26,774 bases of DNA from a virus, in the IMG/VR virus record IMGVR_UViG_3300044982_000024, positions 1 through 26,774 of that record; one strand, given 5' to 3'. The notes beneath the pieces are model-generated. The model was not told where the DNA came from. It did not search any database and saw nothing but the letters and a program-made list of their open reading frames with translations. Numbering within the stretch: position 1 is the stretch's first letter; every line of letters starts with the position of its first letter. Both the position numbers and the translations under genes were made by a program. This document shows, in pieces, positions 1 through 26,774 of this stretch.

Positions 1-146
1 TGTGCTGGTCTGTCGCACAACCGTAAAATGGCTGGCTTGGCACAAGGTAATCATCGACTTAGGGTCGCAGCCCCGCAGTTTCTTGGCGATTCCGGGTATC
101 CCGGTAAAAATCGTTGAAAATCTGCAGTTTGCAATCAACAGCCGAT

Positions 147-232
147 GCGAAAGTGGCGGAATTGGTAGACGCACTGGATTTAGGTTCCAGCGGGTAACCC
201 CCGTAAGGGTTCGAGTCCCTTCTTTCGCACCA
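147..232 (+). tRNA. tRNA-Leu (anticodon UAG)
   Basis: Full cloverleaf can be read: a perfect 7-bp acceptor stem (GCGAAAG with CTTTCGC), a leucine-type D arm (TGGCGGAATTGGTAGACGC), a CTGGA/TCCAG anticodon stem with loop TTTAGGT (anticodon TAG), a long class-II variable arm, a GGTTCGAGTCC T arm, discriminator A and encoded CCA (230-232). It is host DNA and the presumed integration target: the integrase gene begins its stop 84 bp away and points at it. Confidence 0.97.
206..232 (+). other. Probable attL (tRNA-Leu 3' end)
   Basis: Inferred, not proven. Tyrosine integrases commonly use the 3' half of a tRNA gene as attB and restore it on integration; here the tRNA is intact and int lies directly inside, convergent with it. 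No second copy of the T-arm/acceptor sequence was seen in the rest of the window, so attR should lie beyond base 26774. Exact core boundaries cannot be set from one end. Confidence 0.5.
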
Positions 233-315
233 CCGGTTTTGAGATAAATCAGACAGTTAGGCTTTGTTGACTCGTCAATCATCTGATCCTTCCGTTTATC
301 TCTGTCTCTCTATCA

Positions 316-1512
316 TCAAATCGAAGCACTAGAACCGCTCTCGTCATCCTTGCGGAGTTTCGAGAGTGCCGAGGCCGCTGCGGATAGCTGACGGGTCTCC
401 AGGTGCGTGTAGATGTCGGTCGTCTTAAGGTCACTGTGGCCGAGCCACTCCTTGACCACCTTGATGTCCACACCGGCCCGCAGGAGCCGACTGGCGCACG
501 TATGGCGCAGCGAGTGGATCACGCAGTCCCGGTGCTTCACCCCGGCCTTCTCCTTGGCCCTGGTCCATATGTCCTGAGCGCGCCGCTTGTCCAGGTCAGC
601 GAACGGGCCACCTGGAACCTGCTTGCACTTCTCAAACTCCTTGCGGCATTTTGGGGTCATTGGCACCGAGCGTGGCTTACCGGTCTTCAGCACCTCGGGG
701 CGGAACAGCTCGATCATCCCTACGTCCGATCCCCTCGGCATCACCAGCTCCTCGTGTAACAGCCCCAGGGCTTCCCCTAGGCGCAACCCGGATTCCACCA
801 GGACCACGAACAGTCGGTGATAGCGGTGGGCGTCCAGCTTGCGCGGAGGGCCTCCCTGTGGACCAGGGCGTTCATCGTCCAGGGTGAGGACGGCCTCGAA
901 GATGGCCTTCTCGTCGGCAGGGGGCATGAAGTATTGCCGTCCGCCCCGCTCAGCCACCTCTTTGACCTTCGGGAACGAGCCGGGCACACCCTTCCAGTCC
1001 GTTTGTTCGAGCGCCACGTTGAACATACGGCGCAGGCAGGCGAGATGGCGATTGATCGTTGCACCGGCCAGTCCTGAGTCGGCCAGCTTCTCCGTGAGGT
1101 CTAGGACATGCCGGGACTGGATAGACGCGAGCGGTGTATCTGCGCCGAGGATCGCCTCAATCGCTCGACACTTCACCGCGTAGTCCTCGCGGGACTTCAG
1201 GGCACCCCAAATCGACCGGGACTTCAGGCAGACGTCAAAGGCTTGCTTGAGCGTCATGGCCTCGTCCGCACGAAGCGCGGCACGGGCCGATGGGCTGTCC
1301 TCGCCGCGCACCAGGGCGACCAGGGCGGCTTTCGAGATGCCCGGGTTGGCGGTCATCGCCGCGACCACGGCGTTCTCTTTGCTCTGAGCGAGGCCGAGGT
1401 TGCGGGTGCCGGTGGAAAGAACCTCACGGCGACCGCCGACCTGGACGCGCATCATGTAGTACCGACGATCAGGTGAGCCGGGTTTGACTGTTCCCTTCAG
1501 CTTGAGAGGCAT
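316..1512 (-). CDS. int: Tyrosine site-specific integrase
   Basis: A 398-residue tyrosine recombinase that would integrate and excise the prophage at the tRNA-Leu. Catalytic residues are all visible: Arg244 in SGLRLGEALGL, a Lys near 276-279 (LKTGKPRSV), His333-x-x-Arg336 (HSLRHT), His359 (WLGHS) and the nucleophile Tyr368 (DIYTHL). Residues about 85-175 form the helical core-binding (SAM-like) domain; the first 60 residues look like an arm-binding domain. ATG start at 1512 has GGAG seven bases upstream. A strong terminator lies directly in front of the gene (1531-1555), separating it from the MarR-like gene, so int expression probably needs read-through or its own weak promoter. Length and motifs are normal for the phage integrase family. 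Confidence 0.97.
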   Translation of the reverse strand: MPLKLKGTVKPGSPDRRYYMMRVQVGGRREVLSTGTRNLGLAQSKENAVVAAMTANPGISKAALVALVRGEDSPSARAALRADEAMTLKQAFDVCLKSRSIWGALKSREDYAVKCRAIEAILGADTPLASIQSRHVLDLTEKLADSGLAGATINRHLACLRRMFNVALEQTDWKGVPGSFPKVKEVAERGGRQYFMPPADEKAIFEAVLTLDDERPGPQGGPPRKLDAHRYHRLFVVLVESGLRLGEALGLLHEELVMPRGSDVGMIELFRPEVLKTGKPRSVPMTPKCRKEFEKCKQVPGGPFADLDKRRAQDIWTRAKEKAGVKHRDCVIHSLRHTCASRLLRAGVDIKVVKEWLGHSDLKTTDIYTHLETRQLSAAASALSKLRKDDESGSSASI

Positions 1513-1530
1513 GGTGTATCTCCAGAAACG

Positions 1531-1555
1531 AAAAAACCCGCCACATGGGCGGGTT
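1531..1555 (-). terminator. Rho-independent terminator before int
   Basis: Eight-bp stem (AACCCGCC with GGCGGGTT) around loop ACATG; on the minus strand it is followed by six T. It lies after the MarR-like gene and ends about 20 bp before the int start, immediately upstream of the int Shine-Dalgarno. Confidence 0.85.
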
Positions 1556-1579
1556 CGGTAAGCGAACGTAGGGCGCTCC

Positions 1580-1966
1580 CTACTGCTTCATTGCATCCCT
1601 CAGAAGTCGATTCATCGTCCGCGCAAGGTCATTGGCGAACGCTTTGCCTTCGTCGGTCAGCTCGACCACGTTGAGGCGGTTATCGGTTTCGAGGGGAGAG
1701 AGTTTGACTACGGGGCGCAGCGGGGATTGAACCACCCCCTGCCGCTGTCCACGTAGGTATCGGAGCTGGCGAGAGAGAACTGCGGGATCTTCTGATCCCA
1801 CCACCTCACCGATCTCGGGTTGAGTGACTCCGGGGTTTTCGATCACGGCTAGCAATGTCGATAGGTTCGACACTGTGAACTGAGGGTTTGCCTGAAGCTC
1901 CGTCTTGGCTTGCTTCAGAACCACCCGCAGTATGTGTGCCGCTTGCTTGGCGGTCAGGATGGTCAT
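1580..1966 (-). CDS. MarR-like winged-helix regulator
   Basis: A 128-residue protein with a central winged helix-turn-helix: residues about 45-75 read PGVTQPEIGEVVG then AVLSRQLRYL, a MarR-type helix-turn-helix, followed by a wing (RPVVKLSP) and the typical ELTDEGKAFANDLA end. The frame is open upstream to 2032, but the start chosen here is ATG 1966, which has AAGGA at good spacing and lies just downstream of a promoter at 2000-2028. It is likely a DNA-binding repressor acting near int, perhaps on lysogeny or excision; its target is not shown by the sequence. A terminator follows. Confidence 0.8.
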   Translation of the reverse strand: MTILTAKQAAHILRVVLKQAKTELQANPQFTVSNLSTLLAVIENPGVTQPEIGEVVGSEDPAVLSRQLRYLRGQRQGVVQSPLRPVVKLSPLETDNRLNVVELTDEGKAFANDLARTMNRLLRDAMKQ

Positions 1967-1999
1967 CGTAAATCCTTGCGGGCTTATTCCGTTGCCCCC

Positions 2000-2028
2000 A
2001 TGATATGTAAAGCTTGGCGAGTCCACAA
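2000..2028 (-). promoter_or_regulatory. Promoter for the MarR-like gene
   Basis: Minus strand: -35 TTGTGG (2028-2023), 17-bp spacer, -10 TATCAT (2005-2000, five of six consensus bases). The predicted start near 1993 gives a leader of about 27 bases ahead of the AAGGA and ATG at 1966. Confidence 0.55.
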
Positions 2029-2351
2029 GCAATTATGGCGCTCGTCACGCTGCTGCGATACACCCAAAACTGGCCTCTCCTGAAGTCTTCGATGTGGCCT
2101 AAAGATATGCGGGGTAGAAGCATTGCCAGATGTATCACGTGATGAATCATGCCCTGTTCCTGTTCTTTGATTGGTTTTGATTTAGGTATTAAAGACAGCA
2201 TTGAAAACGTTTATCAAGGCTTGAAAAACTCACAGTTCGTCCGTGAGCATGTGCCTGTGGGCGCAAGTTCTTGATAGTGCTTCCGTTACGGAATCGGATG
2301 AACTTGCGTCTAGTTCAGCGTTCAGTCGGTCCCACAGTGACACCGGGTAAC
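2029..2351. other. Non-coding interval with nested inverted repeats
   Basis: No convincing gene. Three inverted repeats are visible: CTCAC/GTGAG (2229-2233 with 2243-2247); an outer pair CGCAAGTTC (2262-2270) and GAACTTGCG (2300-2308); and inside it TTCCG-TTA-CGGAA (2281-2293). The nested pair could form a cruciform or a two-tier RNA hairpin. There is no T-tract, so a terminator is unlikely. An operator or structured RNA is possible. AT-rich DNA at 2165-2230 may hold promoters. Confidence 0.45.
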
Positions 2352-2525
2352 TCATCCGCTCCCCCGTGCCGCGTCGATCAGAAACAGCATCCACCCAACG
2401 GTGAAAAAGAAAGCTGCCACGTGTGTCAGAACTTGGGACTGGAGTGCTGTAGCTAGGAGACCTAGGGACATCACGAAGATGGCGTAGACAATCACGGCCT
2501 TATAAGACCGCGCAAAGTAGGGCAT
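2352..2525 (-). CDS. Small two-helix membrane protein
   Basis: Fifty-seven residues starting MPYFARSYK. The start at 2525 is preferred over an upstream in-frame start because AGGAGG lies four bases before it. Two hydrophobic stretches (about residues 9-26 and 32-49, rich in V, I, A, F, L) predict two membrane helices with a very short loop. It stands alone on the minus strand, divergent from the cargo genes beginning at 2615. No family recognised; small prophage membrane proteins of this kind often act in exclusion or lysis control, but nothing here proves that. Confidence 0.6.
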   Translation of the reverse strand: MPYFARSYKAVIVYAIFVMSLGLLATALQSQVLTHVAAFFFTVGWMLFLIDAARGSG

Positions 2526-2614
2526 TGAACCTCCTGCGTTATCATGTGACGCCCGTGGAGTCAGGCACCGGAACATCCCGCGTGTGCGGCGACCGATGAA
2601 GCGGGCACCATTCG

Positions 2615-2899
2615 ATGAAAAAAGTTAAAGATTCAAGCGTTACGTGGACGCGCTACTCGACTCACACCGGCCAGGAATACGGCCCGAGTTACGCGCGGGA
2701 TGCCACTGGTTCAATCGTTGGCAGCGTGTCGCAATGCGTGGGCGATAAAAGCCACATATGGATTTCCAACGTAAACCCTCAGCCCGGCATGGGCGGATTC
2801 AAGCGGTCTTGCCACGCGCCATCCGAGGAGCGCGCGAGGTATTACGTCGAGTGCTGGGCCAAGTACCATCAGAAGGCAGCAGTCCATAACGAAGGGTGA
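2615..2899 (+). CDS. Hypothetical protein, first gene of the SRAP cluster
   Basis: Ninety-four residues, start MKKVKDSSV. Soluble and aromatic-rich, with a conserved-looking middle (SIVGSVSQCVGDKSHIWISN) and a C-terminal helix with REY/WAKYH-type content; no transmembrane segment and no recognised motif. The Shine-Dalgarno is weak. The stop at 2899 overlaps the GTG that opens the next reading frame and is six bases before the ATG of the SRAP gene, so the two are almost certainly cotranscribed and translationally coupled. Function unknown. Confidence 0.6.
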   Translation: MKKVKDSSVTWTRYSTHTGQEYGPSYARDATGSIVGSVSQCVGDKSHIWISNVNPQPGMGGFKRSCHAPSEERARYYVECWAKYHQKAAVHNEG

Positions 2900-2904
2900 C
2901 AGCG

Positions 2905-3870
2905 ATGTGTTACTCGGCTCAGGTTTGGGCGGACTACCACCTATTCAGGAGGAAGTTCGGCTCCGATATCTCGATCACGGACTTCTACGAGGAGTTCTAC
3001 AAGCGCAAGCGCCAGGGCAATTTGTTCCCGAAGGCGGCCGACATGGCGTTTGCGAATCCAAAGAACGACGAGGAACGCTGGATCAAGGCATTGATTGATG
3101 ACCTCAACGCCCAAGCGGCCCACAAACAAGAGACAGAGCTATTTGAGCAGCGCACCCGATTGAACGAAGCGGAGCGCAAGCTAGAAAAGAAGATCACAAA
3201 GACAGCCACCGAAAGTAAGCGCATCGCTACCAACAGAATCGACCGCGCACTTGCGAAGCTCGATGATCTCAAGCGCAAAGAGCTGAAGCCTCGTGACACA
3301 CGCATCTTTCCCGACTGGTACGCGCCGGTTCTGTTTGTGGAGGACGGCAAGCTCAAGCTGCTGCCCATGCGTTACCACTGCCGCCCAGCAGGGATGCCGA
3401 AGTCAATCGATCGCACGAAAGACGGCAAGGTCAGCGGCACGTACAACGCGCGCCGCGATAATCTCGAAAGGTTCTGGCGTAAACAGTTCGGTTACACACA
3501 CGGTATTGCCGTGGTGTCGTCGTTTTATGAGAACGTGTCCCGGCACATGAACGAGGGCAGGGAACTCAAACCGGGCGAGAAGGAGGAGAACCTCGTCCTC
3601 CACTTCAATCCCCAGCCGCCGCATGACATGTTCGTGGCGTGCCTATGGTCCTATTGGAAGGAAGGGGACGAAGACCTTTATTCGTTCGCGGCTATCACCG
3701 ACGAGCCGCCGCCTGAGATTGCAGCGGCGGGGCATGATCGATGCATTATCCCGATCAAGGAGGAGAACATAGACGCGTGGCTCCGTCCTGATCCGAAGAA
3801 CGTAGACGCCATGTACGCGATCCTTGATGACCGCGACAGGCCGTTCTACGAGTACGAGATGGCTGCATAA
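2905..3870 (+). CDS. SRAP-family (HMCES/YedK-type) abasic-site protein
   Basis: A 321-residue SRAP-domain protein. Members crosslink to abasic sites in single-stranded DNA through Cys2 and shield them. The start is set at ATG 2905, not the GTG at 2896, because this puts Cys at position 2 (MCYSAQ), as the mechanism needs. The other active-site residues are in place: Asn181 in YNARRDN, Glu209 in SSFYEN (YedK: GFYEW), and His277 in GHDRCIIPI (YedK: IHDRMP-like) followed by the IDAWL helix. Odd: residues about 60-130 are a highly charged helical, coiled-coil-like insertion not present in the small bacterial YedK, and the protein is roughly 100 residues longer. SRAP genes occur in prophages; a role guarding phage DNA during infection or the host SOS response is an inference. 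Confidence 0.88.
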   Translation: MCYSAQVWADYHLFRRKFGSDISITDFYEEFYKRKRQGNLFPKAADMAFANPKNDEERWIKALIDDLNAQAAHKQETELFEQRTRLNEAERKLEKKITKTATESKRIATNRIDRALAKLDDLKRKELKPRDTRIFPDWYAPVLFVEDGKLKLLPMRYHCRPAGMPKSIDRTKDGKVSGTYNARRDNLERFWRKQFGYTHGIAVVSSFYENVSRHMNEGRELKPGEKEENLVLHFNPQPPHDMFVACLWSYWKEGDEDLYSFAAITDEPPPEIAAAGHDRCIIPIKEENIDAWLRPDPKNVDAMYAILDDRDRPFYEYEMAA

Positions 3871-3894
3871 TAAATCGAAGGACAGGGGAGCTAT

Positions 3895-4386
3895 ATGGGG
3901 TTCGTAGAGTCAGTAGTTGAGCTTGTGGGCAAATCGATTAGATGGACGGTATCAGTTTTCATAGCGACACTGATCCTTCTCCTCCTGCCGCGCGTGACAT
4001 CTGGCCATTTCAATCCGCTCCCCGAGAGCGTAGTGGGATACGTCTTTGCTGTTTGCGTCTTGTGCGGGACGTATATTCTGGTTTGCTTCGTCGTGTTTCT
4101 TTCTACGAAGGCACCCGAGGGGTTCAAGGGTGTGCGTCAGATCATTGCTCGTCGCCATTTGAGCGATTTAGAGATCCAAACGCTCTCGTTTCTCGGTAAG
4201 AAGCCGACTGAAGTCCAAATGGTGGATGAGCTGACTCATCAGACTGCTTCAAAACTCCAAATCGTCCATGCTTGCACTTTACTGACGGACAAGGGCTATG
4301 CCCATTACGACAAGTTTTACGGCTACATCGGTCTGACTGATGCCGGTCGTGCGCTCTTGGTCAAGAAGCTGCATGGAAAGAAGTAG
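3895..4386 (+). CDS. SieB-like two-TM protein with C-terminal winged helix
   Basis: A 163-residue protein with two N-terminal membrane helices (about residues 16-34 and 47-69) and a cytoplasmic C-terminal domain (about 88-155) whose pattern LSDLEIQTLSFL...LQIVHACTLLTDKGYAHYDK...IGLTDAGRALL looks like a winged helix. This layout (two TM helices, small helical C-domain, about 160-190 residues) matches the superinfection-exclusion protein SieB of lambdoid phages. Clear GGGGAG before ATG 3895. It follows SRAP by 24 bp and is convergent with ardA, eight bases away. Exclusion of other phages is the best guess; family membership was not tested by search. Confidence 0.6.
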   Translation: MGFVESVVELVGKSIRWTVSVFIATLILLLLPRVTSGHFNPLPESVVGYVFAVCVLCGTYILVCFVVFLSTKAPEGFKGVRQIIARRHLSDLEIQTLSFLGKKPTEVQMVDELTHQTASKLQIVHACTLLTDKGYAHYDKFYGYIGLTDAGRALLVKKLHGKK

Positions 4387-4394
4387 ACCCTGAG

Positions 4395-4979
4395 TTAGCT
4401 CCAAAACGCGTACACGGTGCCTTCGTAGCTCACGAATCCAACCTCTCCGCCGTACTTCAAGTCGCGTAGGTACGCCTCATAGTTGAAGTAATTCCGCAGG
4501 TTCTCTGGCATCTCACTAAGGACGCCCATCTCGTCCACGAAGTTTTCGACCCACTCCAGTTCGCTATCCGCCGAACCGGCCTGCTTGTCGTTGAAGTCGT
4601 CCTCTGTCGCGTAATGAGTGCCGACATGTTCCACGTAGGCGAGCCATGCTTCCCCGTGGTCACCGATGCGCTCGGCCATCTCGGCCACATCGGATAGGGA
4701 AGGGTTCTCGCCCAAATTCGGGAAGTCGTCGTAATCGTGAATCGACCACTCCTCCGCGCTAGGGATGGTGCCGTACCCATTGCACGGCTTGCACCGTTGG
4801 CTGTCCCGCTCATGCTCGCAATCAGGGCACGACACACGGACGTTGGGATGCTTGGACGTTCGCAACATCGCGTTGATCTCGTCCTGAATCTCGCCCTCGT
4901 CCTTCCCGTCCAGGTCGATCCACACCCCGAGAAGGTGACCGGCGTTGTAGTCGCTGAGGCTCGCAAAGTAAGCGCGCAT
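4395..4979 (-). CDS. ardA: Antirestriction protein ArdA
   Basis: ArdA is an acidic DNA mimic that binds and inhibits type I restriction enzymes, protecting incoming DNA. The 194-residue protein shows the family's hallmark segments: ASLSDYNAGHLLGVWIDL (residues 6-22), FPNLGENPSL (86-95), AERIGDHGEAWLAY (102-115) and PENLRNYFNYEAYLRDL (158-174). It is strongly acidic. Unusual is a four-cysteine element, CPDC (51-54) and CKPC followed by NGYG (63-70), a zinc-ribbon or DnaJ-like knuckle in the N-terminal domain. Start ATG 4979 has GGAGG seven bases upstream. It begins two bases after the stop of the gene at 4982-5272, so the pair forms an operon. Confidence 0.93.
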   Translation of the reverse strand: MRAYFASLSDYNAGHLLGVWIDLDGKDEGEIQDEINAMLRTSKHPNVRVSCPDCEHERDSQRCKPCNGYGTIPSAEEWSIHDYDDFPNLGENPSLSDVAEMAERIGDHGEAWLAYVEHVGTHYATEDDFNDKQAGSADSELEWVENFVDEMGVLSEMPENLRNYFNYEAYLRDLKYGGEVGFVSYEGTVYAFWS

Positions 4980-4981
4980 GG

Positions 4982-5272
4982 TCACGCCTCCGCGCCGTCG
5001 CGTTGCGGCCTCGCCTTGTTTACGTCCGCCAGTTCCCGCTCTAGCGACTCCCTGCGGCGGTCGATGGTGCAAATCAGGGCATCCCGCAGAGCGTCCCGTA
5101 CAGGAGAAAAGAACTCAGCGGGAATTGAAACGCGACCCATGTGCTGCGGCCTACCTTCCGTATAGCTGAGAACGGCTACATCCACGGCGGAAGCGAACAG
5201 CTTCTCTAAGTCGAGCGCGTCGATCTGCTTAAGCGCGATCAGCAGCGTTTCCGTTGTCTCGGTCGGTTTCAT
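4982..5272 (-). CDS. Hypothetical protein cotranscribed with ardA
   Basis: Ninety-six residues, start MKPTETTET at ATG 5272 with GGAGG seven bases upstream; an upstream in-frame start at 5293 lacks such a site and overlaps the terminator. Predicted mostly helical and soluble, with a charged C-terminal helix (DRRRESLERELADVNKARP). Its stop is two bases before the ardA start, so it is probably functionally linked to ardA or simply its leader cistron. No domain recognised. The promoter must lie upstream of or overlap the terminator at 5295-5319. Confidence 0.7.
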   Translation of the reverse strand: MKPTETTETLLIALKQIDALDLEKLFASAVDVAVLSYTEGRPQHMGRVSIPAEFFSPVRDALRDALICTIDRRRESLERELADVNKARPQRDGAEA

Positions 5273-5294
5273 CGTTGGCCCTCCAATGGGCAAT

Positions 5295-5319
5295 AAAAAA
5301 CCCGGCGCTGTGGCCGGGT
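5295..5319 (-). terminator. Terminator just upstream of the ardA operon
   Basis: Seven-bp stem (ACCCGGC with GCCGGGT), loop GCTGTG, followed on the minus strand by six T. It ends 22 bp before the start of the 4982-5272 gene, leaving no room for a promoter between them. Confidence 0.82.
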
Positions 5320-5334
5320 GTAAGCTTTCGTCCT

Positions 5335-5520
5335 ATGTGGACGTGTATTCGCTGCGGTACTGCGCTGTCAGTTGAAGACGCGCCGCCGAACGTCGATGAC
5401 TTCGGGGTTCACTTCATGTGCCCCGTATGTGGCCGTAGGAACCGCCTAAAGAACATCGGCAGGGAAGGGATTGAGGATGACATCGTGCTGATGCAGATTG
5501 ATGATCCCGACCCCAAGTAA
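5335..5520 (+). CDS. Zinc-ribbon miniprotein
   Basis: Sixty-one residues, MWTCIRCGTAL... with two CxxC pairs (Cys4/Cys7 and Cys29/Cys32) separated by 21 residues: a single treble-clef or zinc-ribbon fold. The tail is acidic (EDDIVLMQIDDPDP). There is no obvious Shine-Dalgarno; the start at 5335 is chosen because the zinc ribbon begins there, while the longer in-frame opening upstream runs through the terminator hairpin. Such miniproteins may contact nucleic acid or a protein partner; no specific function can be given. A hairpin lies eight bases after the stop. Confidence 0.6.
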   Translation: MWTCIRCGTALSVEDAPPNVDDFGVHFMCPVCGRRNRLKNIGREGIEDDIVLMQIDDPDPK

Positions 5521-5527
5521 CTCCACA

Positions 5528-5554
5528 GGTGCCCGCTGATATCGAACGGGCACC
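5528..5554 (+). other. Hairpin after the zinc-ribbon gene
   Basis: Perfect eight-bp inverted repeat, GGTGCCCG and CGGGCACC, with an 11-base loop. There is no immediate T-tract (the nearest, TTTT, begins 15 bases later), so it is at best a weak terminator or an RNA-stabilising stem for the gene ending at 5520. Confidence 0.45.
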
Positions 5555-5580
5555 GATTGAGCGACCAGTTTTAGGACAAC

Positions 5581-5604
5581 AAAAACCCGGCTTGTGGCCG
5601 GGTT
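5581..5604 (-). terminator. Terminator of the small-protein operon
   Basis: Eight-bp stem AACCCGGC / GCCGGGTT with loop TTGTG; five T follow on the minus strand. It sits 26 bp after the stop of the last small gene (5631-5753). Confidence 0.85.
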
Positions 5605-5630
5605 CGGTTAGCGTTCGGTTTGTTCGGTCG

Positions 5631-5753
5631 TTATCGGTGCTGGAGATACGTATGGACACCCAGAACGATAAAGCCGATAGCTACAAGCGCCGTGAAGGTG
5701 TATGCGCGAAGGCGCTGCATGCGGCTCAAATGTTGGGCTGCTTTCTGTCCCAT
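5631..5753 (-). CDS. 40-residue single-TM protein
   Basis: Read directly from the minus strand: starts MGQKAAQHLSRMQRLRAY, then a membrane helix (TFTALVAIGFIVLGV), then a short tail ending HTYLQHR. A basic amphipathic N-terminus before one TM helix predicts N-in topology. AGGA lies eight bases before ATG 5753. It is the last gene of a chain of tiny genes and is followed by a terminator. Unrecognised; its size and form recall small phage toxins, inhibitors or membrane modulators. Confidence 0.5.
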   Translation of the reverse strand: MGQKAAQHLSRMQRLRAYTFTALVAIGFIVLGVHTYLQHR

Positions 5754-5756
5754 TTT

Positions 5757-5798
5757 TCAGTTCCTCAGCTCATCGGCGTGTGCGACCAATGTTAGCAC
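5757..5798 (-). CDS. Possible 13-residue leader peptide
   Basis: GTG at 5798 has a perfect GGGAGG five bases upstream and opens a 13-codon frame (MLTLVAHADELRN) that ends three bases before the ATG of the 40-residue gene. The ribosome site is much better than the frame is long, which suggests translational coupling to the next gene, or a start-codon artefact. Low certainty. Confidence 0.3.
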   Translation of the reverse strand: MLTLVAHADELRN

Positions 5799-5811
5799 CG
5801 CAACCTCCCGC

Positions 5812-5955
5812 TCACCACGCAGGCGCGGCCCGAAGTGCACAGATACGCCCGAGTACCCAGTTCACGGCGCGCAAGGCTTCATAGGCATCGCTGGCGGCCA
5901 CATACGTAAATTCCTCTGTGCCGTCCTCTCGCGCAAACTCCACCCGGAAAGTCAT
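5812..5955 (-). CDS. 47-residue hypothetical protein
   Basis: Starts MTFRVEFAREDG at ATG 5955, whose ATG overlaps the TGA of the preceding gene (ATGA), so translation is coupled. The sequence looks like a beta hairpin (FRVEF...EEFTYVAA) followed by a helix with SDAYEALRAVNWVLGRI. No known motif; ends ALRAAPAW. Soluble, probably structured. Missed by length-limited gene finding. Confidence 0.5.
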   Translation of the reverse strand: MTFRVEFAREDGTEEFTYVAASDAYEALRAVNWVLGRICALRAAPAW

Positions 5956-6077
5956 GCGACGGCCCTCCGCATTGCTATAGACCAACCCGCAGGGACATCC
6001 TCGCGAGGCCCGATGTACGCCATGCGTTCCACTGCGGAACCGATGAGTCTTACCAGTCGAAAACGATAGATTTTCAT
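5952..6077 (-). CDS. 41-residue basic hypothetical protein
   Basis: Starts MKIYRFRLVRLIGSAVERMAY at ATG 6077, with GGGGG about five bases upstream and only one base after the previous gene's stop; its TGA overlaps the next ATG. Rich in Arg, with a helical start and a GPREDVPAGW middle. No family recognised. Overlap at both ends is good evidence that it is translated as part of the operon. Confidence 0.5.
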   Translation of the reverse strand: MKIYRFRLVRLIGSAVERMAYIGPREDVPAGWSIAMRRAVA

Positions 6078-6078
6078 G

Positions 6079-6171
6079 TCAGCCCCCGATCCCCAGGGCG
6101 CGGCACACCACGTTGCCCAGGCCAGCGCCGCATACAACGCAGGCCACCAAAACCATCAGCATTCCGCCCAT
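6079..6171 (-). CDS. 30-residue hydrophobic peptide (or 62-residue form)
   Basis: MGGMLMVLVACVVCGAGLG... is one membrane helix with several Cys. ATG 6171 has GGAG seven bases upstream. The frame also extends to ATG 6267, which has an even stronger site (AGGAG and GGGAG within 14 bases) and would add 32 Arg-rich residues; but that form must be translated through the terminator hairpin at 6195-6219. Both starts may be used: translation from 6267 would melt the hairpin and let RNA polymerase continue into the operon. First gene of the small-protein operon. Confidence 0.45.
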   Translation of the reverse strand: MGGMLMVLVACVVCGAGLGNVVCRALGIGG

Positions 6172-6194
6172 GTCCTTACTCCGTCTTCTGAAAT

Positions 6195-6219
6195 CAAAAG
6201 GGCACCCGTTAGGTGCCCT
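6195..6219 (-). terminator. Terminator/attenuator before the small-protein operon
   Basis: Eight-bp perfect stem AGGGCACC / GGTGCCCT with loop of five, followed on the minus strand by TTTT. It would end leftward transcripts from the promoters at 6631-6658 and 6876-6903, or attenuate entry to the small-gene operon that starts 24 bp later. Confidence 0.75.
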
Positions 6220-6624
6220 GTGTCGTCTTCTGCCGTGTTTTGAAACTGCTTCGCTTGTCCAATGCATAACTCCCTCTCCTCGTTACCGGGTGTCCCCCCG
6301 GCTTGATGTGCTTCCTGCGATGCCCTCTGAGACTCCAAAGGACATCGAGGGAAGCACTGCGCTAATACTGGCATCCGTAAGATAATCAAAACGAAGCAAG
6401 TAATAGAGTGCAGTACAACCTCGCAGCGGTATCACCCCGCTGCATGGTTACCGGCTAGAAGGGAACAGAGAGGCCCTACCTCGTCTGCTGAACCCGCATC
6501 GCTCACGCTACGCGGCTCTACACCCTTGCTACCGTACTCGTTTACCAGTGGCGTAACCCACTGCCAGCACCTCCGCTGGCTGTTACCCTTGCGGGAACCG
6601 TTGGGCCGTGGCCCGTGTTACTTG
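6220..6624 (-). ncRNA. Candidate structured RNA, unit 1 (leftward)
   Basis: Predicted transcript from the promoter at 6631-6658 to the terminator at 6195-6219, about 400 nt. Consecutive hairpins, given in + coordinates: GGGC-CGTG-GCCC (6603-6614); GTTACCC/GGGAAC (6582-6598), which on the minus strand has a GCAA tetraloop of GNRA type; GCCAGC/GCTGGC (6563-6580), loop GGAGGT on the minus strand; CAGTGG/CCACTG (6546-6563); GCAGCGG/CCGCTGC (6423-6443); and a 16-pair two-part stem at 6308-6357 in which a C-A mismatch on the + strand becomes a G-U pair on the minus strand. The GNRA loop and the wobble both favour a minus-strand RNA. Small in-frame openings here are not convincing genes, except possibly the frame from 6267. 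Could alternatively be a long 5' leader of the small-protein operon. Confidence 0.5.
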
Positions 6625-6630
6625 CAACCT

Positions 6631-6658
6631 ATACTAGCATCGCATCAATCATTGTCAA
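6631..6658 (-). promoter_or_regulatory. Leftward promoter 1
   Basis: Minus strand TTGACA (6658-6653), 16-bp spacer, extended -10 TGCTAGTAT (TG at 6639-6638, TAGTAT 6636-6631). Perfect -35 plus TGn makes this a strong sigma-70 promoter; start near 6624. Its upstream 18 bp are repeated exactly at promoter 2. Confidence 0.7.
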
Positions 6659-6669
6659 GTCATCAAGCA

Positions 6670-6869
6670 TCAGTGCGAGCGATTGCCGGTAGGCAGCGAG
6701 GCAACTCCTCGCGTTCGCCGGTTGGTTTCGTTGGGGGCGGCGTGGCTAGTCCCTTCGTTCCCTTCCGGCTCCACGTTAACCCTTTGGGCGGCCCGTGGTT
6801 GCCTAGTGGTCCATCATCGCGCTGCCTGGAGACCAGGGAGCCAGTCGGCGGCGGTCCGTGCCGTGACTT
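6670..6869 (-). ncRNA. Candidate structured RNA, unit 2 (leftward)
   Basis: Predicted transcript from the promoter at 6876-6903. Hairpins in + coordinates: CCTGG-AGA-CCAGG (6825-6837); CCACG/CGTGG (6771-6775 with 6794-6798) enclosing CCC-TTT-GGG (6780-6788); GCGAGG/CCTCGC (6696-6712) inside CCGG/CCGG (6686-6721). The 5' end (TTGCAAGT then ACGG) resembles unit 1. No terminator was seen before promoter 1, so this RNA may read into unit 1. Open frames across it on the + strand are low-complexity and have no ribosome sites. Confidence 0.42.
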
Positions 6870-6875
6870 GCAAAC

Positions 6876-6903
6876 AGATTAACATGGCTTTGATGCTTGT
6901 CAA
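6876..6903 (-). promoter_or_regulatory. Leftward promoter 2
   Basis: Minus strand TTGACA (6903-6898), 16-bp spacer, extended -10 TGTTAATCT (TG at 6884-6883, TAATCT 6881-6876). The -35 lies in CTTGACAAG, a palindrome around a central A, and is flanked by TTGATG and CATCAA arms (6890-6895 with 6906-6911), suggesting an operator over the promoter. Confidence 0.65.
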
Positions 6904-6914
6904 GTCATCAAGCA

Positions 6915-7281
6915 ATAATCGGGAGCATCCAGTGGTGGACTGTGGGCATCGTCAGGTGTCCGGCTGGGTTCGGTGCGTGATGGATGAAAACGAAAACTAC
7001 AGATGCGGACAGACACGGACGGAAACAAACGAACGAACAGGGCCGAATGTTGGCCGCGTGCGTCCTTTGGGCGTGCATAGATGCCGCATCGGATATGAGA
7101 ACCGGCGCGGTAGGGCTGGAATCAGTGACTTAGCTTCTCAGGTGCCGCCGTGGGTGCCTTGAGGGCTGGGCGGATGAAGGAATCGGGCGCACGCGTGCGC
7201 GCGTAGGAGGGCCTGCGGGGGTAGGTGCGCGCTTGCTCTCCGTCAGATACCCCAACGGAAATTTGCGGTGAACATTGCGGG
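6915..7281. other. Non-coding control DNA, no gene seen
   Basis: About 370 bp between leftward promoter 2 and the iterons. A 60-codon + frame from 6979 exists but has no ribosome site, and its composition looks non-coding. A 14-bp perfect palindrome of alternating purine-pyrimidine character lies at 7187-7200 (GCGCACGCGTGCGC). Nothing else identifiable. Confidence 0.4.
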
Positions 7282-7314
7282 CCTCAAGGTCACCTCAAGG
7301 TTACCTCATGGATA
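7282..7314 (+). repeat. Three 11-bp iterons (CCTCAAGGTYA)
   Basis: CCTCAAGGTCA (7282), CCTCAAGGTTA (7293) and CCTCATGGATA (7304) follow without gaps at 11-bp period, close to one helical turn, so a bound protein would sit on one face. The period is not a multiple of three, arguing against coding. They end 24 bp upstream of a TATAAG -10 (7339-7344) that has no good -35: the position expected for activator sites. Confidence 0.7.
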
Positions 7315-7338
7315 CCTTCGTTACGCCAGTGGCAGTTG

Positions 7339-7372
7339 TATAAGTTGACGAGACTCTTGACAAGAGCGTCAA
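7339..7372 (+). promoter_or_regulatory. Rightward promoter and nested palindromic operator
   Basis: -10 TATAAG at 7339-7344 (five of six), start expected near 7351. Immediately after it: CTCTTG-A-CAAGAG (7354-7366), flanked by TTGACG (7345-7350) and CGTCAA (7367-7372), i.e. a 12-bp inverted repeat with a three-base bulge. The core CTTGACAAG is the same palindrome found at leftward promoter 2. It overlaps the first possible ATG (7372) of the regulator, so it could act as a DNA operator or as an RNA hairpin on translation. Confidence 0.55.
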
Positions 7373-7392
7373 TGTGGATCGAAATGGGCATC

Positions 7393-8118
7393 ATGACAGT
7401 CACGTATAAATCCCCAAAAGTCACCTTAGGCACGCCTGACGATGTCGCCTATTGGACGAAAAAGTTGGACATGCCACTGGCTGAGCTTCAGGAAGCCATA
7501 CGGATCGTCGGAGATCACGTATCCGACGTAGCGAGGTTCAAGGAGCGGGGCAGTGTCTCCGTGGTGACCTTCTTATCGCAATGCCGTGAGCGCATCGACT
7601 TCATAGAACATCAGATTGATGAGCTTGAAGAGGAGCGGGAGAAGTTAGTTGAATTGTTGAGTACTTATTCGGAGCTGTACAAAACCAGCAGCAATCCATT
7701 CTTGAGTCCGCCGCCTGCTCATTTGAAGGGGTTTAAAAGCGGAGTAATCGTAGAGCCTGCATTCGCTGTACCCAATCCAGCACCAGACGCGGCACAATTT
7801 GAGCCTGTTAGTCCGCCGGTGCGGAGGGTACCTGATGCGTCTCGTATACCGCCGCCTGCGCCGCTTCGCATAGCACAACCAACGCCGCCGCCTGCTCCTA
7901 TGCAGCATCCGTTGCACCATCCAGTGACTGTGGTACACAAGCTGTTAAAAGATGGAAAGCGCAGGCACATCCGCGAGCTACTGAACTATCTGGAACTTCG
8001 CGGGCTTAAGCTAAATAGCAGTAATCCAGCAGGCCTGCTTAGTTCGCTGCTTAGCAAGGATGACCGCTTCGATGCCAGTCGCAAGGATGGGTGGGGTCTT
8101 AAAGACACTGAGGAATGA
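7393..8118 (+). CDS. DUF3606 / winged-helix regulator-like protein
   Basis: A 241-residue protein of four parts: residues 14-50 resemble DUF3606 (DDVAYWTKKLDMPLAELQEAIRIVG); 64-98 is a coiled coil (ERIDFIEHQIDELEEEREKL); 101-175 is a Pro-rich linker with repeated PPPAP; 178-236 is a winged helix of HARE-like type (HIRELLNYLELRGLKL...PAGLLSSLLSKDDRF...GWGL). This suggests a multimeric DNA-binding protein. Start uncertain: ATG 7372, 7384 and 7393 are in frame; 7393 begins the conserved part but has only a weak ribosome site. It is preceded by iterons and a palindrome and ended by a strong terminator, so it is a single-gene unit facing the two RNA promoters. A lysogeny regulator is a reasonable guess, not shown. 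Confidence 0.75.
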   Translation: MTVTYKSPKVTLGTPDDVAYWTKKLDMPLAELQEAIRIVGDHVSDVARFKERGSVSVVTFLSQCRERIDFIEHQIDELEEEREKLVELLSTYSELYKTSSNPFLSPPPAHLKGFKSGVIVEPAFAVPNPAPDAAQFEPVSPPVRRVPDASRIPPPAPLRIAQPTPPPAPMQHPLHHPVTVVHKLLKDGKRRHIRELLNYLELRGLKLNSSNPAGLLSSLLSKDDRFDASRKDGWGLKDTEE

Positions 8119-8347
8119 AAAACCCGGCACCGCTCGTAACGGTGTCGGGTTCGTTTTCATCGCGCTTGGCACGGCGCACCCACTGCGGAGGGATCGTTCC
8201 GCGAAGGAGGGCATAGATAATGGCTAGCACCCACGCGACCTCATCATAAATGGTGAGTGACGAAGGGCTGGACTCATCATCTGGCCCTATCGTCCCATTC
8301 GGGCGGCGATTTGTCCAACAGAGACGGACAGTTACTGCCTTTTGCAT
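8099..8347 (-). CDS. Possible small membrane protein, end of lysis region
   Basis: Eighty-two residues starting MQKAVTVRLCW, with one hydrophobic segment (EVAWVLAIIYALLRG) followed by a basic stretch (PPQWVRRAKRD). The start overlaps the end of the 35-residue frame by 16 bases, consistent with coupling. Against it: no Shine-Dalgarno, and the last 20 residues are encoded inside the bidirectional terminator. Could be a spanin/holin-type accessory or a spurious frame. Confidence 0.35.
   Translation of the reverse strand: MQKAVTVRLCWTNRRPNGTIGPDDESSPSSLTIYDEVAWVLAIIYALLRGTIPPQWVRRAKRDENEPDTVTSGAGFFIPQCL
8119..8157 (+). terminator. Bidirectional terminator
   Basis: Twelve-bp stem AACCCGGCACCG / CGGTGTCGGGTT (one wobble), loop CTCGTAA, directly after the regulator's TGA. 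+ strand tail TTCGTTTT; minus-strand tail of five T. It ends the rightward regulator transcript and the leftward late/lysis transcript. Confidence 0.88.
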
Positions 8348-8439
8348 GACTCAGTTGGCAGGATTGCCGAAGCAATTGTAGGCGATACCGTTAGCATATC
8401 AGCGGCCAGTATGTTGCCGTCGAAGGCAACAGTGGTCAC
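8332..8439 (-). CDS. 35-residue frame, possible truncated Ntn-hydrolase-like remnant
   Basis: GTG at 8439 overlaps the preceding stop (GTGA). The start MTTVAFDGNILAADMLTV resembles the N-terminus of phage proteasome/HslV-like proteins, which typically begin MTTIAYxDGxxAAD; the likeness is lost after about 18 residues and the frame stops at 8332. This may be a decayed gene cut by a downstream change, or chance. A GTTGCC/GGCAAC hairpin lies within it. Recognition is from memory of the motif only. Confidence 0.35.
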   Translation of the reverse strand: MTTVAFDGNILAADMLTVSPTIASAILPTESCKRQ

Positions 8440-8636
8440 CTCAGGGTTGCGCGATATGCGGCCACGTCAGCATCGAGCTGCACGACATCATCGCGGTACT
8501 CGCGGATGACATCCGGGAGGCGATTCTTGCAGATGTCCCACACGGCGATCACCGGCAGCACAATGTATTTGAACGACACCCACGCCCACTTGTGAGTGCA
8601 GATGAAATTAACGAATGGTGTCTTCTTGAGGCTCAT
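8436..8636 (-). CDS. 66-residue membrane protein coupled to endolysin
   Basis: Starts MSLKKTPFVNFICTHKW at ATG 8636, which overlaps the endolysin TGA (ATGA), so it is translated by coupling. A single hydrophobic segment (WVSFKYIVLPVIAVWDI, about residues 19-35) is followed by a charged helix (RLPDVIREYRDDVVQLDADVAAY). In phages a small one-TM protein next to the endolysin is often a spanin or holin accessory; at 66 residues it is short for an inner-membrane spanin. Function inferred from place only. Confidence 0.6.
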   Translation of the reverse strand: MSLKKTPFVNFICTHKWAWVSFKYIVLPVIAVWDICKNRLPDVIREYRDDVVQLDADVAAYRATLR

Positions 8637-9082
8637 GGGGTATTCCAAAGTTTGATTTCCGCCTCGCGGCGGTTGACGAGGCCAGCGTTCACACGCAGCT
8701 GTCCGCTGACGGTTTCTTTGTTCCAACGGCGGAGCTGAGTCGGGACCGATGCGTAGTCGCCTTCATTCAACAGGCGAAGCAAGGTCGATGCGCGGAGCTT
8801 CGTTTCGCCTTCGTTGAACACGAAGGAGATCAAAGCGAATCGCTGGTTGTCGGTGAGCTTCACCTTGACCAGCCTACGTACCGCATCTTCGGCAGCGGCA
8901 GCGTCGTGTGCCAGCAGGAGTCGAGAGGTTTCTTTGGTGATCGTCAGGCCCGCATGTAACTCTGCGCCTGTGTGTCCGACACCGATGGTCCATGTGCCGT
9001 TTGTGTCGCGGTACGCGACTAGCCGCTCGCCTTCGACGGTCACGAGGAACGTCTCCAGACGAGGATCGAGTTGGTAAGCTAT
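8633..9082 (-). CDS. GH24 endolysin (T4-type lysozyme), probable ATA start
   Basis: A muramidase that cuts cell-wall glycan at lysis. The GH24 triad is visible in VEGERLVAYRD...WTIGVGHT: Glu17, Asp26 and Thr32 in the numbering used here, matching E11/D20/T26 of T4 lysozyme. The C-terminal part (LTDNQRFALISFVFNEGE...STLLRLLNEGDY...RRWNK...GLVNRREAEIKLW) is also typical. Start: no ATG, GTG or TTG lies where expected; ATA at 9082 has GGAG five bases upstream and gives a 149-residue protein of normal length. Alternative ATG 9142 gives 169 residues but lacks a ribosome site and overlaps the divergent gene at 9114; GTG at 9043 would remove most of the first helix. No signal-arrest segment. Confidence 0.85.
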   Translation of the reverse strand: MAYQLDPRLETFLVTVEGERLVAYRDTNGTWTIGVGHTGAELHAGLTITKETSRLLLAHDAAAAEDAVRRLVKVKLTDNQRFALISFVFNEGETKLRASTLLRLLNEGDYASVPTQLRRWNKETVSGQLRVNAGLVNRREAEIKLWNTP

Positions 9083-9113
9083 GGGAACTCCAAGGGGAAG
9101 TAGGGGACGGAAA

Positions 9114-9650
9114 ATGTGGCCGTTTAAGAAAACCCAGCGCATGTCCGTAGATGAGCGAGCCGGATTGGCCGCGACGTTCTTGCTTGATTCCCTGCACGGG
9201 ATCACAGCTGCAGTGGTGGGCGCGGCCATTGGGGAGGGTTGGGAGGAACAGCAGGACGACGCGTTTATGGTTACCGCGTTTGAGCTGCTCATCTTCCAGC
9301 TTCACTTGGCGGATCGGCTGACCCGCGTGAAAGCTGTGGGGAAGAACGGCGGCGCGGAGTTGATGGATGCCTTGCTGCCCATCGTCAGGGATCATGCACC
9401 GGAATTTATGCGTGCCGATTTTCAAGAGCAGTACAACATTCGGCAGCTTTTTTACGGGCAGTGCAAGGCGTTCACTCCCGCCGAAGGTCAACCGGCTTCA
9501 GGAACTCTATTTTGGGAATTTGCCAAGATAGTTCTTACAGCCACAGAACAGGCACAGGAAATAACGAAGATGCTTGGAATCACCGCGATGTGTGGGGACA
9601 TGCTCCGAGGCATCGACAATTCCTTCGAGCAACTTGGCGTCTACCGCTAG
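9114..9650 (+). CDS. Hypothetical cargo protein at the TerL-endolysin junction
   Basis: A 178-residue protein starting MWPFKKTQRMSVDERAG (ATG 9114, GGGGA seven bases upstream). Mostly helical and soluble; a Gly/Ala-rich segment (ITAAVVGAAIGEGW, about residues 30-43) and a run FELLIFQLHLADRL are the most hydrophobic parts. No recognised domain. It lies opposite to the late genes: divergent from the endolysin (31 bp apart if the ATA start is right) and convergent with terL, the two stops overlapping by four bases. One of three such antisense genes here; likely a moron expressed from its own promoter, which was not clearly found. Confidence 0.72.
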   Translation: MWPFKKTQRMSVDERAGLAATFLLDSLHGITAAVVGAAIGEGWEEQQDDAFMVTAFELLIFQLHLADRLTRVKAVGKNGGAELMDALLPIVRDHAPEFMRADFQEQYNIRQLFYGQCKAFTPAEGQPASGTLFWEFAKIVLTATEQAQEITKMLGITAMCGDMLRGIDNSFEQLGVYR

Positions 9651-11311
9651 TAATTGTCGTAGAAGTTCAGCCGAGGACTTGAGTACCCCAGGACTGCTTC
9701 CTCGAACTTGCGGTACTCCTCCTCCATTAGTTCCTCCATGCGTCGATCTTCCTCGCGCGTGACATCTCGACTGAGCCATTCGGTCCAGTAGCGGATTGCC
9801 ATTGCGAGCGCGTCCAGGCGGTCATCGTGTCGTAGCGATCCTCGATCACGTGTAATGCGCGTGAGCTGGTGAAACAACTGGAACCTCGGTTCGTCCTTCT
9901 GATCGGAACGAAGTAACGCAGCGTCCACGACAAGGCGGTGCTGATTCAACACAGGCTCCAGGGTATCGATGATCCGACGTTCCTTCTGGCCGGTGCTGCG
10001 AACTTCCTCGACGGTGCAGGGATAGATACGGCGAAGCACAGGCTCCAACAACGTGTTGAACATGCCGTCACCGAAGTTGGATTCGACGAGGATCGTCTTG
10101 ACCTTCTCGGCACGTGCAATGTGTGCGATGGTTTCCAGTGACGTCTCGGAGTACCCGCCAGGGATTCCACCGGCACGACGTAGGTACACCATGCCGCGCA
10201 ACATCTTCGTCACTGTGTAACCAGTCTCGTCACCACCTCGGCCCGAAGGGTCGATAGTCATGAGAGCGCCAGTGAACTCCTCCATGTCCTTTGAGACGTA
10301 CATAGGACGATGCAGGCGGTCGCCGGTGAATCCGACAGCGGGTATGTCGTTGACAACTTGGTCGGGCGCCGAGGCCCACACGATGCGAATGGGCGCTACT
10401 TCACGATCAATGTCGAACACGATGAGGTCAGAGAGCTTGAGCGGGTAACGCTCGCTGTCCGACAACGTAGTGTCGAGCATGAACTGAAGCATGAAGCCTG
10501 AGCGTCCATAAGACGCCTCACGTTCCAGCAAATCTTCCTCATGGAATCGAGTGGGTTCCACAGGTGACCACGGGAGACCGCGCTTCTCCTCGAATGCTTC
10601 CGCAATGAAAGGAGCTAGGCGACCAGCGTATTGCTGATAGTGCTTCTGATCTTTCGGATACCGTGCAGGCCACACACGGATTTCATAGCCGCGCTCAGGG
10701 AGTCGGTTGTAGATGGACTCCTCAGTCTGCGGCGTGCCTAGGTAGATGATCTCGGACGTCGGCAGTGGCTTAAGGATCGCGTCAAACTCTTTGATTAGTT
10801 CCGACAGCTTCTCGCGCTGTGCCACGGTGGCAGAGTTCTTCACCACCTCAACGTCGTCCGCAATGATCGTGTCAGCACGGGAGCCGGTGAGCTGACCGGT
10901 GATACCAACGGACTTCACTGAAGGCGATTGGTCGGGCAGGGCAGGGCCAACATCGAATGCGAGGTTGGAGTCACGCTGGTCACCACGGGGTTTCAAGTGT
11001 GCCAGCTCGGGAACCGTCTCGATCAATCGCTTGACGAAGATGGAGAACGCATCCGCGCGATCCTTCGACGCAGATACGACGAGAATCTTGTGCTGTGGGT
11101 TCTTCCACAGAAGCCAGCAGACATACGCGGCAGTAAGCCACGACTTACCGATACCGCGGAAAGCTTCGATCACCCGGCGACGCGGGCCGTGTTGCAGGTA
11201 CGAACCGATGTCGTACTGAACGGGCGTAGGGGCGGGGAGATTGAGGTGCTTCCATATTTGGAAGACGAAGTTTCGGAAGTCGAGGAAGGGATGTTGCTGG
11301 TCAGGAGGCAA
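9647..11311 (-). CDS. Terminase large subunit, T7 gp19-like
   Basis: The DNA-packaging motor: an ATPase that drives DNA into the prohead and a nuclease that cuts concatemers. 554 residues (T7 gp19: 586). Walker A FRGIGKS (51-57) is the same as in T7; Walker B TIIADD (148-153); coupling motif YLGTPQTEES (190-199); RNase H-like nuclease acids at Asp354 (TIDPSGRGGDETGY), about Glu410 (VESNFGDG) and Asp497/Asp500 (HDDRLDALA). The start is TTG 11311, directly after an in-frame TGA, and no ATG is available before the conserved region; no clear Shine-Dalgarno (AAGG is 12 bases away). An antisense gene separates it from its small subunit. Confidence 0.96.
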   Translation of the reverse strand: MPPDQQHPFLDFRNFVFQIWKHLNLPAPTPVQYDIGSYLQHGPRRRVIEAFRGIGKSWLTAAYVCWLLWKNPQHKILVVSASKDRADAFSIFVKRLIETVPELAHLKPRGDQRDSNLAFDVGPALPDQSPSVKSVGITGQLTGSRADTIIADDVEVVKNSATVAQREKLSELIKEFDAILKPLPTSEIIYLGTPQTEESIYNRLPERGYEIRVWPARYPKDQKHYQQYAGRLAPFIAEAFEEKRGLPWSPVEPTRFHEEDLLEREASYGRSGFMLQFMLDTTLSDSERYPLKLSDLIVFDIDREVAPIRIVWASAPDQVVNDIPAVGFTGDRLHRPMYVSKDMEEFTGALMTIDPSGRGGDETGYTVTKMLRGMVYLRRAGGIPGGYSETSLETIAHIARAEKVKTILVESNFGDGMFNTLLEPVLRRIYPCTVEEVRSTGQKERRIIDTLEPVLNQHRLVVDAALLRSDQKDEPRFQLFHQLTRITRDRGSLRHDDRLDALAMAIRYWTEWLSRDVTREEDRRMEELMEEEYRKFEEAVLGYSSPRLNFYDNY

Positions 11312-11316
11312 TCAAA

Positions 11317-11358
11317 ATGGATACCTTATGGGCGTCTTTATTAGGAACAGGGCGATGA
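11317..11358 (+). CDS. Possible 13-residue leader peptide
   Basis: ATG 11317 has a perfect AGGAGG eight bases upstream and opens MDTLWASLLGTGR, ending in ATGA that overlaps the start of the 175-residue gene at 11355. This excellent ribosome site, antisense to the first codons of terL, probably feeds translation of the downstream gene by coupling. Confidence 0.4.
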   Translation: MDTLWASLLGTGR

Positions 11359-11882
11359 CGAAGCAAACACCCGACTCGGCAGCGGGTCAAAATGGAGTAG
11401 ACAAAAGGACTTCCGGCCGCACAGGAAACAGCGGCTGGGCCTCCTCCAAGTTTTATCTCGCAGCGATCACCGCTGCGATTGGCGGCGCTACTTACTTGAT
11501 TCAGCACAGTCAAGTGCAAGGTCGTCTAGACGACGCCAATGCGCAGCTAAAGACTTGGCGCGATAACGCTGGGAAGTACGAGGCTCAGGTGTCAGCTCTC
11601 ATGGGAGAGAACGCAGCGTTGAAGTCGCAGGCCGCAGACGCTGCCACTTGCCATGCACGATTGAATCCTTATCTCCAGAACGATCCTATACTTGCGAAAA
11701 TTAGAGATATCGAGCAACGGAAGGCTCATCTCGACTCCGACATTATTCAAGGTGCTGTCACTGATGGCGGTAATTGGGAGAGGGCAGATGTTTCACAAGT
11801 CGCCTACATGCGAATTGAAAGCCAGAACTATGAGGACGAGTTAACCGGGCTTGCAAAATCCCTGCAATGCACTACGAAATAA
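11355..11882 (+). CDS. Membrane-anchored coiled-coil cargo protein between TerS and TerL
   Basis: A 175-residue protein (ATG 11355, AGGA eight bases upstream). Residues 1-30 are hydrophilic, 31-50 form a TM helix (SSKFYLAAITAAIGGATYLI), and 54-95 are a coiled coil (VQGRLDDANAQLKTWRDNAGK and on). The remainder is helical and contains two Cys (Cys99, Cys171). Topology and length resemble an inner-membrane spanin (Rz), which in T7 lies near gene 18.5, but Rz is encoded with the late genes, whereas this gene is on the opposite strand, convergent with terS (eight bases apart). Either a relocated spanin or cargo. Confidence 0.7.
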   Translation: MTKQTPDSAAGQNGVDKRTSGRTGNSGWASSKFYLAAITAAIGGATYLIQHSQVQGRLDDANAQLKTWRDNAGKYEAQVSALMGENAALKSQAADAATCHARLNPYLQNDPILAKIRDIEQRKAHLDSDIIQGAVTDGGNWERADVSQVAYMRIESQNYEDELTGLAKSLQCTTK

Positions 11883-11890
11883 CTAAACTT

Positions 11891-12124
11891 TCAATTTAGC
11901 TCTGTCGGATCGAACGGAAATTGCTGGAGCTTTCCTGCAAGAGTGCCGAGTGGACCATCTGGGGTGGGCATTGCTTCAATTCCGTTGTCCTTGACGAATT
12001 GACGTGCGACGTTCAACAGCGCAGCGAGACCCTTCTCACCGGCATCCATCTTCTCGATAGCGTCGGTGAGTTTTGTAGCGATTGCCGAATGCAGGGTCTC
12101 CAGCGATTCCTTACTTGCGGCCAT
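11891..12124 (-). CDS. Terminase small subunit, T7 gp18-like
   Basis: Recognises phage DNA and hands it to the large terminase. Seventy-seven residues (T7 gp18: 89) starting MAASKESLETLHSAI; the core KMDAGEKGLAALLNVARQFVKDNGIEA followed by GPLGTLAGKL fits the gp18-type pattern of an N-terminal helical unit and a C-terminal tail. ATG 12124 overlaps the holin stop by one base (TAATG), so the start is certain despite an upstream open frame. The holin-terS order is that of T7 genes 17.5-18. Confidence 0.82.
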   Translation of the reverse strand: MAASKESLETLHSAIATKLTDAIEKMDAGEKGLAALLNVARQFVKDNGIEAMPTPDGPLGTLAGKLQQFPFDPTELN

Positions 12125-12393
12125 TACTTCGCAAGGAACTTCTGGAACAGCCGCTCCAGGGCAGATGTGCCCAGGGATGCGATGACACACGCGAGGCCAA
12201 CAGAGGCCGTGAAGGTCAACTCAGGGAAGATCAGTGTGGACGCTGCGGCACAGAGGCCGAGTGCGCCCGAGAGGATTGCACGGGATACGGCGACACGCGC
12301 CGTGATCTTATCGCCCGATGCGAGGAGCTGACCGATGCCGATAAAAGCACCGATCAGCCCAAGCGTGGCGAGCAGCTTGGTATCTTGGTTCAT
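12124..12393 (-). CDS. Holin, LydA-like
   Basis: Makes the inner-membrane holes that time lysis. Eighty-nine residues with three hydrophobic segments (about 8-25, 38-56, 60-78), a short Lys-rich end, and the LydA-type pattern LASGDKITARVAVSRAILSG...GLACVIASLGTSALERLFQKF. It lies at the T7 gene 17.5 position, directly before terS. The ribosome site before ATG 12393 is weak, which is common for holins. Note it is encoded about 3 kb away from the endolysin. Confidence 0.82.
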   Translation of the reverse strand: MNQDTKLLATLGLIGAFIGIGQLLASGDKITARVAVSRAILSGALGLCAAASTLIFPELTFTASVGLACVIASLGTSALERLFQKFLAK

Positions 12394-12419
12394 TGAAGTT
12401 CGTTAGGTTGTCTTGATGA

Positions 12420-13085
12420 TTAGCTTTCATCCGCCGTTGCGGGTGGGTGCTTCAGAGCATCAGCAGGAGGCTCCACGCCTACTGTGTCGATCTCGTGCCT
12501 GTCGCCGTCAGCGGTCCAGTACACGTAGCCGCGATAGTCGGCCACTAGAGACCATGTGCCGATTTCGTCATTGAACTGCGGAAGCTGATGTTCCTCTGTG
12601 ATTAGCGGAGGGCGTACAGTTGTCATCGTGTCGGGCAGCGACACCCCGGCAGCGAGTCGCGGGAGATATGCACCGTCTGCTTTGTTGTAAACCGATAGGC
12701 GGCTGAAGTCAGGACCTTCGACCCATGCGCCCGCGAGTGCATCCCAAACAGTCATTTTGGGTTCCATAGCGTCGTACTGAGGCGGCACGAGGTTAGTCAA
12801 GCCTGCAGGTATTCTGTCGCCCAGCTTGAGGGTGTTCGGAACCGGCCATACGGTATTGGTGTCGTAAAGCATGATGCGACGGTAGTCGTTCACCAGTTCC
12901 CATCCACTTCCGTCATCCTTGAACCGGAACGCCCGGAACTGTTTCGCAGTTCCTTCAGTTGCGATGTCGGTTACCCACATCGGTAGGTTGTAAGTTCCAT
13001 CTTCGTTCCCGTAAAGCATCACGATGCCTAGGTATTCGCGGTCGATGTTGCTGTATTGATAGCCTAGTTTTTGTGGTTGAGGCAT
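12420..13085 (-). CDS. Tail fibre assembly/associated protein
   Basis: 221 residues, ATG 13085 with AAGGA eight bases upstream. Composition and motifs are those of a tail-associated beta protein: repeated short strands (YLGIVMLYG, FRAFRFKDDG, YRRIMLYD) and a C-terminal part YVYWTADGDRHEIDTVGV that resembles tail-fibre assembly (Tfa-type) proteins. It directly follows the tail-collar/needle gene, the usual place for a fibre chaperone. Could instead be a fibre-tip subunit. Confidence 0.55.
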   Translation of the reverse strand: MPQPQKLGYQYSNIDREYLGIVMLYGNEDGTYNLPMWVTDIATEGTAKQFRAFRFKDDGSGWELVNDYRRIMLYDTNTVWPVPNTLKLGDRIPAGLTNLVPPQYDAMEPKMTVWDALAGAWVEGPDFSRLSVYNKADGAYLPRLAAGVSLPDTMTTVRPPLITEEHQLPQFNDEIGTWSLVADYRGYVYWTADGDRHEIDTVGVEPPADALKHPPATADES

Positions 13086-13096
13086 GTAATGAATCC

Positions 13097-14581
13097 TTAG
13101 TAGGCGATGTAATGGAACATGAAAGTACCGGCCGCGATGTTCGCGCTTCCGCCTGCCGCGTCGATGGTCAAGTTATGCGTATGACCGCCTGCGTTTGAGA
13201 TGGCGATACCGTGCGTGTGATCGGGCGCTGCGTTGATAGTGATTGTGTGCTGGTGCGGGCCTGAGCCGTTCATGCCAATGTTGTGGCCGTGATTGCCCTG
13301 CCAATCAGTGTTGAAGTTGTGGGCGTGATTACCAACACCGTCAGTCCCAAGTCGATCCTGCGACAAGTAGGACGTAGCACCGCTACCGTAGTTGTAGAGG
13401 ATGTTGTTTGAGTAACCCTTCGACACCGTGCCACTTGCTTGCGTGTGCGCGTGACCGCCTTGGCCGTCAGTGCCGCCGCTGTGTGCGTGGTTACCCTGCG
13501 CATCCGTCCACGTATAGTGGGTGTGATCGCCTGCGGCCGATTCGCTAGCGCCGTGGGCATGACCACCACCTGCCGAAAGCGTTGGCGTATGCGTGTGATC
13601 GCCAACCGAACTGATCCCGCCAGTATGCGAGTGCGACAGCAGGGAACCCGCGTGGTACGTGCCGACCTTGTTGGGGTCAACCGTCGCCTTGATGACGGTG
13701 CCTTCGCCCAACGCAGGAACGTTGAACGTCGTACTGCCGTCCCCTGCGCCATAGAGCGTTCCGATTGCGGCGAACAAAGCCGCGTACTGCGTGCGTGAAT
13801 ATGCTGTGCCATCACAGAGCATCGTGCGCGGAGGTGCGGTCTTCGATGCACTCACGACGATCTGGCCGGGGAAGTAGCGGGCCGTCACGTCCAGCTTGGT
13901 AGCCAGGATCGCCAATAGGTCCGGCGCATTCATGCGGGACACTTCTGACCAGTGGAACGCCGAGAACAAACCCGGAGCAACCTCGACGTTCATCGGTGCG
14001 TTGGCGAACTGATCTGCGAGTTCTGCCGATGCAGCAGCGTGAGCTTCAGACGTCGCAGCTGCGGTCTTGGAAGAGCCAGCGTTCAACTCATGCGTCAGCG
14101 CAGTGGCAGCAGAGTTGGCAGCAGAGTTGGCAGCAGCTTGGTTGGATGCGTCCGCTTGGGACGCCAATAGTGCAGCGTTGGATTCCGAAGTAGCAGCCGA
14201 TGTCTGCGAGGCAGCGGCGGCGTCTTCATGTTCTTTCGCAGTATCAGCGAATGCAGAAGCGGAGTCGGCGGATGCAGCAGCGGCATCCTGTGACCTACTG
14301 GCGTCACTCGCGCTCATCGCTGCTGCCGAGGCGGATGCCTGTGCGCCTGCTACGGCACCAGTGGCTTGATCGGTCAGCAATGTGACGAGCTTCTGTAGAG
14401 CGGGGAAGGTGGGCAGGGAGACGATTGCTCCCGTGCCGTCTTCCATGTCCACCGTGCCGCTTGGCTTGGTGAGCAGGTCACGCAGTTGGTTCTTGTATTG
14501 ATTCCACTTGTCCACGAGTGCGGACAGGCGAGCGGCCAACGTCGCATTACTGACGTAGCCGGGGTTATCATTGGTGGCTAT
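13097..14581 (-). CDS. Tail collar / His-needle tail fibre protein, probable ATA start
   Basis: A distal tail or receptor-contact protein of about 494 residues. Order: a helical start, an Ala/Ser/Asp-rich repetitive region (about 85-180, collagen-like or coiled coil), a phage tail-collar domain (PGQIVVSASKTAPPRTMLCDGTAYSR then YGAGDGSTTFNVPAL; about 240-300), then a C-terminal needle with eleven HxH motifs (HSH, HTH, HAH, HGH, HQH) spaced about 10-20 residues. In T4 gp37 such HxH motifs bind iron along a trimeric needle. Start: ATA 14581 with GAGG five bases before it, three bases after the tail-fibre stop, giving an N-terminus of the form MATNDNPGYVSN. The only conventional choice, TTG 14539, has no ribosome site. 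Confidence 0.85.
   Translation of the reverse strand: MATNDNPGYVSNATLAARLSALVDKWNQYKNQLRDLLTKPSGTVDMEDGTGAIVSLPTFPALQKLVTLLTDQATGAVAGAQASASAAAMSASDASRSQDAAAASADSASAFADTAKEHEDAAAASQTSAATSESNAALLASQADASNQAAANSAANSAATALTHELNAGSSKTAAATSEAHAAASAELADQFANAPMNVEVAPGLFSAFHWSEVSRMNAPDLLAILATKLDVTARYFPGQIVVSASKTAPPRTMLCDGTAYSRTQYAALFAAIGTLYGAGDGSTTFNVPALGEGTVIKATVDPNKVGTYHAGSLLSHSHTGGISSVGDHTHTPTLSAGGGHAHGASESAAGDHTHYTWTDAQGNHAHSGGTDGQGGHAHTQASGTVSKGYSNNILYNYGSGATSYLSQDRLGTDGVGNHAHNFNTDWQGNHGHNIGMNGSGPHQHTITINAAPDHTHGIAISNAGGHTHNLTIDAAGGSANIAAGTFMFHYIAY
14104..14136 (+). repeat. 12-bp tandem repeat in the tail-collar gene
   Basis: TGGCAGCAGAGT is repeated about 2.75 times at 12-bp period inside the gene and encodes a repeated four-residue A/N/S motif in the Ala-rich shaft. 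Slippage here would change shaft length in steps of four residues without breaking the frame. Confidence 0.75.
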
Positions 14582-14583
14582 GG

Positions 14584-16521
14584 TTACCTCACGCCGAACA
14601 TTAATCCGGTGACGCTATGAAGGTGAGCATTGCTGCTTTGACCGCCGGGGAGGCGGATGCGGTACTGCTGCGCACCTGTAGTTGGGTTGTCGATGTAGTT
14701 CACGGCCATGCTGAGAATGCCGCCGCCGCTAATGGCGTACCAAACGCGACGAAGCTCAGTCCATGTGCCACCGTCGAGTCGATCAATGCACATATAAAAG
14801 CCAGCAACGCTACCTGCTGCGTCGTTCTCCATTAGGCATTCGAGCAACAACACGGGACGGTGGACTTCACCTAGGCGCACCGGGGCGTTCAAAGTGAATC
14901 CTGCGGTAGCACCGCCGCCACTCGCGTAGATCGCAAGGCCACCGATGTTCACCGGGGCGATTGCCTGGAACTGATCGGTCACGTTGCCAGCAGTGATGGT
15001 CCCGGCGAATCGAGCGTTACCGCCTCGGTCAACAGCGAATACCGCGTTGTTCCAGTTCTTCACACCGGCCCCGATCCACATTGGGTAGGGATCGCCAGGG
15101 TTGTTTGTCATCTCCACGCGGAACTCCTGTGGATTGATGATGTTGCCATTGCCGTCGAGCTGGAACGTGCGGAATGTACCGCCGTTCACTTCACCCATGT
15201 TGGCCGACAGTGCGGACAGCGAATTGACGCGCATCTTGTCGGCAGTGACCGAGCCGTCAACGATAAGCTGACCAGTGATGCCCACGGTGGACACTCCGCC
15301 CACAGTACCGACGACGAAGGGGTACTTCATCTGCTGCACACCGCCGTTGCTGGTGTACGTCGGAGAGACGATGCCGAATCGGTCTGCCATCACAATGAAG
15401 TTCGAGCCGGTCTTTGAATCGACACCCAGGCCGATACCTGCGATCACCGGAGTGCCGTTGATTGCACCGCCATTGATTCGCACGGTCCAGTTGGCAGACC
15501 ACTCGGGAGAACTGCTGGGATCGCCACTGCCTTTCACCAGGGCCTCAAAGCGTTGCGATAGGTTCGCAAAGGAGCCATTTGAGAATGCTTCGACCTGAGT
15601 CTGCGCAATGATCTGTGCCTGATCCTTGGTCGTGTACGTGGTCGCCAGGGTCTGATAGATCGCCTTGTTGGCGGTATCGAAGTCAGAGCGCACCGTAGTG
15701 ATCGCGGATGCACGTGCTTCATTCTCAGTCGCTACGGCCTGTTCGACCGTCGTGATGTGAGACTCGGCGACACCGATTGCAGCATTGAGCTGCGTGGCGA
15801 GCGTCGCGCGCGCTTCGCTCTCAGTTGCCAATGCCTGACGCACTTCGAGAACCTGCGCCGCCGTGTCGTCGAACTTGGCGAACAGCTCAGTGACTTGTTC
15901 GACCAGCGAGGTCTTATCATCCTGGATGATTCTGAGGGTTGTTTCAGCGAAGGCGAGGCGTCCGTCGAGTTGCCTGCGAGCGTCAAACATCTGATCGCTT
16001 CGCAGTAACTCATCCATCATGGTCTCTGCTGAGTCGTCAATATCATCGAGCTTGCTGACAAGCAGGCCCATCACGGGCGACTGCATGAGCTGATCGATGA
16101 TCTCTTGAATAGGTAGTGACGGATTGCCGCCACCAGGATTCGGCCAGCCTGAGCCGCCTCCAGGGAGGCCGCCACCGCCATAGCTGCCGAAGTCGATCTG
16201 CTCCTGCATGACAAACAGAAGTTGCCGCGAGAGCATGTTGAGTTCCGCAGCGGGAAGCATCGTGCCTTCTTGGATATGCACGAGGCTGTCATCACGCGGA
16301 GTGAAACGACGGATAGTCACGAGGATGCCGACCGGAGCCGATCCGCTCAGGCGAACCGTCGTCGGATTGATCCAGTTGAAGGATTGCTCGACAGCATCCC
16401 CCGTATCCCCTGCGAACACGCGGATGTCATCCGTGTGCAAGTAGGGGAACGGGATGGTGTAGTCGGCGACATCCTCCGCCAAGTACATGACGAAGGAGTA
16501 GCCGCGTGCCAGTTGCGCCAT
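14584..16521 (-). CDS. Tail fibre protein, T7 gp17-like N-terminus
   Basis: 645 residues. The N-terminal 1-110 match the T7 gp17 tail-attachment domain (ARGYSFVMYLAEDVADYTIPFPYL...VRLSGSAPVGILVTIRRFTP...AAELNMLSRQLLFVMQEQ). Then a Gly/Pro-rich hinge (113-136), a long helical coiled coil (about 140-330), a DUF1983-like segment as in lambda tip protein J (WTVRINGGAING...GSNFIVMADRFGIVSP, about 344-390; VDGSVTADKM near 421-430) and a variable C-terminal head. The C-terminal part unlike T7 suggests host-range exchange. ATG 16521 has GGAG five bases upstream. First gene after the antisense gene at 16639. Confidence 0.93.
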   Translation of the reverse strand: MAQLARGYSFVMYLAEDVADYTIPFPYLHTDDIRVFAGDTGDAVEQSFNWINPTTVRLSGSAPVGILVTIRRFTPRDDSLVHIQEGTMLPAAELNMLSRQLLFVMQEQIDFGSYGGGGLPGGGSGWPNPGGGNPSLPIQEIIDQLMQSPVMGLLVSKLDDIDDSAETMMDELLRSDQMFDARRQLDGRLAFAETTLRIIQDDKTSLVEQVTELFAKFDDTAAQVLEVRQALATESEARATLATQLNAAIGVAESHITTVEQAVATENEARASAITTVRSDFDTANKAIYQTLATTYTTKDQAQIIAQTQVEAFSNGSFANLSQRFEALVKGSGDPSSSPEWSANWTVRINGGAINGTPVIAGIGLGVDSKTGSNFIVMADRFGIVSPTYTSNGGVQQMKYPFVVGTVGGVSTVGITGQLIVDGSVTADKMRVNSLSALSANMGEVNGGTFRTFQLDGNGNIINPQEFRVEMTNNPGDPYPMWIGAGVKNWNNAVFAVDRGGNARFAGTITAGNVTDQFQAIAPVNIGGLAIYASGGGATAGFTLNAPVRLGEVHRPVLLLECLMENDAAGSVAGFYMCIDRLDGGTWTELRRVWYAISGGGILSMAVNYIDNPTTGAQQYRIRLPGGQSSNAHLHSVTGLMFGVR

Positions 16522-16570
16522 TACATCTCCGTAGGTGCTTGATTTAATGGGGTGAAAAATGCGACCAGAA

Positions 16571-16600
16571 AGGACAGAAGCCTATCGGTCGAGTTAAAAT
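16571..16600 (+). promoter_or_regulatory. Promoter for the antisense gene 16639-17325
   Basis: -35 AGGACA (16571-16576, four of six), 18-bp spacer, -10 TAAAAT (16595-16600, five of six). It lies in the gap between the tail-fibre start and the antisense gene, so that gene can be transcribed in the prophage while late genes are silent. Confidence 0.55.
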
Positions 16601-16638
16601 GTCGCTGAGCGCAACTTTGCTGCGCAGGATTGAAAGCA

Positions 16639-17325
16639 ATGGATAAGAGAAAACTTACCGCGCCCGATGAGCACCCGAGTGCAGGTGACGTCGCTGTGGC
16701 AGTTCTGCGAGGAGCTGTTGGGGCACTTCCTGCTGGTTCGACGCTAGTTGAATTGTTCAACTTGGTCGTGCAATCACCGTTAGATAAGCGTCGCAACGCA
16801 TGGATGGAAGTGGTTGCAGAACGCCTTGAGGAACTCGCGCATCAGGGTGTTGATGTCGAAGCACTCAAGGAAGATGAGGAGTTCATATCTGCCGTAATGA
16901 CCTCCACCATCATTGCCGTTCGCACGCACAAGGCGGAAAAACTTGAGGCTCTCCGCAACGCGGTCTTTAACGTTGTAGGGCCTCAAGCGCCGGACGAGGC
17001 AAAGCAATCAATCTTTTTCGACTTGATCGATTCGTTATCAGTGCTACACATTCAAGTACTGAAGTTCGCGAAAGCACCCTTGGTGCCAGGGCACTTTTTC
17101 ATGGGCGGTCTAATGGGTCACCTACAAAACGCATTCCCTGAGCTACGGGAACAAGACATGCTAGCTCGATACATTTGGCAGGATTTGTTCAACCGGTTGT
17201 TGGTCAACATTTCGGTGGATGGGCTACTCAGTTCCATGACAGCACAGGGACTGCGAGAGACTCGCATCACGCGACTCGGTGCTGAGTTCTTGGCTTTCAT
17301 TGAGGACCATTCGGAAACTGATTAG
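16639..17325 (+). CDS. Cargo protein of unknown function; defence candidate
   Basis: 228 residues, ATG 16639 with AGGA nine bases upstream. N-terminal part (residues 15-45) is GDVAVAVLRGAVGALPAG...ELFNLV, a Gly/Ala/Pro helical hairpin, then SPLDKRRNAW, a helical region, and RTHKAEKLEALRNAVFNV (95-112); the C-terminal half is a helical domain. I recall similar bacterial ORFs of this pattern (AxPxxG...PLxKRR...W...THxxEKLEALRNAV) mostly listed as hypothetical, often near mobile elements; this was not checked. It has its own promoter, lies antisense between T7-type genes 16 and 17, and its 3' end overlaps the gp16-like stop by 29 bases. Prophage-expressed exclusion or other defence is plausible. 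Confidence 0.75.
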   Translation: MDKRKLTAPDEHPSAGDVAVAVLRGAVGALPAGSTLVELFNLVVQSPLDKRRNAWMEVVAERLEELAHQGVDVEALKEDEEFISAVMTSTIIAVRTHKAEKLEALRNAVFNVVGPQAPDEAKQSIFFDLIDSLSVLHIQVLKFAKAPLVPGHFFMGGLMGHLQNAFPELREQDMLARYIWQDLFNRLLVNISVDGLLSSMTAQGLRETRITRLGAEFLAFIEDHSETD

Positions 17326-20300
17326 CGACCTGATCGCCAATGTTGCGGAACCCGGTGGCGTTGTTTAGCCACATGAGTTTCCAGAGGTTGCTTACGTCCT
17401 GCTTGGACAGTTGGTGATCCTGCGCCGCTAGGCGGCCAGGGATACCCACGACGTTCCACATCCGCTCCGCCGTAGCGAGCGTAGGGATGCCCTTGATACC
17501 CGAGTCGAGTCCCGAGGATCGCCCATAGGCGAACACTGGATCGTAGCCAGCGATGTCATGCACACCCGTATCGACGAGCATCGGAATGATCGAGGAGTAT
17601 GAAGACATCTGAATGCCCGAAAGCGTGAGCGCCTTCAGGTCCATTTGTTTCTCTCGTTCCTCGGGATTGCCAACGGTGTTGATGTACGTGCGAGCACCCA
17701 TGCCAAGCGTTGCGAACAACGTAGACAACGTGACCATGTGGAATGCCTGCCAATCCCTCATGTGCATTGCGTTGAGCATGTGGGCCTCGTAGGAGGCCGT
17801 CATGAATCGACGGAACTGCGTAAAGGGTTTACCGGCAGCGGAGTGCATCATCTCGATGCTGTCACCCGCGAGACCTTCCGTGACCTGACGACGAGTAACG
17901 GTCGCCATGTATGCGGAGATAGCTTCGCGTGTGTCCACGTCCCACTTCGGCCACTCGTCGGCAATCTTGTCTACCGTCTTGATGCCCTTGATTTTCGAGA
18001 AGATCGCCTCTTGTGCTTCGGCAGTCATGCCGTGGTTACGCAGACGATCTATCCATGCCTGACTTACCTTGCGTCCGTTCGCCAGCTCCAGCAGTTTCAT
18101 CATGGAACCGCGTGCAGCCCACACCTGGAGCCTCGATAGTATCGGAGCCATTCCAGAGAGAACCGACTGTGCCCGTTTGAGAACCTGCTGAGTGTTGTCG
18201 ATCTTGTTCAACACCTTTCCGCTACGGCTGGTCTTGTCGAACATCGATTCACCCAACGCATCCGTGCGGAGGTACACGGGGTTACGCGTGAGATCAGTGC
18301 CGGGAGCGTACATGTCGGCGTATAGGCGCATCTCTTTCTCTGCGAAGTCGCCGTTCGCCATGCGCTTGAACAGCTTGTTCACTCCAGGCATTGCCCTCAG
18401 TGAAGTACGCAGTCCTGCATACGCCATCGTCGGTCCGATTTCAGCAGCCATCGACCAGCCCATTTGATTCATGTAGAGCAAGTGGCTGTAGTCGCGGATC
18501 ATGCGGCCAGCCCGTGAGGCAGCACCGCCAGGGTTCAACTCTGTCGAGCGGCCGAGCGTCGTGTTCACACCGATGTCGAACATGCGGCCCATGTCCTTGC
18601 CCTTGCCACCGGACTTCGATGCTTCGTCCACAACCTGCTTGCGTAGCGCGTCGAGTTCAGCCTGTGTGCCTACGCCCAGCTTGGACTTCAATGCAGTCCA
18701 GCCAGCCATGTCGCGGGCGTACCGATCGATCAAGTGACCGACATCGTTCTCCAGTAGATCGTGCATGGCGACCGTATGGGTTTCCCCGGTGCGTCGGCTG
18801 GTGATCTCTGCTGAGTAGGACTCATCCATCGGGATGCGAGACTTGAAGCGTGCATGCACACCCTTGTCATCGACTTGCTTACGCATGGAGTCAGTGAGGA
18901 TCGCGGCCTTCTCAGGCGGCACACCCGCGTCATGCAGCAGCGCTTCAATGCTGTCCACGTGTTCACCACTGAGCCCCATGTGGAACGAATCGTTGTCCAC
19001 CGACAGCGCCTTGTCTCGGGCACGCTTGAGCCATGCATCCGCAACCTTGTCCGTAAGGTCGTCATTGAGGAACGCCGCGCCATTGTCACCGGCATCCGCC
19101 AGTTGCTTTCGCAGGCCACGCTTGATGCTCTCGCGTACCAGTTGGTCACGCACGTCATCAAAGTGGAGCTTCTTCTGCTGGAACAAATCCTCGAAGCCCT
19201 CACGGGACATCATGCGGGGGAGCCAGTTACCTCCAGGCTTCACGTCGCTAGCGCCGGGTACACCGGCCATCTTGGCTTCGTCCAGGACTTGCGCCGTAGT
19301 CTCGTTCACGCTCTTTGCGACAGCAGCGATGCGAGGGTCAACCTCAGCAGAGGAATCGCGCATGTATCGTCCTATCTGTTCGCGGAAGTCCTTTGCGGCT
19401 CCAGCGTCGAACACGGAGATGCCGTTGTCCTTTCGATAGCTAGTCCATGCGGCATCCATCGCACCGTTGAACTTCGCAGACACTTTCTCATGTAGTCGGC
19501 GGCTCATCTGCTCAGCAGCCTCCTCCACGGCGATGTTCTTGTCCGTGTAGCCAACTCGCTCAGCGAGAAGCTTGCGCCCCACCATGCGAACGAGCGGAGA
19601 GTCTGACTGCGCCATGCGGGCCGATAGGGATCGGCGGGCACCAAGGAATGCCGTCTTGACGTCCGCTTCTGCCTGGGCGTCATACAGACGCGTCTCGGCA
19701 TCCGGCAACTTAGGCGGCATTGGGACGTCCATGGTGGACTGGTCGGGGTTCGGCACACGCGCTGAGGACAACGTATCGGCACCGAATGTATCCGGCTGAG
19801 GTTGGACAGGATCAGGCTTTGAGTTCTTGTTGAGCTGATCGACGACTTCAGCGTGTGAGCCTTCAAGCCCCTTAAACATTCCGTGGAACGCACCACCGAG
19901 GGCGAAGCCGGTTGCTGCGTCACCCAAGACGTCATGCCATTCCATCGTCGGATCGTTTGCTTTGTTCACGAGGGACAGCGCGGTGTTCTGCGCTGCACCT
20001 GATAGACCGGCGCGGATGATGCCAGCGGTGAGGCTGACACCGCCCACGGGGAGGGCGAGTGCGCCAACAGCGGCAGCGCCTGGATCGGTCAAGCCGACTC
20101 CGAGGCGTCCCACCGTGGACATCTTGCCCAGCGTTTCCTTCGAGTCCTTCAGTGCATACGCTTCGCCGTAGAGTGCATCAGCGTGGTCCCTACTGACAGA
20201 CTTCTCCAGCAGCGGAAGGTAATCACCTAGGCCTGCCTTCTCCCACTTCTTTACTTCTTCATCGACAGGCTTACCGATCCAGTTTGGATCGGGGCTGTAC

Positions 20301-20509
20301 TTGAAGTTCGTAATGAAGCGGTCAACAGCACCGATGCTGCTATTGACTGAGGATGCGCCGATCTTTGTACCTAGCGATGTAGCATCGTTCTCTCGCTTGG
20401 TTTCGTCTGCATCACGAAGCTGCTGTGCTTTCTGCGCGTCGAGTGTAGCGGCGGGCAGCGGAGCGACAGGTGTTCGCATGTCAACGAACGGGGAATCCTG
20501 ATCGGCCAT
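17297..20509 (-). CDS. Internal virion protein D, T7 gp16-like
   Basis: Part of the ejected core that forms the DNA channel across the cell envelope. 1070 residues (T7 gp16: 1318). Start ATG 20509 (MADQDSPFVDMRTP) has AGGA five bases upstream; an upstream in-frame start is not supported. A hydrophobic Gly/Ala-rich segment (about 150-210: GLTDPGAAAVGALALPVGG...) and long helical stretches fit the family, as does the C-terminal AAGKPFTQFRRFMTASYE region. Unlike T7, the N-terminus shows no lytic transglycosylase (SLT) domain. The C-terminus overlaps an antisense gene by 29 bases. Confidence 0.87.
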   Translation of the reverse strand: MADQDSPFVDMRTPVAPLPAATLDAQKAQQLRDADETKRENDATSLGTKIGASSVNSSIGAVDRFITNFKYSPDPNWIGKPVDEEVKKWEKAGLGDYLPLLEKSVSRDHADALYGEAYALKDSKETLGKMSTVGRLGVGLTDPGAAAVGALALPVGGVSLTAGIIRAGLSGAAQNTALSLVNKANDPTMEWHDVLGDAATGFALGGAFHGMFKGLEGSHAEVVDQLNKNSKPDPVQPQPDTFGADTLSSARVPNPDQSTMDVPMPPKLPDAETRLYDAQAEADVKTAFLGARRSLSARMAQSDSPLVRMVGRKLLAERVGYTDKNIAVEEAAEQMSRRLHEKVSAKFNGAMDAAWTSYRKDNGISVFDAGAAKDFREQIGRYMRDSSAEVDPRIAAVAKSVNETTAQVLDEAKMAGVPGASDVKPGGNWLPRMMSREGFEDLFQQKKLHFDDVRDQLVRESIKRGLRKQLADAGDNGAAFLNDDLTDKVADAWLKRARDKALSVDNDSFHMGLSGEHVDSIEALLHDAGVPPEKAAILTDSMRKQVDDKGVHARFKSRIPMDESYSAEITSRRTGETHTVAMHDLLENDVGHLIDRYARDMAGWTALKSKLGVGTQAELDALRKQVVDEASKSGGKGKDMGRMFDIGVNTTLGRSTELNPGGAASRAGRMIRDYSHLLYMNQMGWSMAAEIGPTMAYAGLRTSLRAMPGVNKLFKRMANGDFAEKEMRLYADMYAPGTDLTRNPVYLRTDALGESMFDKTSRSGKVLNKIDNTQQVLKRAQSVLSGMAPILSRLQVWAARGSMMKLLELANGRKVSQAWIDRLRNHGMTAEAQEAIFSKIKGIKTVDKIADEWPKWDVDTREAISAYMATVTRRQVTEGLAGDSIEMMHSAAGKPFTQFRRFMTASYEAHMLNAMHMRDWQAFHMVTLSTLFATLGMGARTYINTVGNPEEREKQMDLKALTLSGIQMSSYSSIIPMLVDTGVHDIAGYDPVFAYGRSSGLDSGIKGIPTLATAERMWNVVGIPGRLAAQDHQLSKQDVSNLWKLMWLNNATGFRNIGDQVANQFPNGPQ

Positions 20510-20516
20510 ATGGTTC

Positions 20517-22799
20517 CTACTGAGTGTTGTGGAGGTAGTCAACGAAGCTCTTGGTCTTCGTTGTGTCCAGGAGTGACTTCAGCTTCTCGGCATCCTGCTT
20601 GTTGTGCGTGTAGCCATCGGAGATCACCTTGCCGTTGAAGGTCATGCCGGTGACGCCCTGGAGAGTGTCGGGAGTCTTTGCAAGCTGATCGACTGCGCTC
20701 TGCTGATCTTCCGGTGACGCACCGGAGATGTAGCCGTAGCCCAACTGCTTCAGCCCCTGCTTACGCACTGTGTCCTGTTCGTTCTTCTGCATCGTCCAAG
20801 TCGTGTGCTTCGCTAGCACGGCATTGGAGTCCAGCTCTACAAGGCGCGGCTCTGCACCGGGTTTGCGTTCAACTACTGCACGACTTACGCCGTCGTCGTT
20901 GACCATCAGTACCCACTTGCCCGAGTTGTTCACCGCAGGCTGGAAGTACACGGTCCCCGTGTCGTCGATCTGCTTGTCCTTGACCATCCTTTCCTTGTAG
21001 TCCTGCGCGAGCTGAGTGAATGCTTCACCCACCTTCGGAGTCGTACCGGCTGGAACAGGGACATACATATCGCCCACACGGACGTTCGTAGCCTGGAATC
21101 GTTCCACTGCGGCCTTCGCTGCGTCCTCGGGCTTCAGCATGCCGGTAGACATCAGTTCCTTCGTGATGTCCTGTACCTGCGTGTTGACGTAACCCTGATT
21201 GCGAATCGGCGTGCTGGTGAACTTTCCGCTGAGGATCGAGGAGTCGCCAAACGTCGTCGGGATGACTGACGGGTGCTGCTTGTAGTACGTCGCCACGGCA
21301 GCAGAAGTTGCGCCGTGATCCATTGCAGGTTCCGTTTGCGCGATCTTCTGCAACGCTTGCTGTGGTGATAGTCCGAACGTCTGCGTCTCGATCTCGAAGC
21401 GTCGCATCTTTGCGGAGAACTCCGGGGTCACGTTCTGTTCGTAGTAGTCCTTCGACTGCGACTTGATGTTGTTGAAGAAGCCGATGGTGCGTAGGGCGTT
21501 CTGCTGATCGGATGGGTCGAACGAACCAGAGAGCTGCTTGAGGAACGGGACCGGAGCGTTCACGCGTGATAGCGCACCGGCCACCTGTAGGGTCGCTTGG
21601 TCTCCGCCTTGCTTGTACGCGGCCAGCATCACCTTGTCAGCGGCAGCGGATACCTTGGCAGTGCCCATCGCTGCAATCTGCACAGGATCGCCGGACTGAA
21701 GCGCCTGGAATGCCATGCGTTCGTTCTCAGCACTCTCGTTCTCTTTGGCGAGACGCTGCTGTGCTTCGCGGTTGCGATTGTGCATACCAGCAGCCCACTC
21801 GGGCGTGAGATCAAACTGCTTGCGGTTCGCATCGATCTCTCGGTCAGACAGCAAGCCTTGGTCCGCCGAGTCGCCCATGCGATACAAAGCGTGGGTGAGA
21901 TTGTCGGCCTGTGCTTTCTTCTGTGCATCGTCGATGATCTGCTGGCCACGCTTGGCTGCGAGGTCGAGCTGCGACTTGTACTCCGGAATGTCACCGATAG
22001 AAGTACCGCTGGAACCCAGCGGAGTCTTCAGTACCGCCATCGCTTGCGGGATGTTCGTCTGTCCGGTCGCAAGGGATGCAGTGAATGCCTGCGTGACGAT
22101 CTTGTGTGCTTCGGCTTCGCCTAAGCCACGTGCCGTGAGGGAGTCAAAGTAACCCTTGAGTCCATCCTCAGTCAGCAGTGAGCCACTCTTGATCGCAGCA
22201 GTGCCGATAGCGCCGAGGTTCTCCTCGTCACGCTTCAGTGCTTCGGCAATGGACTGTCGGTTGTACTGATCTTTCCAGCCGACTTGCGCCTTTGAGATCG
22301 CCTGCATGAAAGCAGGTTGTGATGCCTGATCGACACCGTTCTGTTCGAGATAGTCTTTTGCTTTGCCCTGGATGAATTGATTGATCTCATTCTGAGTCTT
22401 GCCGGGTTCGAGCTGAGCAAGCTGCGGGGCCAGTTGGTTGCCGAACTCGTCCGCGAGGCGGAGGCCGTCAGTCTGTCGATACGCAGCAGTGAACTCTTGA
22501 CTCATCCCTTCGAGACTCGGGGCTTCGCCGGTTACCGCTTGCTTGTCGGCAGCCTGCTTACCGAGCTGCTCATCTTCTTTTGCTTTCTGGATGCGCGCCT
22601 TCTCGGCAGTCGCATCCTTGGTTGCCTGGACGTCCGCGTAGGTAGATGCGAACCCCTGTAGGGAACTCGCGAGTGCCCACGCCGGACTTGTGCCTGGATT
22701 GCGGGGAAGCTGCGCTTGGACCTGGAGTGGAACACTCGCGGTCTGAGGTACGTCCGTGGCAACGCGGGGATCAATCCGAGTGGTTACGTCGCGGGGCAT
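20517..22799 (-). CDS. Internal virion protein C, T7 gp15-like
   Basis: 760 residues (T7 gp15: 747), with gp14 and gp16 a component of the ejected core/DNA-translocation tube. The protein is helical and Gln/Ala-rich throughout: NRNREAQQRLAKENESAENERMA, and an early coiled segment (KDATAEKARIQKAKEDEQ). ATG 22799 has GGAT upstream. It starts three bases after the gp14-like stop, and its stop lies eight bases before the gp16-like start, so the four core genes are a tight unit. Identification rests on length, composition and position. Confidence 0.85.
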   Translation of the reverse strand: MPRDVTTRIDPRVATDVPQTASVPLQVQAQLPRNPGTSPAWALASSLQGFASTYADVQATKDATAEKARIQKAKEDEQLGKQAADKQAVTGEAPSLEGMSQEFTAAYRQTDGLRLADEFGNQLAPQLAQLEPGKTQNEINQFIQGKAKDYLEQNGVDQASQPAFMQAISKAQVGWKDQYNRQSIAEALKRDEENLGAIGTAAIKSGSLLTEDGLKGYFDSLTARGLGEAEAHKIVTQAFTASLATGQTNIPQAMAVLKTPLGSSGTSIGDIPEYKSQLDLAAKRGQQIIDDAQKKAQADNLTHALYRMGDSADQGLLSDREIDANRKQFDLTPEWAAGMHNRNREAQQRLAKENESAENERMAFQALQSGDPVQIAAMGTAKVSAAADKVMLAAYKQGGDQATLQVAGALSRVNAPVPFLKQLSGSFDPSDQQNALRTIGFFNNIKSQSKDYYEQNVTPEFSAKMRRFEIETQTFGLSPQQALQKIAQTEPAMDHGATSAAVATYYKQHPSVIPTTFGDSSILSGKFTSTPIRNQGYVNTQVQDITKELMSTGMLKPEDAAKAAVERFQATNVRVGDMYVPVPAGTTPKVGEAFTQLAQDYKERMVKDKQIDDTGTVYFQPAVNNSGKWVLMVNDDGVSRAVVERKPGAEPRLVELDSNAVLAKHTTWTMQKNEQDTVRKQGLKQLGYGYISGASPEDQQSAVDQLAKTPDTLQGVTGMTFNGKVISDGYTHNKQDAEKLKSLLDTTKTKSFVDYLHNTQ

Positions 22800-22802
22800 A
22801 GG

Positions 22803-23267
22803 TTATCCGTTGATTGTCTTGGGTGGCGTTTGGTTGGCGTAGTAGCCACCGATGTTCGAGTACGCCTTCGCGCCGGTATTGGCGAGACTCGCTGCGAGCT
22901 GTCCGTTGATCTCTGTGGACTTGGAGCGGACCTGCGCGGAGGTTTCGAGGTCACCGTTCTCACGGTTCTTCTCGATGCGGGACACGTCAGTGCCTTCCTG
23001 CATCATGATGTCGTTCAACACGGCATCGGAGGAGTTGCCGGATACACCGGACTCAGCGGCAGCGGCACGAGCGGCGGCTCGCTGCTGGCGTGCTACCTGC
23101 ATACGATCCATCGTCTGAGCCTGAGTAGATGCGTCGGTCTGATCCTGCTGCATCTTTGCCTGCGCTTCGAGCGCATGCTTCTGCTGATTGGAACTGTAGA
23201 TTGCTGCGCCTGCCGAAACGGCGGCGGTTACCGCCATAGCGATAGGGATGACTAGGGGGCCACACAT
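22803..23267 (-). CDS. Internal virion protein B, T7 gp14-like
   Basis: 154 residues (T7 gp14: 196). A hydrophobic N-terminus (VIPIAMAVTAAVSAGAAIYSS), then a Gln/Ala-rich helical body (ALEAQAKMQQDQ; MQVARQQRAAARAAAAESGV) ending in GAKAYSNIGGYYANQTPP: the pattern of gp14, thought to form the outer-membrane part of the ejection channel. ATG 23267 with GGAAG six bases upstream; overlaps the previous gene by 16 bases. Confidence 0.85.
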   Translation of the reverse strand: MCGPLVIPIAMAVTAAVSAGAAIYSSNQQKHALEAQAKMQQDQTDASTQAQTMDRMQVARQQRAAARAAAAESGVSGNSSDAVLNDIMMQEGTDVSRIEKNRENGDLETSAQVRSKSTEINGQLAASLANTGAKAYSNIGGYYANQTPPKTING

Positions 23268-23713
23268 AGGATTCTTCCAAACTCTATGAAGGGATGTCCG
23301 TTGATCTCATGCACCTTGAATGGCTCGAAGCCGAGGTGCTGAAGCCAACGCTGTGCGCGGAGGTGACGGACATCCACGAGGTTGAACATGGCGACGTACA
23401 TGGGCGACCACGCTTCCACGAACTGCCGTGACACTGCGAGGAACTCGCGGACGATGCGGCCACGCGGACCAGTGGAGAGCATCCATGGCACGCCATAGCT
23501 GTCATCGGTTGTGTAGTCGGCAACACCGAATGCAGCTTGCGGCTGTCCATCCCAACAGGCGACGTAAGCCTCACGGCTGACTTGATGGCCCTGCTGGAGA
23601 ACCGTCAGGGGATCAAGCCCCTGAGCGGTTAGTTCGGCTACATCTTCCGCGCATAGGCGCGAAGCAATGGACTCAAGCATCGCCTGAGTCGGTTCGTGGA
23701 TCGTGATTGTCAC
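23252..23713 (-). CDS. Internal virion protein A, T7 gp13-like (GNAT-type fold)
   Basis: 153 residues (T7 gp13: 138). Start is GTG 23713, overlapping the tail tubular B stop (GTGA) with AGGT six bases upstream, in preference to the longer frame from 23764 that lies inside the upstream gene. The layout (helix, then beta strands AYVACWDGQPQAAFGVADY, LSTGPRGRIVREFL, then RHLRAQRWLQHLGFEPF) is that of an acetyltransferase-like fold, as in gp13-type proteins. In T7 it assists core assembly or infectivity. Confidence 0.82.
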   Translation of the reverse strand: MTITIHEPTQAMLESIASRLCAEDVAELTAQGLDPLTVLQQGHQVSREAYVACWDGQPQAAFGVADYTTDDSYGVPWMLSTGPRGRIVREFLAVSRQFVEAWSPMYVAMFNLVDVRHLRAQRWLQHLGFEPFKVHEINGHPFIEFGRILCVAP

Positions 23714-25830
23714 ATGCGTACCTGTGTCGTGTAGGTTCCTTCCCACTGCACCGATTGCCACCACGCCGGATACGGCACGTCACTATCAAAAGCGACGTGG
23801 ACCTGATCGGACCGGGAAGCGACGAGGAACTTGTGAGTGCCGTCCTGGAGACTCGGCGAGTCCAGATGAAACTCAGCGTCCCCCGTGGTGCGGGAAGTGA
23901 ACGTGTCGGAGAGTTGCGGAACGAGCGTATCGATTGCAGTAGCGCGACCCTTCGGATACACGAGGCAGCGGAAGTACGCGGCGGAGCTGAAGCGGAGAGT
24001 CATGCGACGAATCTGCAAACGTCCAATGACCTTTGCTACGTTGTTCTGATCCCGCACGAACTGCTGCGAGAGCGTTGCACGTCGGCGGTACTTGTAACCG
24101 ATCACCAGCTTACCGCCTGTCTTGTTGCCAGGGATGCGAAGCGTCTGTCCTCCGTTAACCAGCGTGGCACCTGTGATGTCCATGTAAGAACCCGGCGCTG
24201 CCCAATCGGTAGTCTTCAACACCATCAGGCCGTTCATCGTGGGCAGCGTGAAGGGAACCGTGAGGTCCGTGTAGTTACCGAAGGCTTGGTAGACCGGAGT
24301 CACCAGCTCGCGCCTATCGAGATGAATGTCGAACTGATTGCTGATCGGTTCGTACACCGGGGCCAGTGACAAGTCGAACGTCAGCAACTCCACGCCGCCG
24401 CCTGGAGCTAGCGCGACAACGTATAGGTCGGTGCCGATTGCACTGATGTGTACCACTGCACCCACACCCGTGATCTGCCACGGATGCCATGCGGACTGCT
24501 GCTTCTCATCACCCACCCATCGAAACTGATGGACATACACCTGGGCACCGGAGGGATTCCTGTGAGACAGGAAGACCATATCGGCGTCCTGCGCAGCCGC
24601 CATGCAGCGAGTGTTGCCAGGGATGTACGAAGGAACGTGTGCAGTCACATCGGCAGCAGTGGCCGTCACCTGATCGTCCTGGATGAAATACTCGCGGACG
24701 TTGGTGTACTGACGTTTGCTGGAGTCGTTCGCAAAGAACAGACTGGAGCCAGCCAGGACAGGCTTGATACCGGGCGATACCTGATAGGTAGTCACCACAT
24801 CGATCTTCGCGGACTTCGGCGTAAGCGTCGGTGTCGCGGTGAGCTGGAACATGGACGTCTTGCCGGATGCGAACAACAGCAGGCACTTCAGATACGAGAC
24901 TGCGTGCGTGAGCTGTGCAACACCTTCGGACGGTGCGGCGAGATCAATCGTGTCGCTATCAAGCAACGCGGTGACCGTCGTGCGCCAGAAGTTCAAGTAG
25001 TGACCGATCTCTGACATGACGACGTTCTCACCTGCCAGGATCACAAAGCGGTCTTTGTGAAACGATAGGCCACCGATGCGCTGTCCAACGAACGAAGGGT
25101 TCGGGCAGGAGTTGGTGTCACCAGCGTATCGCTTCTCCCAATCGAGAGGACCGAAGCTGAAGTAGAAGCCGTCCGGGTTGGTGCCGTCAGGGATTCGCTT
25201 GAGTCCGTGAGGCATCGTCTCGGCATTGAACGTGCCCGTAATACCCGGCATGGCAACTTCGTTCCATACCTTCGAGGACTGCGCCTGGACGTAGTAGTTG
25301 TCGAACGAGTTGTTCTGATCGCCGCGTACTTCCCAAATGACTCCGATGGTCGGTGTCTTCGGGAGATCAGCGAACGTCTGTACGGAGCCGTTCACGTGTC
25401 CCGTAGTGAGATCGCCGGACATCGCCACAGTAACTTCGCGGTTGGCAATCATCGTGTAGTCCTCAACCGTCACCGCGCGCAAGGACTGGCACGGATCGAA
25501 CTGAGTGTTGAGGTAGGGCAGGGACGGTGCGTTGGTGACGACGACGTACTCTTTGCCGGTCACATGATCGAATACACGCACGCGGGTGCCGTAGATGCAC
25601 ACAAGGTAATGCTCAGCGTTGTCGCGCTGAATCGTGTGCCAGAACGCGTTCTCGGGGATGTCGCTACCGAGTACGTTGACGAACCGGGCCGGTGGCCGGG
25701 GACCAACGCCACGTGCGGGAGAGAGGTTGAGGTTGAGACATTCCTCAAGTTGGGAGGGTTGGCGTACCGATGCGTCCTGCTGAGAGACTCCGCCAATCAT
25801 CGACGGAATGGTTCCAGAGGTCAGCGGCAT
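23710..25830 (-). CDS. Tail tubular protein B, T7 gp12-like
   Basis: Forms the tail nozzle. 706 residues (T7 gp12: 794). Begins MPLTSGTIPSMIGGVSQQDASVRQPSQLEECLN, whose IGGVSQQ...R...Q...N core is characteristic of the family; middle parts include DRFVILAGENVVMSEIGHYLNFW and LLLFASGKTSMFQL. ATG 25830 overlaps the tail tubular A stop by one base (TGATG). No sign of decay. The C-terminal reading frame ends TYTTQVRM in a GTGA overlap with the next gene. Confidence 0.95.
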   Translation of the reverse strand: MPLTSGTIPSMIGGVSQQDASVRQPSQLEECLNLNLSPARGVGPRPPARFVNVLGSDIPENAFWHTIQRDNAEHYLVCIYGTRVRVFDHVTGKEYVVVTNAPSLPYLNTQFDPCQSLRAVTVEDYTMIANREVTVAMSGDLTTGHVNGSVQTFADLPKTPTIGVIWEVRGDQNNSFDNYYVQAQSSKVWNEVAMPGITGTFNAETMPHGLKRIPDGTNPDGFYFSFGPLDWEKRYAGDTNSCPNPSFVGQRIGGLSFHKDRFVILAGENVVMSEIGHYLNFWRTTVTALLDSDTIDLAAPSEGVAQLTHAVSYLKCLLLFASGKTSMFQLTATPTLTPKSAKIDVVTTYQVSPGIKPVLAGSSLFFANDSSKRQYTNVREYFIQDDQVTATAADVTAHVPSYIPGNTRCMAAAQDADMVFLSHRNPSGAQVYVHQFRWVGDEKQQSAWHPWQITGVGAVVHISAIGTDLYVVALAPGGGVELLTFDLSLAPVYEPISNQFDIHLDRRELVTPVYQAFGNYTDLTVPFTLPTMNGLMVLKTTDWAAPGSYMDITGATLVNGGQTLRIPGNKTGGKLVIGYKYRRRATLSQQFVRDQNNVAKVIGRLQIRRMTLRFSSAAYFRCLVYPKGRATAIDTLVPQLSDTFTSRTTGDAEFHLDSPSLQDGTHKFLVASRSDQVHVAFDSDVPYPAWWQSVQWEGTYTTQVRM

Positions 25831-26414
25831 CAGCGCGTCCAGACTTCCGAGACGTCAGTGCTGTCGTTGAACATATTGGCGCGGGGTTCGTATAGACGCT
25901 CCTCGATCACCAGGGCGTTCAGTGCGAACTTCTCGTCGTCCTGAGTGAACGTATATGCCTGCTCGTTACCCATGACCTGAGTCTGGAACTGCGTGGCAGC
26001 TCGCACGGTGATGTAGCGCCGTGCGGTCTCGGGTAGGTTCTGGAAGTCGTAGAACCAAATGACTTCCATCGTCGGGCCGTCGTCGGCCTCGAACTGGTTG
26101 GTGCGATTCGTCATGTCCCACAGGAAGCCGTTACGCGGAACGATGCGGCGGTCATCGTCACTGCATGGACGAAGGGACAGAACATTTGCGGGAATCTTTA
26201 CCGTGCCATCGATGGCCGGTGTGAAGGTGTAGGAGTCGTCGCGGTTGAAATACCAGCCGCGTGACTGGACTTCACGAGCTTTCGTGCGCAGCGTGTCGCG
26301 TGCAATCGAAACGTCGGTGAACCCGAGGTTGTCGAGGGAATTCGCTGGAGTCTCACCTACGGCCTTTAGTAGTTCGTTGACCGCTTCAAGCTCGGTGGTT
26401 GGTGTTAATTCCAT
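25830..26414 (-). CDS. Tail tubular protein A, T7 gp11-like
   Basis: The tail adaptor ring between portal and nozzle. 194 residues (T7 gp11: 196). ATG 26414 (MELTPTTELEAVNELLKAVG) has GGGG five bases upstream and gives the correct length; the upstream in-frame start at 26453 adds unrelated residues. Family segments: ELEAVNELLKAVGETP, REVQSRGWYFN, LRPCSDDDRRIVPRNGFLWD and PETARRYITVRAATQFQ. It is the first gene of the leftward late block seen here. Its promoter must lie in 26415-26580, shared with a divergent gene. Confidence 0.95.
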   Translation of the reverse strand: MELTPTTELEAVNELLKAVGETPANSLDNLGFTDVSIARDTLRTKAREVQSRGWYFNRDDSYTFTPAIDGTVKIPANVLSLRPCSDDDRRIVPRNGFLWDMTNRTNQFEADDGPTMEVIWFYDFQNLPETARRYITVRAATQFQTQVMGNEQAYTFTQDDEKFALNALVIEERLYEPRANMFNDSTDVSEVWTR

Positions 26415-26431
26415 TTCAGCCCCATAAGAAA

Positions 26432-26450
26432 TTAAATAGTGTATATAAAT
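26432..26450 (-). promoter_or_regulatory. Possible phage-RNAP-like promoter for the late block
   Basis: Minus strand ATTTATATACACTATTTAA lies 18 bases before the gp11-like start. It shares ATTTA and ACACTAT with the SP6 promoter (ATTTAGGTGACACTATAGAA), with one base fewer between, and CACTAT with T7 promoters. No second full copy was found in the window and no RNA polymerase gene is present, so this is only suggestive; the AT-rich stretch could equally be a host-type promoter. Confidence 0.25.
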
Positions 26451-26473
26451 CAATTAGATATAACTTAACACCC

Positions 26474-26529
26474 GTACTAAAATAGGTGGTACATATGTAC
26501 TAAAATTGTAGTTGACATGTACAAAAAAT
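26474..26529 (+). repeat. Phased GTAC(T/A)AAAA repeats (operator candidates)
   Basis: GTACTAAAAT occurs at 26474-26483 and 26497-26506, and a variant GTACAAAAAAT at 26519-26529: spacings of 23 and 22 bp, about two helical turns. A 12-bp palindrome GTACATATGTAC (26489-26500) overlaps the second. The third copy lies inside the spacer of the rightward promoter, so a bound protein would block it. Confidence 0.7.
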
Positions 26530-26539
26530 GTGGTACGGT
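26512..26539 (+). promoter_or_regulatory. Rightward promoter for the gene at 26581
   Basis: -35 TTGACA (26512-26517, perfect), 16-bp spacer, extended -10 TGGTACGGT (TG at 26531-26532, TACGGT 26534-26539). Same design (TTGACA, 16 bp, TGnTA) as the two leftward promoters at 6631 and 6876. Start near 26546; leader of about 35 bases. Confidence 0.65.
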
Positions 26540-26580
26540 TGTTAGTGGGGTAATTCGCCTCACTAACTAGGAGAAAGAAA

Positions 26581-26774
26581 ATGGCAAGACCTTTTGTTGC
26601 ACCCGACCCGAAAGATAGGTCAGTAAATGAACCGACGTCCGTCATCAGCGCCGCACAGATTCTGGGGTTGTATAACCAGGAAAACCCGACTGATAAGAAA
26701 GAACGTGTCGTTGATTCGGTTAAGAGTTGGTACGTGAATGAAATGGAACGTTGCGGCTGGTCGAAGGCAACGTT
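26581..26774 (+). CDS. Unknown protein, 5' part (runs off the window)
   Basis: ATG 26581 with AGGAG eight bases upstream opens a frame that is still open at the last base, 64 codons in: MARPFVAPDPKDRSVNEPTS... then AAQILGLYNQENPTDKKERV and WYVNEMERCGWSK. Hydrophilic, no motif recognised. Its own strong promoter with repeat operators suggests an early or regulated gene, divergent from the late block. It might also belong to a separate module; more cannot be said without the rest of the gene. Confidence 0.7.
   Translation, partial: MARPFVAPDPKDRSVNEPTSVISAAQILGLYNQENPTDKKERVVDSVKSWYVNEMERCGWSKAT

Follow-up and report, generated by a model that had tools for sequence, protein, structure and literature searches.

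In textbooks, T7-like phages stand for an early host takeover that is simple and relies on proteins alone. Phage T7 carries the tandem host-polymerase promoters A1-A3 at its left end, with the antirestriction gene 0.3 (Ocr) first, and its early messages are processed by RNase III; to our knowledge, no comparable conserved structured RNA has been described between these promoters. The immunity (CI) RNA of P4, a temperate element, is structured, comes from an early promoter and confers immunity by pairing with the leader; ROOL and GOLLD are structured non-coding RNAs of phages and prophages without a known role. The put elements of the temperate phage HK022, putL and putR, are nascent structured RNAs lying just after the early promoters, one each, and such an RNA alone suffices for antitermination (PMC9378689); it is ~70 nt long, consists of two stem-loops, is similar in putL and putR, and suppresses termination via the zinc-binding domain of the RNAP beta' subunit. 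For LUZ100, a T7-like Pseudomonas phage with temperate features, the starts at the host promoters have been mapped experimentally (PMC10134795).

The window analysed here is the whole of a 26.8-kb virus record (26,774 nucleotides), near-identical to a portion of the 43.5-kb viral contig L002. Its TerL (9647-11311), tail, internal-virion and lysis genes all point leftward, and past these late genes follow a non-coding stretch, small ORFs, an ArdA-type gene, a MarR-like regulator, an integrase and a tRNA (Table 1). The gene set is LUZ100-like: TerL, the MarR-like gene and the integrase beside the tRNA are present in the window, and a single-subunit T7-type RNAP (PF00940) was found in all eight related records tested. 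The LUZ100 map shows an identical order, namely terminal repeat, two tandem host promoters, small genes, MarR, tRNA-Leu, integrase and RNAP, and the LUZ100 promoters are ~200 bp apart with an identical stretch in common. We identify the region as that of the early promoters at the left genome end of a temperate T7-like phage; the host promoters of T7 sit at the corresponding location. As in T7, left-end tandem host promoters would drive an antirestriction gene, although T7 has neither an integrase nor a MarR gene. Prophage relatives occur in Dyella silvatica and in three Rhodanobacter strains, and the region has no DNA similarity to sequenced phages. Rhodanobacter or Dyella strains with the RNA called RNA2 below include A1T4, MP7CTX1, ANJX3 and RBB189.

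Table 1. Features of the early region and its surroundings, in window coordinates.
Feature	Position	Strand	Remarks
Conserved block AAATTTCCGTTGGGGTATC	7246..7276	-	relatives up to 93% identical across 31 bp, surroundings diverged
Conserved block CATCTGTAGTTTTCG	6991..7015	-	several relatives 96% identical across 25 bp; lies ~90 bp upstream of P2
Phage-specific repeat, copy 1 TGCTTGATGACTTGACAA	6897..6914	-	overlaps P2 -35; candidate operator
Promoter P2	6876..6903	-	TTGACA 6903-6898, 16 bp, TAATCT 6881-6876, extended -10 (TGn)
RNA2, structured RNA	6678..6867	-	covariation; model R1; no Rfam match
Phage-specific repeat, copy 2 TGCTTGATGACTTGACAA	6652..6669	-	overlaps P1 -35; candidate operator
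Promoter P1	6631..6658	-	TTGACA 6658-6653, 16 bp, TAGTAT 6636-6631, extended -10 (TGn)
RNA1, chain of covarying hairpins	6268..6624	-	start estimated
Last RNA1 hairpin	6308..6357	-	inverted repeat; similar one in both RNA1 types; covaries in A5 and A4
Small ORF, 62 aa, KHGRRR motif	6079..6267	-	good ribosome-binding site
Terminator-like hairpin	6199..6219	-	-16 kcal/mol; inside the small ORF
Second terminator-like site, early operon	5583..5605	-	before ardA
ArdA-type antirestriction gene, early operon	4395..5072	-	PF07275 6e-32, phrog_2059; longest frame
MarR-like regulator	1580..2032	-	phrog_9665; co-variation with promoter repeats; next to integrase
tRNA	147-229		only Rfam match in window

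The initial annotation had described two leftward promoters of like design (TTGACA, 16 bp, TGn before the -10 box) with an exact 18-bp repeat common to both. The sequence bears out both points, and the observation as a whole is confirmed. P2 and P1 are ~245 bp apart and occupy the same place with the same spacing in about 20 distinct relatives. A pair of the form TTGAC(A/G)-16-TAnnnT, 240-250 bp apart, is present in relatives with 70-100% TerL identity, and in the L032-L042 group the related pair has spacers of 17-18 bp and a distance of 273-276 bp; the promoter pairs are kept across relatives despite diverged flanking DNA. With transcript starts estimated from the -10 boxes in this clade, the two RNAs described below, RNA2 and RNA1, begin ~10-15 nt from the -10 boxes of P2 and P1, respectively.

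RNA2, a structured RNA of ~190 nt between P2 and P1, is alignable end to end in 18-19 distinct phages. Its structure comprises 39 pairs in 10 helices with 96% of cells paired; double (compensatory) changes are found in 21 of the 39 pairs and the covariation score is 0.383 versus 0.137 in shuffles, the structure having been derived in part from the same alignment that was used to score it. When the partners were slid by 1-3 columns, pairing went down to 32-42%. Compensatory changes are present in each of the helices 6841-6835/6827-6821, 6798-6794/6775-6771, 6769-6766/6720-6717 and 6712-6708/6700-6696, and also in the long-range closing helix (6820-6815 with 6684-6679), of which one of the six pairs is broken in the window. 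The alignment contains 25 invariant unpaired columns, and in four phages one internal module is swapped for a different sequence with the potential for a comparable stem and a GNRA loop. All six frames have stops in most relatives, with no conserved reading frame. The folding energy by itself is unremarkable (z about -1.3 to -1.5), so that at z -1.3 this RNA would be missed by folding energy alone.

Searches with model R1 returned one RNA2 copy per phage, always at the same position, in 23 sources at E < 1e-46, plus two truncated ones. Among 234 host-family genomes the strong matches were confined to four prophages, with three weak ones near E 5e-4, and among 399 genomes of the host order matches were seen only in three prophages; two RNA2 sequence patterns scanned over the whole of IMG/VR returned only contigs of this clade. 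Rfam 15, at gathering and relaxed thresholds, gave no match up to E 5 for 6150-7400. RNA2 is a real structured RNA and a conserved family not previously described, found only in this phage clade and in a single copy per phage. It resembles ROOL and GOLLD as a structured non-coding RNA of phages and prophages without a known role, but it is smaller, tied to early promoters and lacks an Rfam match even at the relaxed threshold.

RNA1 follows P1, is ~350 nt long and has no extended sequence similarity to RNA2. This unit folds better than 100 of 100 shuffles (z -5.3), and in the subgroup of the window (four phages) double changes occur in 26 of 73 pairs with 93% of cells paired, against 36-44% when the partners are slid. 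In other subgroups RNA1 is swapped for other architectures, which end in a similar hairpin. The chain of hairpins is real RNA structure, yet a replaceable module. The hairpins initially noted after each promoter therefore hold for unit 1 by both energy and covariation, and for unit 2 by covariation but not by energy alone. The covariance test proposed at that time strongly supports structured RNAs of the minus strand (21/39 pairs for RNA2, 26/73 for RNA1), and it is the stems, not a reading frame, that are kept through RNA2.

The more distant L032-L042/L038 phages carry a different RNA of ~240 nt in the promoter interval. Double changes are found in 15 of its 64 pairs, and 98% of cells are paired, compared with 35-44% in slid controls. 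Model R1 does not recognise this RNA and has no match in the phages of the L032-L042 group; Rfam gave no match on L033. Some short motifs (GGGAACC, CUAG) are alike by eye between RNA2 and the RNA of the L032 group, a resemblance that is not taken as homology. At least two dissimilar covarying RNAs occupy the slot between the tandem early promoters.

Downstream of RNA1 the initial picture of a 1.1-kb gene-free region, in which unit 1 ends at a good terminator, has to be modified. The window does have a hairpin with a T-run at this point (6219-6199), but it is located inside a conserved small ORF with counterparts in every phage checked, and among the relatives checked the hairpin is often kept while the T-run is usually absent. 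Since the terminator falls within this ORF, the actual non-coding stretch is shortened to ~7225-6268; it also contains two conserved upstream blocks. An ORF with an RRR motif (e.g. KHGRRR, WKYRRRP, FKGRRR) comes after RNA1 in 18 of 18 phages checked. Synonymous changes surround the motif and AGAAGA itself is nearly invariant, so an extra constraint at the nucleotide level is possible there. The last 30 codons of the 62-aa ORF (6171-6079, minus strand) are also readable as a separate small hydrophobic protein, MGGMLMVLVACVVCGAGLGNVVCRALGIGG, which is conserved, with related versions in L004, L005, L007, L010 and L011. In L017, L022, L026 and L086 the ORF is extended to a 90-aa protein, MDSETRFKGRRRQRH..., whose arginine-rich start right after a structured leader gives a layout that seems reminiscent of lambda N proteins.

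Both terminator-like sites of Table 1 lie between P1 and ardA. Four such sites were counted versus 2.1 expected by chance, an excess that lends weak support to the put-like reading given below, and none was detected on the minus strand of the window between RNA2 and RNA1. RNA1 runs into the small ORFs and then ArdA on the same strand, with the true start of ardA probably near 4981; this arrangement makes the earlier suggestion of a leader for the small-protein operon plausible as a putative function. A gene for an SRAP-domain protein (SOS-response-associated peptidase, PF02586; 2896-3870, plus strand) lies between ardA and the MarR-like gene, oriented opposite to the early operon. On the upstream side, the block at 7246-7276 is a candidate for the end of a terminal repeat or a packaging site, because the terminal repeat of LUZ100 is found just upstream of its tandem promoters, and the block at 6991-7015 is a candidate for the other end, the repeat being placed from these two blocks and the LUZ100 map. 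A plus-strand ORF with a weak DUF3606 match (7225-8118) has the lysis genes on one side and the early promoters on the other, and L085 has a different gene at this position.

Allowing 3 mismatches, the 18-bp repeat TGCTTGATGACTTGACAA has no further copy in the window (expected 0.02), and the 43.5-kb near-identical complete relative has no other copy either, including at its RNA polymerase end. The exact repeat was also found once in L082 (2969-2986, minus strand), an otherwise unplaced 6.5-kb viral contig. P2 and P1 are more alike within the same phage (mean local score 19.9) than across phages (10.8), an excess reached in 0 of 10,000 permutations, and repeat similarity between phages tracks the MarR-like protein with r 0.88 (0 of 5,000 permutations), the permutation figures being indicative only as the phages are related to one another. 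The correlation persists with RNA2 identity held constant (partial r 0.87), and in L020, L022 and L026 RNA2 is 84-87% like that of L085, yet the MarR type and the repeats are those of the L002 side. These sequence relationships suggest that the MarR-like protein, or a linked gene such as the integrase module, probably acts at P2 and P1 as a repressor, with the MarR-like protein itself as the best candidate regulator. Since the repeat over both promoters co-varies with the MarR-like gene, P2 and P1 are probably shut in the lysogen, which argues against an immunity RNA of the P4 type.

LUZ100 offers a further comparison at both levels. A perfect palindrome, GCGCATAAGATGCGC, covers the -10 boxes of both mapped host promoters (L161, 386-400 and 587-601), has no further exact copy in the genome and is a candidate operator. 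In the sections of their publication considered here, the LUZ100 authors do not discuss a palindrome at the host promoters, report no structured leader RNA, and place the action of MarR at the RNAP promoter (PMC10134795). The inter-promoter leader of LUZ100 has a fold that is not unusual (z -1.55), and its best R1 match (E 0.014), in which most model positions are skipped, is treated as no evidence of RNA2. The LUZ100 leader does contain a perfect rrn-type boxA, TGCTCTTTAACA (L160, OP329100, 647-658), ~40 nt after the mapped P2 start and with a small hairpin just before it, so that LUZ100 early transcripts may undergo Nus-dependent antitermination; in contrast, no rrn-type boxA was found in the leaders of the window's clade.

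On these grounds we propose that the host RNAP would start the early host-takeover transcripts at the two tandem left-end promoters when repression is absent, and that RNA2 after P2 and RNA1 after P1 would fold at the 5' end of the transcripts, both continuous with the early operon of small ORFs and the antirestriction gene. As the MarR-like protein would repress both promoters in the lysogen, the RNAs would be made on infection or induction. The nascent RNAs may then act in cis by altering the early message or the complex that transcribes it, in a put-like read-through of pauses and terminators. Such cis action is, by analogy, the most likely mechanism, and it fits the position of the RNAs, the presence of one RNA per promoter, the terminator-like sites that precede ardA, and the boxA of LUZ100; the explanation taken whole, with MarR-repressed promoters, is put forward tentatively, at somewhat less than an even chance. 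Like put, RNA2 and RNA1 are structured and lie just after early promoters of a temperate phage, one each; against the analogy, they are ~190 and ~350 nt long, multi-helix and mutually dissimilar, and their leaders have no boxA-like motif. Membership of the put family is not claimed, since size, fold and the likeness of putL to putR do not match.

RNA2 folds as one domain and has many unpaired positions that do not vary, which would suit a trans-acting RNA too and to that extent speaks against the put-like reading. A trans-acting early non-coding RNA (RNA2, perhaps RNA1) encoded beside ardA, for instance one that inhibits a host process or defence or serves as a decoy for it, is, in our judgement, nearly as likely as a cis leader. 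It would account for the compact single-copy fold with its long-range closing helix and the 25 invariant unpaired columns, as well as for the antirestriction gene adjacent in the same early operon and the exchange of RNA1 architecture between phages, as often happens for host-interaction genes; however, RNA2 shows no processing site or terminator of its own, is always tied to the same promoter position, matches no Rfam family and has no known target. That the structures serve mainly to shield the early message, direct its processing or adjust its translation, as 5' stabilisers, RNase III sites or an attenuator and without involvement of RNAP, is unlikely. The long RNA1 hairpins do end close to the first small ORF, and RNase III processing is known for T7-type early messages, but RNA2 is upstream of P1 and hence absent from P1 messages, and many invariant unpaired positions are needless in simple stabilisers.

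Immunity RNAs of the P4 type, which would stop incoming early transcripts prematurely and which the initial annotation had raised, are disfavoured and appear very improbable. A temperate phage with structured RNAs behind its early promoters and a terminator-like site downstream does recall P4, but the co-variation of the promoter repeat with the regulator of the lysogeny module is an operator signature of the protein-repressor type, unlike immunity by RNA pairing. Moreover, no phage-specific pairing between RNA2 and RNA1 was found, their duplex energy being no stronger within than between phages in a coarse, whole-length test of these two RNAs, and the terminator is not conserved, its T-run being lost in most relatives and its hairpin lying in an ORF. 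Still less credit is given to the conserved hairpins acting as DNA, as a signal for packaging, replication or the resolution of concatemers: the probable terminal repeat is next to the region, but RNA2 begins at the predicted start of a consensus promoter in the relatives, and on the minus strand G-U pairs exceed A-C cells (9 v 6, 28 v 6 and 48 v 10, the last two for structures predicted with RNA energies, which favour G-U). An unannotated protein with incidental hairpins is hardly conceivable; the window does contain plus-strand frames of 118 and 159 codons, but coding through RNA2 was rejected, as the alignment contradicts it with stops in all six frames in most relatives and compensatory changes abound. 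The initial interpretation is partly supported: the structured RNAs stand and a leader is plausible, while P4 immunity is disfavoured and the terminator is not conserved.

RNA1 and RNA2 are, on balance, best read as new early leader RNAs, probably acting in cis on the early message or its transcription complex. In the literature searched we found no description of an RNA step in the early takeover by T7-like phages, and such a step is indicated by the conserved covarying RNA with which the early transcripts of their temperate relatives begin and which comes, at one spot, in at least two versions that look unrelated. Furthermore, the co-variation with the MarR-like protein suggests that in temperate T7-like phages the lysogeny regulator has the early host promoters as its target, instead of or besides the site at the RNAP promoter proposed for LUZ100. 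It may be, though it is less likely than not, that RNA2 is the founder of a new class of phage RNAs which take over an early infection step by reprogramming the host RNAP or blocking a host defence, and that exchangeable modules of this kind are general between the tandem early promoters of temperate T7-like phages.

Follow-up and report, generated by a model that had tools for sequence, protein, structure and literature searches.

The internal AUU start of phage T4 gene 26 is inefficient and limits output. E. coli pcnB has an inefficient AUU start that caps output (cited through the reference list of PMC13009471), as may be the case for the two phage genes described here; yet pcnB and gene 26 are single genes, and neither belongs to a clade-wide pair of late genes kept off AUG. 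In S. aureus, genes with a conserved AUU or AUA start yield about 10% of what AUG would give (PMC13009471). Two of them, cvfC1 (AUU) and ccpN (AUA), resemble the phage pair in having conserved non-canonical starts, a strong Shine-Dalgarno sequence and lowered output, but they are chromosomal, carry an extended Shine-Dalgarno sequence and were proven by initiation profiling and reporters. Loss of AUG is otherwise very rare, with one AUG to AUU change in 61,358 ancestral AUG starts (PMC5622118).

The gene of initiation factor IF3, infC, also combines a Shine-Dalgarno sequence with an AUH start (i.e., AUA, AUC or AUU) in place of AUG, and in the hosts of the phage it opens with AUC-GCN-ACC. Within the host family its start could be read at 28 of 32 loci, the remaining four being unreadable by script; 27 were AUC and one AUA, and thus host ribosomes do use the AUH class. 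The two cases differ in that IF3 regulates its own gene, whereas the phage genes serve late structure and lysis; control of the latter by IF3 would be an extension of the infC case. Chromosomal genes are known to carry conserved AUH throttles. The literature searched, however, contained no phage clade in which a tail and lysis pair avoids AUG, and no description of an AUH start in an endolysin or tail gene of a phage, a weak negative as subscription papers were thinly covered.

The window and its two late genes

The window, i.e., the whole stretch of DNA that was analysed, is a 26.8-kb viral record (26,774 nucleotides) of a T7-like temperate phage. This assignment follows from the T7-type fibre and from a terminase that resembles DNA maturase B of T7-like phages (Table 1). 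A holin was recognized by domain search, while tail tubes, core proteins, RNA polymerase and an integrase-like ORF at the left end were named by inspection only. The relatives are Rhodanobacter and Dyella prophages, together with many metagenomic contigs. One 43.5-kb contig (L013/L030/L244) matches the window at 100% identity and therefore lends no independent support to the ATA starts; in L031, whose best-matching stretch is 94.6% identical, the tail gene also starts with ATA. When the tail protein was used as a query, 233 genomes of the host family gave four matches, 398 genomes of the order two and 398 of the phylum one, none of them new. An 86-base stretch near the left end (window 147-232) is 94% identical to L244:19393-19478, which lies at the opposite extremity of the twin contig, and is likely an attachment-site repeat.

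Table 1. Features around the two non-AUG starts (window coordinates; duplex energies refer to Shine-Dalgarno pairing)
Feature	Position	Strand	Evidence or remark
Endolysin, GH24 phage lysozyme, 149 aa from ATA	8633..9082	-	PF00959 2e-38; model; solved phage lysozymes
In-frame GTG, rival endolysin start	9041..9043	-	GGAG 9053-9056, nine bases upstream
Endolysin start codon ATA	9080..9082	-	ATA/ATC/GTA in 25/26 distinct clade homologues
Shine-Dalgarno GGAG of endolysin	9088..9091	-	duplex energy -5.9
Terminase large subunit (TerL)	9647..11311	-	TTG start (11311-11309); ATA in some relatives
Tail-collar (receptor-binding type) protein, 494 aa	13097..14581	-	PF07484 1.7e-17; phrog_19618 1.3e-64
Tail-collar start codon ATA	14579..14581	-	ATC/ATA/ATT in 23/23 distinct clade homologues
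Fibre stop TAA	14584-14586	-	part of spacer between GAGG and tail ATA
Shine-Dalgarno GAGG of tail-collar gene	14587..14590	-	overlaps fibre-gene end; duplex energy -7.1
Tail fibre, T7-type	14584..16521	-	PF03906 8.3e-16; canonical ATG start; directly upstream of tail-collar gene

Both genes lie on the minus strand and open as the initial annotation had described: GGAG, five bases (TTCCC), ATA and GCT at 9091-9080 for the endolysin, and GAGG, five bases (TAACC), ATA and GCC at 14590-14579 for the tail-collar gene. The tail ATA was said to follow the previous stop by three bases, a distance that needs correction, as it begins two bases beyond the fibre TAA.

The N-terminus of the endolysin can be placed with the help of structure. 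A model built from ten sequences (mean pLDDT 90.8) has the phage lysozyme fold (Z 21.7 to 9kbs_A and 18.9 to P22 lysozyme), with a helix at residues 7-17 that runs into Glu17. Residue 1 of P22 lysozyme is aligned to residue 2 of the model, while in the sequence profile residue 14 of the endolysin corresponds to residues 13-14 of lysozymes of 146 and 149 residues. Taken together, the predicted fold and the solved lysozymes set the predicted N-terminus at the ATA.

Start codons in the clade, in sister genes and in the outgroup

In the clade, composed of T7-like temperate phages of Rhodanobacteraceae, a canonical codon occurs at the two sites in none of 49 distinct sequences, so that the homologue alignment proposed in the initial annotation gave no ATG, GTG or TTG at either start. 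The tail genes begin with ATC (20), ATA (2) or ATT (1), the endolysins with ATA (16), ATC (6), GTA (3) or TTC (1), the last being the frameshifted gene of L001. An AUH codon is thus found in 23 of 23 tail genes and in 22 of 26 endolysins; the ATA described initially is a real start, but of a class wider than AUA, comprising ATC and ATT in the tail gene and ATC and GTA in the endolysin. The Shine-Dalgarno duplexes are stronger at these sites (medians -7.0 for tail and -5.9 for endolysin) than at canonical starts (-3.3), and a usable canonical rival start is present in some endolysins only. Loci were excluded if the start was located less than 30 bases from the contig end or was followed by less than 120 bases; 34 of 60 endolysin rows, with scores below 139 bits, were treated as outside the clade, and the tail row of L091 was dropped from the count, since its alignment began at residue 10. 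The tail gene of this divergent locus starts with GTG, as read by hand.

In contrast, seven other late genes at the same loci have canonical starts in all 98 distinct cases (78 ATG, 20 GTG), and the fibre gene starts with ATG in 20 of 20 distinct homologues. Judged by these counts the difference between 0/49 and 98/98 exceeds chance, with the reservation that the 49 sequences are related and are not independent draws. L193-L201 form the nearest outgroup (terminase identity about 70%); their tail gene starts with ATG in eight of eight distinct sequences, as does that of Xanthomonas phage Xp15. Since the outgroup tail genes are canonical and those of the clade are not, AUG was lost or never gained in the clade and was then kept out. 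Besides one split between G and non-G, the trees require at least five changes of the third base in the endolysin and at least three in the tail gene, none of them to G; a rough model, in which the number of changes had to be assumed, puts the chance of this at about 0.06 to 0.007. By itself the third-base argument is weak, and the contrast with the other genes carries the case. The tail tree held 25 rows (21 of the 23 clade sequences, 4 of the 8 outgroup sequences) and the endolysin tree 29 (all clade sequences but that of L001, hence 25 of 26, plus four canonical ones from the outgroup).

Coding constraint begins at codon 2. From there on the differences per codon position (1/2/3) are 0.234/0.115/0.488 for the tail gene (20 of 23 sequences, without L019, L036 and L069) and 0.320/0.193/0.484 for the endolysin (21 of 26, without L001, L087, L097, L117 and L119), i.e., they are mostly third-position and synonymous, while upstream of both starts there is no codon periodicity. 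In-frame stops lie close upstream of the tail start at -6 in L057 and -9 in L001, and of the endolysin start at -3 in L021, L093 and L094, at -9 in L119 and 12 bases upstream in L002, L033, L095, L011, L019 and L088. In ten of the 26 endolysins the next canonical codon lies as far as +34 to +88; in two of these ten, L087 and L117, the frame is open upstream with distant canonical codons. The ATA codons are taken as the true starts because the periodicity from codon 2, the near upstream stops or lack of a near canonical codon, and the lysozyme fold agree.

Among the early genes 57 rows were compared, with a canonical codon at the aligned position in 36, within eight codons in 17, and none in 4, of which two have CTG in one small gene and two belong to another. 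A small early gene (homologues of L244:9746-10072) is apparently started by CTG in L246 and L248. ARAGORN was run on eight loci, the early parts L244-L248 lying outside the scan, and found tRNAs only in L008 (five, clustered at its far end, 20.8-21.5 kb), with no initiator tRNA among them; a phage-borne initiator tRNA was thus rejected as an explanation.

Competing readings of the two codons

It is likely that translation of the two genes truly begins at a codon other than AUG, and that these codons were selected as weak starts behind strong Shine-Dalgarno sequences. The conventional starts to which the homologues might have pointed instead, TTG 14539 and ATG 9142, are not conserved among them, and both lack a ribosome site as claimed (duplex energies +0.6 and +1.9, respectively). 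The same claim fails for the GTG at 9043-9041 (codon +13), which had been overlooked and pairs at -6.4; similar GTG sites with -9.3 exist in the endolysins of L033 and L095. That the endolysin begins at this GTG, with the ATA unused or with both codons giving a long and a short form, is nevertheless improbable, as the ten endolysins with a distant canonical codon offer no such site and as codons 2-13 are constrained at the protein level (637 synonymous vs 333 non-synonymous single differences). The short form would also be deprived of most of the modelled helix that bears Glu17, while P22 lysozyme and other solved lysozymes extend to model residues 2-4. For the tail gene, the fibre stop located just upstream might suggest that the protein arises by frameshift or readthrough of the fibre gene and that the ATA is no start. 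Among the relatives the fibre stop lies mostly at -5 from the AUH codon, but at -6 in L057, -10 in L033 and -4 in L001, which covers all three frames and rules out the tail gene as a prolongation of the fibre gene; with the in-frame TAA of L057 and the conserved Shine-Dalgarno sequence of the tail gene, this reading is very hard to sustain. Least credible of all are sequencing errors or, as the initial annotation offered, two ATG to ATA lesions in a domesticated prophage. The rarity of AUA starts speaks in their favour (no change to AUA is recorded among the reconstructed AUG starts of PMC5622118), but the same codon class is found in the isolate genomes L001, L002, L003 and L008, Rhodanobacter genomes being among the carriers (strains ANJX3 and A1T4 for L008 and L002), and in many metagenomic viral contigs with intact genes and A, C or T as the third base, by which errors and lesions are ruled out.

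A different question is whether the AUH starts, being real, are merely neutral, i.e., whether initiation in the hosts is good enough for start codons to drift with no throttle involved. Here the terminase is instructive, as 17 of 25 distinct clade sequences have TTG, five ATG and three a non-canonical start. In L002 and L116 ATA stands where TTG usually sits, and the next canonical codon lies 125 codons beyond the conserved HPF motif; in L057 the start is ATA or ATT. An all-against-all ORF comparison likewise gave no canonical codon among the first 132 of the L002 gene. Judging by the alignments, some clade members have three weakly started genes, TerL included. This supports the use of AUA, yet it also suggests tolerance: with TerL non-canonical in three of 25 relatives, AUA may simply be tolerated in the hosts. 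The AUC of host infC and the GTA of some endolysins point the same way. Neutral drift, however, predicts an occasional return of AUG, of which there is none at these two sites, and a spread to other genes, against which stand the uniformly canonical starts of the seven other late genes, and it is considered rather unlikely.

A weak start as a possible throttle

What is read directly from the genomes, i.e., the two starts, their conservation, the canonical starts of sister genes and of outgroup tail genes and the AUC of host infC, can be joined in the reading of selected weak starts as follows. The strong Shine-Dalgarno sequence would recruit the ribosome to the AUH or GUA codon, where initiation would occur with fMet. 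Most start complexes would then be rejected by IF3, as at infC, and the output per mRNA would be held at a fraction of the AUG level as by a fixed throttle. Selection may exclude AUG if an excess of tail-tip protein or premature lysozyme is costly to the phage, the benefit being a tail tip at low copy and a late lysozyme. Retention of non-AUG starts across the clade thus probably serves low output of the tail-tip and lysis genes. The throttling of a lysis and a tail gene by AUA, proposed initially, fits the conserved non-AUG codons with A, C or T but no G as the third base, and its throttle step is the part we infer. The endolysin codon may drift rather than be tuned, since the GTA of three distinct endolysins is even weaker than AUH.

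A more speculative and doubtful extension is that the clade has coupled both the assembly of the tail tip and lysis to the IF3 level of the host; in members whose TerL starts with ATA, packaging would be coupled as well. All these genes would be read through the class of start codon set aside in the host for infC, and they would rise together when free IF3 drops relative to ribosomes; by such a link the phage would gauge, late in infection, the condition of the translation machinery. Resemblance of the tail starts to host infC continues after the start codon, with 14 of 15 bases identical in the best case (L088) and a median of 11 among 18 distinct tail starts, as against 131 canonical starts from 25 phage genes, for which the median is 7 and the highest value 12; this comparison was made post hoc, when the likeness had already been noticed, and is no clean test. 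The resemblance may reflect mimicry, capture, or a common preference for openings rich in GCN-ACC.

Gene finders restricted to ATG, GTG and TTG would truncate or miss both genes, with wrong N-termini of a receptor-binding protein and a lysozyme in databases as a consequence. If the throttle is true, the clade is a natural case in which the start codon, and not the strength of the Shine-Dalgarno sequence, sets the dose of late proteins, and AUH vs AUG in otherwise similar operons provides a clean comparison for IF3 discrimination outside infC.

Several minor observations concern the lysis genes and the late region. The phage may have a second lysis enzyme besides the GH24 endolysin, since the twin contig has an apparent amidase of the T7 gene 3.5 type (L244:14204-14596, by eye). 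The holin (12124-12393) has almost no Shine-Dalgarno pairing (median +0.6 in 28 distinct homologues). Two plus-strand ORFs lie inside the late region and are possibly cargo genes expressed in lysogeny: 16630-17325, with weak matches to unknown phage families, and 9081-9650, which belongs to no known family and just beyond whose start the endolysin start sits.
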